Of a DNA stretch of 64,000 bases, positions 1 through 64,000 are shown piece by piece. This stretch comes from Pontibacter sp. FD36. GTDB taxonomy: Bacteria; Bacteroidota; Bacteroidia; Cytophagales; Hymenobacteraceae. The stretch covers positions 62,001 to 126,000 of the forward strand of contig NZ_JADPMP010000007.1 of the NCBI RefSeq assembly GCF_015686655.1, in the 5' to 3' direction. The position numbers and the translations under genes are program-made. The notes below the pieces were generated by a model. That model worked only from the letters and a program-made list of their open reading frames with translations. It was not told the DNA's origin and did not search any database. Positions within the stretch are counted from its first letter, which is position 1. Every line of letters begins with the position of its first letter.

Positions 1-1998
1 GATGGCATCGATGATTTCGCCTGCTCTGGTGATAGCTACATTCTTAAGTTCACCAGGCTGCGGACAGGTAGCGCTTATTTTTCTGCCAATCTGATCTGGC
101 AGGATCGTCTGAAGTGAGTAATTGCCCGGATCAACTTTAAGTTGGTAGCTGCCATCCGCACGCGTTACCGCATAAACCGGGCCTGGCATGGCCTGCACCA
201 CAATACCAGCAAGCGTCTGATCAGACGTATCCAGGGTACAATTACTGTTTGTGTCATGATACACAAATCCTCTAATAATGCTTTGAGGTTCCTGGTAAGT
301 AGAAGATTGATAAATAGAAAAAGTGTTGGCATAACGACCTCCCAAAATCAGCCGGGAACCACTTCTGTTAGCCGAAACATAATCCAAACTTCTTTTCTCC
401 TCATGCAGAAGCTCCCCTTTAGCATTAAAAATTTGAAAAAGCCCTGCAATGTTCGAGGCTACGTAGATGTTACCTTTGCCATCCAGTGCAAGATCACTGT
501 CCACATCCCATGATATATAGCTGGAACTGTACTTACCAAACTCACGGATGAATTTACCGTTGGCATCAAATTGCTGAATGCGTGTTCCCTTGTAATCGAG
601 TACATGAATAATTCCAAGCAGGTCGACAGCGACAGCCTGGGGTACCCAAAGTTGTCCTGGATTTGGACCCCAACTGCCAATTTTTGTGATGAAATTTCCC
701 TGGGAGCTTATTTTGCGGACTACCCCGCCGTAATAGTCTGTAACATACATATTACCTGCAGCGTCATGCGCAAGGTCAGTAAAATAGTTATCCGAATTTG
801 CATCACCAAAATCAGTGAAGCGCTGCTGAAATTGTCCTTTGCTATTAAACTTGAAGATGGCATTGCCAGAGTAAGAGTTTTTAGAACTATTGAGGACATA
901 GATATTTCCAAAAATGTCAACGGATATGGCACTGGGAGCTAAGATGCTCATACCCGACCCTGTGTATCCAAATTCCATGACAACGTCACCCTCATGATCG
1001 AATTTAGTTATCTTACCGGAAGAGTTCAGAATGTAAATATTGCCATCTTCATCCAGTGTAATCTCCTTTGGTGACCATTTTCTCCCCCAAGCATCAAGGT
1101 ATTGCCCTTTTTTGTCATAAAGAAAAATTTGACTGTTGCCGATTTGATGACTTTGATCAACTATAAGGATATTACCTTCTTGATTAATGGCTATCAAATG
1201 ACTCGATCCTATTAAGCGTCCAGGTCCTGAATCCAGAATAGATTTACTTTCATAGATTCCGTTCGCGTCAAATACAATGAATCCTTTGTAAGCATAACCA
1301 TTTATTCGATTGTCAAATACATACACTTGCCCGGTTTTCTTGTCTACGTCAAGCTGAACCGGACCATTCAGCCTGGTACCGGCATCCTCGCTGTTACCAA
1401 ATACAAGTAACTGCTCACCCTGGGGAGAGTACTTGATGATTCTTTTATTTGGAACGTCAAGCGCGAATAAATTGTCGTGTGCATCCAGGCTAATGCTGCC
1501 GGTGACAAGCGTTATTTCCTGCAGGAAATTCCCCTCCTTGTCAAACTTTTGAATTCGTCCATTTCCGCTATCCGCTACAAAAATTTCTTCCTTTGAATTT
1601 ACTTTAATAGCATTCGGATAGTTGAACTGCCCCGGACCGCTCCCCCTTGTTCCGATCTCAAAAAGCAGCTTCCCTTCTTTGTTATATTTAGAAAGTTTTG
1701 AGACGGAATAGCTGAGTGCATATAGATTGTCTTTTGTATCAAAAGTAATTTTATAGCCATTATAGCCCCTAAAATCTATCTCGCATAAGGGATCCTTATG
1801 AATAACCTTGCCTTTAGGTGTAAACTTTTGCAACTTTTGATGAGGTAAGTAAATGTTTCCCTCGGAGTCTACTGCAATGTCCTCCTCCAGGCCTACAGTT
1901 ACCCCTACTTTTTGATAAAGATCAAAGTTGGCAATCTGGGCTCGGGAATAGGTAGTGGCGGCAAGTAAAATGACTAACAATAGTAAAGTTGTTCTCAT
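1..1998 (-). CDS. NHL-repeat beta-propeller secreted protein (3' end beyond window)
   Basis: The open frame runs 666 codons without a stop from an ATG at 1998 to the left edge, so the C-terminus lies outside the window. The N-terminus is a signal peptide (MRTTLLLLVILLAATTYSRA). It is followed by many six-bladed-propeller/NHL-type repeats of the form GxGPGQFNYP...I.V...G.IYV.D..N.RIQKFD..G, typical of extracellular binding or scaffold propellers. Near residues 590-660 a prealbumin-like SdrD_B/carboxypeptidase-regulatory-like domain begins (GFVYHDTNSNC...D..L.G), a fold often placed before C-terminal sorting domains in Bacteroidota. I infer an exported, probably surface protein. A T9SS C-terminal domain may follow but cannot be seen. 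The ligand is unknown. It is divergent from the thioesterase gene, and its codon use is more AT-rich than its neighbours. Confidence 0.8.
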   Translation of the reverse strand, partial: MRTTLLLLVILLAATTYSRAQIANFDLYQKVGVTVGLEEDIAVDSEGNIYLPHQKLQKFTPKGKVIHKDPLCEIDFRGYNGYKITFDTKDNLYALSYSVSKLSKYNKEGKLLFEIGTRGSGPGQFNYPNAIKVNSKEEIFVADSGNGRIQKFDKEGNFLQEITLVTGSISLDAHDNLFALDVPNKRIIKYSPQGEQLLVFGNSEDAGTRLNGPVQLDVDKKTGQVYVFDNRINGYAYKGFIVFDANGIYESKSILDSGPGRLIGSSHLIAINQEGNILIVDQSHQIGNSQIFLYDKKGQYLDAWGRKWSPKEITLDEDGNIYILNSSGKITKFDHEGDVVMEFGYTGSGMSILAPSAISVDIFGNIYVLNSSKNSYSGNAIFKFNSKGQFQQRFTDFGDANSDNYFTDLAHDAAGNMYVTDYYGGVVRKISSQGNFITKIGSWGPNPGQLWVPQAVAVDLLGIIHVLDYKGTRIQQFDANGKFIREFGKYSSSYISWDVDSDLALDGKGNIYVASNIAGLFQIFNAKGELLHEEKRSLDYVSANRSGSRLILGGRYANTFSIYQSSTYQEPQSIIRGFVYHDTNSNCTLDTSDQTLAGIVVQAMPGPVYAVTRADGSYQLKVDPGNYSLQTILPDQIGRKISATCPQPGELKNVAITRAGEIIDAI

Positions 1999-2131
1999 AG
2001 GCGCTCGATAACAATTTTTAAATTGGGGTATAAGTCTGTGAGTCTAGCAATTAGAATATAAACATAGCTTTATATTGGCTTATTTACCAGGGTAAATTTT
2101 AAAAAGCTACCTGTGTTATACCTGCATACCT

Positions 2132-2139
2132 TAACTTTG
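2132..2139 (+). promoter_or_regulatory. -7 promoter element of the thioesterase gene
   Basis: TAACTTTG fits the Bacteroidota -7 consensus TAnnTTTG and lies about 50 bp before the ATG at 2188. No good -33 TTTG is present. Because the element lies downstream of the GTG at 2113, it argues for the ATG start. Confidence 0.5.
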
Positions 2140-2187
2140 CAACTAAACCATCGTTATCACTCCGATCCGATTTTAAACGAAACAAAC

Positions 2188-2625
2188 ATGTCCCATACCT
2201 ATACCAACAAAGTAATGTGGTCGCACCTGGATGCGAACATGCACATGCGCCACTCTGCCTATGCTGATTTTGCGGCGCAGGCCCGTATCGAAGCCCTGGA
2301 AGAATTGGGAATGGATCTGAAAACTTTTCAGCGCCTGCACATCGGACCGATCTTGTTCAGGGAAGAAACCACGTACCTGCGGGAAGTGGGCATAAATGAG
2401 GAGGTTACCATCAAGACAGAACTGACAGCCAGCCGCAAAGACGGGGCACGCTGGGCACTGCGCCACGAACTGTACAAAGAGGATGGCGTAAAAGCGGCGG
2501 TGATCAAAGTGGAAGGCGCCTGGATGGATGTATTGAAGCGCAAGCTAACTGTGTTGCCGGAAGAGCTGGCACAGCATTTCATGGAGCTGCCGCGCAGTGC
2601 CGACTATGTTGAGTTAGATGGATAA
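2188..2625 (+). CDS. acyl-CoA thioesterase, 4HBT hotdog family
   Basis: A protein of 145 residues with the 4HBT/YbgC hotdog pattern: an N-terminal strand and the SHLDANMHMRHSAYADFAAQAR segment, in which the D-N-H motif and the following helix form the usual active-site region. The family hydrolyses acyl-CoA or other acyl thioesters in the cytoplasm; the substrate cannot be told from sequence. A longer open frame starts at a GTG (2113), but the promoter element at 2132 and the family length favour the ATG at 2188 (MSHTYTNKVMW). It stands alone between two divergently or convergently placed genes. Confidence 0.75.
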   Translation: MSHTYTNKVMWSHLDANMHMRHSAYADFAAQARIEALEELGMDLKTFQRLHIGPILFREETTYLREVGINEEVTIKTELTASRKDGARWALRHELYKEDGVKAAVIKVEGAWMDVLKRKLTVLPEELAQHFMELPRSADYVELDG

Positions 2626-2690
2626 GGCTACACACCTACCTGACATCTATAGATGGCTCAAGTGTAGACTGATCGCCAGGACTGAATAGC

Positions 2691-3251
2691 TTACTGCTCC
2701 ATTTTACCTTTCGCCTCTATACACCAGAGTAGTTCCTGCAAAAAGTGGTCTGCACGTTTGTCAGTGGCTTCTTTGTCATGGGCATTGCCTTCTTCATCAT
2801 AATTGTCCTGCACCTTGGGTACCGGGAACATAGCGGGTACGGTCCAGGCACGCATTTTCCAAAGCGAAAACTGCAGCGAGGTAATCACCTGCGTACCACC
2901 AAAAGCACCGCCGGACACCGTTGAGATGGCCACCGGCTTCCGGTGCCATTCATCATAAAGCAAATCCACCACATTTTTGAGACTGGCCGGATAGCCGCCA
3001 TTATACTCGGGCGTTACGATGATGATGCCATCCGCACCCAAAATCTTTTCCCTGAATTCCTGCATGCCGATTGTGGGCTCTTCCTGTCGGCGGTAGCGTT
3101 CGTGAAATACCGGAAAGTCATAGGCTTTCAGGTCTATGATCTCAGTAGTGGCGAGCTGGTGTTCTTCCAGATACTTTTTCAGGTATAGCACAACGCGGTG
3201 ACTTTTGCGGCCGGTGCGTACGCTCGAAGAAATAATAGCGATGTGGGGCAT
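2691..3251 (-). CDS. NADPH-dependent FMN reductase (flavodoxin fold)
   Basis: 186 residues. The N-terminus (IAIISSSVRTGRKSHRV) is the phosphate-binding loop of NAD(P)H-dependent FMN reductases, and TPEYNGGYPASLKNVVD is the second flavin-binding loop of this family (usual form PEYNGS.P..LKN). These enzymes bind FMN and reduce quinones, azo compounds or chromate with NAD(P)H in the cytoplasm. The physiological substrate is not evident. It may be co-transcribed with the VOC gene upstream on the same strand (62 bp gap). Confidence 0.8.
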   Translation of the reverse strand: MPHIAIISSSVRTGRKSHRVVLYLKKYLEEHQLATTEIIDLKAYDFPVFHERYRRQEEPTIGMQEFREKILGADGIIIVTPEYNGGYPASLKNVVDLLYDEWHRKPVAISTVSGGAFGGTQVITSLQFSLWKMRAWTVPAMFPVPKVQDNYDEEGNAHDKEATDKRADHFLQELLWCIEAKGKMEQ

Positions 3252-3313
3252 GGGTACTATGGTTATAGGTTGCGGTTTGTATTCGAGTTGTTATCGTTTT
3301 GTCAGGAGAGTTA

Positions 3314-3811
3314 TCATTTTTCCAGCTCACTGAGCAGGTCCTGCAGGTCGAGGGGTTGGGTATACATGGTGATGGATCCCTCTTCATCGAGGGGCCAGTT
3401 TTCCTGAGGTCGGTCCCAATACAACTCTACGCCATTGCCATCGGGGTCTGACAGGTATAGCGCTTCCGAAACGCCGTGGTCCGAGGCACCGTCGAGGCGG
3501 TAGCCGGCATCCCGGATTCGCTTTAGAATGGCAGCCAGGTCTTTGCGAGTAGGGTAGAGGATGGCAGTATGGAAAAGGCCGGTGCTGCGAGCCGGGGGTG
3601 GAGTGCCGCCTTTGCTGTACCAGGTGTTCAGGCCAATGTGATGGTGGTAACCACCCGCCGAAATAAAAGCCGCATCCGGTCCGTACATCATCATCAGCTC
3701 AAAGCCCAGCAGGTCGCGGTAAAAAGCCAGGGCCCGATCGAGGTCTGCCACCTTGAGGTGCACATGCCCGATGCGAGTCTGCGCGGGTACGGTATACTTG
3801 TCTGATGCCAT
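3314..3811 (-). CDS. VOC family (glyoxalase/dioxygenase-like) protein
   Basis: 165 residues from the ATG at 3811 (MASDKYTVPAQ); an upstream in-frame start at 3859 would add 16 residues unlike the family. Paired VOC modules are visible: GHVHLKVADLDRALAFYRDLLGFEL with a first metal-type His, HHHIGLNTW, then GLFHTAILYP and a final DPDGNGVELYWDRP with the usual Glu ligand. It resembles the N-terminal part of catechol 2,3-dioxygenase-like CatE proteins but is about half their length. Members are metal-dependent lyases, dioxygenases or thiol transferases; the actual reaction is unknown. Confidence 0.75.
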   Translation of the reverse strand: MASDKYTVPAQTRIGHVHLKVADLDRALAFYRDLLGFELMMMYGPDAAFISAGGYHHHIGLNTWYSKGGTPPPARSTGLFHTAILYPTRKDLAAILKRIRDAGYRLDGASDHGVSEALYLSDPDGNGVELYWDRPQENWPLDEEGSITMYTQPLDLQDLLSELEK

Positions 3812-3892
3812 GGTCTTCTGCCTTTTAGTCTTAAATACTAGCCCATACGCGCAATACAATTTTTTGTGTTGATCAAACCCTGAACGCTTAGC

Positions 3893-5410
3893 TTACAAAC
3901 CACTCTGCGCCAGTTCCAGCAGCACATCGTAATAAGGGCGGCGTAGCATTTTTGCTTTGAGCCAGGCGTAAAAGCTCATGGCCTGTATGTCAGTGTTCTC
4001 AAAGGACTCAAACTCGAGGCTCTGTTCTACCTGCTGAAAAAAGGCTTCGCTGGCAACAAGTTCCGGTTGGTCTACCATGTGCTTGATCAGTTGCAGGTAT
4101 TGCTTCACATTGTAGTATGCCGACTGCTGTAGTAGGTCTTTGAAGGTACGCTCAAATGACCGGATCTTGTTGAGCACGAGGTCTTCGTTACCCAGTTCGT
4201 ACTGTAAAATCAGTTCTCCCATTTTCTTCTTCAACACCCATTCGCGTCCCATGGTCTGCTCCAGCCATTTGTCCGAGCGCTTGATGCCCAGCAGCACGCG
4301 GTTGGCTTTGCCAAAAGCTCCCTGCGCAAAGTAGTTGAAGCTTAACCCCAACAAGGCAGTCAACTGGTCACGCTGGCTCAGGTGTACCTTGCTTTTGTAG
4401 AGCAGTTTCTCCATCAGCCCGATGGCCTCTTCGTTGTTCCGCAGAAAGACCAGATTGGCTACCATCAAAAAAATATAGCGCGGGTAAAAGGTGGCATAAT
4501 GGTTCTTGCCGTCCCCGCTCATGCTGTTGTGCAGGAGAGCCAGGTAGTGGATCGACTCCACAAATTTCTTGTTCCGGTATAGCACGTGCGCAATCATGTA
4601 GAGCAGGCTAAGCTTGTAGTACTGGTGCGCTTTGATGAATCCGTATTTCTGTTCTGTCTCCTGGTACTGGCTGATGATGTAAGGCTCAAACGTGAGGAAA
4701 TCCTTCCGGGCCAGCACGGCACTTCGGGCGATGGACATCAGCTTATAAAGTAATAGCGGACGCTTGCTCACAGCCTCGGTCAGGTTATAACTGGCAAGCA
4801 CTTCCTGTATGATCCGGTCGAAGTGCAGGTCACGGCCCTGCCTGCGGACAGCCTGCAATCGCTGATTGATAATACTGCTGGCGATGTTGGCTCTCTCCAC
4901 TTCATCGGCTGCCAGTTTGTTCTGATTGCGCCTGACTATGATCTGTTCCAGGTCTTCAGCAAACTCACTGTCTGCTTTCTCGATCTGTAGGTTATAGATC
5001 GTGTTAAGCAGGTCGTACTGTTCGTTGGCAGTGGCCATTTTCTCAGCTTTGAGCAGGTAGTGCCAGGCCAACCGCTCCACACGCGCATCGAACAGGTAGC
5101 GGGCCAGGGAGAGCAAGCCCATGATCGTGGAAGCCGCCGTGCTGTCCTCTTCCATCCGCTTGAGCATGATAAAGTCAGTGAGGTGGCGGGTGAGCCTTTT
5201 GCGGAGCGCATAGTAGGCTACCGGATTCGGATCTTCGGGGTAAAGCCGGGTGATCAGTTGCTCTGGTGTGTACTGCTTTTCCTGAAGCAATAATTTATAG
5301 AGTGCCAGGTCTTTGCGGCTCTTCTTCTTTTTCTGTCGCTGAATGAAAATGCCTAACTCCCGACGGTCTTCTTCCCCCAGTGTTTCCAACGTTATTTTGA
5401 GATCGTCCAT
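3893..5410 (-). CDS. conserved helical protein of unknown function
   Basis: 505 residues, predicted almost entirely alpha-helical, with no signal peptide or membrane segment. It begins with a charged stretch (EEDRRELGIFIQRQKKKKSRKD) and continues with leucine- and tyrosine-rich helix pairs resembling degenerate TPR repeats (for example at residues 255-345 and 350-410). I do not recognise a family. The architecture suggests a cytoplasmic scaffold or protein-binding solenoid. It is transcribed alone. The 280 bp upstream are shared with the divergent gene at 5693. Confidence 0.6.
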   Translation of the reverse strand: MDDLKITLETLGEEDRRELGIFIQRQKKKKSRKDLALYKLLLQEKQYTPEQLITRLYPEDPNPVAYYALRKRLTRHLTDFIMLKRMEEDSTAASTIMGLLSLARYLFDARVERLAWHYLLKAEKMATANEQYDLLNTIYNLQIEKADSEFAEDLEQIIVRRNQNKLAADEVERANIASSIINQRLQAVRRQGRDLHFDRIIQEVLASYNLTEAVSKRPLLLYKLMSIARSAVLARKDFLTFEPYIISQYQETEQKYGFIKAHQYYKLSLLYMIAHVLYRNKKFVESIHYLALLHNSMSGDGKNHYATFYPRYIFLMVANLVFLRNNEEAIGLMEKLLYKSKVHLSQRDQLTALLGLSFNYFAQGAFGKANRVLLGIKRSDKWLEQTMGREWVLKKKMGELILQYELGNEDLVLNKIRSFERTFKDLLQQSAYYNVKQYLQLIKHMVDQPELVASEAFFQQVEQSLEFESFENTDIQAMSFYAWLKAKMLRRPYYDVLLELAQSGL

Positions 5411-5616
5411 CTTGCTTTAGGTATAGCGGTTGTTTTTGTACGACATGGAGGTATGGTCTCTAGTGGCTAAATTAACTTTTGGATGAATTTTGATGGATGA
5501 AATTCGCTTAAATCTAAATTTTAAAAGTCTTACGATGTGAATATAAGTATTTGTAAGTTAGTAATATACGCTTGGTTAAATTAAAATTTAAAAGTCTGTA
5601 AAATGGATTTGCTGGC

Positions 5617-5656
5617 TTTCTATACCTGTGATAGTGTTGTAGGTTTGATCTATCAA
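5617..5656 (+). promoter_or_regulatory. promoter of the 5693 gene pair with overlapping palindrome
   Basis: A -7 element TAGGTTTG (5640-5647) follows TTTC (5617-5620, near the -33 consensus TTTG) with 19 bp spacing. A perfect inverted repeat, TTGAT-CT-ATCAA (5645-5656), overlaps the -7 element and the expected transcription start, as a repressor site would. The match to the Bacteroidota promoter is seen; the operator role is inference. Confidence 0.5.
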
Positions 5657-5692
5657 AAGCAAAAGAAATAACCAATATAACACACATCGACC

Positions 5693-6412
5693 ATGAAAAA
5701 TCTACTGTTCACAATCATTGCCTGCCTTCTTTATTTTACCGGTCAGGCGCAGGACATTCTCATCAAGCGCAACGGCGACGAGCTGGAGGTAAAGGTGCTT
5801 GAGATCGACCTGGAGGCTGTTAAATACAAGCGCTTCGATAACCTGGAAGGCCCCATTATCTCGATAGCCAAAGCGGATGTATTTATGATCAAGTATGAAA
5901 ACGGGACAAAGGTGACCATGAACGAGATGCGTCCAACTGTGCAGCAACCCGTTTACGCCCAACGCACCGGTTATCCGCAGGAAAACCTGAAGCTGGGTGG
6001 ACCGCGCCTGGGTTTTACTGTCCTCAGCCAAAAGTACATCGACCACATCAGTAACGACTACGACACCAACGTCAATGCCTTCATGACGCAGTTTGGCTGG
6101 CAGTTTGAGACGCGGGTATTTACGCTGGAAAACGGTACTTCGGGTTTGTTTGAGTTCGTGCCTTTGATAGGTGGCCTGGAGCAGGGCAAGTTCCTGCCGA
6201 GTCTGAGTGCGCTGGTAGGTATAAGAGGGGCGAAGGGATTGGAGTTTGGCCTGGGTCCGAATGTGTCGCTTGGCGGTGCGGGCATTGTGCTGGCGGTCGG
6301 TACCAATTTCCAAAGCCAGGGAGTAAACTTCCCGGTCAACTTTGCGGTGGCACCTTCTAAGGACGGCGCACGATTCAGTCTGCTCTTCGGTTTCAACTCA
6401 CGCAAATACTAA
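5693..6412 (+). CDS. secreted protein with DUF-like N-terminal domain and beta-rich C-terminus
   Basis: 239 residues with a clear signal peptide (MKNLLFTIIACLLYFTGQAQ). Residues 20-75 form a small domain (DILIKRNGDELEVKVLEI...VKYKRFDNLEGPI..I.K.DVFMIKYENGTKV) that is repeated in the next gene. The rest is Gly-rich with alternating hydrophobic residues and ends FSLLFGFNSRKY, like an outer-membrane or surface beta-structure. Function unknown; an envelope location is inferred. It is co-oriented with its paralogue 11 bp downstream, so the two are probably one operon. Confidence 0.65.
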   Translation: MKNLLFTIIACLLYFTGQAQDILIKRNGDELEVKVLEIDLEAVKYKRFDNLEGPIISIAKADVFMIKYENGTKVTMNEMRPTVQQPVYAQRTGYPQENLKLGGPRLGFTVLSQKYIDHISNDYDTNVNAFMTQFGWQFETRVFTLENGTSGLFEFVPLIGGLEQGKFLPSLSALVGIRGAKGLEFGLGPNVSLGGAGIVLAVGTNFQSQGVNFPVNFAVAPSKDGARFSLLFGFNSRKY

Positions 6413-6423
6413 GCTGCACAGCC

Positions 6424-7026
6424 ATGAAAAATGTTCTACTTTTGATCCTGTTGCTGGGTATACAGCAAGTGCTGCTGGCACAGGATATTATCGTGAAAGT
6501 ATCGGGTGAGGAAATACCTGCCCGGGTACAGGAGATCACGCTGCACGATGTGCTTTACCAGCATCCTGATTCATTGGAGGGTATGATCTGGCGCTTGTCG
6601 AAGACAGAGGTGTTTATGGTGAAGTTTGAGAACGGAACGAAAGAGGTTTTTGAACAGCACTTAGCTGATAGTCTGTCAAGCATGGTACAGGGAATGACAC
6701 CTGAGCAGCTCTTTGAACTGGGCAAAGCGGATGCGAAGCAGTACTACAAAGGCAATGGCGCCATGTGGGGTTCAGCGGCCAGTTCGATGGTCATGTTTCC
6801 GATTGGACTGGCGGGCAGTATAGCTATTGGCGCTACTGCCCCTAAAGTGAAGCCGGAGCGCGTGTCTGATATCAGCTTGCTGGAGGAACAGGATTACCTG
6901 AGAGGGTATAAGGAGCAGGCAGCCCGCAAGAAGAGAGGAAAGGCTTTGGCCGGTGTAGGAATCGGCGCAGGTATACAGCTCGGGCTGCTCATTTTGATAC
7001 TGACCAGTATGCCTGTGATGCCGTAA
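6424..7026 (+). CDS. secreted/membrane paralogue of the preceding gene
   Basis: 200 residues. A signal peptide (MKNVLLLILLLGIQQVLLAQ) is followed by the same small domain as the upstream gene: DIIVKVSGEEIPARVQEI...LYQHPDSLEGMIWRLSKTEVFMVKFENGTKEVF. After it there is a low-conservation linker and two hydrophobic segments (about residues 118-138 and 177-197), unlike the beta-rich tail of the neighbour. The pair therefore shares a head but has different tails. Function unknown. It ends just before a strong terminator at 7046. Confidence 0.6.
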   Translation: MKNVLLLILLLGIQQVLLAQDIIVKVSGEEIPARVQEITLHDVLYQHPDSLEGMIWRLSKTEVFMVKFENGTKEVFEQHLADSLSSMVQGMTPEQLFELGKADAKQYYKGNGAMWGSAASSMVMFPIGLAGSIAIGATAPKVKPERVSDISLLEEQDYLRGYKEQAARKKRGKALAGVGIGAGIQLGLLILILTSMPVMP

Positions 7027-7045
7027 GCGCTGCCCGCATAAAAGA

Positions 7046-7090
7046 CAGATCGGGTGTGGTCAGAGCTGATAACTGACCACACCCGATCTG
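7046..7090. terminator. bidirectional terminator between convergent genes
   Basis: A perfect 18-bp inverted repeat (7046-7063 with 7073-7090, loop 9 nt) is followed on the + strand by TTTTGTGTTT and on the - strand by TCTTTTATG. It separates the 6424 gene from arsM, which converge here. Confidence 0.85.
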
Positions 7091-7110
7091 TTTTGTGTTT
7101 CTACAAATAC

Positions 7111-7956
7111 TTAGCAGCAGCCGCTGCCCGGTGCGCAGGCCAGGTTCTCTGTTGGCTTGCTTCCGTATACCGTAATGCTGTAGATGCCGGTGTTGCTCTC
7201 TCTGAATGCCTGTATACCTGCGGCATCCAGGTAATCCTGCAGGATCTCGTCCGGCACATGGATCGCTTTCTCTTTCTGCACTGTGATGTTCTCAAAACCG
7301 ACTTCACGGATGATCTGCAGGTACTCCTCCTTCTGGATCGCACCTGACACGCAGCCGGCGTACATCTCGCTGGCCTGAACAATGCCTTCCGGCAAATCGC
7401 CTACCAATACCACATCCGAAATACTGAAGTGACCACCCGGCTTTAGCACACGGAAAGTCTCGGCAAATGCCTGTCGCTTGTCCGGTACCAGGTTGAGCAC
7501 GCAGTTGCTGATCACCACATCGGCACGGTTGGCCGCGATTGGAAGCGCCTCTATTTCACCTTGTCTGAACTCCACGTTGTTGAAGCCGAGTTTGTCAGCA
7601 TTTTCGCGTGCCTTGGCGATCATGGCCTCTGTCATGTCCACGCCGATCACCTTGCCGCCTTCGCCTACCAACGCACGGGCAACAAAGCAGTCGTTGCCGG
7701 CACCAGAGCCGAGGTCAACTACTGTCTGGCCCTTGCTGATCTGGGCAAACTCGGTCGGTACGCCGCAGCCAAGCCCCAGGTCTGCATCCGGGTTGTAACC
7801 TTCCAGTTCGGTATAGTTATCTGCAAAAATAGCATAGTCCACGGTACCGCAACCGGTAGCCCCGCAGCACGAGGCTTCGTTCTGCTCTTTGCTTTGCAAC
7901 GCGATCTCGCTGTATTTGTCGCGCACTATTTTTTTGAGTTCTTCTGCCTTGTTCAT
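7111..7956 (-). CDS. arsM: arsenite S-adenosylmethionine methyltransferase ArsM
   Basis: 281 residues from the ATG at 7956 (a TTG three codons upstream is less likely). The SAM-binding motif I is DLGSGAGND (81-89). The three cysteines that bind As(III) in ArsM enzymes appear to be present: C64 in GLGCG, C152 in ISNCVLNL and C202 in YAGCVSG. Extra Cys clusters lie at residues 29-36 (SCCGATGCG) and at the C-terminus (PGSGCC). The enzyme methylates arsenite in the cytoplasm, giving volatile or less retained species. It lies 52 bp downstream of arsR in the same direction, so arsenic-inducible expression is likely. Confidence 0.93.
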   Translation of the reverse strand: MNKAEELKKIVRDKYSEIALQSKEQNEASCCGATGCGTVDYAIFADNYTELEGYNPDADLGLGCGVPTEFAQISKGQTVVDLGSGAGNDCFVARALVGEGGKVIGVDMTEAMIAKARENADKLGFNNVEFRQGEIEALPIAANRADVVISNCVLNLVPDKRQAFAETFRVLKPGGHFSISDVVLVGDLPEGIVQASEMYAGCVSGAIQKEEYLQIIREVGFENITVQKEKAIHVPDEILQDYLDAAGIQAFRESNTGIYSITVYGSKPTENLACAPGSGCC

Positions 7957-7974
7957 AGTTCTCAATTTAAGTTT

Positions 7975-7990
7975 ATCGGTAAATTACGAT
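7975..7990 (-). promoter_or_regulatory. second ArsR-like site between arsR and arsM
   Basis: The word ATCGGTAAATTACGAT matches the perfect palindrome upstream of arsR (ATCGTAAAAATACGAT, 8355-8370) at 13 of 16 positions, including both ATCG/CGAT ends. It sits in the 52-bp arsR-arsM gap and may give arsM extra control. Binding is inference. Confidence 0.4.
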
Positions 7991-8008
7991 CAATTAAAAC
8001 AAATTTTT

Positions 8009-8341
8009 TTAACAGCAACTGCTGCCACAAGCCGTGTAGCTTTGGAAAAACACGCCTAAGGTATCCTGGGCTTGCTTCCATACATGCTCATTGATGCAGT
8101 AGCACACTTTTTTGCCGTCAATATCCCCTTGTATCAGGCCGGCCTCTTTCAGCTCTTTCAAATGCTGCGAAACCGTGGACTGGGACAGCGGCAACTCGTC
8201 TACAATATCACCGCAGATACAAGCCTTACGCTCCAGCAGCACACGCAAAATAGCAATGCGGGCCGGATGACCCAGTGCTTTGGCAAAACGGGCGATCAGG
8301 ATTTCCTCTTCTGTAAATTGCTCTGTCTTCGAAAGTCCCAT
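8009..8341 (-). CDS. arsR: ArsR/SmtB-family arsenic-responsive repressor
   Basis: 110 residues. The winged helix-turn-helix is clear: [14 protein letters not shown], then [30 protein letters not shown] and the wing [11 protein letters not shown]. Candidate arsenite ligands are the CIC pair before the HTH, the CYC in the wing, and the C-terminal CGSSCC. The family releases DNA when As(III) binds. It is followed by arsM in the same direction and preceded by a perfect palindrome at 8355-8370, so autoregulation is expected. Confidence 0.9.
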
Positions 8342-8354
8342 AGTTTAATTTATG

Positions 8355-8370
8355 ATCGTAAAAATACGAT
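8355..8370 (-). promoter_or_regulatory. candidate ArsR operator
   Basis: ATCGTA-AAAA-TACGAT is a perfect 6-4-6 inverted repeat 14 bp before the arsR start. A near -7 element (TTATTTTG, reading 8393 to 8386) lies further upstream, so the site would fall just after the transcription start. It matches the repressor-site position; binding is inferred. Confidence 0.6.
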
Positions 8371-8421
8371 GAATTGAAATGACTTCAAAATAATATGTCA
8401 GTTTTTTTTATGGAATGGAGT

Positions 8422-9444
8422 CTAAACCGGGTCAGGCCGATAAATGTCTTTCCAGCTCCAGCCATCCTGGTAGAGAAGATAAGTGAGTGTTTCGCGGCGC
8501 TCCTTGAAAATTTCTGGAGATTGAAATTCCCTTAAGCGATCCATCCGCAAGGGGATGCCCGCTTCGATCAAGGCATCCCAGTTCATAACCGGGAATGTGT
8601 AGGGTTTCTGTTCTTCGTTTTTGTGGTGTCGGTTGAGCACCTGTAAGTAAAAGTCCTGTGCGCCCCTGACCGTGAGCAGGTCTGCATCCGACGGCCTTGC
8701 TTCTTCCTGTACGCCATATTTCAGAAAGTTAATCGTCTCGTCGAAAATGCTGAGGTTAAGGATAACTGCCTGCCGTTGCTCGATGCTGTGGAAGTAGTGA
8801 ATGATGGGGTACGCCTTGTGGTTTTGGCTGTGCTGGATGATCATGTCGGCCAGGTCGGCATCGTGCTGCAGCAGCCGGTCAAAGTTTTTGCCGTTCCAGC
8901 AGTTCAGCAGCATCTGTTGCGGCGAGTTGCCAAGGCTGCTCAGAAACACACTGAGCTTCACTTGCAGTATAACGGCCGAAAGCACAGGCATGATGTAGGT
9001 GATGGAGATGGTGATAAAGGCTAGACCACTAAAGGCAAGCAGGTTAGCAACGATATCCCACACGTAGCTACCGGGTTTGTAGTCGCCGTTGCCCATCGTG
9101 GACAAGGTATAGCCGGCAAAATAGAGCTTCTCCCAGGCAGTGGTGATTTCTTCCGTATTGCTATCCAACACAGAGCCCGGATCGGAGAGGAGTAGCAGAA
9201 ATGAACCGAGCCACATGCCTGCCACCCAGGTCAGGATGATAAGGACCAACAGCATCTGGCCGACCCGCTCCAACATTTTCTTTTTGCCGTCATTGCCTGC
9301 CATTTTCAGGCACAGGCGCCATGTTTTTTCTGACAGGAAATTTGTCATGCGACCGCCACCCTGAAATGAGAGGGTGGTTGTAATCAGGTCACTTAACACA
9401 AATAAGATGAGGGTTATACCTGCTATCGCGTAGAGTAGCTGCAT
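8422..9444 (-). CDS. two-TM potassium-channel-like protein with TMGNGD filter
   Basis: 340 residues from the ATG at 9444 (a GTG at 9468 would add 8). TM1 is at 4-25, a second hydrophobic segment at 62-85, then a pore helix and filter (YFAGYTLSTMGNGDYKPGS, filter 116-121) and a TM at 129-152. The C-terminal ~180 residues are soluble. This is the Ion_trans_2 pore layout, but the K+ filter TVGYGD is replaced by TMGNGD. Selectivity is therefore uncertain. The gene follows a Met-rich lipoprotein gene by 57 bp on the same strand. Confidence 0.7.
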   Translation of the reverse strand: MQLLYAIAGITLILFVLSDLITTTLSFQGGGRMTNFLSEKTWRLCLKMAGNDGKKKMLERVGQMLLVLIILTWVAGMWLGSFLLLLSDPGSVLDSNTEEITTAWEKLYFAGYTLSTMGNGDYKPGSYVWDIVANLLAFSGLAFITISITYIMPVLSAVILQVKLSVFLSSLGNSPQQMLLNCWNGKNFDRLLQHDADLADMIIQHSQNHKAYPIIHYFHSIEQRQAVILNLSIFDETINFLKYGVQEEARPSDADLLTVRGAQDFYLQVLNRHHKNEEQKPYTFPVMNWDALIEAGIPLRMDRLREFQSPEIFKERRETLTYLLYQDGWSWKDIYRPDPV

Positions 9445-9501
9445 GGGATGATGGGAATTGAAATACACATGAATGGAAGCTGCCTTGGTGGAAGGCTATC
9501 A

Positions 9502-9960
9502 TTAGCGGTTCATACGCTGGCGCATCCGGTTTACGTGGCTGGAGTCAACCAGTCCCTGTCTTTGCATACGCTGCATCATGCTACTCATCATACCCGGGTG
9601 CTGCAGCAACAGGCGGCTCATTTCGTTGCAGGCCGCCGTGTCAGCGTCGCACAGGGTCATCATCTGTTTCATGTGCTGCTGCATTTGCTGGCGGTGCAGC
9701 GAAACCATACCGCTGGTGTCACCGATCATGCCGCCCTGCATCATGTCACCCCGCATCATACCGGCTCCCATGTTCCGGTCCCGCATGTAGGCCATCATTT
9801 CAGCGCGCATCTGCTCATCTTCCAGTATGGCGTCGTATACCTTGTGTCGATCATCTTCATCGCGCAGCATTTCCTGCACACTGTCTGATTGCTGGCAACT
9901 TCCTGTGCCAATCAGCAGGATCGCCAGCAGGAGAAAGGTTGCGTACTTCATCGTTTTCAT
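9502..9960 (-). CDS. Met/Gln-rich small lipoprotein
   Basis: 152 residues. The signal peptide ends in a lipobox (LLIGTGSC, Cys22). The mature part is rich in Met, Gln, Arg and Asp, with runs such as MGAGMMRGDMMQGGMIGD and MQQHMKQMMTLCDADTAAC. Such Met/His patches can bind Cu(I) in periplasmic proteins, but no recognised metal domain is seen, so this is inference. Alternatively it is a helical periplasmic chaperone-like protein. It lies upstream of the channel-like gene. Confidence 0.6.
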   Translation of the reverse strand: MKTMKYATFLLLAILLIGTGSCQQSDSVQEMLRDEDDRHKVYDAILEDEQMRAEMMAYMRDRNMGAGMMRGDMMQGGMIGDTSGMVSLHRQQMQQHMKQMMTLCDADTAACNEMSRLLLQHPGMMSSMMQRMQRQGLVDSSHVNRMRQRMNR

Positions 9961-9996
9961 CTCGGATGGATGGTTTAGGTTGGTTTTTTTGTCTGT

Positions 9997-10299
9997 CTAA
10001 GCTCTTAGCTTCTGTGCCATTTCGGGCGTAATTGCTTCTGCATAAGCACCGTAAGCGTCTACCAGCACGCCTTTTACACCGCGTGAGGAAGAGATGGCGT
10101 ACACCACGGAGTTGTCATCCGGATTGCTCATGCCCTCGAAGCGGTGCACCTCGTCTACTTCAAACTCCTCGGGTTTCAGCTCCATCGGTTTGGTGGTACA
10201 GACGATGCAGTTTTCTTTTAAATTAAAGTCTTCGGTATAGCCTCGCTGCTTAAGTCCGTTCAGTGCCTGGGACAGGGTATCGTAGCTGTTATCGTTCAT
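9997..10299 (-). CDS. small phosphoribosylpyrophosphate synthetase-like conserved protein
   Basis: 100 residues from the ATG at 10299 (MNDNSYDTLSQALNGLKQRG). An upstream in-frame start at 10389 would add a basic, Ser/Arg-rich stretch unlike the rest. Small proteins of this type are widespread in Bacteroidota and often carry the label phosphoribosylpyrophosphate synthetase, but they lack the PRPP-binding loop, so the label is doubtful. A compact alpha/beta protein is likely. Function unknown. Confidence 0.5.
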   Translation of the reverse strand: MNDNSYDTLSQALNGLKQRGYTEDFNLKENCIVCTTKPMELKPEEFEVDEVHRFEGMSNPDDNSVVYAISSSRGVKGVLVDAYGAYAEAITPEMAQKLRA

Positions 10300-10466
10300 G
10301 GTGTCTTTTAAAATTAGCGTAAATGAATGCTGCCTTTTGCTGCGTTTTCTTATACTCTTTGAGCTGTCTTTTCGTTCAGAAACTGGCATCTGGCGTCTTA
10401 TTGAGATTTAATTTGTAGCTTCAGCGAACCAAAATCGTAATTTCTATAAACGATACATCTACCACT

Positions 10467-11099
10467 ATGACAAAACGCTATACCCATCTTGCCCTTGGCG
10501 TGCTACTGGCCACGTCACTGACCTATTGTAACCAACCTGAGCAAAACCAGGAAACCACCACGACACAGGAAAGCCACGCCGGCCATAACATGCAGGCCAG
10601 CGAAGGATCCACCACCATCGGGGCGCAGGCAGAGCCGGACACCTTAAAAGGAAGCCTGAAAGCCGAGGCCCACGGCATGATCGGCGATGCCCACCTGACC
10701 ATAGCATACCATTCCCCGGCCGTGCGCGGGCGCCAGATCTGGGGAGGACTGGTAGCTTATAACCAGGTTTGGGTAACGGGAGCACATACGGCTACCAGCC
10801 TGATGACGGACAAGGATATCACCATAGGAGGGAAGCCACTGCCGGCCGGTAAGTATGCCTTGTTTACCATACCTGGTGAGCAGGAGTGGACCATCATCAT
10901 CAACAAAAACTGGGACCAGCACCTGGCTGATGACTATGCCGAGTCAGAAGATGTGCTGCGTTTCACCGTGCAGCCCGAAATTGCGCCTGTCAAACAGGAG
11001 AGACTTCGCTACGAAATCGTTTCCGGAAATGGTGGAAACGGTACGATCCAGATCACCTGGGACATGCTGAAAGTGTCGCTGCCGGTTACCCAGCAGTAG
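10467..11099 (+). CDS. DUF2911 lipoprotein
   Basis: 210 residues with a lipobox-like signal (TSLTYC, Cys21), a His/Met linker (ESHAGHNMQASEG) and a DUF2911 domain at about 65-205: SPAVRGRQIWGGLVAYNQVW..GA, then LPAGKYALFTIPGEQEWTIIINKNWDQH. The family is common and secreted in Bacteroidota, with unknown function. It is preceded by TTTG (10412-10415) and followed directly by a strong terminator. Confidence 0.8.
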   Translation: MTKRYTHLALGVLLATSLTYCNQPEQNQETTTTQESHAGHNMQASEGSTTIGAQAEPDTLKGSLKAEAHGMIGDAHLTIAYHSPAVRGRQIWGGLVAYNQVWVTGAHTATSLMTDKDITIGGKPLPAGKYALFTIPGEQEWTIIINKNWDQHLADDYAESEDVLRFTVQPEIAPVKQERLRYEIVSGNGGNGTIQITWDMLKVSLPVTQQ

Positions 11100-11120
11100 G
11101 GCTATACCTACTAGGCAGCA

Positions 11121-11156
11121 ACAAAAAAGGACAGGCCTAAACCTGTCCTTTTTTGT
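11121..11156. terminator. bidirectional terminator
   Basis: A 15-bp perfect inverted repeat (11121-11135 with 11142-11156) has an A-run on its left arm and a T-run on its right arm, so it works for both converging genes. Confidence 0.85.
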
Positions 11157-11174
11157 TGTATGTTCTGTTGTGAC

Positions 11175-12434
11175 TTACCTTGGTGTGATCTTCCACAGCT
11201 CACCGTTCTCCTGGTCGGTAACCAGGTATAGCGCACCGTCCGGTCCCTGGCGCACGTCGCGTATACGCTGACTCCGGTCGCCGAGCAGATGCTCCTCGCC
11301 GGTTACGCGGTTGTTCTCGATGCGCAGGCGTACCAGCACCTGTGAACGAAGCCCCCCAACAAACAGGTTGCCCTTCCACTCCGGAAACGCACTGCCAGTA
11401 TAGAACTGCGCTCCCGAAGGCGCAATCACCGGATCCCAGTAGTAGACCGGGTCCACGTAACCTTCCTTGGTCGTGACGGCGTTCGGGATAGGCGCACCAG
11501 AGTATTCCTCTCCAAACGTCACCACCGGCCAGCCATAGTTTTTGCCTTTCTCGATCAGGTTCAGTTCATCGCCACCTTGCGGACCCATGTCCACGATCCA
11601 GTACTGGCCCTGCTCGTTAAATGCCGCTGCCTGCACGTTGCGGTGGCCGGCCGTCCAGATCTCGGGCAGTGTGTTGTTCTGGTTTACAAAAGGGTTGTCG
11701 CTAGGCACCTTGCCATCAGGGGCAATGCGGATGATCTTGCCCATGTGGCTGTTCATCTGCTGCGCCTGCGGACGGATCTGCTTATCGGATCGCTCACCCA
11801 GGGTAATGTACAGCATGCCGTCCGGGCCGAAAGCCAGGCGGGAACCATAGTGCATAGTGCCGTCAAAAGTTGGCTGGGCCTGGAAGATCACCTCCACGTT
11901 TTCGAGGCGACTGCGGTCATCGTTTAGTCTGCCCCTGGCAACACTGGTGGCATTGCCCCCTTTACGAGGTTCTGAAAAGCTCCAGTAGATCATGCGATCC
12001 GAGCCGAAGTCAGGGCTGAGGGCTACATCCAGCAAACCGCCCTGTCCGCGGGCATCTACTTTGGGCACACCCGCTATCGGGTTTCCAATCTGTCCGGTTG
12101 CCGATACAATGCGCATGTTGCCGGGCTTCTCTGTAACGAGCAGATTCCCATCCGGAAGTGGTTCCACAGCCCATGGCTTTTGAAGGTTTTTGGTGAGCAC
12201 CTGCACATCAAACTGAGTTTCAGATTTAATTTCACAGGCGCGGGTCTGCCCCTCGAAAGTAGGTTTCTGCTCAGGGGAGTTTGGCGTGCCCATATCAATC
12301 GGCTGACACTCTTCCTGGGTGGCAACAGGCTCTTGCTGGTCGTTGTTCTGTTGGGTGGTCGTGTCATCGCTGCAGGATGCGCCCATGGTCGCCATACCTA
12401 GCGCAGAAAGAACGAGGAGTCTGGATAGTTTCAT
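11175..12434 (-). CDS. PQQ-dependent aldose sugar dehydrogenase (YliI/GSDH-like), lipoprotein
   Basis: 419 residues. A lipobox (MGASC, Cys21) and an acidic, Gln-rich linker precede a six-bladed GSDH propeller: LQKPWAVEPLPDGNLLVTEKPG, VDARGQGGLLDVALSPDF, HYGSRLAFGPDGMLYITLGER, and GHRNVQAAAF, where the His is the usual PQQ-proximal residue. The enzyme oxidises aldose sugars in the periplasm and needs imported or made PQQ. No PQQ synthesis genes are in the window. It is a single gene. Confidence 0.85.
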   Translation of the reverse strand: MKLSRLLVLSALGMATMGASCSDDTTTQQNNDQQEPVATQEECQPIDMGTPNSPEQKPTFEGQTRACEIKSETQFDVQVLTKNLQKPWAVEPLPDGNLLVTEKPGNMRIVSATGQIGNPIAGVPKVDARGQGGLLDVALSPDFGSDRMIYWSFSEPRKGGNATSVARGRLNDDRSRLENVEVIFQAQPTFDGTMHYGSRLAFGPDGMLYITLGERSDKQIRPQAQQMNSHMGKIIRIAPDGKVPSDNPFVNQNNTLPEIWTAGHRNVQAAAFNEQGQYWIVDMGPQGGDELNLIEKGKNYGWPVVTFGEEYSGAPIPNAVTTKEGYVDPVYYWDPVIAPSGAQFYTGSAFPEWKGNLFVGGLRSQVLVRLRIENNRVTGEEHLLGDRSQRIRDVRQGPDGALYLVTDQENGELWKITPR

Positions 12435-12521
12435 AGTGTTATCTATTATGTGGTCGGTATTAACAGTATAATCATTCTAGTACTGGATTGTTTTGAATAG
12501 GTTCGCTTCGCCTCTTAACAA

Positions 12522-12552
12522 CAAGGCCGCACTCTGTTATAAGGCGGCCTTG
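12522..12552 (-). terminator. hairpin downstream of the PRC-barrel gene
   Basis: An inverted repeat CAAGGCCGC / GCGGCCTTG (12522-12530 with 12544-12552) lies 30 bp after the stop at 12582. The T-tract is weak (TTGTTAAG), so termination efficiency is uncertain. Confidence 0.5.
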
Positions 12553-12581
12553 CAGGTATAGCAGTTACATAGCTTCGTGGT

Positions 12582-13304
12582 TTAGGAGTCCAGGGCTCTT
12601 TTCTTGAGCAGAATGATCTCCTCTTCGGTAATGGAGCCCCTTTCGCGCAACTCCTCCAGGCGTTCGATGGTGTTGATGGATTCTTCGACGGGCTTGATGC
12701 GCGGCTCCCGGTTAGTGGTATCCGTGTATTCTGTAGCAGGTGTATCCCTGCGGTTCAGATCCTGGGTCGAAACGTTGGATGCGTAAAAGCGGTCTTCGCT
12801 GAATGACTCGTCGTTGTAGAAGTCATCACTGATGCGACGCGTGCCGGATGGCTGTTCATGAACGGCCTCGTCAAACTCAGCTTTGTAGTCCGAGCGCTCG
12901 TCTATAGTATCGCGGTGGGCCCGCCGGAAGTTATCCCGCACAGCATACTCATAGTCAGTCGAGATCGGCCCGCCCGGGTATACCGGATAGCGGCTGATGC
13001 TGCCGGAGTCTACAGAAGAGAGAAAGATGTTCTTGCCCTTACGGTCGAGCGCGGCTGCGCCGATGGGCACCAGCAGAAAAGTGTCGCGGTCGTGGTCGAA
13101 AAAGCGGTGCTCGCCCAGCACGGAGAGGTAGCGCACTTTCATGGCCTGCATGTCCACGATCAGGTCTTTTACATCGCCTATTTTTTCGCCGTCGGCACCC
13201 ACTACGCGCCAGCCCCTGACGTCGGTATTGTCTTTGGCTACCTGGTAATCCTTGAGCTCGCCCAAAGGTACCAGTCTTTCATTTCTTAAATCATTGTCAT
13301 TCAT
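12582..13304 (-). CDS. PRC-barrel protein with C-terminal SHOCT-like motif
   Basis: 240 residues, no signal peptide. Residues 15-100 form a PRC-barrel (DVRGWRVVGADGEKIGDVKDLIVDMQAMKVRYLSV...LLVPIGAA). A disordered acidic middle (110-205) follows, and then TIERLEELRERGSITEEEI, a SHOCT-like helical hairpin used for oligomerisation. PRC-barrel proteins of this kind are usually stress-induced in Bacteroidota and Deinococcota; the role is unknown. The small membrane protein gene 5 bp upstream is likely in the same operon. Confidence 0.75.
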   Translation of the reverse strand: MNDNDLRNERLVPLGELKDYQVAKDNTDVRGWRVVGADGEKIGDVKDLIVDMQAMKVRYLSVLGEHRFFDHDRDTFLLVPIGAAALDRKGKNIFLSSVDSGSISRYPVYPGGPISTDYEYAVRDNFRRAHRDTIDERSDYKAEFDEAVHEQPSGTRRISDDFYNDESFSEDRFYASNVSTQDLNRRDTPATEYTDTTNREPRIKPVEESINTIERLEELRERGSITEEEIILLKKRALDS

Positions 13305-13309
13305 TTCGG

Positions 13310-13510
13310 TCAGATTAAGTTCTTTTGGATATCAGGAATCAAGTCAGGTGCTGGTATGTGCGCCAGTGGGAAGACAGCGGCCAATGCCTGCGTTTGTCCG
13401 TCTTTGAGAACCAGTTCATAAATGGCCCATCCCAGCAGGAGCAGGATCACGACCAGCAGGATCCAGGGCCACACAGGTTTTTTCTTTTTTTCAATTCGTA
13501 TTTCAGCCAT
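13310..13510 (-). CDS. small single-pass membrane protein
   Basis: 66 residues: a basic N-terminus (EIRIEKKKKP), one strong TM segment (VWPWILLVVILLLLGWAIYEL, residues about 13-33) and a short hydrophilic tail. The topology suggests the N-terminus in the cytoplasm. It stops 6 bp before the PRC-barrel start, so the two are probably co-transcribed. Function unknown. Confidence 0.6.
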   Translation of the reverse strand: MAEIRIEKKKKPVWPWILLVVILLLLGWAIYELVLKDGQTQALAAVFPLAHIPAPDLIPDIQKNLI

Positions 13511-13647
13511 GTTGCTTTTTTTATTTTTTCATAGTTTTAGCTCGGTCACCTGGGCCAACCACCAAAGCGACGGGAGGTGCTGTGCTTAATACGGTGTTAC
13601 AGAGATGATTGTTGAAAGGATGAAATGGTAGTTGGGAGAGGGGGCGA

Positions 13648-14064
13648 TCAGGTCAGTTTCTTTTGATTGAGCCACTCCATGGCGTCCATGAGATGTACGA
13701 AATATTTGATCTCCAGCGAGTCGGTACGCTGCCTCTCCTGCTGTGGTACCGGGGCATCAACGGGCAGTACATTGGCAATGCAGCGTACCTCCGAGGTTTC
13801 TTTCACTTTCATGTCCCACTCGCTCCAACTCAGGTAGGCCAGGTATGCGGCGGGTGCCTGAAAAAAGTCCTGCACATCGTTCAGGATCGAACGACAGGGA
13901 AATTGCCGGATCATTTTCAGAATGCCTTTTTCCACTTCCTCAATGCTCTCTTCCGTCGCAGTTCCTTTCCAGATGATGTGGAGCATCTTGCGGTCGGCCA
14001 GGTAGCGCAGGGTACAGTAGCGCTGTCCCAAACTGTTCCGGTAATGTTTGTATGGTCTTCTCAT
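13648..14064 (-). CDS. STAS/SpoIIAA-like small protein
   Basis: 138 residues, soluble. The pattern (LRYLADRKMLHIIWKGTATEESIEEVEKGILKMI..., then SILNDVQDF..., then a final amphipathic helix FVHLMDAMEWLNQKK) matches the alternating beta-alpha order of STAS/SpoIIAA-like proteins of Bacteroidota, which may act in partner-switching or lipid binding. The match is by pattern only. A role in stress signalling is inference. Confidence 0.55.
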   Translation of the reverse strand: MRRPYKHYRNSLGQRYCTLRYLADRKMLHIIWKGTATEESIEEVEKGILKMIRQFPCRSILNDVQDFFQAPAAYLAYLSWSEWDMKVKETSEVRCIANVLPVDAPVPQQERQRTDSLEIKYFVHLMDAMEWLNQKKLT

Positions 14065-14253
14065 AGCTTTAATGGTGTAAGGCTACAGCTCTAAGTTGAT
14101 ATCGGTTGTGGCGGGTCGTATGTTGCATGGGGCGTGGCGGGAGGTATGGCTATAGGGTGATTTTTGCTGAATAGACTTTGCAGGCGGGGACCGGCACTGC
14201 AAATTATTTGGGGACAGTATACTTATGTGTTGAATTTAAACGTAAATTGCATC

Positions 14254-14628
14254 GTGCATTACGCCGTCAAAAACATATTGCTCTCGTTCACATTCCTGTT
14301 TGCATTCTTCAGTCTGCAACACGGGGCGGCTGTGGAGTTGCAGGCTGCAGCTACGCAGCAGGTGGCTACGCAGGGTGAGCTGAGGGAGTTTGACAGGTTA
14401 CAAGCCCCGTCCATAGCGGTTTTACAGGCCGAGGATCATGCCGGCACCTGGCAGTTCAGGCCTACGCAATCCTCTAAACAGGCCTCGTATAGTTCGCCGG
14501 CGCTTGCCGCTAGGCTACAGGAGTTCAGGCTGCAACTGCTGATCGCACACTACCTGCAGCGGATCAGGCATATCAGTCCTGGCCTTGCCGTCAGCGACAT
14601 CATCTTTCCATTCCATTATTTCTGGTAA
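14254..14628 (+). CDS. small exported protein, unknown
   Basis: No ATG opens this frame. Possible starts are GTG 14227, TTG 14230 and GTG 14254; I chose the last because it leaves a normal signal-type segment (VHYAVKNILLSFTFLFAFFSL). The remaining ~100 residues are Gln/Ala-rich helix and end in aromatic residues (FPFHYFW). Unrecognised, and possibly not translated. A hairpin follows at 14648. Confidence 0.4.
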   Translation: MHYAVKNILLSFTFLFAFFSLQHGAAVELQAAATQQVATQGELREFDRLQAPSIAVLQAEDHAGTWQFRPTQSSKQASYSSPALAARLQEFRLQLLIAHYLQRIRHISPGLAVSDIIFPFHYFW

Positions 14629-14647
14629 ATCCCTTTCCTTTTTGGTA

Positions 14648-14667
14648 AGGGTGTCCTGGCACACCCT
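14648..14667 (+). terminator. hairpin after the 14254 gene
   Basis: A 7-bp stem (AGGGTGT / ACACCCT) with a 6-nt loop lies 20 bp after the stop. The downstream T-run is poor, so it is a modest terminator candidate. Confidence 0.4.
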
Positions 14668-14753
14668 CCTTTCGGAAACAGGTATAGGCACCGGTATGCA
14701 TCCAAGGGCTATACCTGCCTTATGTATTATCAGATTTTAATGGATTAAATAAA

Positions 14754-15248
14754 ATGGATTTAGAAGCAATCGTATTAGGTATTTTGGCAACAGCAGTATT
14801 TCTGGTGCCTATCTTTTTCATTCAACGCAAACAAAAAGGGGAGGCCAACAAAGCAAAGAAAGCTTTTTTGGAAGCTGCCTCCGCACAGGGGCTCAACATC
14901 GGGCAGCATGATTTCTGGAACGAGCGCTACGGCATCGGACTGGACGAAACACAAGGCCAGATCTTTTACTGGCACAACGATGAAGCAGACCTGCAGGAGA
15001 TCATCATTGACCTGGGCACGGTGCGCAGAACCTCCATTGACAACATGCACCGCGATGTGAACGGAAACCGCATCATCGACATGATCGTGCTGCGTGTAGC
15101 CCTGCACGGACCTAAAGCGCCGGAGCTATACCTGCCGTTCTATAACCGTGAGGGTAGCATGATGCTGAGCGGAGAGCTGCAGCTGGCTGAGAAGTGGAGC
15201 AACATCATCCAGCAAAATATGGCGAAGATGCAGGCTGTGCAGGTATAA
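14754..15248 (+). CDS. membrane-anchored protein of unknown function
   Basis: 164 residues. One N-terminal TM (IVLGILATAVFLVPIFFIQ, 6-24) is followed by a basic stop-transfer stretch and a soluble cytoplasmic domain (GLNIGQHDFWNERYGIGLDETQGQIFYW...IIIDLGTVRRTSI..., then PELYLPFYNREG) with a PH-like or beta-sandwich pattern. Unrecognised. It is a single gene ending at a strong terminator. Confidence 0.6.
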   Translation: MDLEAIVLGILATAVFLVPIFFIQRKQKGEANKAKKAFLEAASAQGLNIGQHDFWNERYGIGLDETQGQIFYWHNDEADLQEIIIDLGTVRRTSIDNMHRDVNGNRIIDMIVLRVALHGPKAPELYLPFYNREGSMMLSGELQLAEKWSNIIQQNMAKMQAVQV

Positions 15249-15279
15249 ACCTGAAGCAGCAAGCAGGCCGCAAACAGGA

Positions 15280-15347
15280 GGGCCAGTTGGTGAAGGTATA
15301 AACCGTAAATCGGTTATGCCTCAGCCGACTGGCCCTTTGTTGTTTTA
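15280..15347 (+). terminator. terminator after the 14754 gene
   Basis: An outer stem GGGCCAGTTGG / CCGACTGGCCC (15280-15290 with 15324-15334, one mismatch) is followed by TTTGTTGTTTT. A smaller inner hairpin (ACCGTAAATCGGT) is also present. Confidence 0.75.
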
Positions 15348-15369
15348 TATGGCCTATCTAAACGGATGT

Positions 15370-15969
15370 TTACCAGCTATAGGTCAGCTTCGTGTCGAAG
15401 CGGCCGTCGGTAATGTGCATGATTTTGGAAGCGTCGGTATAGTGGTTTAGTTTTCCTTCGAACTGGCCGGATACGATGTGGCTGACCGTGTCGAGGCGGG
15501 TGAGGTGCAGGGTAAGGCTTGCGTCATTTACGAGGTGGTAAAAGTCATTTTGGTTCATGTCGACCTCCATGGCCGCCATGTCCTCGTGCTCCGGCGTGAG
15601 GGTATAGATGCCGGGGCCGTTCACATCGTAGGCGCCAAAGGAGAAGCTCTGCGAGATGTATTTTTTCTCGTCTTTGAATTTGTAATTGTACTCGGCACGC
15701 ACAATCAGCGTATAGGTGCCGTCGGTGTTTTTGTGCAGCCGGCCTTCCACAAAGTTGTCGACACAGTCGAAGAAGTTGCAGATCTGGCCGTAGTTGACCC
15801 ATACCTTGCCGTTGGCCTTGAAACCTAATGTATTGCTGCCGTTTTGCGTGACAGGCGGCAGGTTGAACTCTGGCTCCTTGTCACAGGAACTTATTCCTGC
15901 GCACAGGGCTATACCTGTCAGCAGCGCAATGGTCCGCATGCGGCGAGACCTTAATTTGGGAGTGTTCAT
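15370..15969 (-). CDS. small secreted lipoprotein, unknown
   Basis: 199 residues from the ATG at 15969; an upstream start at 16026 would add 19 residues before the basic signal N-region. The lipobox-like end of the signal is AGISSC (Cys29). The mature protein is beta-rich (TLGFKANGKVWVNYG..., then FSFGAYDVNGPGIYTL) and resembles the DUF6252-type secreted proteins of Bacteroidota. The role is unknown. Confidence 0.6.
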   Translation of the reverse strand: MNTPKLRSRRMRTIALLTGIALCAGISSCDKEPEFNLPPVTQNGSNTLGFKANGKVWVNYGQICNFFDCVDNFVEGRLHKNTDGTYTLIVRAEYNYKFKDEKKYISQSFSFGAYDVNGPGIYTLTPEHEDMAAMEVDMNQNDFYHLVNDASLTLHLTRLDTVSHIVSGQFEGKLNHYTDASKIMHITDGRFDTKLTYSW

Positions 15970-16190
15970 TTGAAGCGAATTAGGGATGCAAGGTATGTAA
16001 AAGTCGCTACATTCAGACATAGTCACTACGCCCTAACAACTGCTGTACGTCTGACCAGTTATATCCGCTGTATAGCTTGCTGCTACAGTCGTATGTGTCA
16101 ATTGAGAGTTTGCAAGGGGGATTCGATGTACGGATGGTATGGTAAGTGCCTGTTTAAGCTGTAACTTAGACTGAAATTCACCTGATTATC

Positions 16191-16457
16191 ATGAAGAAAT
16201 TACTATACGTCGCCATGGCTTTAAGCTTTACGGCCTGCTCTTTTGAAAACGACCTGGAAGACACACTTTACCGTGTGGCCGAATCCGGTGCGAACATGGT
16301 GCTGGACTCCTTGCACCATACTGCCAACAAAGAGCTGGATCGCTATACCGGCATCGACTCGCTCTCCAGCAAGATCGGGGCGATGGATACGCTGAACGTA
16401 GAGCGCGAGATAGAGCGTGGCGTGAAGCGCCGGATCATCGAAGAACTCTCCAAATAG
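16191..16457 (+). CDS. short helical lipoprotein
   Basis: 88 residues. A signal sequence MKKLLYVAMALSFTAC ends in a lipobox-like cysteine (Cys16). The remainder is a single charged amphipathic helix (residues 20-88). Such small coiled lipoproteins often bind envelope complexes, but nothing identifies this one. Confidence 0.55.
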   Translation: MKKLLYVAMALSFTACSFENDLEDTLYRVAESGANMVLDSLHHTANKELDRYTGIDSLSSKIGAMDTLNVEREIERGVKRRIIEELSK

Positions 16458-16542
16458 CAGTGCTTCGTAGCAGCTGTTTTATAAAAGGGCTGCTGCGTTA
16501 TAAGTCCCCACCGAGAGACGGACGCCTTCGGGGGCAAAGGTT

Positions 16543-16941
16543 TTATCCGGCTTGTTGCGCCGGCAGCGGATGCCGGAAAAGCGTGAGGCCGAACCAGGCG
16601 GCCAAACCGGCATACACGGCGCACAGTACCCATTCTGCGAACGGTTGCTCCGGATAACGGAAAAGGAACTTGAGCATGGCCATGGCTCCTATGAAGAAGT
16701 GGGCGAAGTTGGCTACGCAGATAGGGCGGTTGTAGATGCCCCCGATCCGACTGCCTTTGGCCATCCAGTTGAGCATGGCAAAACCCAGGTATAGGGCACC
16801 CAGCAGCTGCAGCAACACCACCTCCAACGGATTCGGCTCTGAGTCCAGGTAGAGGGCTAGCTCTTCGGGTAAAAACGTGAAGGCTATACCCAGGGCAGCC
16901 AGCACGGCAGCACTCAAAACCATCATCAGTTTAGTTTGCAT
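16543..16941 (-). CDS. four-TM small membrane protein
   Basis: 132 residues from the ATG at 16941 (MQTKLMMVLSAAVL). Four hydrophobic segments can be placed at about 5-25, 42-62, 72-95 and 102-122. The protein resembles the small uncharacterised membrane proteins common in Bacteroidota that are predicted to hold four helices. Function unknown. It is followed on the - strand by nothing in the same direction. Confidence 0.55.
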   Translation of the reverse strand: MQTKLMMVLSAAVLAALGIAFTFLPEELALYLDSEPNPLEVVLLQLLGALYLGFAMLNWMAKGSRIGGIYNRPICVANFAHFFIGAMAMLKFLFRYPEQPFAEWVLCAVYAGLAAWFGLTLFRHPLPAQQAG

Positions 16942-16997
16942 CGGTAGTGATTCAAATTTAAGGTATAGCAATTGAAATTAACTTTCATGCTACTTAC

Positions 16998-17073
16998 TGT
17001 CATTTCGAACGCTAGTGAGAAATCTGGGATAGCGTAACCAATATTTTAGATTTCTCCTTTCGTCGAAATGACA
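16998..17073. repeat. palindromic REP-like element
   Basis: The arms TGTCATTTCGA...GAGAAATCT (16998-17025) and AGATTTCTC...TCGAAATGACA (17048-17073) are imperfect complements and could fold into a long hairpin. Elements of this consensus recur in intergenic regions of many Bacteroidota genomes. A half copy (CTCGAAATGACA) is at 61713-61724. Confidence 0.7.
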
Positions 17074-17127
17074 AATTGGAGTTAGTAAAAGACGAACACC
17101 TCACTATTCCTAATTCCTAATTCTTAA

Positions 17128-20100
17128 TTACTTCACATACTGCTCCTGCTCAGTTTTGCGCAGCAGGCCCAGGCCATGAAGCGTCTGCAGCAGACTGTCG
17201 ATTTGCTGGGTGCGAACCTCTTGCTGGGGCTTGGCGACGGGCTTGAACTGGCGCACCAGGTCCTCGGCAGTGGCGGGGCGCTCGTGCAGTTGCAGGGCAC
17301 GTTGCACGGCCTGCGCCTGCTCGGCCAGCGTTTTCGGCCAGGCCAGCACCTCTTTGGCAGTGGCTTTGGCGGCTTTGGTTTTGGTGGTCAGGCCGATGTC
17401 GGTTTGCTGGGCTCCCTGCGGATTCTGGTACTCTGGGCGAAGCCAGCGCACCAGACCGCGTGCCTCTTCGGCCGCACGTTCCTTATTGAGGGCCACCAGA
17501 CGTTCGAGTATTTCCTCTTCGGGCAGATTGGCGGGCCAACCGTAGGCGTCGGCTACGGCGGCATCGAGTTCGGTGTGCAGCTGCAGCAAGATACTCACCA
17601 GCCCCTGCTCATGGGTTTTCTGCTCTTTGGCCGAAAGCCCCTCGCCCGACCGCAGTTTCTCCAGCACGTTATACATATCGGTGATGGTGAGCGTAGGGTG
17701 CTGCGCCTGCCGCTGCTTGCGGTGCGCGTCCAAGGCCTCGGCTATACCTCGGATTTGAGTTTTTTGGTTTTCGGTTGGGGTAGGGAAGGGGAAAGTGTCG
17801 AAGCAAACAGAATTATTATACCTTGGTCTGTCTTCCAATGTGCTACCAACAGTTAAAGCCCATTTGATATGAAATTTACTTGATAAAACACCAATGTAAT
17901 AGTTATCTTCTAAAGCTATAGCTACAATTCCATCATCGGGGAGTATATCTGAGTCTAAGAACTGGAAAACTCTATGTTTAGCAACATATGCTGTTCCTAC
18001 ATAGCGGTTCAAACCATGTAGAGCCTTCCTAATAGTTTTCCGAGGCTCTGCAAAAATCCACCACTTATCTTTGATAGAGGCTCGTTTATTTTCGTCTCGA
18101 TGTGGCTTTACATTAAGAAGAATGTGCTGATATAAATCAGGGTAGGAACTGCGCACTTCCTCTATACTTAGACCCAGTAAATCAATAACCTTTACATCTC
18201 TTGGGGTAGAGGTAAAGTCTCTACCGTTCCAGTAATTACGGATGTGCTTCTCAATTCCAATAATGTTACCTAAGCCAAGTTGCTTAGCTCTATCAGAAGT
18301 TATAATAAAACCTGCGCCATGAGGTATAACACCTCTGGAGCTCATATTTTGATTAGCCTTCAAAGCTTTCACTTCTGATACATTGAAGCCAACCTTTAAA
18401 TCAGAATGTATAGTATTAAGTTTCTCGCTAAGGACTACTTCTCTGCCTAACTCTGCTGATTCTCTTTCCTCAATTACAAGGTTAATTCTACCTACTTGTA
18501 CACCTTTTTCAGCAACAGTCATTGCAATCCGTACTGCTGCGCCATCTCCACTATCTACCCACGGATGGTCAGGTATAGCATAGGTTATAGAAATTGGTTC
18601 TTTGGCTTCCATAAAGGCCTGCAACACACGGCGATTGAAAGACTGCGTTATACTGTTAGTCGTGATAAAGCCGAATCGTTCAGTTCTTTCATCTGCTAAA
18701 ATTTCGGCCGCTTTATACCACCAGTACATCACAAAATCTGCACTATCAGGTACAGCACCTTTGTAAGCTTTTCGCAATGCTTCGGTATACCCATCACCCA
18801 AAGCATCGCGCATTCTTTTATTCCCTACAAACGGCGGGTTGCCCACTATAAAATCTGCTTCGGGCCAGGAAGCGGGTTTGGGGTCGAGGTAATCATAGAC
18901 GATGGTGCGGGCGGTTTCGTCGGGCACTTCCTGTCCGGTAACCGGGTGGGTTTTGGTGCTGTGGCCGTCCCAGCGGGTAACGGGCTGTCCGTTGGCGTCG
19001 AGGCGCGGCTGGCGGTCGCTGTAGCTGAGTACCGCGTCCTGCTGTTTGATGTTGCCGTACTCGCGCAAAATCGGGTTGCTGAGGCGGGTGGCCGAACCGT
19101 GCGCCCTGAAGTGCCATTGTAAATAGCCAATCCAGAGCACCACATCGGCGATGGCCGCCGCACGTGGGTTCACCTCCAGACCGAGTAACTGCGCGGGCGT
19201 CACGGTATAGGCACCCGTCATGTCGAGGGTTTGCTGCCCAGGGAAGTGGTCGAGGTGCTCTTTTACCTCGCCCTCCAGTCGCTTGAGGTGCTCCAGCGTC
19301 ACGTACAAGAAATTGCCGCTTCCGCAGGCAGGGTCGAGCACGCGCACAGAGCACAGGCGGCGGTGGAAGTTCTCAATCTCTTTTCGAGCTCCCGCCTCGT
19401 CGCCGCTGTCCTCAAGTATGGCCGAAGCCGTGCGGGCTGCTTCCCACTCTTCGCGCAGCGGCTCGATCACGGTCGGCATCACCAGGCGCTCCACGTAGGC
19501 GCGGGGCGTATAGTGGGCACCCAGCTTGTGGCGCTCGCGAGGCTGCAAGGCACGCTCCAGCAAAGTACCGAAAATGGCAGGCTCCACCTCTGACCAGTCC
19601 GCTTCGGCAGCCAGGATCAGCAGGTCGAGTTGCGCTTCGGTAACAGGCAGCGCCTCCGGGTTTTTGAAGAGGTAGCCGTTAAACTGCGGTATAGAGGTGC
19701 GCAGGGCCGGGTCGAAACCGCCTTTGTCCATACTCTGCCACAGCGCCCGCAGCGCATCCGGAAAATGCTGGATGTTGTGGCGGTAGTCCTGCAGCAATTT
19801 GGTAAAGGAGTTGTCGGGCAGCAACTGCACGTCTTCGGCGAACATGGTAAAGAGGCAGCGCATCAGAAATCCCGCCACTTGCTCCGGCGTATGGCCGGCC
19901 AGTTCAAGCGAAGCCGCCAGCCTGGCCAGTCGCTCGGCCAGCTCCCGCGTAACACGGGCTGCACGACGGCTTGGGTCCAATTCCAGCGGCTCGGTAAAGA
20001 GCAGGCGCAGGCGCTGGCGCACCTCGGTGCGGTGCAGTTCGTCGAGGATGATTCTATAGTTGAGCGGGTCGGGGAAAGGCACATAGGTCTTGCCCTGTCG

Positions 20101-20595
20101 CGCAAAATCGGCATATAAATCAATGCAATACCCCACGTCCACCACGGCCAGAAAAGGCGGCCAGCCCTCGGTGGTGGGCAGGGAGCGGGCATAGCGCAGG
20201 GCCTGTTCCTTGGCCTTTTTCATTTCGCGTTCCCAGGTACGGGTGTCGCGGGTCGCGGTGCCCGTTTTGGTTTTGATGCGCTCGCCGCCCAGTTGTTCGA
20301 CCTCTGTTATACCTGCCTTGTCGGAGCCCTGCTTGGCCTCCAGCACAAAGCAGTCCTTTTTGTAGAGGTCGATGAAGTTGGTGCTCGTCTTGCCCTCCCC
20401 ATCGTCAAACACCACAGGCCGCTCAAAGGTATAGGTCGCTTCGTGTACCTTATCCGAAGCAGGACGCGGCTTCTCCACCCCCAGCAGTTCGCAAAGTTCG
20501 GTCAGAAACAACTGATAGTTAGCACGTTCCGAAGCGCCGGAGGCTTTCCAGCGGGTGATGAAGTCTGTTATGGCAGGGGTAGGGTTGTGGGGCAT
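17128..20595 (-). CDS. MmeI-like type IIG restriction-methylation enzyme
   Basis: 1155 residues. Near the N-terminus, D76 is followed by nine residues and E86-x-K88 ([13 protein letters not shown]), the D-X9-EXK nuclease pattern of MmeI. The region [14 protein letters not shown] (359-372) introduces an N6-adenine methylase with motif [10 protein letters not shown] (421-429) and motif IV NPPF (586-589). The last ~500 residues hold the target-recognition domain and a helical tail. The enzyme would cut and methylate in a single chain, so no partner genes are expected, and none are present. DISARM DrmMI-type methylases look similar but would need drmA/B/C neighbours. The region 17760-18830, which encodes the recognition domain, is clearly more AT-rich than the flanking halves. 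Confidence 0.88.
17760..18830 (-). other. AT-rich mosaic segment in the type IIG gene (recognition domain)
   Basis: Within a GC-rich gene, this ~1.07-kb segment is conspicuously rich in A and T; its edges fall at about residues 588 and 945. It covers the region after the NPPF motif that holds the target-recognition domain in MmeI-like enzymes. A composition step at both edges is consistent with exchange of the specificity domain by recombination. Confidence 0.6.
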
Positions 20596-20653
20596 TGTAT
20601 CGTGTGTATGCAGGTATAGCAGTATTTACAGAAGCAATATATAAATATTTAGC

Positions 20654-20661
20654 TATATTTG
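20654..20661 (+). promoter_or_regulatory. -7 element of the first lipoprotein paralogue
   Basis: TATATTTG fits TAnnTTTG and lies 38 bp before the ATG at 20699, downstream of any start that would include it. A TTTA near 20627 is a weak -33 match. Confidence 0.5.
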
Positions 20662-20698
20662 TTTGAACATCTACATCAAACATTCATTCAATTCTTTT

Positions 20699-21523
20699 AT
20701 GAAAGCAAGTTTACTTGGTATACTAATAGCCATTCTGTTTATAGGCACAGGCTGTTCGTTCAACGACAAAGACCCAGAGCCTGAGAAGACGTACCTATTG
20801 CAGCGGAAATATTCAGAAATTGTTTCTCATGACTTAAAGGGATCAATCGATCTTACCTATACCTACAATGACAATGACCAACTTGTGAACATTAGTGGAG
20901 TTACTGATTGGAAAGGTGAGATTAAAACTAGTTTTACTACACTAACTTATGATAACAAAGGAAGAGTAGAGAGAATAAATACTTTAAGTGGTAATGAGGT
21001 TGTACATTTCTATGACGACAAAGACCGATTAATAAAACTTACAAAGGCTTATAAGGACTCGAAGCCTGTAATCTTTATGCATTATTATGATAATGAGGGA
21101 CGTCTGATTGAAATAAAGGCTTATTCTGGAGAAATAACTGAGGAAAATAGTGGGAGCAGGAGATTGATTACTTATGTAAATGAGAATCAAATTAAAGTTA
21201 CCGTTAACACAGTTACAGGAGCTACGAGAAATTATACTTTGATTACCGACAGTAAAAAAAGAGAGTTGCCTGTTCTGGCGCATCAAATTTCTGCAGGATT
21301 TTTTGCTGCTGAACTGATGTCCGAAAGTTTAATTACCAAAAATAATATTTTGAGTAATGAATTAATCCATACTAATATTAATGATGCTAGTGTAAATAAT
21401 AAAGCAGGTGTAAGTTACCAGTCAGAGTATACATACAATGACGGCGGTTATCCAACAAGCTGCATAAAAGTGTTTCATGAAGGCTCTATTGAAAATATCA
21501 CCTATACCTACAGCGTCAAATAA
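20699..21523 (+). CDS. YD/RHS-like repeat lipoprotein (paralogue 1)
   Basis: 274 residues. The lipobox is FIGTGC (Cys19). Strand-pair repeats of the YD/RHS kind follow: YTYNDNDQLVNISG, TYDNKGRVERINTL, YDDKDRLIKLT, YDNEGRLIEI, TYNDGGYPTSC. The start is the ATG at 20699 after the -7 element; a TTG at 20663 lies at the element and is rejected. It is homologous to the protein at 22429, but this copy is more AT-rich. It lies between the type IIG gene and a pseudogene. Function unknown; an outer-surface lipoprotein is inferred. Confidence 0.65.
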   Translation: MKASLLGILIAILFIGTGCSFNDKDPEPEKTYLLQRKYSEIVSHDLKGSIDLTYTYNDNDQLVNISGVTDWKGEIKTSFTTLTYDNKGRVERINTLSGNEVVHFYDDKDRLIKLTKAYKDSKPVIFMHYYDNEGRLIEIKAYSGEITEENSGSRRLITYVNENQIKVTVNTVTGATRNYTLITDSKKRELPVLAHQISAGFFAAELMSESLITKNNILSNELIHTNINDASVNNKAGVSYQSEYTYNDGGYPTSCIKVFHEGSIENITYTYSVK

Positions 21524-21542
21524 TCCTTTACAGGTATAGCTT

Positions 21543-21580
21543 AAGCCCTCTTCCATAACCGGAAGAGGGCTTTTGTTTAT
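21543..21580 (+). terminator. terminator of lipoprotein paralogue 1
   Basis: A stem AAGCCCTCTTCC / GGAAGAGGGCTT (21543-21554 with 21561-21572, loop 6 nt) is followed by TTGTTTAT. It is nearly identical to the terminator at 23276. Confidence 0.85.
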
Positions 21581-21696
21581 ATAATCGACGCTGCACTACA
21601 CTTATTTGTTTTACAAGAGCCTACGAATGTCTTTCCAACTTACCGACCTGTTCCTCGTTAGGGGGTATAGCCTGCGGGCTTTACCCAAATTTTTGC

Positions 21697-22314
21697 ATGA
21701 AATCAACCTTCTTTAAAGAGCGTATCGCCTCCAATTTTATCGCCCAGGTAAAAGAGTACGCTATTTTTGCCATGGACGTGAACTGGGTGGTCGAGACCTG
21801 GAACGAGGGCGCTGAGCGACTGAAGGGCTACAAAGAGGATGAGGTTGTCGGGAAGTATTACGGGATGTTGTTCACGGAAGAAGACCAGCGCAATGGTGCC
21901 CCTGAACGTGAGCTGGAGGCGGCCAAGCAGCAGGAGTACTATGTGGGTAAGGGCTGGCGACGAAAAAAGGACGGCACACACTTCTGGCCAACCTCACGCT
22001 CACGCCCATCTACAACGACAACGACGAATTAATTGGCCTGACCAAAGTGACCCGCGACCTCAGCGACCGGCGGCAGTCAGAAGAGGCGCTGCGCAAAAAG
22101 CACGACGAGCTGGATGCGACCAACCGCGACCTCGACAATTTCATTTATGGTGAAGTCCATTCGTTTTTCGCGAAAGAATTTCCGAAGCATTTTATACAAC
22201 CTAATCAGCAATGCCATCAAATACCGCTCACATGATTCTGACTGCCAGATAAAAGCAGAAACTCACCGGGAGCTGATTCGGGTGAGTCACAAACAGCCTG
22301 GCAGGCACAATTAG
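21697..22314 (+). pseudogene. decayed PAS-domain sensor histidine kinase
   Basis: The ATG at 21697 opens a good PAS domain (FAMDVNWVVETWNEGAERLKGYKEDEVVGK...). It is read correctly to about 21987, where one base is missing after CTTCTGG; with it restored the frame continues NLTLTPIYNDNDELIGLTKV and then EEALRKKHDELDATNRDLDNFIY, the usual end of PAS and entry to the HisKA helix. The sequence then jumps to KNFRSILYNLISNAIKY, the N box of the ATPase domain, in another frame. The HisKA core and most of the ATPase are therefore deleted. It is a non-functional remnant. Confidence 0.8.
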
Positions 22315-22428
22315 ACGCTAATTGGGTTGAGCATGAGGGGATTGTGATTTACAGATAACTAGAACTAAAAGTATAATTTGTTATGTTTGCCAGGATATGT
22401 TTTTTATTCAATCCAAAATTTTAATCCC

Positions 22429-23253
22429 ATGAAAACAACAAAACTGCTCTACACCCTAGCTGTGTTGTTTTTGTTGGTGTCCTGCTCCGAAAAAGACAGC
22501 CCACGCCCGGAGCCTGAGCCAATAAAAAAATACCTGCTCTACAAAAAGACTTCGGATATAAGTCTGGCCGATGGTACCACAAAGACCATTAACTGGGACT
22601 ATATCTATGACAAGGATAACAAGCTGAGCAGAATCGACGCCCTTTCTAAAAAAGGGGCTGAGGCGACCAATCTTGGTTCTATTATGGAACACGACGATAG
22701 AGGCAGACTGACACTGGTACGAGATCAGACAGGCAGAGACGTGCGGTTGTCTTATGAAGGCAGCAGCAACCTCCCGTCCATGGTGCGGGTGCTTGTTGAA
22801 GGTGAAACTCCTATCGTGCACCTTAACAAATTTAATACGCTTGGCAGACTGACAGAGCAGAAAATCTATGCTGGAGAGGTGCTGGAAGAGAATTTGCAGG
22901 AAATCCTGACCCTTTCTTACGGAAAAGCCAACCAGGTGAGCCTGCGACGTACTTCAGCTTCAGGCCAGGTATACCAGGAAGCCAGCATAACAACTGACGA
23001 CCGAAACAGACCAACGCCTGTCTACCCGGATCATGTTTCCATGAATTCCATCAGCTCGGAGATCTCCATCGAAAGCCTGATCACAGAGCATAACGTCACC
23101 GCTTATGAGATTATAACATTTTATTCAGGTGCCGTGGACAACAGCTTTACAAGCACCTATACCTATAACCAGGACGGCTATCCTACGGCTTCCACCAGAA
23201 CCTACAAATCAGGAGATGTAGAACGAATCACGTATGATTACCTGGTGAAATAA
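22429..23253 (+). CDS. YD/RHS-like repeat lipoprotein (paralogue 2)
   Basis: 274 residues. The lipobox is LLVSC (Cys19). The repeats seen in the first copy recur: YIYDKDNKLSRIDALS, HDDRGRLTLVRD, LNKFNTLGRLTEQ, TYNQDGYPTAS. The order and spacing match the gene at 20699 throughout, and both end with a Y(T/D)Y-(S/L)VK tail. This copy is more GC-rich and closer to the window's usual composition. The start is the ATG at 22429 (a TTG at 22378 is rejected). The pair probably arose by duplication. Function unknown. Confidence 0.65.
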   Translation: MKTTKLLYTLAVLFLLVSCSEKDSPRPEPEPIKKYLLYKKTSDISLADGTTKTINWDYIYDKDNKLSRIDALSKKGAEATNLGSIMEHDDRGRLTLVRDQTGRDVRLSYEGSSNLPSMVRVLVEGETPIVHLNKFNTLGRLTEQKIYAGEVLEENLQEILTLSYGKANQVSLRRTSASGQVYQEASITTDDRNRPTPVYPDHVSMNSISSEISIESLITEHNVTAYEIITFYSGAVDNSFTSTYTYNQDGYPTASTRTYKSGDVERITYDYLVK

Positions 23254-23275
23254 ACCCACTTAATTGCAGGTATGC

Positions 23276-23318
23276 AAAAGGCCCTCCTCCATAATCGGAA
23301 GAGGGCCTTTTCTTTTTA
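23276..23318 (+). terminator. terminator of lipoprotein paralogue 2
   Basis: AAAAGGCCCTCCTCC / GGAAGAGGGCCTTTT (23276-23290 with 23297-23311, one mismatch) is followed by CTTTTT. It serves the convergent CaCA gene on the other strand as well (A-run on the left arm). Confidence 0.85.
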
Positions 23319-23334
23319 CAAATCAGGCTATACC

Positions 23335-24294
23335 TTACTCCTGGCTAACCAGTAAGCCCAGGTAAGCCAGGTATAGCAGCAGGAAAATAATACCTTCCCA
23401 GCGGGCGAGTTGACGGCCACGGCCTGTGAAGATGAAGATGAACAGCAGCAGTCCGGCACCGATGTTGAAGATAATGTCGGTGAAGGAAGCGGCACTCACC
23501 TGCAATGGTGTAACCACCGTGGACACACCCAGGATCAGGAAAATGTTAAAGATGTTGGAGCCCACCACGTTGCCGATGGCGATGTCCACATTCTTCTTGC
23601 GAACCGCTACCACCGAGGTGGCCAGCTCTGGCAGGGAGGTGCCCACCGACACTATCGTGAGGCCGATGATGCGCTCTGACAGACCGAAGGCCTGTGCTAT
23701 ACCTACTGCACTGGTCACGATCAGTCTGCCGCCCAGTATCAGGCCACCCAATCCGAGTGCAATAAAGAAGATCGCTTTCAGATAGGTATAGTCCTTCGTT
23801 TCACTTTCCTCATCGTCCTCATTGCCGCCTTTTGCGATCATCAGATTGTAGACCAGGAAAATACAGAAAAAGAGTAACAGCAGGAGTCCGTCGGACCGGG
23901 AGATCAGGTTGGCCTCGGCACTATCGAGGAACACGTCGTTGGCGACAAAAAGAACCGCGACCGCAGCCAGCAGGCTCAGTGGTATTTCGAGCCAGGTAGT
24001 GTTGCGCTTTACCGTCAGCGGGTAAATGACCGAGGAAATGCCCAGGATAGCCAGCACGTTGAAAATGTTACTTCCCAGCACGTTGCCGAGCACCATTTCG
24101 GTGTTGTTGTTGATGGACGCAAAGACGTTCACGACCAGTTCCGGTGCTGATGTACCGAAGGCCACAATGGTAAGGCCGATCACAATGTTAGGTATACCCA
24201 GTTTTTTTGCCAGACTGGAAGCGGCGTCTACCAGCTTGTCGGCTCCAAAGATCAGGGCGACAAAGCCTGCCAGTAAAAGAATTATGTTCAGCAT
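23335..24294 (-). CDS. CaCA-family Na+(K+)/Ca2+ exchanger
   Basis: 319 residues, about ten hydrophobic segments in two homologous halves. Each half has the cation-binding alpha-repeat: GTSAPELVVN with GNVLGSNIFN in the first, and GTSLPELATS with GNVVGSNIFN in the second. It is an inner-membrane exchanger of the YrbG type, likely extruding Ca2+ with Na+ or H+ as counter-ion; the ions cannot be set from sequence. It starts a run of membrane genes on the - strand. Confidence 0.85.
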   Translation of the reverse strand: MLNIILLLAGFVALIFGADKLVDAASSLAKKLGIPNIVIGLTIVAFGTSAPELVVNVFASINNNTEMVLGNVLGSNIFNVLAILGISSVIYPLTVKRNTTWLEIPLSLLAAVAVLFVANDVFLDSAEANLISRSDGLLLLLFFCIFLVYNLMIAKGGNEDDEESETKDYTYLKAIFFIALGLGGLILGGRLIVTSAVGIAQAFGLSERIIGLTIVSVGTSLPELATSVVAVRKKNVDIAIGNVVGSNIFNIFLILGVSTVVTPLQVSAASFTDIIFNIGAGLLLFIFIFTGRGRQLARWEGIIFLLLYLAYLGLLVSQE

Positions 24295-24353
24295 TTGATT
24301 TTAAAAGTTCTTGCCTTTTGTGTGATGGTTTAAGGATACGAAGGTAAAGCAAT

Positions 24354-24821
24354 TTATGGAAAAGACTTCAGTCCCATACTACCCAGGTAGGACCCGGCAG
24401 CCATGATTAGGCAGGAAATGAACACCCCGATACTCACAGACAACAGCGCTTTGTTGCGCTCGATCTTCAGAAAGTAAGCTGCCAGTGTGCCCATGTAGGC
24501 GCCTGTGCCAGGCAATGGGATCATCACAAAAACCATCAGTCCCCAGAAACCGTACTTTTGTATGTCAGCACCAACGCCCTTTTTGGCTCTTCTGCCCAGC
24601 TTGATGACTCCTTTTTTATAAGTCCTGTTTGGCCAGAGCTTCCGGCTAAAGGTCTCGATGAGCCAGGCAAGTATGGGGAAAATAAGCAGATTGGCGACCA
24701 GACCGACTACAAAAGCCCAGAGTAGAGGCATGTCGTTGAGTACCGCATAAGGTATACCGGCCCGCGCCTCCCCAAAAGGGGAGATGCTAAGCAGGAAGGT
24801 ATAAATAAGTATTTCAAGCAT
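24354..24821 (-). CDS. COG2426 small multidrug export-like membrane protein
   Basis: 155 residues, four to five TM segments. The N-terminal signature SPFGEARAGIPYAVLN and the re-entrant-like PLPGTGAYMGTLAAYFL are typical of the COG2426/Sm_multidrug_ex family. The real substrate is unknown despite the family name. The next upstream gene on the strand begins 33 bp away, so an operon with the PiT-like gene is likely. Confidence 0.75.
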   Translation of the reverse strand: MLEILIYTFLLSISPFGEARAGIPYAVLNDMPLLWAFVVGLVANLLIFPILAWLIETFSRKLWPNRTYKKGVIKLGRRAKKGVGADIQKYGFWGLMVFVMIPLPGTGAYMGTLAAYFLKIERNKALLSVSIGVFISCLIMAAGSYLGSMGLKSFP

Positions 24822-24853
24822 AAGTGATTCACTATTAATAAATGAGCAGCGGC

Positions 24854-25990
24854 TTATTTAAAGAAAAAATCCAGGAGTTCCTGCTGCATCACCGGATTGA
24901 TGGCCACTGCCAGAATCACGGAGATAATCAACCCGATAGTAACGGACAATACATCCTTACCGATCAGTTTGAACGTTTTACCGATTGCCGCCCTGGAGTC
25001 CTGTGCCCGGATGCGCATACCCAGTTCACGACCTGCCAGCAAGCCCACAAATACCCAGGTGGTACTCATCGGCATGTTGTTCAGTTCCTTGAAATAGTAG
25101 AGAATCAAGGCGTACACCAGGTCAATGATCGTGGCACTCCGCACATCACGCACTTCTGATTTTTCGTTGATGATGTGCTGGATTTTATCCCCCTTCATGT
25201 AAAAAAGGAAACCAAGCCCCAGAAAGATAAAGCCAGAGAAAGCCAGGAATTCCAGGCCACCCAGCTGACGCGGCAGGTATACGGCAATGTTGGCCAGGTC
25301 CTGCACGAGCCAAATATACCACAAAAAGCCGCTGATCAGCCATTGTGCCACCGTCCAGAGCACGTGCGCTTCACCTTTGATAAAGCGCTTGATCACTTTC
25401 GAAAGCAAAAGGTAAATAACCAGGGCCGAAATAAAGGCCAGCACGTAGCCCGCCAGACTTTTGTTGATCATGCCAAGCACTGTGGCACTCGTGGCGGTGA
25501 ACACGCTGAGCAGCATGAAAGTAGTCGATACCGGGATTCGGAACCTGGTCAGGAGCAGCAGCACGATAGGAGAGGCCAACTGCAGGTATACGAAGCTTTC
25601 GGGAGCCTTTTCGAGTCCCGGTGTAGTCAGGCGCTGGTAGGTCACGTCACCGTCAAAAGCATACCAGCTGTAAGTCACCGTGCCCAGGAAGATAAGGCCC
25701 ATGAACAGCCACTGCCAGTACCACTTTTTGTCTTCGTTGGATACGATAAACGTACCGATGGTCTGTATGCTGTCGTTGGCGATGGCAGAGTAACCGGCGA
25801 AGGCAAAGCCTATCCACATGGCAATGTGTGGGTAAGGATATACCATGCCTGCCATCACAAGCGAGAAGGCGATAAAGTAGAGGAACTTCTTCTCTTTCTG
25901 GAAGATGATGTCAAACTGATTGTAGCGCTTCCTGAATTTATAAGGCTGAACAGGGGCCAGGTGCGGCCTCTTTTTTTGCGTCTTTGTCAT
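24854..25990 (-). CDS. PiT-like membrane transporter (divergent)
   Basis: 378 residues, about ten TM segments and a basic N-terminus. Two PiT-like inverted repeats are visible: GYSAIANDSIQTIGTFI with PVSTTFMLLS, and NNMPMSTTWVFVGLLAG, which match the GAND...GT and P(V/I)STTH patterns of inorganic phosphate transporters. The first motif has lost the canonical GANDVAN order, so substrate assignment is uncertain. It is an inner-membrane transporter of anions, possibly phosphate or sulfate. Confidence 0.6.
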   Translation of the reverse strand: MTKTQKKRPHLAPVQPYKFRKRYNQFDIIFQKEKKFLYFIAFSLVMAGMVYPYPHIAMWIGFAFAGYSAIANDSIQTIGTFIVSNEDKKWYWQWLFMGLIFLGTVTYSWYAFDGDVTYQRLTTPGLEKAPESFVYLQLASPIVLLLLTRFRIPVSTTFMLLSVFTATSATVLGMINKSLAGYVLAFISALVIYLLLSKVIKRFIKGEAHVLWTVAQWLISGFLWYIWLVQDLANIAVYLPRQLGGLEFLAFSGFIFLGLGFLFYMKGDKIQHIINEKSEVRDVRSATIIDLVYALILYYFKELNNMPMSTTWVFVGLLAGRELGMRIRAQDSRAAIGKTFKLIGKDVLSVTIGLIISVILAVAINPVMQQELLDFFFK

Positions 25991-26044
25991 CTAAAGAACT
26001 GTGAATTTTAAAAAATAAGGATGTGACTTTTCTGAATGAAGACG

Positions 26045-27469
26045 CTATGCAGGTACTTCTTCCTGCTTTCTTTCCAAAAGCTCCGGATTGCTCGTTTCCA
26101 CCAGACCTACTTCCGGCTGCAAGTCGAACTCACCTTCCCAGCGGGCAACTACGGCGGTAGCCAGGCAGTTACCGGTCACGTTAATGGAAGTGCGGGCCAT
26201 GTCCATGAGTTCGTCTATACCCAGGATGGCAAACAGGGGCCATACCGGCAGGTTGAAGGAAGCGACCGTCCCGAGCAGGATTACAAGTGAGGCACGGGGC
26301 ACGCCGGCCACGCCCTTGCTGGTGAGCATCAGCGTGAATACCATCAGCAACTGCTGTTCCCAGGTCAGGTCTATACCAGCTGCCTGCGCCACAAACACAG
26401 CAGCTAGAGCCAGGTATAGCGTGGTGCCATCGAGGTTAAAACTGTAGCCGGTCGGCATCACGAAAGCCACAATGCGCCGCGGCACACCCAGCTTCTCCAT
26501 CTCTTCCATGGCCCTTGGCAAAGCCGCTTCCGAACTGGTGGTGGCAAAGGCAATAGACACCGGCCCCGAGATGGCTTTCAGGAAACGCACGATCGGGATG
26601 CGGGCAATGAGGGCAACTGGCAGGAGCACCAACAGCACAAAGGCCAGCAGCGCCACATACAGCGTCGCCAATAACTGGAACAGGTTCACCAGAATGCCGA
26701 AGCCCATGTGTCCCACCGTATAGGCAATCGCAGCACCCACCCCAATTGGGGCGAAGTACATGATGATGTTGGTGAACTTGAACATCGTTTCAGAGAGGCT
26801 CTCGCAAAAGTCAAGCATAGGCTTGCGCTTGTGCTCCGATACCATGGCCAGACCAATGGCAAAGATCACACTGAACACCACGATCTGCAGCACCTGCCCC
26901 TCAGCAACTGACTTGGCAATGTTCTCCGGGAACACATGCAGGATGATATCGGACCAGGTCTGTTTGGCAGGGGCCTGAATCTCTTCCGTCTCGGCTATAC
27001 CTGCCATGTTGATGCCTTCGCCGGCTTTGCTGATGTTGATGGCAGCCAGGCCGATGAACAAGGCCAGCGTGGTCACGATTTCAAAGTACAGGATCGCTTT
27101 CCAACCCATACTACCGATCTGCTTCAGGTTGGCGTGGCCGGCTATACCTACCACCAATGTGGCGAAGATCAGTGGCGCGATGATCGTCTTGATGAGTTTC
27201 AGGAACACCTTGCTCAGCACGTTCAGGTGCTGGGCTACCTGCGGAAAATCATAGCCGATCTGGGCGCCGACCACCATGCTGATCAGGATCCAGGTAGTAA
27301 GGTTACGCTTTTGCAAACCGTAGAGCAGCAGCACAGCCGTGCCGGTCCAGCGGATGGCCGTGAGGGCTTCGGCAGGCAGTGCGATAACTTCATACTGCTG
27401 CAGCAAAGTGAGGATGGCGGCTATGGTGATGCACAGTAGCGTAGCCAGGGGCAAATAGGCCTTGTTCAT
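26045..27469 (-). CDS. DAACS dicarboxylate/glutamate:cation symporter
   Basis: 474 residues from the ATG at 27469 (an in-frame start at 27502 would add 11 residues). Motifs of the DctA/GltP family are complete: ATTSSEAALPRAMEEM (hairpin 1), PTGYSFNLDGTTLY, and SKGVAGVPRASLVI with DMARTSINVTGNCLA. The last holds the substrate-binding Arg/Asn segment. A longer N-terminal hydrophobic region than usual is present. It couples C4-dicarboxylate or glutamate uptake to H+/Na+ at the inner membrane. It is followed by COG2426/PiT genes with wider gaps. Confidence 0.88.
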   Translation of the reverse strand: MNKAYLPLATLLCITIAAILTLLQQYEVIALPAEALTAIRWTGTAVLLLYGLQKRNLTTWILISMVVGAQIGYDFPQVAQHLNVLSKVFLKLIKTIIAPLIFATLVVGIAGHANLKQIGSMGWKAILYFEIVTTLALFIGLAAINISKAGEGINMAGIAETEEIQAPAKQTWSDIILHVFPENIAKSVAEGQVLQIVVFSVIFAIGLAMVSEHKRKPMLDFCESLSETMFKFTNIIMYFAPIGVGAAIAYTVGHMGFGILVNLFQLLATLYVALLAFVLLVLLPVALIARIPIVRFLKAISGPVSIAFATTSSEAALPRAMEEMEKLGVPRRIVAFVMPTGYSFNLDGTTLYLALAAVFVAQAAGIDLTWEQQLLMVFTLMLTSKGVAGVPRASLVILLGTVASFNLPVWPLFAILGIDELMDMARTSINVTGNCLATAVVARWEGEFDLQPEVGLVETSNPELLERKQEEVPA

Positions 27470-27498
27470 AAATTTAATTGGTCTAAAGCTTAATTGAT

Positions 27499-28158
27499 TC
27501 AAATCTGCGGGGTACTACTTTTCATGAGCCGGTTTTTGAGGGCGGCAACGAGGGGAGGAGCCATGGATAGCACGATGATGGCCAGAATAAGCAGCGAAAA
27601 ATGCCGCTTGACGGCCGGCAGATTACCAAACAGGTAGCCTGCTATCATAAAAAATACCACCCATACGATGGCCCCAACCACATTGAAGCTAAAGAAGCGC
27701 CTGTAATGCATGTTGGCGATGCCTGCCACAAACGGAGCGAATGTGCGAACGATGGGCACAAAGCGCGCATAAATGATAGTGCGTCCGCCGTACTTTTCGA
27801 AGAACCGCTGTGTCTGGTCCAGGTGAGACCGGCGCATAAACCAGAAGTCGCGCAGGTAGATGCGACTTCCGATCTTGCTTCCTGCAAAATAATTGAAAGA
27901 GTCACCCAGTATGGCCGCCACGATCAGCAGCCCCATCAACAGCAACAGGTTAAGGCCTGAAGCGGGTATGGCAGCCAATGCGCCAAGCGCAAACAGCAGT
28001 GAATCTCCCGGTAAGAAAGGGGTAACCACCAAGCCTGTTTCGCAAAACACAATGAGAAACAGGATCAGGTAGATCCACTGCTGGTACTCCTGCACCAACT
28101 GCACCAGGTGCTGGTCAATGTGCAGAATAAAATCTGCCACGTAATACATGATATCCAT
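27499..28158 (-). CDS. DedA-family (VTT domain) membrane protein
   Basis: 219 residues. The DedA pattern is clear: FCETGLVVTPFLPGDSLLFALGAL, then FFEKYGGRTIIYARFVPIVRTFAPFVAGIANM, which includes the conserved Glu in the first part and the Arg-rich RFVPxVRT loop. The family flips or scrambles lipids (undecaprenyl phosphate or phosphatidylethanolamine) at the inner membrane. The gene lies 29 bp upstream of the symporter start on the same strand. Confidence 0.85.
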   Translation of the reverse strand: MDIMYYVADFILHIDQHLVQLVQEYQQWIYLILFLIVFCETGLVVTPFLPGDSLLFALGALAAIPASGLNLLLLMGLLIVAAILGDSFNYFAGSKIGSRIYLRDFWFMRRSHLDQTQRFFEKYGGRTIIYARFVPIVRTFAPFVAGIANMHYRRFFSFNVVGAIVWVVFFMIAGYLFGNLPAVKRHFSLLILAIIVLSMAPPLVAALKNRLMKSSTPQI

Positions 28159-28189
28159 CCGAAAAGGAGCTATGCGTGCCGGACTGCTA

Positions 28190-28399
28190 TTACTTTTGGT
28201 CCTTGTCGCTTACAGACTTGTCGATCTCGCTCTTGATCTCGTTTGTCGCGTCTTTAAACTCCCGGATGCCACGGCCGAGTCCGCGTGCCAGTTCAGGTAT
28301 GCGTTTGGCGCCAAACAGGAGTAGAATGGCGAATATAATGATGGTCACTTCAGCGCCTCCCAGGCTTCCTATGAAGGCAAAAATTGCGATGCTGTTCAT
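28190..28399 (-). CDS. tatA: Sec-independent protein translocase subunit TatA/E
   Basis: 69 residues from the ATG at 28399. It has the TatA/E layout: one TM (IAIFAFIGSLGGAEVTIIIFAILLLF), then the FG hinge (FGAKRIPELARGLG) and an amphipathic helix. It forms the pore-like part of the twin-arginine pathway at the inner membrane. tatC is not in the window. A longer frame from 28510 has no signal and is rejected. Confidence 0.88.
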   Translation of the reverse strand: MNSIAIFAFIGSLGGAEVTIIIFAILLLFGAKRIPELARGLGRGIREFKDATNEIKSEIDKSVSDKDQK

Positions 28400-28667
28400 T
28401 TGTGAGGTATAAAAATTTTGTTTGATGATAATAGGATCAATCGCTCCCTGACGGCTATTAAGACAGCGACAGAAAGCATCAGCCGCTTTACAGCGTGTAA
28501 AGGGCACCAAAAGCTGCGTAGCCTAAGCGAGCAGCTGGATTATAGGTTGTTGTAAGATGTAAGTAAGGCTGAGGGACAGCAGGGGCTATACCGGCAGCCG
28601 CTTGGGCCAGGTATGCGAGCTGTTTCGAAGCTGGCTCACTCAAAAAGAATGGGAATGGGGTAGCAGC

Positions 28668-29051
28668 CTAGGGAGCCTGGGGCTGACTGGAAGTGTAGAA
28701 AAATTGGCAAAAGAAGTTGTCGCCGGGCGCCCGCGCAGCGTAGGGCGGAATTGCCTTTTGACCTGCAAACCAGATACCAGATGCTTTGGAAGCCGTGGCT
28801 GCGGGCTGTAAACTGATCGTCAGGGTGGAGGCTGTTCCTTCCTCGGCCAGGTATAGCACACCCTGCTGCAGACCAGGGCTGTTGAGTTCACTGCTTAGGG
28901 ATTCGCCCTGGGCGGTGCTGGCAGGGTTAGACTGAGTTACCGGATCGCCATAGGCATAGCATGCAGTGCCATGGAGCAGAACGGCCCAGAGCAGAGCAAG
29001 CGACACCATTAAATGTCTCAGGAAGCGGTATTTAAGCTGAACCAGGGCCAT
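28668..29051 (-). CDS. small exported protein, unknown
   Basis: 127 residues from the ATG at 29051 (a TTG at 29063 is less likely). A signal-like segment (FLRHLMVSLALLWAVLLHGTACYA) is followed by a Ser/Ala/Gln-rich low-complexity mature part and a Phe/Tyr-rich end. Possibly a rare or species-specific protein. No family is recognised. Confidence 0.35.
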   Translation of the reverse strand: MALVQLKYRFLRHLMVSLALLWAVLLHGTACYAYGDPVTQSNPASTAQGESLSSELNSPGLQQGVLYLAEEGTASTLTISLQPAATASKASGIWFAGQKAIPPYAARAPGDNFFCQFFYTSSQPQAP

Positions 29052-29191
29052 AAGCAACCGCAAATATACTACTATTTGTGAGGCAACTAGCGAAGCTGAA
29101 ATTTTAATTTACAGCCTTTTATCGTTCACCCGTTTTTACAAAGAATCAGCCCAAAAACCGACGGGCAGAGATTTTGCCACAGGCCCGGATT

Positions 29192-29920
29192 TTACATAAA
29201 GACACTTTGCAGCACATCGCCTACAAAATAAGCCAGCATAGCAGCCAAACCGCCAAGCAGCAGTGTTTCGGCTATACCTGCCATGATGTTCCGCTCGGTT
29301 ACAATGCTTTTAAGAGCACCTACGATCGTCATGGCGATACCCGTCAGGATGCTGGAGTAAAGGAAAAGTTCGGCTCCTGCTATACCTGAATCGAGTCCAG
29401 CAATGATGTAGGCCAGTAGGGGAATGGAGCCCACCACAATGAAGCTGATAAAGGTAACTGAAGCCGTTTTAATAGGGGTTTTGTCGTCCTGGGTCATCTC
29501 CAGTTCTTCTTTCATCATGGTGTCCACCCACACATCTTTGTCAGAAGTAATGACCTCGACTACCTGGTTCAGCAGCTCGCCCTTAAAGCCCTTGGCTTCG
29601 TAAATTTCCCGGACTTCTTGTTTTTCTATATCGCCCAGGTTATCAACTTCCCAATACTCGCGGGCTTTGTGACGGTCAAAATTGTCGCGGGCTGCCTTGG
29701 TGGAAAAGAAGTTGCCGACTGACATGGAGAAACCGTCCGCAATCAGGTTGGCCAGCCCGAGGATGATTACAACCGCTATACCCAAGTTAGCACCTTCAGC
29801 TCCTGCCACCACGGCAAAGGTGGTAATGGCCCCGTCTATACCCCCGTACACAAACTCTGAGATATATTCTTTTTTGAAGAATAGAATTTTGTCTTCCGCC
29901 TGAATTTCGTGGTGCAACAT
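29192..29920 (-). CDS. VIT1/CCC1-family metal transporter
   Basis: 242 residues. The pattern ([27 protein letters not shown]...[23 protein letters not shown]) is the first half of the VIT1/CCC1 fold. The membrane segments then resume around 155, 185 and 215. The cytosolic loop (residues 75-145) is rich in Glu/Asp/Lys, as in the metal-binding loop of ferrous iron/manganese exporters. It probably moves Fe2+ or Mn2+ across the inner membrane. It is a single gene. Confidence 0.85.
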
Positions 29921-30098
29921 AGGGGAGTGTTGGAGTTTGAGGATTAGAAAGTTAACAATAAACTGGAATATTACAGCGCTCGTTTGGATAAGTCGCCTCC
30001 TGTGCGAATCATTCGTGCCATATGAGGCCAGTTATAAATGGGCCCAAAGATTAACCACCAGCAAGCGTTTCGCTCAAACTGAAGTGATACTTTATACC

Positions 30099-31040
30099 TC
30101 AATCCTGCGAAACTGCTTCTTCAGCAGGTATAAGTTTAGACTCTGTCTGTGATACTGCTTCCACGGGTGTAACTACCCGCTCTTTGAAAGGATATACCTG
30201 TTGCTCTATAAAGGACTTCGGGTAATGCTCAACCTCCTCAAAACCGAGCTCAATATCACGCCCGTCTTCCGGCATGTAAGCCGTGCCGAACAGGTAATCC
30301 CACAGGCTCAGGCTGATGCCGTAGTTAGCGCCGTAGCGGTGTGGCATGTGCTTGGCGTGGTGCCAGATGTGCATTTGGGGGTTGTTGAACAGGTAACGCA
30401 GCGGACCCAGTGGAAGGTGCAGGTTGGAGTGGTTGAAGTGACCGATGGCCGTGGCGAAAATATGCACCAGGAAAAAATCCTGAATACCGAAGCCGATCAT
30501 AGCCAGTGGAATGTACTCCAGGGTGCGGTAAACCACGGTTTCGCCCCAATGGAAACGCAGGTGCGCCGCAAAGCCCATTTGCTGCACCGAGTGGTGTACC
30601 TTGTGGAAACGCCACAGAAAGTCGGAGCGGTGGAGGAGACGGTGCACGTTCCACTGAATGAAATCGCGCAGTACAAAAAGTGTGAGCAGTTGCGCCCATA
30701 CCGGCCAGGACTGTATCTCAAAAGACACCAGGTTCTGAATGCCGAACAAGCCCAGGAAATCATTGAAAGCCTCTACACCGATATTCGAAATGGCATTGAA
30801 ACCAATCAGCGAGAACAGGAAAAAGTTGAAGAACATGTAGAAGCCGTCGAGCCAGAAATCCTGCCGGATTACCGGTTGTCCCTTGCGCCAAGGCAGCACG
30901 ACTTCAAGCAGCCAGAAAAACAGCGACAAGCCCACCAGCCAGTAGAAATAGTTGCCCCAGCTTGGGTACAGCATTTCACGCCACAGGTAATTGCCGTAGT
31001 CTGAAAAAGAGCTTGTGAAGATGTTCCAGTATTTTTCCAT
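30099..31040 (-). CDS. sterol desaturase/fatty acid hydroxylase family protein
   Basis: 313 residues. It has several TM segments and the full set of histidine clusters: HRLLH, HKVHH and HIWHH (with HAKH), which coordinate a di-iron centre in the FA_hydroxylase superfamily. The enzyme would hydroxylate or desaturate a lipid at the inner membrane with O2. In Cytophagales, related enzymes act on fatty acids, sterol-like lipids or carotenoids. The product is unknown. It is a single gene. Confidence 0.85.
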   Translation of the reverse strand: MEKYWNIFTSSFSDYGNYLWREMLYPSWGNYFYWLVGLSLFFWLLEVVLPWRKGQPVIRQDFWLDGFYMFFNFFLFSLIGFNAISNIGVEAFNDFLGLFGIQNLVSFEIQSWPVWAQLLTLFVLRDFIQWNVHRLLHRSDFLWRFHKVHHSVQQMGFAAHLRFHWGETVVYRTLEYIPLAMIGFGIQDFFLVHIFATAIGHFNHSNLHLPLGPLRYLFNNPQMHIWHHAKHMPHRYGANYGISLSLWDYLFGTAYMPEDGRDIELGFEEVEHYPKSFIEQQVYPFKERVVTPVEAVSQTESKLIPAEEAVSQD

Positions 31041-31106
31041 GCAGCTTTACTTGCAATGAATTGTCCAGGAAATTTGTTCCCGGGGATTTGATCTTGTAAG
31101 TATAAA

Positions 31107-31142
31107 AAAATAGCCGACTATATGTTTGGAACCGGCTATTTT
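31107..31142 (-). terminator. terminator downstream of the TlpA-type gene
   Basis: On the - strand a stem AAAATAGCCG / CGGCTATTTT (31133-31142 pairing with 31107-31116) ends in a run of T (31110-31104), giving a standard intrinsic terminator right after the stop at 31151. Confidence 0.85.
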
Positions 31143-31150
31143 CAGTGTAT

Positions 31151-31783
31151 TTATTTCGAGAGCCCCTGTAGAAACTCGCGCACTTCTTTGGTGTCATATT
31201 CGGCCATACCTTCCTGCTTGGCTACGATCTTACCTTCCGGTGAGATGATGAACGTGGTAGGTATAGCGGTGCTGTAAAACTCCTGCGGAAACTGGCTGGC
31301 TGGCATGTATACTGGGAAGGTATAGCCCTTCTTGTCGATAAATTTTTTCACCTTGTCCATGCCCCCTTCATCTACCGACAGCATCACAAAAGCGACTTTA
31401 TTCGGGTCCATTTTCTTATACAAACTGTGGATGTTTGGCATCTCGGCAATACAAGGCGGACACCAGGTTGCCCAGATGTTCAGGAAGATGACCTTGCCCT
31501 TCAGACTTTCGAATGCTACGGTTTTACCATCAAGGCCTACCATCTTGAAGCCGGCACCTGCCATGGGTGCCCCTGCAGATGCATCAACTGTAGTTTCGGT
31601 TGGGGTTTTCACAACCTCATCTATGGCCGGCACATCCGCATTTTTTATACCTGTTGCCAACAGGATGCGCTGCACCTGGCCGATAGCTTCGGTATGCAGA
31701 CCTGTCAGGTACAGGATGCCGAAAATGCCGAGTGTGATCGCCCAGCCAGGTATATTCTTGATTGAAAATTTATTCTTATCCAT
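31151..31783 (-). CDS. TlpA-type membrane-anchored thioredoxin
   Basis: 210 residues. An N-terminal TM (ITLGIFGILYLTGL, about 16-30) anchors it, and the thioredoxin domain holds WCPPC (107-111) and the cis-proline region STAIPTTFII. These proteins reduce disulfides in the periplasm, often with redox partners such as ResA/CcmG. It is encoded just downstream of the DoxX-DsrE gene on the same strand (89 bp gap), so a shared role in periplasmic thiol or sulfur chemistry is plausible. Confidence 0.88.
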   Translation of the reverse strand: MDKNKFSIKNIPGWAITLGIFGILYLTGLHTEAIGQVQRILLATGIKNADVPAIDEVVKTPTETTVDASAGAPMAGAGFKMVGLDGKTVAFESLKGKVIFLNIWATWCPPCIAEMPNIHSLYKKMDPNKVAFVMLSVDEGGMDKVKKFIDKKGYTFPVYMPASQFPQEFYSTAIPTTFIISPEGKIVAKQEGMAEYDTKEVREFLQGLSK

Positions 31784-31872
31784 GATATTGTTTTTTTTAA
31801 TAGAAGTCAGTTTGTGCGAATCAGATCAATTTTACTGAGTCGCATATAAATCTACACTTTCTTGTTCTAAGC

Positions 31873-32766
31873 TTATAACTCTACAGTGGTATAGCCTTGT
31901 TCCTGCAGGTCGAACATATAGGTCAGGCCGTTCGGAATCACTTCCATACCGTCTACCAGTGAACCCGCGTCGATGTTGAACTGCTTAAGAGACATCCCGC
32001 AGACGCGGTAAGTGATGCCAGCCGCTTTGCCTTTTTCAAATTCACCGGCCAGGTTACTGCCTTTCACAAATGCCTCCACAGACTTACCACAGGCCATCAC
32101 TACAAAACTTTCCCGCTGGTAGCGGCTATCCTGTGTGATGGTTTCAGCTGTATTTACAGCAGCTTTCAGGTGGTTAGGCTGACTGATCAGCACTGCGTAT
32201 TTTTTGCCGTTAGTCTCTGCTGCTGCGGAGGCTGTAGTACTTTGGGCAGTTGTCGTGCCGGTAGCACATGAGCCGAGGAACACCAGCATACCCAATGCCA
32301 GCATGGCAACATAATTACTGTTTATTTTATTCTTTTGAATTGATTTCATCTGATTGTTTTGAAAAAATGTCTGGTCTAGCCCATAGTGGACGGCACCATT
32401 CACAATGAAAAACAGGAGCATCCCGATCAGGGCAATGTTCTTGAACAATGGTCCGGAACCTTCGGCACCCACCTGCACGGTAAGCGTGATCGGAATCAGG
32501 ATGGCCAGCAGTAAAGCGGCCGCCAGTCTGGTTTTAAAACCCGCCAACAGCATAGAGCCTCCGATAAGCAAACCCACACCCGACAAAATAATCAGGGTTT
32601 CGGCGGGTGCTATCCAGGTAGCCAAACTGGCAAAAGGTGCCTTTTCAAGTCGGGCGGCTGCACCGGCAGTTTGAAGAATGTGATTGAAACCAGCCAGGAT
32701 AAAGATCAGGCTACCCATGATGCGGAGCACCAGGAATGATATTTTTTGCAAAGGTGTATTTTCCAT
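31873..32766 (-). CDS. DoxX-DsrE fusion protein with internal signal peptide
   Basis: 297 residues from the ATG at 32766. The first 139 residues are a four-TM DoxX-type protein (FLVLRIMGSLIFILAGFNHI...). The chain continues without a stop into a second part that begins with an internal Met (residue 140), a full signal peptide and lipobox (ALGMLVFLGSC, Cys167), followed by a DsrE/DsrF-like alpha/beta domain (YAVLISQPNHLKAAVNTAE..., FVVMACGKSVEAF..., GITYRVCGMSLKQF...). In relatives such parts are often separate genes; here they share one frame. The DsrE part could act on the periplasmic face. Either a true fusion or internal initiation at 32349 could be used. Confidence 0.7.
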   Translation of the reverse strand: MENTPLQKISFLVLRIMGSLIFILAGFNHILQTAGAAARLEKAPFASLATWIAPAETLIILSGVGLLIGGSMLLAGFKTRLAAALLLAILIPITLTVQVGAEGSGPLFKNIALIGMLLFFIVNGAVHYGLDQTFFQNNQMKSIQKNKINSNYVAMLALGMLVFLGSCATGTTTAQSTTASAAAETNGKKYAVLISQPNHLKAAVNTAETITQDSRYQRESFVVMACGKSVEAFVKGSNLAGEFEKGKAAGITYRVCGMSLKQFNIDAGSLVDGMEVIPNGLTYMFDLQEQGYTTVEL

Positions 32767-32915
32767 AATAGCGTTAATTTTCTTAAAATAATCGTCGCAG
32801 CAGAATAGGGAATGCCTATCGCCTTGACTTGTCGAATAAGACACAGCCCGGCAGGTATAGCACAGGTGCATACCTGGTATCTGGTTGACTGTATCATCAC
32901 AAAGCATTCGATATG

Positions 32916-33278
32916 TTAAGAAAATCGCGGTGGGTCTGGATCAGCCCCCAGACTAGGGGCCAGAAGTTTAGGAGGGGAGAGGAGTCTAAACTGCTGCCTG
33001 ACTGAGGAAGTAGAAAATAAATCTGACTGTGTGTCATGCACCACAGCGAAGAGCTGCTGGCCACAGTCGATCGTGACATTGGCTGCGTTCTTTTGCTCTG
33101 AATGTGTCTGGTGCTTCAGGCATTTCTTCGCACAGGGGCGCTTGAGTTTTTTATGACTATCCGCTGCTTTCAGTTCGCTTTTAAGGGCACAGGCCATTCC
33201 GTTCGCAGGCTTATTTGGCTGGGCCAGCGTAAAAAGGAAAAGCATAGTGCTTAAAAGAAGTAGCAGATAGTTGTTCAT
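32916..33278 (-). CDS. small exported Cys/His protein
   Basis: 120 residues from the ATG at 33278 (MNNYLLLLLSTMLFLFTLA), with a signal peptide. The mature part has a Cys/Lys/His-rich stretch (MACALKSELK..., then CAKKCLKHQTHSEQ) and a Cys at about residue 73. It resembles the N-terminal half of HYC_CC_PP-type proteins but lacks the CC and PP parts. Possibly a metal- or thiol-binding protein. A longer frame from 33431 overlaps the MFS gene and is rejected. Confidence 0.45.
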   Translation of the reverse strand: MNNYLLLLLSTMLFLFTLAQPNKPANGMACALKSELKAADSHKKLKRPCAKKCLKHQTHSEQKNAANVTIDCGQQLFAVVHDTQSDLFSTSSVRQQFRLLSPPKLLAPSLGADPDPPRFS

Positions 33279-33333
33279 AGTTCGTGTTTTGCCAGCAGGT
33301 ATAACTGGCCGGTACTCACGTAAATTTACAAAT

Positions 33334-34596
33334 TTAAGCTTTGGCCACCAAGCTGGTCCCGCACTCGGAGCTGTGCCACAAGAGCTTTTTGGTGCAGCAC
33401 ATCCGTATCTCGGAAAGTATACCTGCCCCAACGGTCAGGATGGCCGTGCCCAATAGTACAAATTCCACGCCAAAGAGGTCACTGAAAACACCCGCCGCTA
33501 CGGCTCCGGCCACATAGCCAAAGTCACGCCAAAAACGGAAGATGCCCAGGCTCTGCGGACGCTGCTCGGGGTGCGTATTTTCGGCCACGACTGACAGGAA
33601 GTTAGGATATACCAGTGCCGTACCAACTCCCAACAGTACCAAAGCTGCGATGACAATTGCGTAGGCCTGGCTGAAGAATAACATGCCGATGGCCACGCCC
33701 TGTAGCATCATGCCAATGCCCAACAACTGTTTCTTGCAAAGTACATCACCCAATTTGCCCGTCACCAACTGCCCGATACCCCACACAGCCGGATATATAC
33801 CTGCCAACAGACCCACTTGCTGTAAGGTATAGCCTTTGCTCATGAGCAGCACCGGCAGCAAGCCCCACAGAATACCGTCGTTCATGTTATTGACAAAGCC
33901 GCTCAGCGTGACAGAACCCAGGTTGGCATGGCGCCAGGTCGTGTCTTTCCAAACGTTGCGAAGTAGCGGTATGCTGGTCTGTGCCGTCTCCGTTTTAACG
34001 TGTGCATGTGTATCGCGCACCAGGAACCAGGTCAGGAGCAAACCAATAATCGAAAAAGCGATACCTGGTATAAAAGCGTAAGTGACTTCCCCTGTTGAGG
34101 AGGCGATATAGCCGGCCAAAAACGCCACCAGACCGACAGCCAGGTAACCGGCAAACTCGTTGATGCCCATGGCCAGTCCGCGGTTTTTCTCACCCACGAG
34201 GTCAATCTTCATGACCACGGTAGCCGACCAGGCTAGGCCTTGGTTGATACCAAGCAGTAAGTTAGCAAAGACCACCCACCACCAGTTATCCGCATAGAGC
34301 AGGAGCCAGGGCACAGGCAAGGCAAAGAGCCAGCCAATTAGCAGCAGTTGCTTTCGGGTGAAACGCAATGTGAGCCTGCCCATCATCATGTTGGCAATAG
34401 ACTTAGCCAGACCGAAGGCCACGATAAACGACAGAAGCGCCGTGTGTCCGCTGATACCGAAAACCGTTTCGGCAAACTCAGGTATAACAGAGCGCTCCAG
34501 TCCAACCATGGCACCCACAAAACCGTTGATCAGCACCAGCAGCCAGAACTGCGTGGCGTTTTCTCTCAATCCAAGTTTTGTATCTGTAGTCGACAT
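33334..34596 (-). CDS. MFS transporter
   Basis: 420 residues with twelve TM segments and MFS signatures: GRLTLRFTRKQLLLIGWL (loop 2-3) and GKLGDVLCKKQLLGIGM (loop 8-9). The C-terminus holds four Cys in MCCTKKLLWHSSECG, unusual for MFS. It sits between the DsrE-fusion/TlpA genes and the YeeE genes on the same strand, so a sulfur or thiol substrate is possible, but the family is too broad to decide. Confidence 0.8.
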   Translation of the reverse strand: MSTTDTKLGLRENATQFWLLVLINGFVGAMVGLERSVIPEFAETVFGISGHTALLSFIVAFGLAKSIANMMMGRLTLRFTRKQLLLIGWLFALPVPWLLLYADNWWWVVFANLLLGINQGLAWSATVVMKIDLVGEKNRGLAMGINEFAGYLAVGLVAFLAGYIASSTGEVTYAFIPGIAFSIIGLLLTWFLVRDTHAHVKTETAQTSIPLLRNVWKDTTWRHANLGSVTLSGFVNNMNDGILWGLLPVLLMSKGYTLQQVGLLAGIYPAVWGIGQLVTGKLGDVLCKKQLLGIGMMLQGVAIGMLFFSQAYAIVIAALVLLGVGTALVYPNFLSVVAENTHPEQRPQSLGIFRFWRDFGYVAGAVAAGVFSDLFGVEFVLLGTAILTVGAGILSEIRMCCTKKLLWHSSECGTSLVAKA

Positions 34597-34685
34597 GGTC
34601 AGTATATTTTTCTAAACATGCGTGAAAGCCTCTGCCTCAGGTAGAAAGCTTACAACGCATTTTCAACTATTAGCCCAATTTCTTC

Positions 34686-35099
34686 TTAATGTGGCAATTT
34701 GTCTTTGATGGCACCGTACAGATACGTACCTGCCAGAGCACCGCCGATGGCGATAAAGATCGCCCAGTAGCTAAAGCCCACGTTGACGAACATCGGACCC
34801 GGACAAGCCCCAGTCAGCGCCCAACCCAAACCGAAGATGGTACCGCCGATGATGTAGCGCGGAACAGACATTTCCTTCGGTGTAAATACGATCGGGTTGC
34901 CCTGGAAGTCGCGCAGATTGAACTTCTTGATCACCAGCGTGGCAATAGTGCCCAGCACGACAGCCGTACCGATGATGCCATACATGTGAAAGTCCTGGAA
35001 GCGGAACATCTCCTGAATACGATACCACGAAATCGCCTCCGACTTACTCATCACGATGCCGAACAAAATGCCGGCTATTATAAACTTTATACTTTTCAC
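34686..35099 (-). CDS. YeeE/YedE-family transporter, half A (DUF6691-like)
   Basis: 137 residues. The start is GTG at 35099 (MKSIKFIIAGILFG); no ATG lies upstream in frame. Four TM segments and the motif GGTIFGLGWALTGACPGPMF, whose Cys is the conserved relay position of YeeE-like thiosulfate transporters, are present. It pairs with the gene at 35205, which carries the other half of the same fold. The two halves together would form a TsuA-like channel for thiosulfate or another sulfur oxyanion. It is separated from the partner by an AT-rich repeat of ~105 bp. Confidence 0.85.
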   Translation of the reverse strand: MKSIKFIIAGILFGIVMSKSEAISWYRIQEMFRFQDFHMYGIIGTAVVLGTIATLVIKKFNLRDFQGNPIVFTPKEMSVPRYIIGGTIFGLGWALTGACPGPMFVNVGFSYWAIFIAIGGALAGTYLYGAIKDKLPH

Positions 35100-35101
35100 T
35101 T

Positions 35102-35204
35102 TTCTAATGATTAATGACGAATGATTAATGAATAATTGATGAAAATGGACAAGTAATGAATAATGCTGGATACTTATTAATCATTATTCATTACTCACTA
35201 TTCA
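35102..35204. repeat. AT-rich palindromic repeat between the YeeE genes
   Basis: A run of near-repeats of ATGATTAATGA on the left and TTATTCATTACTCACTATTCATTA on the right is mostly complementary, forming an imperfect palindrome. Similar AT-rich tracts are typical intergenic repeats in Bacteroidota. A small relative lies at 17101-17129. Confidence 0.55.
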
Positions 35205-35762
35205 TTAAAAGATTAAGGGTAGCAGCACATAGGTGGTGATCAGTCCGCCGATGAAGAAGCCGATCACGGCGATAAGCGACGGCAGCTGCAGGTTGGAGAT
35301 TCCACTGATGGCGTGACCAGAAGTACAGCCTCCGGCGTAGCGGGCACCGAATCCGATTGCAAATCCGCCTAGCAGCAGGATCAGAAATCCCTTGAGGGTG
35401 AAGGCAGCGCTTAGGCTAAAGATTTCCGTGGGCTGCATACCGTCAGGGGCAGAGATACCCAATTGCTGCAGGTCCTGGATGGTGGCCTGGGAGATCTGCA
35501 CCGGCTCGCCCGAGGAGAGGAACTCCGCCGAGATAAAACCGCCTATGATGGCACCTACCAGGAACAGCAGGTTCCAGGACTGAGAGCGCCAGTCGAAATC
35601 AAAAAACTTAACCGATTTGCCGGCGCCGCATGCCGAGCAGATGGTGCGCAGGTTAGCCGAGAAACCAAACGACTTGCCGAAAAACAACAGCAGCACCATG
35701 ACAAAAGCGATCACGATACCCGAGGTATACCATGGCCATGGTTGGCTTATAAACTCTAACAT
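35205..35762 (-). CDS. YeeE/YedE-family transporter, half B
   Basis: 185 residues with five TM segments. The conserved motif is FAIGFGARYAGGCTSGHAISG, whose Cys matches the second relay cysteine of YeeE/TsuA; an extra Cys pair (ICSACGAGK) lies near residue 42-45. With half A at 34686 it would form a bacterial thiosulfate/sulfur-compound uptake or export channel in the inner membrane. Both are in the middle of the sulfur locus. It starts 92 bp after the rhodanese stop. Confidence 0.85.
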   Translation of the reverse strand: MLEFISQPWPWYTSGIVIAFVMVLLLFFGKSFGFSANLRTICSACGAGKSVKFFDFDWRSQSWNLLFLVGAIIGGFISAEFLSSGEPVQISQATIQDLQQLGISAPDGMQPTEIFSLSAAFTLKGFLILLLGGFAIGFGARYAGGCTSGHAISGISNLQLPSLIAVIGFFIGGLITTYVLLPLIF

Positions 35763-35854
35763 ATTTTTAATCTATTTAGTAATTGGTGATTTAGAGAGAA
35801 AGCAGGGAAGGAGCGAGGTCGCGTGCCCCTTCCATAGCTGCTTTTAGATTTTTA

Positions 35855-36184
35855 TTAGTTGTTTGGCCAGGCACCGATGCCTCCTGCGAGGTTATAGCAC
35901 TTGAAGCCCTGTGCGCTCATCAGATCGCAGGCAGATCCGCTGCGGTTGCCGCTGCGGCAGAATACGAAGTACTCTTTGTCTTTGTCCAGTGAGCCCAGTG
36001 CATTCTGGAACTGACCTGTGGTTACGTCCAAATTCTTCGCGCCTTTGATCGTACCAGAGGCAAATTCACCAGCGGTTCGTACATCCAGCAACTCAGCTTT
36101 GGCAGCGCTCTGGAATTTTGTTTTGAATGATTTTCCGTCCAGGTTTTCGTAGTTCTTGGGGGCGGATTTAAAGATATTGAACAT
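35855..36184 (-). CDS. rhodanese (sulfurtransferase) domain protein
   Basis: 109 residues, a single rhodanese domain: ELLDVRTAGEFASGTIKGAKNLDV followed by the active-site loop FCRSGNRSGS with catalytic C76. It transfers sulfane sulfur to thiols or cyanide in the cytoplasm. A CRP-like site precedes its promoter. It lies in the sulfur locus just upstream of the YeeE pair and may feed or take sulfur from the CstB-like enzymes. Confidence 0.88.
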   Translation of the reverse strand: MFNIFKSAPKNYENLDGKSFKTKFQSAAKAELLDVRTAGEFASGTIKGAKNLDVTTGQFQNALGSLDKDKEYFVFCRSGNRSGSACDLMSAQGFKCYNLAGGIGAWPNN

Positions 36185-36227
36185 GGCTTTTATGCGTTTA
36201 ATGTTTGTCTTATTTCAATTTACTATA

Positions 36228-36271
36228 CAAAGGTACAGGTATCATAAAACAGGTTCAGTGACTTTGGTCAC
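36228..36271 (-). promoter_or_regulatory. Crp/Fnr-type site and promoter of the rhodanese gene
   Basis: GTGAC-TTTG-GTCAC (36258-36271) lies exactly 22 bp upstream of the -7 element TACCTTTG (36235 to 36228). Its centre falls near -41, the class II activator position. The same arrangement is at four other promoters nearby. Confidence 0.75.
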
Positions 36272-36299
36272 GCAGCATGGAAGGGCCTTAAAATAATCA

Positions 36300-36320
36300 G
36301 GGCCAGCTTGTGACTGGCCC
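36300..36320 (-). terminator. terminator of the 37757 CstB-like gene
   Basis: A stem GGGCCAG / CTGGCCC (36300-36306 with 36314-36320) lies 25 bp after the stop and is followed on the - strand by TGATTATTTTA. Confidence 0.6.
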
Positions 36321-36344
36321 CGATCAAACTAAACTAAACCAAAA

Positions 36345-37757
36345 TTACTTCAGTGTAGAAGGGCAAACGTATGCCGTTCTAGGTATAGCTGTCTCAGCAA
36401 TGGCCTTAAATCCACCTTCAACGTTCACCACATTGTCGAAGCCTCTTGCCTTCAGGATAGAAGCTGCAATCATTGAGCGGTAGCCACCGGCGCAATGTAT
36501 GTACATGTCCTCGTTTTTCGGCAACTCAGCCAAGTGGTCGTTTAGGTAGTCCAGTGGCGCATGCTGGGCTGTTTCTACGTGCTCGGCCTGGTACTCGCCC
36601 GGCTTGCGCACGTCTACTACTTTGATGCTGTTGTTTTGGGCGTAGTCCGCGGCAAACTCAGCTGCAGAGATAGACTTGATCGTGTCCACTTCTTTGCCAG
36701 CTGCTGCCCAGGTTTCGAAGCCGCCTTGCAGATATCCCAGCGTATTGTCGTAGCCTACACGGGCCAGTCGGGTCACTACTTCTTCTTCACGGCCTTCATC
36801 AGCGACGAACAGGATGGGCTGTTGTACATCCGGAATCAGGGCGCCTACCCAAGGGGCAAAGCTGCCGTCGATGCCGATATTGATCGAGTTCGGGATAAAA
36901 CCAGCTGCAAAAGTTTCCGGCTTGCGTGTGTCAAGTACCAGCGCACCCGTTTCGTTCACAGCAGCCTCAAAAGCCTCCGGCGACAGTGCCTGCTGGCCTT
37001 GCGTCAGCACGTCCTCGATGTTGGCATAGCCTTCCTTGTTCATCTTCACGTTCATCGGGAAGTAGCCCGGAGGAGGCAGCAAACCGTCTGTTACTTCTTT
37101 CACAAACTCTTCTTTCGTCATGTCGGCACGCAAGGCATAGTTTGACTTCTTCTGGTTACCCAGCAGGTCAGTTGTTTCCTTGCTCATGTTTTTGCCACAG
37201 GCAGAACCAGCACCGTGCGCAGGGTATACCACCACGTCATCCGGCAAAGTCATGATCTTGTTGCGCAGCGAGTCGAACAGGTGTGCGGCCAGTTGCTCTT
37301 CCGTCAGATCAGATTTCACGGCCAAATCAGGACGCCCTACGTCACCGATGAACAGTGTGTCACCAGAAAATATCGCTGTTTCCTTACCGTTCTCGTCGAG
37401 CAGCAGGTAAGTCGTCGACTCCATGGTGTGACCCGGTGTGTGCAGCACCTTGATGATCACATTGCCCAGTTTCAGTTCCTCACCGTCAGTGGCAATATGC
37501 GCTTCAAAAGTAGGTTGCGCATTAGGGCCAAAAACGATCTGGGCACCACTGGCTTTTGCCAGGTCCACGTGACCCGAAACGAAGTCGGCGTGGAAGTGCG
37601 TCTCCAGTACATATTTAATCTTTGCGTTGGCCTTTTCAGCTTTCTCCAGGTATGGCTTGATCTCGCGCAGTGGGTCTACAATAGCTACTTCGCCATTGCT
37701 CTCGATGTAGTAAGCACCCTGTGCCAAACATCCGGTATATATCTGTTCTACTTTCAT
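36345..37757 (-). CDS. CstB-like persulfide dioxygenase-rhodanese protein 1
   Basis: 470 residues from the ATG at 37757; an upstream start at 37859 would overlap the Crp-type site. Domains: metallo-beta-lactamase/persulfide-dioxygenase (1-250, ETHFHADFVSGH with HFHAD at 54-58, later HTPGHTMES and SGDTLFIGDVG); a central rhodanese without catalytic Cys (VADEGRE in its place); a C-terminal rhodanese with HCAGGYRS, C422. This is the order of CstB, which oxidises persulfides and transfers sulfur. The motif has F where most family members have H/Y after the Asp. It acts on low-molecular-weight persulfides in the cytoplasm. Confidence 0.9.
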   Translation of the reverse strand: MKVEQIYTGCLAQGAYYIESNGEVAIVDPLREIKPYLEKAEKANAKIKYVLETHFHADFVSGHVDLAKASGAQIVFGPNAQPTFEAHIATDGEELKLGNVIIKVLHTPGHTMESTTYLLLDENGKETAIFSGDTLFIGDVGRPDLAVKSDLTEEQLAAHLFDSLRNKIMTLPDDVVVYPAHGAGSACGKNMSKETTDLLGNQKKSNYALRADMTKEEFVKEVTDGLLPPPGYFPMNVKMNKEGYANIEDVLTQGQQALSPEAFEAAVNETGALVLDTRKPETFAAGFIPNSINIGIDGSFAPWVGALIPDVQQPILFVADEGREEEVVTRLARVGYDNTLGYLQGGFETWAAAGKEVDTIKSISAAEFAADYAQNNSIKVVDVRKPGEYQAEHVETAQHAPLDYLNDHLAELPKNEDMYIHCAGGYRSMIAASILKARGFDNVVNVEGGFKAIAETAIPRTAYVCPSTLK

Positions 37758-37822
37758 GGGTATTGAATTTTGAATGCTGTATTTTTCAGGTTGAAAGGTC
37801 ACCTGCTTATCCGATGACCATA

Positions 37823-37866
37823 CAAATATCTGAATATAATCAGCGTGACACAGTGACATTGGTCAC
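37823..37866 (-). promoter_or_regulatory. Crp/Fnr-type site and promoter of CstB-like gene 1
   Basis: GTGAC-ATTG-GTCAC (37853-37866) is 22 bp upstream of a -7-like GATATTTG (37830 to 37823, one mismatch to TAnnTTTG). The site lies between tauE's stop and this gene's start. Confidence 0.7.
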
Positions 37867-37879
37867 GCAAGTGATTTTT

Positions 37880-38743
37880 TTAGAAGAAAAGCTCTTTTCC
37901 GATGATATACACCCCCATCACCAGGACGAACCAACCAAAAGCGGTTTTAAGTTTGTCGGCGTGGATCTTAGCCGAAAGAAAAGTGCCTACGAAGATGCCA
38001 ACAATCGAAATAGCTGAGAAAATACCCAGGAACATCCAGTCGATCTCGTAGTTGAAAATATCGCCAATGAATCCGAAAAGCGACTTGGCCGCGATGATCA
38101 GAAGGGAGGTACCCACGGCCATCTTCATGTTGAGTTTACTAAAGAGTACCAGCGCAGGGATGATCAAAAATCCACCGCCAGCACCTACCAATCCGGTGAG
38201 CGTACCTACTACCAGACCTTCGGCCAGAATGCCACCATAGTTGAATTTTGGCTTTGGATGCGCTGTGCCATTTCCTTCCACATCAATTTCCGTGTCGATG
38301 TTCTCGTCTACTGTATCTACAGGATCAGTGGGTGCTGTGGCAGGTGCTTTCTTCTTCCTGATCATGCTGATGGAGGCAAACACCATAAGCCCGGCAAACA
38401 GTAGCATGAGCATGATACCCTTAGTGACCATGAAATCGCCAACCGAAAAGATCTCCTCAGGTATGGCCGGCACCAGGTAGCGGCGCGTCAGGTATACGGC
38501 TACAATAGAAGGTATACCAAACACCACGGCTGTCTTCATGCTGACAAGCCCGTTTTTGTAGAATTTGTAAGAACCCACCAGGCTGGTAAGCCCCACAATA
38601 AAAAGGGAGTAGGCAGTTGAGATAACGGGACTCAGGCCGATCAGGTATACCAGTACCGGCACCGTCAGAATAGAGCCTCCGCCCCCAATTAGTCCAAGAG
38701 AAAGCCCAATCAGAAGGGCCGCTATATAACCTAGTATTTCCAT
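37880..38743 (-). CDS. TauE/SafE-family sulfite/sulfonate exporter
   Basis: 287 residues, about eight TM segments in two similar halves: [24 protein letters not shown] at the start and [22 protein letters not shown] in the second. The two Gly-rich motifs are the TauE/SafE signatures. A charged loop ([15 protein letters not shown]) separates the halves. The family exports sulfite, taurine or related sulfonates. Its place next to a CstB-like enzyme mirrors the S. aureus cst cluster, where TauE is thought to release the sulfite product. Confidence 0.88.
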
Positions 38744-38773
38744 TGATTATGTCTTTTGTTTTGTAACCTGGTA

Positions 38774-38817
38774 CAAAGGTAGGGAGGTTATAAACTGACT
38801 TCAGTGACTAGTATCAC
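38774..38817 (-). promoter_or_regulatory. Crp/Fnr-type site and promoter of tauE
   Basis: GTGAC-TAGT-ATCAC (38804-38817) lies 22 bp upstream of TACCTTTG (38781 to 38774), a perfect -7 match. Confidence 0.75.
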
Positions 38818-38851
38818 AGAGGGAAGGAAGTTTTAAAGTTTTAGAGTTTAT

Positions 38852-39206
38852 GTTCGTAGGGACAGGTCGCGACCTATCCGAATCGTGCACCGAACTCCCT
38901 TCTGCGGGTAAGGCTGTTTCATCCTTGAAAACGAGTTAAAACAACAGTGTCATTCTGTAAAGAAACTAGATTGAAATAGAGTGCCCTTACCCCCGGGAGG
39001 TTAAGCTTAAACTAAATGCTACCAAGATTCTTTCAGGATGACAAAAGAAACTGATTGTTATGGTCTTTCTATTAAGAAGTGGTAGAGTAGGTTATTTCTG
39101 CGCAGACAATCACATGCAAGAATTATATCTTTTAAGTGATTCAGAACTTATACCTTCCCGTCGCATAGACCAGCTTTTCGCACGGACAGGTCGCGACCTG
39201 TCCCTA
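38852..39206. repeat. nested palindromic repeat cluster in the tauE-regulator gap
   Basis: The gap 38744-39210 holds no gene. It contains an outer inverted pair, TAGGGACAGGTCGCGACCT (38857-38875) and its complement (39188-39206), each part of the palindrome GGACAGGTCGCGACCTGTCC (39184-39203). Inside lies a second inverted pair (GTCATTCTG...AAAGAA near 38948-38964, and TTCTTTCAGGATGAC near 39028-39042). These are REP-like elements; no transposase is present. Confidence 0.7.
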
Positions 39207-39210
39207 CAGA

Positions 39211-39858
39211 CTAAACTACCTCCAGGTCATGCACTTCAATGTAATTTCGATGCAGCGTAATAGCACCGGTTTGCTCCAGTTTTTTGAGGAGGCGGGAGAT
39301 TACTTCGCGGGAACTGTTGAGCTCGAGGGCGATCTGCTGGTGGGAGAGGCGGATCTCTTTGCCGCTTACTTTTACGTGGCGCTTGAGGTAGAACAGGAGG
39401 CGTTCATCTAGGCCTTTGAAGGCAATGCTGTCGAGTGTTTGCAGCAGTTCCTCGAAACGTTGGCGGTAAGAGGCGATCACAAAGTTGTGCCAGCTCTTAT
39501 ACTTGGCGAGCCACTGCTCGGAGAGGTGTGAGGGAATCAGAATGACTTCTGCTTCTGTTACAGCTTTGGCCATGATCTGGCTCTGCTCGTCACGCGCGGT
39601 GCACATCATGGACATCGCGCAGGCGCTGCCAGGCTCGAGGTAGTACATCAGGAACTCATTGCCTTCATCGTCTTCGCGGTATACCTTGAGCAATCCACTC
39701 AAAAGCAAAACCGTAGAGCGGATGTACTGGCCGGTGCGCATCACCTCTTCTCCTTCCTCCACTTCGCGGATGGCGCTGTGTGCAAGTATGTCATCGAGTA
39801 GCGACTGTTCAAACTGCGGGAATTGCTTGATGATGTCTTCTTTCTGCGGTATTTCCAT
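39211..39858 (-). CDS. Crp/Fnr-family regulator of the sulfur locus
   Basis: 215 residues. An N-terminal cyclic-nucleotide-binding-like beta-barrel (about 25-120), long dimer helix, and a C-terminal winged HTH (LSHQQIALELNSSREVISRLLKKLEQTGAI, 171-200). The recognition helix has R184, E185 and R189, in the R-E-x-x-x-R order of E. coli CRP, which reads GTGA. Five GTGA-N6-TCAC sites lie at nearby promoters, so it is the probable activator. The effector is unknown: the cAMP-contact residues are not obvious, and the barrel carries C80 and C86 (SACAMSMMCTA), which may respond to persulfide or redox. Its own upstream gap lacks the site. Confidence 0.88.
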   Translation of the reverse strand: MEIPQKEDIIKQFPQFEQSLLDDILAHSAIREVEEGEEVMRTGQYIRSTVLLLSGLLKVYREDDEGNEFLMYYLEPGSACAMSMMCTARDEQSQIMAKAVTEAEVILIPSHLSEQWLAKYKSWHNFVIASYRQRFEELLQTLDSIAFKGLDERLLFYLKRHVKVSGKEIRLSHQQIALELNSSREVISRLLKKLEQTGAITLHRNYIEVHDLEVV

Positions 39859-39922
39859 AGTTTAGTATACGTATCGTAAAGGATTGAATAGATTTTAAGG
39901 TATAGCAAGTATAAAGCAAAAA

Positions 39923-39955
39923 ACCAGTGCAAGCACTACATGTGCCTGCACTGGT
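39923..39955 (-). terminator. terminator of CstB-like gene 2
   Basis: An almost perfect 14-bp stem (39923-39936 with 39942-39955) is followed on the - strand by TTTTTTGC. It separates this gene from the downstream regulator gene, which therefore has its own promoter between 39859 and 39922. Confidence 0.85.
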
Positions 39956-39976
39956 AATTATTAATTTACAAGACGC

Positions 39977-41314
39977 TTATTTGAAGTCGTTTACGGCTTC
40001 GCTCAGGTCAAGTACTTTGGTGTCAGGCAGCGCTGCCTCCACAATACTGCTGCCTGCCGCAGAGCGGTAACCACCTGCACAGTGTACGACTATTGGCTTG
40101 TCAGACGGTATCTCCTCTGCACGCTCGCGCAGCTCTGGAAGGGGTATGTTGATGGCTTTGTCGAAGAACTTGCCACCTTTCACTTCCGATGCGTTGCGGA
40201 TGTCCACGATCGTATACTGATCCTGATTTTCCTTGAACTCGGCCACGTCAATCACAGGTGATTTCTCCTCGGCAGCCTCGGTCTGCACAAACGCTCCTTC
40301 GATCAGCAATTCGTATCCGATCTTAGAGGCCTTTTGGATCAGGTCGTTTAACTCTTCTTCTGTTTCAGCGATCAGGTAGTAACGCTCGTCCGGACCAACA
40401 ATACTGCCCAGCCAGGTTTCAAACTTACCGCCGTTCTGGATATTGATCGCCCCTTCGAGGTGACCTTTTTTGAAAACCTTCTCGCTGCGGCCGTCTACAA
40501 TCACAGTACCTTTTCCAGGCTTGAAGTTTTTCTCCAGTTTCTTCACCTTGTTCAGGCTTGGCTTATAAGCTGGAGCACCTTGTTTGTTCAGTCCCACATC
40601 GTAGCCGAAATATTTAGGTATAAATGGCTGGTCTTCGGTAAGCACTTTCACAAACTGGTCTTCGCTCATTTCCTGCAGGGCGTAATTGCTCATTTTCTCT
40701 GCACCAATGGTGCTGCTGTTGGCTTCGCTCAGGCCTTTACCGCAAAGTGTTCCGGCTCCGTGCGCAGGGTATACCAGCACATCGTCGTCCAGCTTCATCA
40801 GCTTCTCACGTGTACTGTGATACATCTGGCGGGCCAGCTCTTCACGCTTGGCCGTGATGTTACCAGCACTCTCGCGCAGGTCTGGGCGGCCTACGTCACC
40901 AATGAACAGCGTATCTCCTGTGAACACTGCCTTGTCCTTGCCTTCGTGCTCCAGCACAATGCTGATGCCATCAGGTGAGTGGCCAGGGGTATGGATAGAT
41001 TTCAACCTCACGTCACCAATCTCAAGCACATCGCCTTCGTCGAAAGTTTTGTGGGGGTAGTCTGCACCCACCATGCTGTGGGCATAGATAGTCGCACCTG
41101 TTTTCTCGTGTATTTCCAGATGCGAGCTCACAAAGTCAGCATGCGGGTGTGTTTCGATCACGCCCACGATTTTCGCCTTGTTTTTCTCTGCGTAATCGTA
41201 ATAGGGCTGCGGATTGCGAGCCGGGTCTACCAACACGATTTCAGCAGTTTTTTCACTCAGTATGGCATAAGCGTAATGTGCTAAGCCTTTGTCTTCGAAC
41301 TGTTCTATTTTCAT
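39977..41314 (-). CDS. CstB-like persulfide dioxygenase-rhodanese protein 2
   Basis: 445 residues. The same order as the 36345 gene: MBL (ETHPHADFVSSH, HPHAD at 56-60; HTPGHSPDGIS; TGDTLFIGDVG), a middle rhodanese lacking Cys (YLIAETEEEL), and a C-terminal rhodanese with HCAGGYRS (C412). It lacks the Cys-rich C-terminus of the first copy (AYVCPSTLK). The two copies are clearly paralogous, and their division of labour is unknown: both have the F at the last position of the HxHxD(H) motif. A CRP-like site and promoter precede it, and a terminator follows. Confidence 0.9.
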   Translation of the reverse strand: MKIEQFEDKGLAHYAYAILSEKTAEIVLVDPARNPQPYYDYAEKNKAKIVGVIETHPHADFVSSHLEIHEKTGATIYAHSMVGADYPHKTFDEGDVLEIGDVRLKSIHTPGHSPDGISIVLEHEGKDKAVFTGDTLFIGDVGRPDLRESAGNITAKREELARQMYHSTREKLMKLDDDVLVYPAHGAGTLCGKGLSEANSSTIGAEKMSNYALQEMSEDQFVKVLTEDQPFIPKYFGYDVGLNKQGAPAYKPSLNKVKKLEKNFKPGKGTVIVDGRSEKVFKKGHLEGAINIQNGGKFETWLGSIVGPDERYYLIAETEEELNDLIQKASKIGYELLIEGAFVQTEAAEEKSPVIDVAEFKENQDQYTIVDIRNASEVKGGKFFDKAINIPLPELRERAEEIPSDKPIVVHCAGGYRSAAGSSIVEAALPDTKVLDLSEAVNDFK

Positions 41315-41376
41315 GGGTTTTGGGTTTTTATATTTTATGTTTTCAGAAACCAGTAATGGATTTCTAATTGCTGATA

Positions 41377-41420
41377 CAAAATTAAGGTATACGTTGGCCC
41401 CGTACAGTGATGTAAGTCAC
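41377..41420 (-). promoter_or_regulatory. Crp/Fnr-type site and promoter of CstB-like gene 2
   Basis: GTGAT-GTAA-GTCAC (41407-41420) is 22 bp upstream of TAATTTTG (41384 to 41377), a perfect -7 match. Confidence 0.75.
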
Positions 41421-41467
41421 ATAGCGTTAATCTCGGGTAGATTGTTGTTTTTTTGAGTTAGTTATAC

Positions 41468-42877
41468 TTAGAAAGTGATCTGCGTTACAAAATTGATGTT
41501 GTGAAAATTGGTGTTGTAGTACATATCCTTTAGCGGAATGTCCATGTCCGGAGAGGTCCTGCCAATGTAAAGTAAGCGGAAACTGAGCCCATCCAGTACA
41601 GGCTTCGATGGACGGTAGTTCAGGTCAGCGACCCAGCCCCAATAGGACATCGCGCCATATTTATTATACCTGTAATCATTCGGTGCCGGGAGCCACGACT
41701 TGGCCAATGCTAACTCTGACGTAAAGTTTCCTGACCATTTTTTGCGGGCCTTGGCCACGAACAAATCTGATTTGCCAACACCCTCCAATCGTCCTCTTGA
41801 AATAGTCGCAAAAAACTGCTCTCGGCCCCATTCCCTTGGAAACAGGAAGCGACCGTCCCCGTCAATGTGCAGGTAGTTGAGCGACAGATGCAGATCCTCT
41901 GGTTCGTAGGCCAGTATACCACCAGCCAGCCATTGCTTCTGGTCCGGGAAGTATACCTGCGTGCTTTCAGGGTTGCCGCCGTCACCGATCTGGAACTGGT
42001 AGAGTCCCTCTATACCTGCCTTTACCTGTGGCGCTACTTCTACTATCGCTCTGCCATAACTGTTGTTGGATACATTTTCAATCCAGTAGTTCCATGCTTC
42101 GGCCTGGAGTTGCTTACTGGGATTTAGCTGCAAACCAGTCACAACCACACCTTTGGTATGCGTGTGGTGTGTGCAGGCAGATGGGTTGCCAAATTCATCT
42201 ACTCCGGGTGAGAATATTCCGATTGTTTCGCCTGCCTTAAACCACTCCACAGTACTTCGGGGAGAGAAATGATCAAACCAGGCCAAAGTGAAAAGTCCTT
42301 TTCCCTGAAGCGGCAGCTGCACTTTTATACCCTGAAATGAATAGGGCTTCATGCGTGTGTCCTGTGGGTTCATCAGGGGGGAAGCAAAGCTGAAGCGACC
42401 CACCTTCGCCCGAAGCTTTGCGGAGTTATACTCCAGGTATAGCTCGTCCAGACGGTCCAGATCCGCTTTGTTGTGGGGATCTTCTATATCGAAAAGCTCC
42501 AGCTCTAATTTCGGGTGTTTTTCAGAGATGAAGTCCCTTTCCCAAATATTGGAGGAGAACAGGTTATAAGTAAATAATCCGGCAAAGCCGAAGCGGAAGC
42601 CATGCAAAGAGGCGGTTTTGTACCCGATCTCTGCTCCGATGGCATTGGCGTAATTGTCGGAGAGGGAGCCGTGGTTGAACGTGGCCATAAAGTAGTTGCG
42701 CACGTGTCCCTCTACTTCTCCTTTAGTGAACAACTCTTTTACACTCTTTATCTGCACAGTGTCTGCTTCCAGTCCAGAGCCATGCTTTTGTTCAGCGGCA
42801 TGATGTTCCTGAGCGGTAGCGCTATTCCACCACAAAGCGCTTAACAAAGCGGTTGCAAGCGCAAGTTTTATTTGCAT
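41468..42877 (-). CDS. OprD-like outer-membrane porin
   Basis: 469 residues. The signal peptide (MQIKLALATALLSALWWNSATA) is followed by a His-rich linker (QEHHAAEQKHGSG) and then amphipathic strands alternating aromatic and polar residues, ending in Phe (VTQITF), the usual last residue of an outer-membrane barrel. The conserved DYRYNKYGAM and RGRLEG segments suggest the OprD porin family. It would let small organic acids, amino acids or sulfur oxyanions cross the outer membrane. It follows the UspA gene on the strand, with a hairpin between them. Confidence 0.8.
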   Translation of the reverse strand: MQIKLALATALLSALWWNSATAQEHHAAEQKHGSGLEADTVQIKSVKELFTKGEVEGHVRNYFMATFNHGSLSDNYANAIGAEIGYKTASLHGFRFGFAGLFTYNLFSSNIWERDFISEKHPKLELELFDIEDPHNKADLDRLDELYLEYNSAKLRAKVGRFSFASPLMNPQDTRMKPYSFQGIKVQLPLQGKGLFTLAWFDHFSPRSTVEWFKAGETIGIFSPGVDEFGNPSACTHHTHTKGVVVTGLQLNPSKQLQAEAWNYWIENVSNNSYGRAIVEVAPQVKAGIEGLYQFQIGDGGNPESTQVYFPDQKQWLAGGILAYEPEDLHLSLNYLHIDGDGRFLFPREWGREQFFATISRGRLEGVGKSDLFVAKARKKWSGNFTSELALAKSWLPAPNDYRYNKYGAMSYWGWVADLNYRPSKPVLDGLSFRLLYIGRTSPDMDIPLKDMYYNTNFHNINFVTQITF

Positions 42878-42897
42878 AATGTGATAATCGTATGGTC

Positions 42898-42921
42898 CCG
42901 GGAGAGGTATAACTCTCCCGG
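42898..42921 (-). terminator. hairpin between the Usp and porin genes
   Basis: A stem CCGGGAGAG / CTCTCCCGG (42898-42906 with 42913-42921, loop 6) lies 21 bp after the Usp stop at 42942. The T-tract is weak, so it may attenuate rather than end transcription into the porin gene. Confidence 0.5.
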
Positions 42922-42941
42922 TTTAGGTAAGTGAAACTATT

Positions 42942-43784
42942 TTAGTTGAGGTGATAGGTAAGGAGCGGCCGGATGCAGTGGTTCACAAGCGTCTCGGCGA
43001 TGCTGCCGTAGAAAATGTGGCTGAAACCCTTGCGGCCATGTGTGCCGATCAGCACCAGGTCCATCTCTGACTCCTGGTTGAAATTGCGCACGCCTGCCGG
43101 CACTTTATCGTCACTCTTAAAGTGCAGTTCGTAGTTCTGCAGTCCCAGTTCCTCCGCAAAGCGCTGCATGCTGGCTTTGATCGAGTCCAGCTTCGGTGCA
43201 TCCCCCTTGTCAATGATCTGCAGGAGGTGCAACTGGGCACCAAACAGCTGCTGCAATGTCTTGATGGTGTTGACAGACTGCTCAGGCTGTTTCTCGGCCG
43301 AGAAATCTGCTACCCACAGGATGTTTTGAATCGGTGTGATAGTGGCATCCTTCTGGATCGTGATGACAGGTATATGCGTATGGCGCACCACGTGCTGCGC
43401 TTCTGAACCGGAGAGGCGCTCGAACCAGCCATCAGCCCCCTCGGTGCCCATGATGATCAGGTCAATCTGCTGCTGCTCGGCATACCTGGTCAGGCTGGTA
43501 GTCAGGCCGCCATATATCACTGCGCTGGTGAAGTCCATATCAGCCTGCTTCCTGAGCTCGTCAAACTGCTGCTTCGCCTTTTGTTCCTGGGCATACATCT
43601 TTTCTCTGTCGATACTTTCAGAGGAGTCCGTGGTGCCGGCCCACTCGGCAGCATTCACCTGAATCACATGTACCAGGTGGAGGTTGAGAGGAGTTTTCTC
43701 CAGCAGGAGGTTCAAAAACTGCAGGGCCTTGAATGATACCGGTGTGAAGTCTACGGGCACCATGATGTTGAGTGTCTTTTCCAT
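42942..43784 (-). CDS. tandem universal stress protein
   Basis: 280 residues from the ATG at 43784 (MEKTLNIMVPVDFTP); an upstream start at 43856 would lie inside the promoter. Two Usp domains are in tandem. The first has MVPVDFTPVSFKALQF and MGTEGADGWFERLSGSEAQ; the second ends with the ATP-binding motif G-x2-G-x9-G-S (GTHGRKGFSHIFYGS). It is a cytoplasmic stress protein. A CRP-like site and promoter lie upstream, so it seems to belong to the sulfur-locus regulon. Confidence 0.88.
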   Translation of the reverse strand: MEKTLNIMVPVDFTPVSFKALQFLNLLLEKTPLNLHLVHVIQVNAAEWAGTTDSSESIDREKMYAQEQKAKQQFDELRKQADMDFTSAVIYGGLTTSLTRYAEQQQIDLIIMGTEGADGWFERLSGSEAQHVVRHTHIPVITIQKDATITPIQNILWVADFSAEKQPEQSVNTIKTLQQLFGAQLHLLQIIDKGDAPKLDSIKASMQRFAEELGLQNYELHFKSDDKVPAGVRNFNQESEMDLVLIGTHGRKGFSHIFYGSIAETLVNHCIRPLLTYHLN

Positions 43785-43853
43785 TGTCTGTTGCTTGCTT
43801 ATCGTTTGTGTCGCTTTATGATAGCTTGTATGATTTTGTGTCAATTGACAGTA

Positions 43854-43897
43854 CAAAGATCTTCAGCAGAAAGGCGACGTTCAGTGACTATGGTTAC
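43854..43897 (-). promoter_or_regulatory. Crp/Fnr-type site and promoter of the Usp gene
   Basis: GTGAC-TATG-GTTAC (43884-43897, one half-site mismatch) is 22 bp upstream of GATCTTTG (43861 to 43854, one mismatch to TAnnTTTG). The site is also near the divergent gene at 44033, but no -7 element fits in that direction. Confidence 0.65.
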
Positions 43898-44032
43898 ATA
43901 AGCCCGGATTTTTGAGATAATGCTGCATGACTGGACAATAAGAGAAAGGGAAAAGGCTTTGTAAAGCAACTAAAGTGTAATAAGGCAGGTATATGCATGC
44001 AGAAATTGATTTGATTTTAACAGGTATAGTGC

Positions 44033-44242
44033 ATGATGAAGATCCCTGGCTTACTCGCTCGCCTGACCTTATTATTTCTGTTTATACTGCTGAGTAGCGC
44101 AACAGCCCTTGCCTGCACCACCTGCAACCAGCCTCTGCAGGCGGCTATCTTCGATGAAAGCTTTCTGAAACTTTTCTTTTACATGCTGCTGCCTTTTCTG
44201 TTCATCGGAGCAGCGGTGTATCGGCTGAACAAACTCAAATAA
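44033..44242 (+). CDS. small CxxC membrane protein
   Basis: 69 residues. A signal or TM at 10-27 is followed by CTTC (residues 28-31) and a second TM at 47-63. The start is ATG at 44033 or 44036. The CxxC faces the periplasm if the first segment is cleaved. It lies 6 bp upstream of the DUF2243 gene. Function unknown; a redox or metal role is inferred from the CxxC. Confidence 0.6.
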   Translation: MMKIPGLLARLTLLFLFILLSSATALACTTCNQPLQAAIFDESFLKLFFYMLLPFLFIGAAVYRLNKLK

Positions 44243-44248
44243 CAAGCT

Positions 44249-44758
44249 ATGAAAAGACAAATACCCATCGAAGAAGTGCAACCTGTTCGTACTGGTCCGT
44301 TGATCGCAGCAGCTACCCTGATCGGTATTGGGATGGGCGGCTTTGTGGACGGTATCGTCCTGCACCAGATCCTGCAGTGGCATCAGATGATCTCGGCTAA
44401 ATTACCTCCTGACACGCTGCTGAATAAAGAGACCAACATGTTCTGGGACGGGATATTCCATGCCTTTACCTGGCTCACGACGGCGCTGGGCATTTACTTG
44501 CTTTGGCGGGTGGTATACGAACGCAAATCAGTACTTTCCAACCGGATTTTTGGAGGCAGTCTGTTGCTTGGTTTTGGCATTTTCAATATCGTGGAGGGCA
44601 TCATCGACCACCACATCCTGGTGCTGCACAACGTGCGTGAGATCAGTACGAATCAGTCAGCCTGGAACTTCGGTTTTCTGGGAATTTCTGTGGTCATACT
44701 GATTGCCGGTTGGATGCTTATACAGCAGGGCAGGCGAGAGGTGCAGGTAAGCTCCTAG
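44249..44758 (+). CDS. DUF2243 membrane protein
   Basis: 169 residues. The DUF2243 pattern is clear: GIGMGGFVDGIVLHQILQWH in the first TM and GFGIFNIVEGIIDHHILVLHNV in the third, with four TM segments and conserved His in the membrane (HQILQWHQM, DHHILVLH). The His-rich membrane pattern suggests a metal or heme ligand. The family is uncharacterised. It is co-transcribed with the CxxC gene; the two converge with the patatin gene. Confidence 0.8.
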   Translation: MKRQIPIEEVQPVRTGPLIAAATLIGIGMGGFVDGIVLHQILQWHQMISAKLPPDTLLNKETNMFWDGIFHAFTWLTTALGIYLLWRVVYERKSVLSNRIFGGSLLLGFGIFNIVEGIIDHHILVLHNVREISTNQSAWNFGFLGISVVILIAGWMLIQQGRREVQVSS

Positions 44759-44839
44759 CGTAAGCTATTGAATGCAAACTTTTCAGGTATGGAATGAGCC
44801 GCTGGCCCTGTATGAGCTTTGGTAAACTGTGCAAGTGTC

Positions 44840-45718
44840 TTAGCTAAGCTGCAGCAAAGCCTTCCGGCAGGTTTCACGTCCCAGTTCGATCTGGCTTTTG
44901 GCTTTGTAAAACTCAAATATCGAGCAGGAGTTCGCTGGTATTTCTACCAGTACATCCGGCGGGTAGGCCTGCAGCATTAACCTGGTCAGCCGGTCCTGTG
45001 TCATGTGGTAGGTCAGCAGTAAAAGCTCTCTGAGAGAGTAATCTGAAAGTGGCGAAGCTTCACCGGACGTGCTCTCCGTGTCCTGGCCTGTCCGGTGCAG
45101 CCATTTCCAGAGGGCTGATACCGCTTCGGGGCTTTCATTCACTTTTTGCATTGGTTTTTCTTCGAGTGGCGGGCCATTCAGGTTAACCGCCAGCACTATT
45201 TCATCGGTGTTTTTCTGCACCAGGTTGAGTGGGAGCGGATTGAGTACGCCGCCGTCCACCAGAAACTGCCCGTTTTCGAGCACGGGCGTAAAAACACCGG
45301 GTATTGCAATGGAGGCCCGCAAGCCTTTGTAGAGGTCACCGGAAGTATAGTGTACCTCTTCGTTTTGGAGCATGTCGGTGGCCACCGCTGTAAAGGGTAC
45401 TTTCAGTTTTTCAATCTCCTGCGGACCGGTCACTTCCCGCAGCAGGTTAAACACCTTTTCGCCCTTGATGAATCCCTGGCGGGTAAAGGTGAAGTCGAGC
45501 AATTGAAAGACCATGCTTCTGGTCAGGGTAAGTACCCAGTCCCTGTAGGCCTTGTTGAACCCGGCCGCATATAAGCCGCCTACCACAGCTCCCATTGAAC
45601 AACCCACTACGCTGACAATTTCAAAGCCCTCTTCTTCAAGCACTTCTATAACGCCAATATGGGCAAGTCCGCGGGCGCCGCCGCTCCCGAGCACCAGGTG
45701 TACCTTCTTCTGTTCCAT
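44840..45718 (-). CDS. patatin-like phospholipase
   Basis: 292 residues from the ATG at 45718 (MEQKKVHLVLGSGGARGLAH); a frame from 45919 would add 67 residues unlike the family. Residues 11-17 (GSGGARG) form the oxyanion hole, GCSMG (39-43, S41) holds the nucleophile, and the catalytic Asp is in LVDGGVLNP. It hydrolyses acyl esters of phospholipids or neutral lipids. A C-terminal helical region (about 200-292) is present. It is a single gene. Confidence 0.88.
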   Translation of the reverse strand: MEQKKVHLVLGSGGARGLAHIGVIEVLEEEGFEIVSVVGCSMGAVVGGLYAAGFNKAYRDWVLTLTRSMVFQLLDFTFTRQGFIKGEKVFNLLREVTGPQEIEKLKVPFTAVATDMLQNEEVHYTSGDLYKGLRASIAIPGVFTPVLENGQFLVDGGVLNPLPLNLVQKNTDEIVLAVNLNGPPLEEKPMQKVNESPEAVSALWKWLHRTGQDTESTSGEASPLSDYSLRELLLLTYHMTQDRLTRLMLQAYPPDVLVEIPANSCSIFEFYKAKSQIELGRETCRKALLQLS

Positions 45719-45959
45719 GTTGGGCCAAGATAATGTTTTTTGCCCGAAGTGCTCTTTTCTGACTCCTCTTTGGTCCAAAAATGGTCCCTTTGAGAGTTGC
45801 TCTACACAAGAAATAACTGACAACTGACCCTCCTGGCAACGAGTATCACTATATATTCTGGTCCAATTACTCAACCTGTCAAAAAGTTTTTCGTTTAGCT
45901 CTCTGAACTTGCATAACATCGGCTCTGCAAGGTGCTCAATTACGTTTCTTTTAATTTCT

Positions 45960-48900
45960 ATGGATAAAATCTACTCGTTCAGTTATAGAGAACAGGCCAG
46001 ACTTATACTTTTTACAGTACTTCTTATAGCAGCGGCACTTACAGGATCCAAAAGTATAGCTGCTCCAAACGTATTTTTTGCCACAGCCCCTGCTGCTGTC
46101 AAAGCACAGCCCTCCCTTGTTGGCGCCATCACCGTTCAGTGGAATGCCGTGACGGGTGCAAGCAGCTACGTGGTGGAGCGGTCGCTGTTTGCAGGAGCTG
46201 GATTTCAGGAGCATGCCACGGTGCCTGTTACAAACGGAAAAAACATCTATACCTACCGCGACACGGGTCTGGGCTACGGCGAAACCTATTACTACCGCGT
46301 AAAGGCTGTGACCAGTTCAGGTGATTCTCCCTGGAGTAGTCCGGTCAGCGCCACCACGCATGCGCAAACCAAGAATTTCAACATCATGCCGCTCGGCGAC
46401 TCCAATACACACGGCACCGTGTCAAGTGACGAACGACCTGATTCGCAGCGCATATCGTACCGCAAGCAATTATATGATCTGCTGATGGGCATAAACGCCC
46501 GCTTTACCTATGTGGGGAGTGAGCGCTCCGGCAGCGAGTTTTTAGCCAATGACCAAAATGCAGGTTTCTCCGCTGCCCGCACAAACGACATCCTGGACCT
46601 GCTGCGTACAAGCAGCTACCGCAACCAGATGGGAGAGCAGGTGTCGCGCGGAACAGGCACCTACCTGGACAAGTATAACCCCGACGTAATCCTGCTGCAC
46701 CTGGGCACCAACGGTGGCTTTTACGGCCTTTCTGATGATGACCGAACCATCGGGGAAATGGCATCCATACTGGATGAAGTAGATGCCTATGAGGCACGGG
46801 CAGGTAAGGAAGTTACGGTTGTGCTGGCCCTGATCATCAATCGTATTGAAGATGCCAACTCGCCCGGCACCTCCGAGCTGACAAGCCGATTCAACCAACG
46901 CCTGAAAACAATGGCTGAGAACCGCATCCGCACACGCAGCGACCGTGTGATTGTTGTGGACATGGAGCGGGAAGCCGGGCTAAAGTATGCATACTGGTGG
47001 ACGGAAGCCCAGGGCGACATGCACGATCTGGTGCACCCCCATACAACGGGTTTTCAGAAAATGGCGAATCAATGGTTCAAAGTTTTGAATCCGCTCATGA
47101 AACCGGCCAGTACGGCTTCCAATAACCCTGAGACCTCCATCACCAAAAAGCCAAACGAGATATCGAACAGCAGGTCTGCCTCTTTTGAGTTTGCCAGCAA
47201 CAAGAGCCCGGTGTTCTTCGAGGTGAGTCTGAACGGCGGCGACTATGAAGCTGTGAGCAATCCCTATACCTTAAACAATCTGGCCGACGGGCGCTATACC
47301 TTGTCGGTGCGGGCCGTAGATGCAGCCGGCCGGAAAGACGCCACACCGGCAACCCATACCTGGACCATCATTACAGAACCTCCGACACCACCTACTTTTA
47401 CAGCAGTCACAGAAGACCGCGGTCCGGTTAGTAATGACCGGGTGACCTCCGACAACACCATTCGTCTGTCAGGTAAGGCGCAGAGCGGCGTGGAGGTAAC
47501 TGTGCGTGAAGTAGAGCGGGGTGAATTGGGCAAAGTGAAAGCAAATGAAGCCGGCGATTGGTCCTTCAACTACGAGGGGACCACACTGCCAGCCGGCGTA
47601 TATCGCTTCACAGCCATCGCCACTGATATTGCGGGCAATGTGAGCAAGGTGAGCAATACCTTTACGGTGACCATCGACCTGACCCGGCCGGATATTGTGA
47701 TCAGTACGGAAGCCAAAGCTCCCGTGCGGGAGGCTTTTCAGGTACAGCTTAAGTTTACGGAGGAGGTATACGGACTGGCTGCCGGCGATATCACCGTCAC
47801 AGGTGGAACTGTGAGTGATCTGAAAGAAGTAAATAAATCCACGTATACTGCTACTATTACGCCACCCGCCAATGGCCAGGGTACGACAGCTCTTAGTTTG
47901 GCGGCCAACAAAGCAACTGACCTGGCTGGTAATGGCAACACGGCTTCTAATAAGCTGGAGATCGCCTATGACCTGAAGCGGCCGAAAGTCACGCTGAGCG
48001 CAGATGCCCCACAAATTGTGAAGGCTCCTTTCACTGTTAGGTTTATATTTGACGAAGCGGTAACAGGCTTTGTGGCGGCTGACATCAGTGTGCAGAACGG
48101 CTCGGCGGGCAACCTGAAATCCGAGAGCGCCACGGTTTATACCGCGACGATCAGCCCTGCAGCTGACGGGGAAGTCGTGGTTAGCCTGGCAGCCAACAAA
48201 GTGACTGACGAAGCCGGCAACGGCAACGAAGCTTCTGCCGAACTGAAGCGGCTCTATGACGTGGCGCCGCCAACAGTAACATTGTCCACCACAGCAGGCA
48301 ACCTCAGCAATGCGGCTATACCTGTTACAATCACTTTCAATGAGCCTGTTACGGGACTTGCCTTAAACTCCTTCAGCGTAACGAACGGCAAACTGAGCAG
48401 TTTGCAGAAACAGGATAACACGACCTACACCGTGCAGCTGACACCCGATAAAGACGGGGAAACAAGTTTGCAACTTGCCGCTGACAAGGTGGAAGACCAA
48501 GCCGGCAATGGCAATACGGCATCAAACGTTCTTAAACGCCAGTACGATGCCACACCACCAACTGTAGCCCTTAGTACAGATGCCTCCGAACTCACCAACG
48601 AGCCTTTCACTGTCAACTTCCGCTTCAGTGAAGTGGTAGAAGGCTTTGCGGTAGGCGACATCACAGTGGCGAATGGCACAGCCAGTGAGTTCAGCAAAAC
48701 AGGCGATCAGACGTACAGCGCCGTGATCAAACCAGCAGCCGATGGCCAGGTAACGGTGCGTGTAACGGCGGGCATGGCGCAGGATGCGGCGGGTAATCCA
48801 AACACTGCTTCCAATACCCTGGGTATACAGTATGACAGTACGCCACCGGCTGGCTATGCTGTGGCTTTCTCTACAGACAAGGTGGAGCATAACAACCAGC

Positions 48901-49970
48901 AGAATATTTCTTTCAGTGTAAGAGGAGCAGAGCAGGGGGCCACATACTTCTATACCATCAGCAGCGACAAGGGCGGCACGGATGTGACAGGCACCGCCAG
49001 TACGACGGCAACCGCCTTCGATGTACAAAACCTGGATCTGAGTGGTCTGCACGATGGTACGCTCACACTTATTTTTTACCAGGTGGATGCCGCCGGTAAC
49101 AGAGGTGCGAACGCCGTGGCTGAGGTAGTGAAAATGACGAAGAATATTGTGATGGTGAGTAGTCTGGAAGCGATCTCCGTCCCGTTCCGAACTGCATTTG
49201 AGGACCTGCAACTGCCTGAGCAGGTACAGGTGCGCTATACCAATGGCGAAGAAGAAGCTCTGGAAGTGGAGTGGCAGCCCGGCAATTACAATGGAATGGA
49301 AGCCGGCTCCTATACCTTAAGCGGGGAACTGGTGCTCAAGCCGAACACTACCAATCAGGACAACCGCAAGGCCAGTATCACAGTCACGGTGGAGCCAAAC
49401 CAACCGCCAACTGCCATCGCTCTCAGCCACAACTCCTTTCAGCCTAATGCTAAGCCGGAAGATGTGCTGCTGACTTTCAGCACCACCGACCCCGACGATG
49501 ATACGCATACCTATGCCTTGGTGAGCGGAGAAGGAGACAGCCACAACGGCTACTTTGAGCTGAGAGATGATCAGCTATACCTGAAGTCTAACGAGGGGCT
49601 GTCGGGCATTCGCAACTTCAATATTCGGGTGCGCACTACTGATCCTTACCGAAACAGCTTTGAACAAACTTTCACCCTAAACAAGGAGGTATACCAGCCA
49701 GCCAATCCGATCAAACTGGTGAACGCTTTCTCGCCGGACAACGACGGCATCAACGATACCTGGACCGTTCCGGAACTCAAATTCTACGATGAGATCAGCA
49801 TACAAGTATTTGACCGGGCAGGCAGGAGACTGTTCCACACCACCAACCCGGAGCAGGGCTGGGACGGTCGTAGTCAGGACGGACAGGTGAAAGAGGGTTC
49901 TTATTTCTATATCATCGAGGTGAAGGATATCAACCTGGTGCAGAAGGGTGTATTAACAGTACTTAAGTAA
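45960..49970 (+). CDS. SGNH-hydrolase/Ig-repeat T9SS cargo with CHU_C-type end
   Basis: 1336 residues from the ATG at 45960 (an in-frame start at 45909 lies before a normal signal). After the signal sequence comes a fibronectin-III domain (about 45-133), an SGNH hydrolase (NIMPLGDSNTHG with Ser148 in GDSNT; HLGTNGG; DLVHPHTTG holding the Asp/His pair) and, after a linker, four ~96-residue Ig-like repeats, two more Ig/cadherin-like domains and a C-terminal ~85-residue CHU_C-type domain (NAFSPDNDGINDTW...VFDRAGRRLF...GWDGRSQDGQVKEGSYFYIIEVKD). The end is the type B T9SS sorting signal. The enzyme probably removes acyl groups from a surface polymer. Confidence 0.9.
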   Translation: MDKIYSFSYREQARLILFTVLLIAAALTGSKSIAAPNVFFATAPAAVKAQPSLVGAITVQWNAVTGASSYVVERSLFAGAGFQEHATVPVTNGKNIYTYRDTGLGYGETYYYRVKAVTSSGDSPWSSPVSATTHAQTKNFNIMPLGDSNTHGTVSSDERPDSQRISYRKQLYDLLMGINARFTYVGSERSGSEFLANDQNAGFSAARTNDILDLLRTSSYRNQMGEQVSRGTGTYLDKYNPDVILLHLGTNGGFYGLSDDDRTIGEMASILDEVDAYEARAGKEVTVVLALIINRIEDANSPGTSELTSRFNQRLKTMAENRIRTRSDRVIVVDMEREAGLKYAYWWTEAQGDMHDLVHPHTTGFQKMANQWFKVLNPLMKPASTASNNPETSITKKPNEISNSRSASFEFASNKSPVFFEVSLNGGDYEAVSNPYTLNNLADGRYTLSVRAVDAAGRKDATPATHTWTIITEPPTPPTFTAVTEDRGPVSNDRVTSDNTIRLSGKAQSGVEVTVREVERGELGKVKANEAGDWSFNYEGTTLPAGVYRFTAIATDIAGNVSKVSNTFTVTIDLTRPDIVISTEAKAPVREAFQVQLKFTEEVYGLAAGDITVTGGTVSDLKEVNKSTYTATITPPANGQGTTALSLAANKATDLAGNGNTASNKLEIAYDLKRPKVTLSADAPQIVKAPFTVRFIFDEAVTGFVAADISVQNGSAGNLKSESATVYTATISPAADGEVVVSLAANKVTDEAGNGNEASAELKRLYDVAPPTVTLSTTAGNLSNAAIPVTITFNEPVTGLALNSFSVTNGKLSSLQKQDNTTYTVQLTPDKDGETSLQLAADKVEDQAGNGNTASNVLKRQYDATPPTVALSTDASELTNEPFTVNFRFSEVVEGFAVGDITVANGTASEFSKTGDQTYSAVIKPAADGQVTVRVTAGMAQDAAGNPNTASNTLGIQYDSTPPAGYAVAFSTDKVEHNNQQNISFSVRGAEQGATYFYTISSDKGGTDVTGTASTTATAFDVQNLDLSGLHDGTLTLIFYQVDAAGNRGANAVAEVVKMTKNIVMVSSLEAISVPFRTAFEDLQLPEQVQVRYTNGEEEALEVEWQPGNYNGMEAGSYTLSGELVLKPNTTNQDNRKASITVTVEPNQPPTAIALSHNSFQPNAKPEDVLLTFSTTDPDDDTHTYALVSGEGDSHNGYFELRDDQLYLKSNEGLSGIRNFNIRVRTTDPYRNSFEQTFTLNKEVYQPANPIKLVNAFSPDNDGINDTWTVPELKFYDEISIQVFDRAGRRLFHTTNPEQGWDGRSQDGQVKEGSYFYIIEVKDINLVQKGVLTVLK
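47684..48845 (+). repeat. four tandem Ig-like repeats in the T9SS cargo gene
   Basis: Four in-frame copies of ~96 codons begin at about 47684, 47978, 48266 and 48554 (starts RPDIVIS, RPKVTLS, PPTVTLS, PPTVALS), each ending ...AGNGN(T/E)AS. The spacing is 294, 288 and 288 bp. The repeats are diverged at DNA level, so they are old duplications. Confidence 0.85.
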
Positions 49971-49976
49971 GTTTTC

Positions 49977-50966
49977 ATGAACAGATTATTCGTAACAGCT
50001 ATATTATTACTCACCATCACAGGTCTGCAGGCGCAGAACCGGAAGTACATCAGCAATTTTTCAGCTTACCAGCACTTCTACAACCCTGCACTGACAGGTA
50101 GTGAAGGCTCCATGCTTCGCACCTATTACCGCAACCAGTGGACAGGATTTGAGGATGCCCCCAAGACGCTATTCTTTTCAGGTGAGCTGGACATGGCGGA
50201 TATGAACAAAACCACGGATCGTACCCGTCACTATCAGTACCGCGACTCGCGCAGCAATTACATGGGTGCCCGCCATGCCTTTGGCCTCATCGCACTGCAG
50301 GAGCGCTTCGGCCCGACAAGAGAGACGCAGCTCGGCCTTAACTATGGCACCGGGGTGCGGCTTTCACAATCACTTAGTCTGCGCTTTGGCACATCGCTCA
50401 CCTTCAATAATTTCCGGCTCGACGGCAACAGCCTGGTGGTGGACAACACAGGCGACCCGCGCTACCAACACGTACTGGGCGACCAGAACAGCATGAGTAA
50501 ATTTGACCTGAACCTGGGTTTTGCGCTGGCATCCGCAAACTATTACCTTGGTTACGGGATGCAGGATATTACCAGGGGCCATTTTATGAAAAGTAGCGAC
50601 AATTTTATGAAGGATGTCTATACCCGCAAGCATATTGCGCAGGCCGGATTTCGCACCGCCATGTCAGATCGTTTCGGGCTGATTGTGAATGGCCTGTACC
50701 AGTATGATGAACAGCTAAAAGGCACAGTCGAAGGACAGGTGAAAGCAGTGTATAACGATATGCTATGGGCAGGAGCGGGCTACCGCAACGACCAGGCATT
50801 CCATGTGGGGGCAGGTCTGCACTACCGCCAGTTCCGCATCACCTACGCCTACGAAAGCCCGGTACAGGAAGCACGCTCGATCAGCCGTTCCACTAACGAG
50901 ATCGGCCTGGCCTATACTTTCCGTCAGGCGAATCCAAATCAGCAGAGCGGGCCTACTTTCTGGTAA
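49977..50966 (+). CDS. PorP/SprF-family T9SS outer-membrane protein
   Basis: 329 residues with a signal peptide (LLTITGLQAQ). The PorP/SprF pattern is clear: QNRKYISNFSAYQHFYNPALTGSEG, YRNQWTGFEDAPKTLFFSGELDM, then aromatic strands and an end rich in Tyr/Arg (FRITYAYE, EIGLAYTFRQ). It starts 6 bp after the stop of the CHU_C-type cargo, the usual pairing in which the PorP/SprF protein helps export or anchor that cargo. Its C-terminus converges closely with the histidine-kinase gene. Confidence 0.9.
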   Translation: MNRLFVTAILLLTITGLQAQNRKYISNFSAYQHFYNPALTGSEGSMLRTYYRNQWTGFEDAPKTLFFSGELDMADMNKTTDRTRHYQYRDSRSNYMGARHAFGLIALQERFGPTRETQLGLNYGTGVRLSQSLSLRFGTSLTFNNFRLDGNSLVVDNTGDPRYQHVLGDQNSMSKFDLNLGFALASANYYLGYGMQDITRGHFMKSSDNFMKDVYTRKHIAQAGFRTAMSDRFGLIVNGLYQYDEQLKGTVEGQVKAVYNDMLWAGAGYRNDQAFHVGAGLHYRQFRITYAYESPVQEARSISRSTNEIGLAYTFRQANPNQQSGPTFW

Positions 50967-50977
50967 TGCCCGATTGC

Positions 50978-52228
50978 CTACTGTGGCCGGGGAATCGGAA
51001 TTTTAATGTCGAAGGCAGTGCCTTCCCCGGGTGAGGAAATCACTGTCATGCTTCCATGCAGGCCATCGAGCAGGTGCTTCACCAGTTGCAATCCCAATCC
51101 ATAACCCTGCTCCCCTTTGGTGCCGGTCGTGGAGGAGGATTTGCCCTGCATCACACCACTTACCTGTTCTTCCGTAAGGCCTATACCTGTGTCACTTACC
51201 CGGATATGAAGCAGGGATTTGTTTTCGAGCTCTTCCAGCCTTAGCTGCACCGTCACGCTTCCCAACGGTGGTGTAAACTTGAATGCATTCGAGATCAGAT
51301 TCCCGGTGATCTGCATCAGCCTTTTCTTCGGGAAAGGTCTGTCTGCCTGCATCGCATCGATCTCCACATCAAAAGTGATTCCTTTATCAGTAGCCTGTGG
51401 CTGATAGAGTTCCAGCAGACGTTCGCGCAGGGTGTTCAGGTTCAGCTCATTTTCACCCAGATCGGAAGTCTCATGTGCAGGGGCCTCCTCGTTCGCTGTC
51501 AGGATCTCGTCAGACAACTTAAGAATGGACTGGCCGCTCTTGTAGATCAGGTTCATGAAAGTCAGAACTTCCGGCAGCTTGTTTTTTTCTCCCTTTTTCA
51601 GGATAAGGTCTGCCAGTCCCACGATACCGCCCACAGGCCCTCTGATGTCGTGCGCCACCCTGCGGTTCAGCTGTCCGGCTTCTTCCAGTTTCTGGTGCAT
51701 CGAATGTATAACCTGGTGCACGACCAGGCGGTGCACGATCTCGCCTGCAATGATCTTTAGCAGTTCTATTTTCTCAAGAGAGAGCTCCTTTATATTCCGG
51801 TCCAGTACGCAGAGTGTGCCGATGTTGTAACCCCGCTTCGTCCGGAGAGGCAATCCGAAATAGTACTTGAGGTCAGGATTACTTTTAAGACTCCGCAGAT
51901 TCATGAACCGCTCATCCTGCATCAGGTCTTTGACCTCTAAAGGATCGGGTTGTGTGATGGCATACTGGCAGACAGAATCTTTTCGGGGTATATTGCCAGT
52001 CGGGAAACCATACCCTGCCACCGTCCACTGGGTGTAGGCGTCAAGCAGATTGACAAGCGATATCTCCGTGCCGGCCACATGCGCGGCCAGCCGCACCAAT
52101 TCCTTGAAGCTATCGCTTAGATCGCCATAGTCAAGGTCGAGTTCTGAGAGATCAATAAGACGTTGAAACTCCTCGTGCTGTACAGTTTCCTGATCCGGCA
52201 TAGGCTCAAGTATTTGAAGGTTGTCCAT
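50978..52228 (-). CDS. GAF-domain sensor histidine kinase
   Basis: 416 residues, soluble. A GAF domain (about 35-165: ISLVNLLDAYTQWTVAGYG..., GLPLRTKRGYNIGTLCVLD) is followed by HisKA (RRVAHDIRGPVGGIVGLAD, H193) and HATPase (N box LISNAFKFTPP; DTGIGLT; GYGLGLQLVKHLL). The DIRGP instead of DIRTP variation is common in Cytophagales. The response partner is not adjacent. It is co-directional with the heme A synthase gene just upstream (3 bp gap), so they may be one operon. Confidence 0.88.
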   Translation of the reverse strand: MDNLQILEPMPDQETVQHEEFQRLIDLSELDLDYGDLSDSFKELVRLAAHVAGTEISLVNLLDAYTQWTVAGYGFPTGNIPRKDSVCQYAITQPDPLEVKDLMQDERFMNLRSLKSNPDLKYYFGLPLRTKRGYNIGTLCVLDRNIKELSLEKIELLKIIAGEIVHRLVVHQVIHSMHQKLEEAGQLNRRVAHDIRGPVGGIVGLADLILKKGEKNKLPEVLTFMNLIYKSGQSILKLSDEILTANEEAPAHETSDLGENELNLNTLRERLLELYQPQATDKGITFDVEIDAMQADRPFPKKRLMQITGNLISNAFKFTPPLGSVTVQLRLEELENKSLLHIRVSDTGIGLTEEQVSGVMQGKSSSTTGTKGEQGYGLGLQLVKHLLDGLHGSMTVISSPGEGTAFDIKIPIPRPQ

Positions 52229-52231
52229 CTC

Positions 52232-53314
52232 TTAGTATTTACGCAGTACGCCAGCTGGTTCTGCCATTTTTCTTCTTTCCGGCATAATCGCTTCTGCTTT
52301 GTGCTGCAACTGATGTGCCACAAACAGCGCCGCCATAAATAGAATCGCTGCTACGACCTGGTGCAGCACACCCAGACTGATGGGAACCACCAGTACCAGG
52401 GTCGCTATGCCCAGGCCAACCTGCAGTATCGTGACAAGTAGCAGAAACCTCACCGCTGTCCTCGTGGTGCCCGGCAAGTCCTGCTTGCTTAAGTAGCTAT
52501 AAAACAGCACTACAAAGATCAGTACAACAAATGCGAACCAACGATGCATGAACTGCACTGCTACGCCATTATCAAAGTATTGCACGATCGATAAGCCACT
52601 CAGGAAGCCAGGAAAGAACTCCCCCTGCATGAGTGGCCAGGTGTTGTAAGAAAAGCCCGACTTTAGTCCTGCCACAAAGGCCCCGAGCACAATCTGGATC
52701 AGTATAGCGAACACCAATAACCAGGAGAGGGAGCTGTAGGCTCTTAGGGCAGGGGACTTCTGCCTCACAGGTGCCACCAGGTCAGCAATGGTCCAGAGAA
52801 TGACACCGATCAGCAGCAGAGCAAGTGTCAGGTGCGCGGCCAGTCGGTAATGGCTCACGTGCGGCATTTCACTCAGGCCGCTCATCACCATCACCCAACC
52901 CATCACGCCCTGGGCCATACCGAGCAGCAGGATGAAAACAAGGCGCTTCACCAACCAGGGTGCCAGCATTTTGCGGTACAGGAAATACAGGAAAGGTACA
53001 ATGAAAACGATTCCGATGATGCGGCCCAGCAGGCGATGCAGGTATTCCCACATGAAGATCTGCTTGAAGCCCGAGAGTGTCATGCCGAAGTTCAGTTTCT
53101 GGTACTCCGGAAACTGCTTATACTTCTCAAACATAAGGAGCCACTCGCTTTCAGAGAGCGGAGGCAGCGTGCCTGAGATCAGGTTCCACTCGGTAATGGA
53201 AAGGCCGGAGCCAGTGAGGCGGGTGATGCCACCGATGACCACCATGGCCAATACGAGCACAATGCCGCTGATAAGCCAGAGAACAACAGGTATAGAAGCA
53301 GGTTTTTGATGCAT
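52232..53314 (-). CDS. ctaA: heme A synthase (COX15/CtaA)
   Basis: 360 residues with eight TM segments: VIGGITRLTGSGLSITEWNLISG at the start, WEYLHRLLGRIIGI (His ligand in HR), MGWVMVMSGLSE...HYRLAAHLTLA, and QFMHRWFAF with GVLHQVVAAILF near the end. These His residues bind the two hemes. It converts heme O to heme A for the aa3-type cytochrome oxidase. It is encoded alone; ctaB is not in the window. Confidence 0.92.
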   Translation of the reverse strand: MHQKPASIPVVLWLISGIVLVLAMVVIGGITRLTGSGLSITEWNLISGTLPPLSESEWLLMFEKYKQFPEYQKLNFGMTLSGFKQIFMWEYLHRLLGRIIGIVFIVPFLYFLYRKMLAPWLVKRLVFILLLGMAQGVMGWVMVMSGLSEMPHVSHYRLAAHLTLALLLIGVILWTIADLVAPVRQKSPALRAYSSLSWLLVFAILIQIVLGAFVAGLKSGFSYNTWPLMQGEFFPGFLSGLSIVQYFDNGVAVQFMHRWFAFVVLIFVVLFYSYLSKQDLPGTTRTAVRFLLLVTILQVGLGIATLVLVVPISLGVLHQVVAAILFMAALFVAHQLQHKAEAIMPERRKMAEPAGVLRKY

Positions 53315-53393
53315 AACATGGAAAAGAACAAATATCCATGTTTTTGACCTGTCAGAAGATGATAAATATCACTTTTTAATAAAAAATACCCAC

Positions 53394-53852
53394 TCAGATG
53401 CCTCGCACAGTATCTAATATTTTTGCGGGCGAACTTTTAGGAGAGATGTCGTCGAAATCACCCCGAAGAGCTTTCAGGGCATAGCGCTCTTCGTCAATCT
53501 CCCGCCGGCTGCGGATACCCAGCGCACGCATGATGGGCAGGGGAGGGCACCAGCCCTGTATACCATGCTGCAGCAGGAAAGTGGTGACAATACCCGGCAG
53601 GATGAACCAGCGCTTGTTTACAAAAGCTCCCAGCAGTGTGCCGGACAGCGCCAGCGTGGAAGCGTTGACCTCCAAAGTACGTTCGATGCTCCATTCCTGG
53701 TCGAGTTCGCGGATGCGCTCTGAGATCTCCTCGTGACTGCGGCCTTTGTAGCGAGCTATACTTTGACGTATGTGATGATCCACCCGTTCGTTGGTTTCAT
53801 CAAAAGAGCTTTCCCGCACACGCCCCTGTTCTTCCTGTTCTGTATTATTCAT
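53394..53852 (-). CDS. DUF2892-like membrane-associated protein
   Basis: 152 residues. A charged helical N-terminus (1-55) is followed by a YgaP/DUF2892-like pair of hydrophobic segments (TLEVNASTLALSGTLLGAFVNKRWFILPGIVTTFLL) and the GWCPPLPIMRALG end, then a helical tail. The N-terminal extension is longer than usual for DUF2892. It could be a small membrane partner in sulfur or respiratory metabolism. Function unknown. Confidence 0.6.
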   Translation of the reverse strand: MNNTEQEEQGRVRESSFDETNERVDHHIRQSIARYKGRSHEEISERIRELDQEWSIERTLEVNASTLALSGTLLGAFVNKRWFILPGIVTTFLLQHGIQGWCPPLPIMRALGIRSRREIDEERYALKALRGDFDDISPKSSPAKILDTVRGI

Positions 53853-54025
53853 TATCTTCTTCCTGTTTGTGTATCTTACTATAATGCTATACGCGGTTGT
53901 ATGAATATTTAGTTGTGCCAGAACTGAATCATGTCTGCAGGAAGATGCCTTTTGGCATAAATCTTCGGCTTTCTATCGTTTTTTGTAAGATTTACTACGA
54001 AATCTGTAAGTTCATCTTACGTTTG

Positions 54026-54499
54026 ATGCCTACCTTTGCAAAAGAAACTGTATCTTCGTTTGAACGAGCGTACCTGAATTTGAAGCTGATTCGCACCATA
54101 CTGACCCTGACACTGGCCCTGCTGGTTGTTTTCTCCTCTGTGGGGATGACGATCACGCAGCATTTGTGCGCAGGTGAGGTCATGGCAACAGCTTTCTTCT
54201 CGCACAGCGCCGCCTGCGAAATGGAGAAACAGCGTGAAAGTCTGCCGGATTGCCACAAGCCAGCCATGGACGATGACTGCTGCCAGGACCAGACGATTGT
54301 GCTCGAGGTAGAGGACGAGCAGGCGCTTAGTCCGACTTTCAAGCTATCCGTTCCGGACATGACCTTCATCGCTGCTTTCACAGCCGCATGGTCTGCTCTT
54401 TTTGAAATTTACGAACCGGCCTATACCCATGTGCCGGATTATTCCCCGCCTTTGCTCGCGCAGGACATCCCTGTGTTTGTGCAGTCCTTCCTGATTTAA
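54026..54499 (+). CDS. HYC_CC_PP-type protein ahead of the Cus operon
   Basis: 157 residues if read from the ATG at 54026. The family features are present: hydrophobic leader (LIRTILTLTLALLVVFSSVG), QHLCAGE (H.C), DDDCCQDQ (CC), and the Pro-rich end DYSPPLLAQDI followed by VFVQSFLI. Similar proteins begin with a leader like that starting at LKLIRTIL, and a perfect -7 element (TACCTTTG, 54031-54038) lies after the ATG, so the true start may be the TTG at 54080. Members bind metal through Cys/His and sit next to heavy-metal efflux genes. Metal carrier function is inferred. Confidence 0.7.
   Translation: MPTFAKETVSSFERAYLNLKLIRTILTLTLALLVVFSSVGMTITQHLCAGEVMATAFFSHSAACEMEKQRESLPDCHKPAMDDDCCQDQTIVLEVEDEQALSPTFKLSVPDMTFIAAFTAAWSALFEIYEPAYTHVPDYSPPLLAQDIPVFVQSFLI
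54031..54038 (+). promoter_or_regulatory. candidate -7 element of the Cus operon
   Basis: TACCTTTG is a perfect TAnnTTTG. Inverted repeat GTAAG-TTCAT-CTTAC lies just upstream (54006-54020) and could be a regulator site. No -33 TTTG is clear. This would initiate transcription inside the annotated ATG-opened frame. Confidence 0.45.
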
Positions 54500-54600
54500 A
54501 CCTGCTTTTTCGATGATGCCCGGCCGCTAAGGTCAGGTATAGCTATTGGCTTTTCCTACCCGGAAAGCGCCATTCCTTTTTGCATTCAATCGAACAAAGC

Positions 54601-57600
54601 ATGTTAAACAGCATTATTAAATTCTTTCTGGAACAGAAGCTGGTGACCACCCTGCTGCTGCTCCTTATCGTGGCCTGGGGCATCATGGTGGCGCCGTTCA
54701 ACTGGAACGTAAACTTCCTTCCCCGTGACCCGGTTCCGGTAGACGCCATACCTGATATTGGCGAAAACCAGCAGATCATCTTCACCGAATGGATGGGCCG
54801 CTCTCCGCAGGACGTTGAGGATCAGATCACGTATCCGCTCACGACTTCCCTGCTGGGTATGCCCGGTGTGAAGACTATTCGTTCCACGTCCATGTTTGGT
54901 TTCTCGAGCATCTATGTCATTTTTGAAGATGACGTGGAGTACTACTGGAGCCGCTCCCGCATACTCGAAAAACTAAATTCCCTTCCCGCCGACCTGCTGC
55001 CAGCCGAGACGACTCCGAAGCTCGGCCCTGACGCCACGGCACTCGGGCAGGTATACTGGTACACCCTGGAAGGCCGCGATGAAGAGGGTAACCCGGCCGG
55101 GGGCTGGGACCTGCACGAACTGCGCAGTATCCAGGATTTCTACGTGAAGTATGCGCTGGCCGGAGCACAGGGCGTAGCTGAAGTGGCCTCTGTGGGCGGC
55201 TATATCAAAGAGTACCAGGTAGACCTCGACCCGGTAGCTATGAAGGCGAACAACGTCTCCATGATGGAGGTGATGAATGCCCTGAAAGCCAGTAACCAGG
55301 AAGTGGGCGCCAGCACCGTGGAGATCAACCAAGTGGAGTACCTGGTACGCGGACTGGGCTATGTGAAGGAAATCAGCGACATTGAAGAGGCGACCGTGCG
55401 GGTGGCCAACAATGTGCCGATCCGCATCCGGGACATCGGGCGGGTGAATATTGGTCCGGCTGACCGCTCTATGCTGGGCGTGCTCGACAAGAGTGGCGCT
55501 GAGGCTGTGGGCGGTGTGGTCATTGCAAGGTATGGTGACAATCCGCTGGCGGTGATCAACAATGTGAAGGCCAAGCTGGACGATATCGCAGCCGGTCTAC
55601 CCTCCAAAAAACTGGCCGACGGACGCACTTCCAAAGTGACGGTGGTGCCTTTCTATGATCGCACGCAGTTGATCAACGAAACGCTCGGAACGCTAAATAC
55701 AGCCATCATTCTGCAGATCCTGATCACTATCATTGTGATCATCGTGATGGTCTACAACCTGCGGGCCTCGCTGCTGATCTCAGCGCTCTTGCCGCTGGCC
55801 GTGCTGATGACTTTCATCCTGATGAAGTACTTCGGGGTGGACGCTAACATTGTGGCACTTTCAGGTATAGCCATTGCCATCGGTACTATGGTCGACTTGG
55901 GGATCATTCTGAACGAGAACATCCTGCGGCACATGGAGGAGGCACCGCCGGGGCAGTCACTGGTGAAGACGGTATACAATGCCACCACGGAGGTGGCCAC
56001 TGCGATTCTGACGGCTGTTTCCACGACCATTATTTCATTTCTGCCGGTGTTTACGCTGGAGGCGGCGGAGGGCAAGCTGTTCGGTCCGCTGGCCTATACC
56101 AAGACCTTTGCGCTGGTGGCGTCGCTCATCTTTACGATCCTGATCATGCCCGCTTTTGCGCATACTATTTTCGGGTTGAAGTCGCGCAACGTGGCCTGGA
56201 GTAAGATCCTGAACTGGATATTGGTAGGCTTGGGTATAGTAGCTTTGTTTATTGTGCCGCTGGCAGGTATCACATTAATATTGATCGCAGCCAACAACCT
56301 GCTCAATTACTACCAGCCGGAGCGCTTCGGGCGTCACCATACACTGATCATGGTAGGTATAGCGGTACTGGCCGTTTCGTGGCTGCTGGCTACGGAGTGG
56401 GTGCCGCTAGGGGTATCGGTGAGTTATTTTGTGAACTTCATTTTTATACTGCTGATCATCGGCCTGGTGCTGGGGCTCTTTTCGTTCTTCATCAGGGTAT
56501 ACCCGCGTGTGCTGGGCTGGTGTCTGGCGAATAAAGGTACCTTCCTGCTGATCCCAGCTTTCATTATGCTGCTGGGGCTTAACATCTGGATCGGTTTTAA
56601 CGGCGTGTTTGGCTGGGTGGCGACGGGCTTCGATAAAGTGGGGGTGAACGTTCGCACATCTGCTCCCTGGAGCGGACTGGTGCATACCTTCCCGGGCATG
56701 GGCAAGGAGTTCATGCCATCCCTGGACGAAGGCGCTTTCCTGCTGATGCCGACATCCATGCCGCATACGGGTGTGGAGGCGAACAAGCGCTATGTGCAGC
56801 AACTCGACATGCTCATCACGGCTATACCTGAAGTGGAGATGGTCGTGGGTAAAGCCGGCCGTGCCGAAACGGCGCTGGATCCTGCTCCCATGTCGATGTA
56901 CGAGAATGTGATCCAATACAAATCAGAATACATCACAGATGAAAACGGGTATAAAATCCGCTTTAAAGTAGATGATGACGGCAACTTTGTACGTGACGAG
57001 AAAGGCAATCTGGTGGAAGACAAGCGCGGCGAGTACTTCCGCCAGTGGCGCGACCACATCCGCACGCCAGATGATATCTGGAATGAGATTGTGGAGGTGG
57101 CCGAACTGCCGGGCGTGACTTCGGCCCCTAAGCTGCAACCGATCGAAACGCGACTGGTAATGCTGCAGACAGGTATGCGCGCCCCGATGGGAGTGAAGGT
57201 ATACGGACCTGACCTGCAGACCATCGAGGACTTCAGCATGCAAATGGAGCGGCTCCTGAAAGAGGTGCCATCTGTGAAACCGGAAGCCGTGTATGCAGAC
57301 CGCTCACTGGGTAAGCCCTATATGGAGATCGATCTGGACCGCCGCGCCATGGGCCGCTACGGTTTGAATGTGGCAGACGTGCAGGAGTACATTGAAGTGG
57401 CGATGGGCGGCATGGCTTTGACCACGACCGTGGAAGGCCGCGAGCGTTACTCCATCCGGGCACGCTATGCCCGCGAATACCGAAACGATCCGGAGTCAGT
57501 CAGCCGCATCATGATCTCGACTACCAATGGGGCTCAGATTCCGTTGACCGCGATTGCCAACGTCGAGTTCCGTCCCGGGCCGATGATGATCCGCGGCGAA

Positions 57601-58362
57601 GACTCCTTCCTGACAGGCTATGTGCTACTCGACAAGCGGGAAGGTTTTGCTGAAGTAACGGTGGTAGAAGATGCGCAGCGCTACCTGCAGGAGAAAATTG
57701 CTAGTGGTGAACTGGTGGTGCCGGCGGGTGTGAGCTACAAGTTTTCGGGTAACTACGAAAACCAGATACGAGCCGAAGAAAGGTTATCGTTTATCGTGCC
57801 ACTCAGCTTACTGATCATCTTCCTGATCCTGTATTTCCAGTTCAGGTCGGTGAGTACGTCGCTGTTCATTTTCACTTCGATTGCAATGGCTTTTGCTGGC
57901 GGCTTTATGATGCTGTGGCTTTATAGCCAGGGCTGGTTCATGAACTTCTCTTTTGGCGATACCAACATTCGGGAGTTGTTCCAGATGCGCACCTTTAACC
58001 TGAGTGTGGCCGTGTGGGTTGGTTTTATCGCCCTGTTTGGCATCGCGACGGATGATGGTGTGGTAATGGGCACCTACCTGAAGCAGAGCTTCGAGCGCAA
58101 CATGCCGCAAACCAGAGCCGAAGTACGCGAAGCGGTGATGGAGGCAGGTATACGCCGCGTGCGACCTTGTCTGATGACCACCGCCACCACTTTGCTGGCG
58201 CTTTTGCCGGTGCTTACGTCTTCCGGCCGCGGCTCCGATATCATGATCCCAATGGCAATCCCTTCATTCGGGGGTATGTTCGTGGCCCTGATCACCCTGC
58301 TGATCGTGCCGGTGCTGTACAGCTGGCGCGAAGAACTCAAAATCAAAAAAGAAACCGTATGA
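54601..58362 (+). CDS. cusA: CusA/CzcA-type heavy-metal RND efflux pump
   Basis: 1253 residues from the ATG at 54601. Two RND halves with 12 TM segments. The HME-type relay region in TM4 is GTMVDLGIILNENILRHMEEA, and TM10 has GIATDDGVVMGTYLKQSFERN. The porter-domain signature is GKAGRAETALDPAPMSMYE, shared by CusA of Cu+/Ag+ efflux. The pump uses proton motive force to expel Cu+/Ag+ (or Co/Zn/Cd) from periplasm to exterior with CusB and an outer-membrane factor. The gene overlaps the next by 4 bases (ATGA). Confidence 0.92.
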   Translation: MLNSIIKFFLEQKLVTTLLLLLIVAWGIMVAPFNWNVNFLPRDPVPVDAIPDIGENQQIIFTEWMGRSPQDVEDQITYPLTTSLLGMPGVKTIRSTSMFGFSSIYVIFEDDVEYYWSRSRILEKLNSLPADLLPAETTPKLGPDATALGQVYWYTLEGRDEEGNPAGGWDLHELRSIQDFYVKYALAGAQGVAEVASVGGYIKEYQVDLDPVAMKANNVSMMEVMNALKASNQEVGASTVEINQVEYLVRGLGYVKEISDIEEATVRVANNVPIRIRDIGRVNIGPADRSMLGVLDKSGAEAVGGVVIARYGDNPLAVINNVKAKLDDIAAGLPSKKLADGRTSKVTVVPFYDRTQLINETLGTLNTAIILQILITIIVIIVMVYNLRASLLISALLPLAVLMTFILMKYFGVDANIVALSGIAIAIGTMVDLGIILNENILRHMEEAPPGQSLVKTVYNATTEVATAILTAVSTTIISFLPVFTLEAAEGKLFGPLAYTKTFALVASLIFTILIMPAFAHTIFGLKSRNVAWSKILNWILVGLGIVALFIVPLAGITLILIAANNLLNYYQPERFGRHHTLIMVGIAVLAVSWLLATEWVPLGVSVSYFVNFIFILLIIGLVLGLFSFFIRVYPRVLGWCLANKGTFLLIPAFIMLLGLNIWIGFNGVFGWVATGFDKVGVNVRTSAPWSGLVHTFPGMGKEFMPSLDEGAFLLMPTSMPHTGVEANKRYVQQLDMLITAIPEVEMVVGKAGRAETALDPAPMSMYENVIQYKSEYITDENGYKIRFKVDDDGNFVRDEKGNLVEDKRGEYFRQWRDHIRTPDDIWNEIVEVAELPGVTSAPKLQPIETRLVMLQTGMRAPMGVKVYGPDLQTIEDFSMQMERLLKEVPSVKPEAVYADRSLGKPYMEIDLDRRAMGRYGLNVADVQEYIEVAMGGMALTTTVEGRERYSIRARYAREYRNDPESVSRIMISTTNGAQIPLTAIANVEFRPGPMMIRGEDSFLTGYVLLDKREGFAEVTVVEDAQRYLQEKIASGELVVPAGVSYKFSGNYENQIRAEERLSFIVPLSLLIIFLILYFQFRSVSTSLFIFTSIAMAFAGGFMMLWLYSQGWFMNFSFGDTNIRELFQMRTFNLSVAVWVGFIALFGIATDDGVVMGTYLKQSFERNMPQTRAEVREAVMEAGIRRVRPCLMTTATTLLALLPVLTSSGRGSDIMIPMAIPSFGGMFVALITLLIVPVLYSWREELKIKKETV

Positions 58363-59801
58363 AAAAGATACTAGCAATTATAGTGCTGTTGCTGGGGGTA
58401 ATGCCCTTGGTACAGGCGCAAACGCTGGAAGAATATCTGGTAGAGGCAGGCGAAAACAGCCCCACGCTGAAAGCACGATACGCCGAGTATCAGGCGGCGC
58501 TGCAGCGTGCCCCGCAAGTGGGTGCACTGCCAGACCCGGAGGCTTCCTTTAACTTTTTTCTGCGACCGATGGAGCGCTTCATGGGCAATCAGGTAGGTGA
58601 TATCTCGGTGATGCAGATGTTCCCCTGGTTCGGTTCCCAAAAGGCGGCCCGCGACGAGGCTAATTACATGGCCCAGATGAAATTCGCCTCCTTCATCGAA
58701 GCGAAGATCAACCTGTACCACGAGGTGCGCACTATCTGGTACCAGCTATACCTGAATGATCAGGAATCGATCCTGATGGAGAAGGAGCTGGAGATTATGA
58801 AGACGCTGGAAAGACTGGCACTGGCCAAGTATAAATCAGCCCCGGCAGGTGGTTCTTCTGGTGCCGCCACGCCAGCCCGAGGTACGACGGGCGGTTCGAC
58901 TGGCTCTTCTGGTGCTGCGGGGAGTGGTGGCTCCGGTATGGCAGGTATGGGGGGCTCCAGCGGCGCAGCTGCCGGCTCGGCAAGTGGGAGCAACATGGCG
59001 GCTGGTAGCAGTAGTATGTCCAGTATGGGTAGCTCTGGCGGCTCTTCTATGGTCGATGTCATGCTGATCCGGTTGCAGGTGAAAGAACTGGAAAACCAGG
59101 TCCTGATTCACCACGAGGCACGCAGACCACTGCAGGTAGCTTTTAACCAGTTGTTGCGCCGCCGTCCAAGTATGACGGTCATCTCTGCTGACACACTTCT
59201 GCCTGCAGCATTGCCGGCTACCTTGTCGCTGATCGAAGACTCGATTCGCAGCAACCACCCGATGCTCAAAATGTACGAGTGGGACGAGAAGGCCCGGGAG
59301 TCACAGCTGCGGATGGCGCAACTGATGGGCCGACCAATGATTGGGGTGGGACTAAACTACATGATCTTCAAACCGCGCATGGATGATATGACCCAAATGA
59401 ATATGGGCGGCGAGAACATGGTGATGCCGATGGTGACCCTGACGCTGCCGATCTACCGTAAAAAATACAATGCAGCCCAAAAGGAAGCAGAGTTCTCCCA
59501 ACAGGCGGCTGTGTACCAGAAGGAGGCAACGGAGCGTGAACTGTTCACGGAACTGGAGAATCTGCTATACCAGTATCAGAGTTCAGTCAGCCGGATCAAC
59601 CTGCTCAAAGATCAGGTAACGCTTACTGAACAGACCATCCGGCTGCTCACCACAAACTACTCCGTGACGGGCACAGGTATAGAAGACATCATCCGCCAGC
59701 GGCAGAGTCTGCTCAGCTACCGGCAACAGCAACTGCAGGCCATAACGGATCAGAATATCGCCGTGTCAGCCATCAACCGCATGATGCAGGGGGATAATTA
59801 G
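58359..59801 (+). CDS. TolC-family outer-membrane factor with Gly/Ser/Met insert
   Basis: 480 residues. A signal peptide (LLLGVMPLVQAQ) is followed by the TolC/CusC alpha-helical barrel pattern: two long helices in each half (LEEYLVEAGENSPTLKARYAEYQAAL..., and later EDIIRQRQSLLSYRQQQLQAI). Residues 161-231 form an unusual low-complexity insert of Gly, Ser, Ala, Thr and Met in the first half. It overlaps the cusA stop by 4 bases, so translation is coupled. The insert would lie at a helix end or loop of the barrel. Confidence 0.85.
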   Translation: MKKILAIIVLLLGVMPLVQAQTLEEYLVEAGENSPTLKARYAEYQAALQRAPQVGALPDPEASFNFFLRPMERFMGNQVGDISVMQMFPWFGSQKAARDEANYMAQMKFASFIEAKINLYHEVRTIWYQLYLNDQESILMEKELEIMKTLERLALAKYKSAPAGGSSGAATPARGTTGGSTGSSGAAGSGGSGMAGMGGSSGAAAGSASGSNMAAGSSSMSSMGSSGGSSMVDVMLIRLQVKELENQVLIHHEARRPLQVAFNQLLRRRPSMTVISADTLLPAALPATLSLIEDSIRSNHPMLKMYEWDEKARESQLRMAQLMGRPMIGVGLNYMIFKPRMDDMTQMNMGGENMVMPMVTLTLPIYRKKYNAAQKEAEFSQQAAVYQKEATERELFTELENLLYQYQSSVSRINLLKDQVTLTEQTIRLLTTNYSVTGTGIEDIIRQRQSLLSYRQQQLQAITDQNIAVSAINRMMQGDN

Positions 59802-59875
59802 GGTTACTCTCAATAGTATCGGGGAAATGAAAATCGTGCACAAGAAAAAATCATCAGTCATTAGCATAAAGAAAC

Positions 59876-61645
59876 ATGACATCAAGAAATAAAAGAATCG
59901 TAACCTACCTACTTGTGGCCTTGGGCGGACTGCTGCTGGGCTGGTTGCTCTTTGGCGGCCGGGGTTCAGAACAGGCACACGAACACGCCGGAGAGGTGGC
60001 TGGTGCCACCGAGTATACCTGCTCTATGCACCCACAGATCAGGCAGGACGGACCGGGAAAATGTCCGCTTTGTGGCATGGATTTGATTCCGGTGAGCAAC
60101 GGTGGCGGAGGCGGTAAGACAAGCCGCTATGTGCTGGAAATGACGCCTGAAGCGATCGCCCTTTCTAACATCCAAACAACCAGGCTGGAAATGGTTGATC
60201 CGGAGAACGAACTCGTGCTTTCAGGCAGGGTGGCCCTAAACGAGCAGCAAGTCTCTTCGATCACTGCAAAGTTTCCGGGACGTATTGAGCGACTCTATGT
60301 GAACTTTACGGGGCAGGAAGTACGCCGTGGGGAGCGGCTGGCTTCGCTCTATTCACCGGAGTTGATCACCGCCCAACGCGAACTACAGGAAGCTGCCCGC
60401 GCTAAGGATTTGATGCCGGAACTATACGAAGCCGCCCGGTCCAAACTCAAGCTCTGGAAGTTGACTGATGCACAGATCAAGCGAATTGAAAATGCATCGG
60501 ACATCATTACCAATTTCGATATTTATTCTGATGCGGCCGGCGTAGTAACGGAGCGTTTAGTGAGTGCCGGCGACTACGTGACAACAGGTTCTGCACTTTT
60601 TGAGGTAGCGAACCTGTCCTCGGTGTGGGTGGTGCTGGATGCCTACGAAGCTGACCTGTCCTGGATCAAGCAGGGTGGTAACATCACCTTCACGGTACCA
60701 GGTATACCTGGCAAAGAATTTACGGCCAAGGTAGGCTTTATCACCCCTGTACTGGATGCCACAACCCGTGCGATTGAAGTGCGTGCCGAGGTGCAAAACC
60801 CCGGCAACCAACTGAAGCCGGGCATGTTCGCGGATGCCCGCATCAAGACATCTACAGGTGCCAAAGAACAGTCGCTGTCGGTACCAAGCAGTGCGGTGTT
60901 GTGGACCGGTAAACGCTCTGTTGTGTACGTGAAAGTACCGGGGCAGGAGATGCCGGCTTTTGAGATGCGCGAGGTGACACTGGGGCCACGCATGGGTGAC
61001 CGCTATGTAGTAGAATCCGGTTTGCAGCCAGGTGAGGAAGTGGTAACCAATGGTGTGTTTGCCGTCGATGGCGCGGCGCAATTACGTGGTAACTACAGCA
61101 TGATGTCGCCACCACCAGCAGGCGGGCCTAAGGCACCGGAAGCTTTCCAGCAACAGCTCACCCAGCTCATTGACCAATACTATACCCTGAAAAATGCCCT
61201 GGTAGCATCCGACGTGCCCGCAGCGCGTCAGGCGGCAGGCACCTTTGTCGTGACGTTGGGGCAGGTGAATATGGGTGAGCTCGATGGCAAAATGCACGAT
61301 CAGTGGATGGCGTTGCTGCCAACATTGAAGTCAAATGCAGAGGCAATTCAGAAAAGCCGTGATCTGGAAAAACAGCGTGCTGCCTTTTCACCGCTCTCTG
61401 AACATGTGATTGAAGCAGTGAAGGTATTTGGTATACAGCACGAGGTAGCTTATATCCAATCCTGCCCAATGGCTTTGGGTGACCAGGGTGCTTTCTGGCT
61501 GAGTGAGATCAAGGATATCCGTAACCCATATTTCGGGGAAGCGATGCTGGCCTGCGGAGAAACGGAAGAAACGTATAGGCGAGGGCAAAGTGGAGCGACT
61601 ACTACAGACCAAACTAAGACAGCGCCACAGGGGCATCAGCATTAA
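59876..61645 (+). CDS. cusB: CusB-type membrane-fusion protein with metal-binding ends
   Basis: 589 residues. A TM (YLLVALGGLLLGWLLFG) is followed by a heavy-metal-binding motif (YTCSMHPQ..., CPLCGMDL, C63/C66) of the HMBD type. The HlyD hairpin and beta-barrel (residues about 90-380; LVLSGRVALNEQ..., GEVVTNGVFAVDG) form the adaptor. The C-terminal DUF3347-like domain (about 420-560) ends with the metal-type SCPMALGDQGAFWLS. It connects CusA to the outer-membrane factor and passes metal to it. It is in the same operon, 75 bp after the outer-membrane factor gene. Confidence 0.9.
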   Translation: MTSRNKRIVTYLLVALGGLLLGWLLFGGRGSEQAHEHAGEVAGATEYTCSMHPQIRQDGPGKCPLCGMDLIPVSNGGGGGKTSRYVLEMTPEAIALSNIQTTRLEMVDPENELVLSGRVALNEQQVSSITAKFPGRIERLYVNFTGQEVRRGERLASLYSPELITAQRELQEAARAKDLMPELYEAARSKLKLWKLTDAQIKRIENASDIITNFDIYSDAAGVVTERLVSAGDYVTTGSALFEVANLSSVWVVLDAYEADLSWIKQGGNITFTVPGIPGKEFTAKVGFITPVLDATTRAIEVRAEVQNPGNQLKPGMFADARIKTSTGAKEQSLSVPSSAVLWTGKRSVVYVKVPGQEMPAFEMREVTLGPRMGDRYVVESGLQPGEEVVTNGVFAVDGAAQLRGNYSMMSPPPAGGPKAPEAFQQQLTQLIDQYYTLKNALVASDVPAARQAAGTFVVTLGQVNMGELDGKMHDQWMALLPTLKSNAEAIQKSRDLEKQRAAFSPLSEHVIEAVKVFGIQHEVAYIQSCPMALGDQGAFWLSEIKDIRNPYFGEAMLACGETEETYRRGQSGATTTDQTKTAPQGHQH

Positions 61646-61671
61646 TATCTATTATCATTTTTAGCAAAACG

Positions 61672-61704
61672 AGAAAGCTGGGGACATTATATCTTCAGCT
61701 TTCT
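61672..61704 (+). terminator. terminator after cusB
   Basis: A 9-bp stem AGAAAGCTG / CAGCTTTCT (61672-61680 with 61696-61704) lies 27 bp after the stop and is followed by TGCTTTGC. The half REP-like element CTCGAAATGACA follows at 61713. Confidence 0.6.
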
Positions 61705-61739
61705 TGCTTTGCTCGAAATGACATTTGACCTTGTGTAAA

Positions 61740-62258
61740 TCAACTATACTTAATCTCCACCACTTCAACTTCCTCTTCCACACGCCCCAATTTCAGTTGC
61801 AGCTTCTGACCGACTTTGGCACCCGTTACCGCTTGCGCAATAGGAGCTACAAATCCTATTAGCCCTTGCGTGACATCCGCTTCGTCTACACCCACGATGG
61901 TAAATTGCCGGATGGTGCCAGGTTTGCCACCACTAAGGGTGCGTAGCTTGACAGTGGCTCCAAAGCGCACTTCGTCCGGGATTTGCTCCAGCGGGTCAAT
62001 GACTCTGGCACTGGCAATTCGTCCGTTCAGGGCGCTGAGTTTGCCGTTGAGGATAGTGAGTTGACGGGTGCGGTCCGCATCGTTTTCGCGGTTGGCTTCT
62101 ACGATAGTGCGATCCGATTCCAGCTCTTCCAGTTCAGTTCTTAGTTTCTCCAGTCCCTGCGGACGAACATAATTGGGCACGCCTGCAGGCAGGGCCGCCC
62201 GTGGTGGAATGATGGGTGCTTCGCCTGCGTCGTCTTCTTTTACAAATGCTCTACTCAT
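61740..62258 (-). CDS. GreA/GreB-family transcription elongation factor-like protein
   Basis: 172 residues. The N-terminal coiled coil (RPQGLEKLRTELEELESDRTI...ENDADRTRQLTILNGKLSALNGRI) and the C-terminal FKBP-like GreA-C domain (FGATVKLRTLSGGKPGTIRQFTIVGVDEADVTQGLI, then GAKVGQKLQLKLG) match GreA/GreB. A basic/acid-rich 30-residue extension precedes the coiled coil. It would bind the RNA polymerase secondary channel and rescue backtracked complexes. It is a single gene. Confidence 0.88.
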   Translation of the reverse strand: MSRAFVKEDDAGEAPIIPPRAALPAGVPNYVRPQGLEKLRTELEELESDRTIVEANRENDADRTRQLTILNGKLSALNGRIASARVIDPLEQIPDEVRFGATVKLRTLSGGKPGTIRQFTIVGVDEADVTQGLIGFVAPIAQAVTGAKVGQKLQLKLGRVEEEVEVVEIKYS

Positions 62259-62269
62259 GCCCCTTTATA

Positions 62270-62309
62270 CAGCAAGGGAGTGCCGGATGTTTCCGACACT
62301 CCCTTGCTG
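62270..62309. terminator. strong hairpin between the transglycosylase and GreA/B-like genes
   Basis: A perfect 13-bp inverted repeat (62270-62282 with 62297-62309) carries an inner stem CCGGA / TCCGA. It lies 105 bp after the transglycosylase stop on the - strand. No long T-run follows, so it may be a processing or attenuator hairpin. Confidence 0.5.
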
Positions 62310-62414
62310 GTCAATTAGCTATAAGAGCTGGTGCTATACCATACTAAATCTTTTCTGACTAGTGATGGGTGTAGAAGTATCTGTCTTTTTCAAAAATTCT
62401 ATAGTCCGTTGACA

Positions 62415-63335
62415 TTACATCGGCATTTGCAGCACATACTCTTTGCCAGCTGGCACGGTTAGTTTATAACCTCTGATCCAAGGGTTGTAGAGGCGTAGTG
62501 TCTTGTAATTCGTACCCTGTTCGTGCGCAAAGTCGATCAGATCAGGTATGGTGTTCTCCACGGTCACGGCTTTGGCAGGCAGTGGATTGTAGCCATGTGT
62601 TTCCGGAACGTCAAATCCATACTTCTGCGGATTGCCCAGAATCTCTTTCAGGGCCAGGATTCGAAAGATGTAGCGGGAGGTCTCGTCGTTCAAATAGAGA
62701 TCATAGAATGAGTTCACCTTCTGGTGCTTCATGGCTTTGTCCAGACCAGCCATACCACGGTTGTAGGAGGCGGCGGCATCGGTCCAGGTGCCAAACTTGT
62801 TCTTGGCAGTCTTGAGGTAGCGACAGGCCGCCACAGTCGATTTCTGCACATGGAAGCGCTCGTCCACCTCCCCATTCACGACCATGCCATAGCCGCGAGC
62901 CGTGTCTGGCATGAGCTGCCAGAAACCAGAAGCACCGGCATGGGAGGTCACTTGTCCGAAAAGACTCTCGGCAAGGGCCAGGTAAATGAAGTCTTCGTGC
63001 ATATCATTCTCCTTCAGGATCTGGCGGATCTCCGGAAGGTAGCGCTGCATACGTTTCAGGGCCAGCAGCGTGCTGGTGTGCAGGTAGGTGTTAGCCAGCA
63101 GTTCGCGGTCGAGACGCTCCGCTACATCCGGCAGGTGCAGCGGCACGGGCTCACCTGCAAACGTGATCGCGTCAGGCAGGGCAGGTGAAGTGAAAATTTG
63201 TCTGTTTGCCTCAAAGGCTCTGTCATTGCGCTCGTTTGGTGTAGCGCTCAGTTTGAGGCTGTTCTCACCGCTTAACTGTAAAATCAGTAGCGGTGCTACC
63301 AAAATCCAACCATACTTTAAAAATTGCTGTCCCAT
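62415..63335 (-). CDS. lytic transglycosylase with SLT domain (MltD-like)
   Basis: 306 residues. A signal-anchor-like N-terminus (YGWILVAPLLILQLSG) is followed by a SLT domain: FIYLALAESLFGQVTSHAGASGFWQLMPDTARGYGM, with the catalytic Glu at 123 (LAES), then SYNRGMAG. The end (VTVENTIPDLIDFAHEQG..., WIRGYKLTVPAG) resembles a LysM-like peptidoglycan-binding module. It cleaves peptidoglycan glycan strands in the periplasm. It is a single gene. Confidence 0.88.
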   Translation of the reverse strand: MGQQFLKYGWILVAPLLILQLSGENSLKLSATPNERNDRAFEANRQIFTSPALPDAITFAGEPVPLHLPDVAERLDRELLANTYLHTSTLLALKRMQRYLPEIRQILKENDMHEDFIYLALAESLFGQVTSHAGASGFWQLMPDTARGYGMVVNGEVDERFHVQKSTVAACRYLKTAKNKFGTWTDAAASYNRGMAGLDKAMKHQKVNSFYDLYLNDETSRYIFRILALKEILGNPQKYGFDVPETHGYNPLPAKAVTVENTIPDLIDFAHEQGTNYKTLRLYNPWIRGYKLTVPAGKEYVLQMPM

Positions 63336-63614
63336 AGCGTGCTCCTTTCTTGTACCTGTATTTATAACCTGAAATCTGAAGATGAATTGTGTTTCAAGGT
63401 AAGGAAAAATGCAACAGGATGCCAGACAAGACCTGCGATTTTTGAGATTGGAAGAGGTATATTATCTGATTTATTAGGTGATAAATCTCCCTTTAAAGCC
63501 AGTTGAGAGACAATGTGGGCAAAAGAACTGCTTTCAGATAGACCTGATTTTAGAATATATAATATATAGGTTTTACAATATTTAGCTGTCTACAGTATCA
63601 GCTTTGTCATTAGC

Positions 63615-64000
63615 TTACTTTCCCAATAAAAAGGTCAGGGCTGCCGGCATGCGTTTGGCCCAGGCCGCTTCGTTATGCTGTGCCTTCTTGTCCAGAACCC
63701 AGATATAGTCTTTGCCTTCCCGGTAGCCTTGCACCTGCAAGGCTGCTAACATTTCGTCTATACCTGGCTGCAGACGGGCTTCCAGGTCGATCCCACCATT
63801 GTCAATATAGAGTTTCAGCTTTTTCTTCTTGCCCTTATAGGCTTGCACTTCTTTTACGTAGTCGATGTGCATGATCTTAAAAGCGGGGGACATGCAGATG
63901 GCCTTGCTGAACACCTGCGGATATTCCCAGGCCAGCATAAACGCCATTATACCTCCAGCTGAAGAACCGCCTGTCAGAGTATGTTTGGCGCACGTTTTGG
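63615..64000 (-). CDS. alpha/beta-hydrolase esterase (5' end beyond window)
   Basis: Only the C-terminal ~128 residues are visible; the frame continues through the right edge. At the edge, GGSSAGG is the nucleophile elbow (GxSxG), and the rest (MAFMLAWEYPQVFSKAICMSPAF..., then YIDNGGIDLEARLQPG, HNEAAWAKRMPAAL with the catalytic His) matches the enterochelin-esterase-like/putative esterase fold. The acyl substrate is unknown. Confidence 0.8.
   Translation of the reverse strand, partial: KTCAKHTLTGGSSAGGIMAFMLAWEYPQVFSKAICMSPAFKIMHIDYVKEVQAYKGKKKKLKLYIDNGGIDLEARLQPGIDEMLAALQVQGYREGKDYIWVLDKKAQHNEAAWAKRMPAALTFLLGK

Follow-up and report, generated by a model that had tools for sequence, protein, structure and literature searches.

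A DoxX-DsrE fusion protein of Pontibacter with a conserved lipobox inside the chain

INTRODUCTION

In Mycobacterium tuberculosis, thiosulfate oxidation in vitro by the DoxX-SseA-SodA complex is reported to need both DoxX and the sulfurtransferase SseA (PMC7662651). TQO (thiosulfate:quinone oxidoreductase; DoxDA) is described as oxidizing thiosulfate and passing the electrons to quinone; in Acidithiobacillus ferrooxidans doxDA occurs together with rhodanese and resA genes, and the same source terms the mechanism of TQO in Acidithiobacillus unclear (PMC6335251). Within the DsrE/DsrF family, A. vinosum DsrE is reported to bind sulfur on its conserved Cys78 (PMC3397948).

Here we describe a gene that joins a DoxX domain to a DsrE domain and holds a lipobox between the two. 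It lies in a 64,000-nucleotide stretch of DNA from Pontibacter sp. FD36, the whole of which we call the window. The signal of a bacterial lipoprotein has a positive n-region, a short hydrophobic core, and a lipobox Cys. One gene for a membrane protein, an internal signal, and a periplasmic protein is known from Bradyrhizobium, where the fbcH product is cut by signal peptidase. Unlike the fusion described here, that cytochrome b-c1 precursor is a substrate of signal peptidase I, yields a haem protein and no lipoprotein, and is unrelated in sequence. In one polytopic construct, a signal peptidase I site is reported to have been introduced behind the final membrane segment so that a reporter could be released (PMC5449189). 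We found no natural case of LspA cutting within a membrane-protein fusion in the literature searched, and the open-licence literature yielded neither a description of an "internal lipobox" nor an account of DoxX and the DsrE family together, or with a lipoprotein.

The closest described systems each share part of this architecture. The M. tuberculosis complex likewise combines a DoxX membrane protein with a sulfurtransferase, and serves thiosulfate oxidation and thiol homeostasis there (PMC7662651, PMC7907618); it differs in consisting of separate proteins with SseA instead of DsrE, and the parts of those reports cited here describe no covalent link. TQO (DoxD, DoxA, and the fused DoxDA) resembles the fusion in that a small DoxX-related membrane part is joined to a second domain, and a DoxDA gene adjoins the closest free DsrE genes (see below). 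However, the second domain of our fusion is DsrE. Because DoxD (PF04173) and DoxA (PF07680) gave no match in the fusion protein at E values up to 0.1, we rejected its membership of TQO; elsewhere in the window genome there is one weak DoxD match (29.1 bits, 81/167 positions, another contig). With the DsrE/DsrF family (DsrEFH, TusBCD, YchN, MTH1491, and ST0148) the fusion shares the fold and probably a conserved Cys. DsrEFH is described as cytoplasmic (PMC3397948), whereas the DsrE of the fusion has a putative export signal and is joined to a membrane protein.

RESULTS

Domain layout of the fusion

The fusion gene occupies positions 31873 to 32766 of the minus strand (ATG at 32766, stop codon at 31875-31873) and encodes 297 amino acids. 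A first-pass annotation of the window had given the same coordinates, with the strand unstated, and had read the gene as a four-TM DoxX protein and a DsrE domain in a single open frame; Pfam and hydropathy bear this out. All features below are on the same strand.

The DoxX domain (residues 12-97, 32476-32733) scores 36.3 bits against PF07681 (cut-off, 23.6), which makes the protein a member of the DoxX family. Hydropathy marks hydrophobic regions at about residues 8-31, 52-78, 77-101, and 106-130, that is, four before residue 131, and the AlphaFold model has four long helices in this half; the four membrane segments are a prediction. Conserved in the DoxX half of 57 fused and free copies are R15, H29, Q98, and GPLFKN (105-110), and Cys is absent from it. 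A linker follows (residues 131-150, 32317-32376), the region where a stop codon and a gap would have been lost, with Met140 at 32347-32349. Next come a hydrophobic segment of 15 residues that looks like the core of a signal peptide (152-166, 32269-32313) and Cys167 (32266-32268), the last residue of the lipobox LGSC (164-167). Both Met140 and the LGSC had been picked out by the first-pass annotation and are present in the sequence.

The DsrE domain (residues 188-295, 31882-32205) scores 26.9 bits against PF02635 (cut-off, 22.7), and Foldseek matched its fold to 2pd2, 1l1s, 2hy5_C, and 1jx7 (E values of 8.6e-7 to 5.5e-4). Apart from Cys167, the window protein has only two cysteines, Cys226 (32089-32091) and Cys256 within CGMS (31999-32001), each of which, in the AlphaFold model, is the last residue of a beta strand or the residue right after one. 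Cys256 is present in 39/39 fused and 31/31 free DsrE sequences (70/70) and Cys226 in 39/39 and 26/31 (65/70). Of the two, only Cys256 has a Cys opposite it in MTH1491; it is also aligned with one in ST0148, a weak match (E value of 0.57). The model of the whole fusion has a mean pLDDT of 75.7 and a pTM of 0.42, with high confidence in DsrE and low confidence in the middle: pLDDT falls below 50 at residues 144-156 and 163-185, and a helix at 151-165 lies inside this low-confidence stretch. The identities CobT and IglE (NCBIfam) were dropped, as these matches were weak and far under the cut-offs.

The fusion is genuine and, in the genomes sampled, occurs within one family

Full-length fusions are present in 37 of the 204 genomes of the family. 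They number 39, every protein being distinct, with identities to the window protein down to 56%. By genus, the bearers are 31 of the 50 genomes of the window's genus (the other 19 have no fusion), 2 genomes of a second genus, and 4 of a third. Of the 21 named loci, 18 are from Pontibacter, one is from Rufibacter sediminis, and one is from Botryobacter ruber, a record that the genome set used assigns to the window's genus; these 20 all have the fusion, and the locus of Cytophaga aurantiaca has the DsrE part only. The window genome holds a single copy, its other match being weak and confined to the DoxX part. In P. akesuensis the fusion is annotated as a single 885-nt coding sequence ("DoxX family membrane protein") and sits on a 116-kb plasmid. 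A tblastn search of plasmids gave six records: this full fusion, the two genes as a separate pair in Salinibacter ruber, and four in which one part alone was matched. The plasmid with the P. akesuensis sulfur cluster is typed as mobilizable, so the cluster may spread by transfer. In P. litorisediminis, a fragment of a decayed doxX stands immediately 5' of an intact fusion (locus L045, 10001-11273), and another contig carries a further intact fusion.

None of the 39 fusions has an internal stop, and the junction is open throughout. The length of the linker varies solely by whole codons, and its pN/pS is 0.41 and its dN/dS about 0.27, from which we conclude that it is translated as protein. By the same method (Nei-Gojobori, pooled over pairs of 78-98.5% identity), dN/dS is 0.085 for DoxX (5-125) and 0.06 for DsrE; the hydrophobic segment has a value of 0.21 and the spacer (168-187) one of 0.36. 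The pooled values thus indicate a translated junction between two strongly constrained domains.

Separate doxX and dsrE genes outside the family

The phylum and order samples (395 and 390 genomes, overlapping the family) yielded no fusion in any genome beyond the family. The free relatives were drawn from these samples at an E value of 1e-8, and a few of the matched loci were left out of the locus comparison. Separate doxX and dsrE genes follow each other in this order on the same strand in 14 genomes, with a 4-nt overlap in four of them, and three genomes have the reverse order. The gene row on the Salinibacter ruber plasmid (Rhodothermota in the NCBI scheme) is TlpA, dsrE, doxX, TlpA, and DsbD. 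The C-terminal ends of the 18 free DoxX proteins compared fall at about window residues 130-148. The DsrE proteins nearest to the fused ones are free and come from Cytophaga aurantiaca and four genomes of its family; in 5/5 of these, the gene directly 3' encodes DoxD and DoxA domains. Three arrangements therefore link this DsrE to a DoxX-type membrane protein: fusion, a gene beside DoxX, and a gene beside DoxDA.

These comparisons support, at the level of sequence, the origin of the fusion from a doxX-dsrE operon. The first-pass annotation had supposed just such a pair that lost a stop codon and an intergenic gap, and had suggested looking at the locus in relatives; the parts proved to be separate outside the family and fused within it, and free DoxX ends at about 130-148. 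All fusions appear to have a single origin.

Gene neighborhood

The next gene downstream (31151-31783, minus strand) encodes a TlpA/ResA-like thioredoxin, and tblastn within loci places a TlpA homologue 3' of the fusion in 25 of 26 fusion loci, all but that of Botryobacter (L051). By the same search, no TlpA match was found near the DoxDA-linked free DsrE genes (L052 and L119 to L122). A second DsrE gene stands separately after TlpA in P. akesuensis (L123, 10703-11149); it has a signal-like N terminus of its own, and its product is 21% identical to the fused DsrE.

Upstream of the fusion lies a gene for a small protein rich in Cys and Lys (32916-33278, minus strand), which is found at this place in 21/21 loci. 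The protein has about 120 amino acids, a hydrophobic segment at its N terminus, an PCAKKCLKHQTHS-like motif, and a C terminus like DPDPPRFS, and it matched no Pfam family. Cytophaga has, 5' of dsrE, a gene at a comparable place whose small product looks exported and contains KKCKFGRK; the likeness is one of position and look. Further upstream, Pfam and the gene order in relatives delimit a sulfur cluster (33334-38743, minus strand) with genes for an MFS transporter, two YeeE/YedE-type proteins (Sulf_transp), a rhodanese, a metallo-beta-lactamase/rhodanese, and TauE. Of the 20 named fusion loci, 16 have the set of TauE, metallo-beta-lactamase/rhodanese, and rhodanese on the upstream side; L040 is cut by the end of its contig. 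One of the five DoxDA-linked loci (L120) lies within a TauE/metallo-beta-lactamase/YeeE cluster. Such a cluster is also near the gene pair in genome G495 (L118), and two TlpA-like genes follow that pair.

Export signal and lipobox

Judged by eye, nearly all of the 31 free DsrE relatives start with a signal-like segment, which in most of them ends in AQ; the N termini of two (L073 and L101) are badly placed in this comparison. The first-pass annotation had DsrE moved to the periplasm. The signal and the charge of the linker point to the periplasmic side as it said, but we rejected a new move by way of the fusion, since the free DsrE already has a signal-like N terminus. From residue 131 to the Cys, the window protein has a net charge of +2, and across 39/39 fusions the range is +2 to +6; by the positive-inside rule, this would put the linker in the cytoplasm and DsrE in the periplasm.

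A Cys ends the segment in 37/39 fusions, as [LFI][GS][SA]C; it is Tyr in L013 and Arg in L064. These 37 proteins have the positive n-region, short hydrophobic core, and lipobox Cys of a lipoprotein signal. Lipoprotein signals stand at the N terminus of the precursor, however, whereas this one covers roughly residues 141-167 of the 297 and comes after the four predicted membrane segments. The uncharged stretch before the Cys has a median of 16 residues (range, 14-25; 39 fusions), and the polar-free run is 12-18 residues in 34/39. No lipobox was found in the 31 free DsrE proteins. The lipobox therefore appears to be a feature of the fused form (37/39 versus 0/31), although a free ancestor outside the samples could have had one, and the count of 37/39 does not represent 37 independent events, since the fusions are apparently of one origin.

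On a tree built from the fusion proteins themselves, with the alignment of the linker taken as fixed, lipobox columns 164, 165, 166, and 167 changed 4, 3, 5, and 2 times. These are the four lowest counts among columns 138-177, and columns 151-163 average 11.8. It thus seems that the lipobox is under selection in the fused proteins. The two fusions without the Cys indicate that it is dispensable at least sometimes. Both keep the frame and both domains and are natural tests of the need for lipidation. In L064, the sequence VQAQ, which resembles a signal peptidase I site, follows shortly after the Arg; a pattern like xxAQ, AH, or AN is found within 16 residues of the Cys in 27/39 fusions and is perhaps the remnant of an old cleavage site. 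The window genome has a gene of the LspA family.

An internal start

The first-pass annotation had regarded Met140 as a second start. The column has Met in 6/39 fusions and Ile in the near relatives L005 and L035. At least 16 residues before the lipobox, an in-frame ATG is present in 18/39 and some ATG, GTG, or TTG in 27/39, which allows internal starting in single species; the remaining 12/39 have none. On these counts we rejected Met140 as a general mode of starting, and it is a probable relic of the old dsrE start.

DISCUSSION

The surprising part of this protein, on present sequence evidence, is the conserved lipobox within the fused chain. The simplest reason for such conservation would be that the lipobox is still lipidated and cut. 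Our best overall reading, to which we give a probability of about one-half, is that doxX and dsrE are fused, that the precursor is lipidated and cut at Cys167, and that the products are DoxX and a periplasmic DsrE lipoprotein that acts with TlpA in sulfane-sulfur oxidation. We infer the cutting, lipidation, topology, substrate, electron route, and catalysis. An old doxX-dsrE pair of Bacteroidota would have been fused by loss of the doxX stop in the ancestor of Pontibacter, Rufibacter, and their kin. In the single chain, the four membrane segments of DoxX would have both ends in the cytoplasm, and the former signal sequence of DsrE would carry DsrE across the membrane. Cys167 would then probably be lipidated by Lgt while still in the fused precursor and the chain cut by LspA, which would supply the DoxX protein and a lipid-anchored periplasmic DsrE at 1:1. 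By analogy, DsrE may use Cys256 (with Cys226) to carry sulfane sulfur and may exchange thiols with the adjacent TlpA, and electrons from the oxidation of thiosulfate or persulfide may travel through DoxX to quinone; quinone reduction is an analogy because this DoxX belongs to PF07681 and not to DoxD.

How do other explanations compare? That doxX and dsrE are separate genes outside the family would suit a sequencing or assembly error that deleted the stop between them, and the first-pass annotation had asked for a search for such an error near 32355. With 39/39 distinct homologues from 37 genomes open and a single coding sequence in P. akesuensis, an error there is excluded and this explanation is next to impossible. 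Another candidate is an uncut protein with five segments, in which the old signal stays in the membrane permanently as a fifth helix and holds DsrE next to DoxX; Cys167 would then be a relic or else a thiol at the edge of the membrane. Fusion of proteins that act together is common, and L013 and L064 retain the frame and both domains with Tyr or Arg in place of the Cys. Against this, the lipobox columns are the slowest of 138-177 while the rest of the segment changes freely, and the segment, with its polar-free run of 12-18 residues in 34/39, is short for a membrane helix; we regard the uncut protein as rather unlikely.

The DsrE half could also, or mainly, be made as a free lipoprotein from internal starts such as Met140. 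The MKS... of the window does resemble an old dsrE start, and the 27/39 fusions with some ATG, GTG, or TTG far enough ahead of the Cys (18/39 with ATG) would permit it. Given that 12/39 have no such codon, that Met140 is Met in 6/39 and Ile in L005 and L035, and that the linker always keeps its frame and is constrained as protein, we hold this to be improbable. The first-pass annotation had offered the choice between a fifth membrane segment and a separately started lipoprotein; a third option, cutting at the internal lipobox, fits better. What our comparison adds to it is that the lipobox seems tied to the fused form and forms the slowest-changing positions of residues 138-177.

If cut at the internal lipobox, the fusion would be a natural polyprotein that gives rise to a polytopic membrane protein and a lipoprotein, with Lgt and LspA acting behind four membrane segments. 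We tentatively put forward this view, together with the idea that the fusion is a sign of a general DoxX-DsrE-TlpA module by which Bacteroidota and relatives oxidize sulfane sulfur in the periplasm. Should cutting at this internal site occur, the maturation of lipoproteins would extend beyond N-terminal signals, and searches for lipoproteins that consider the N terminus only would miss such products. The fusion also serves as a "Rosetta stone": together with the forms encoded by neighboring genes, it links DoxX and DoxDA to an exported DsrE, often with TlpA, and so presents DoxX/DoxDA, DsrE, and TlpA as a testable set of partners.
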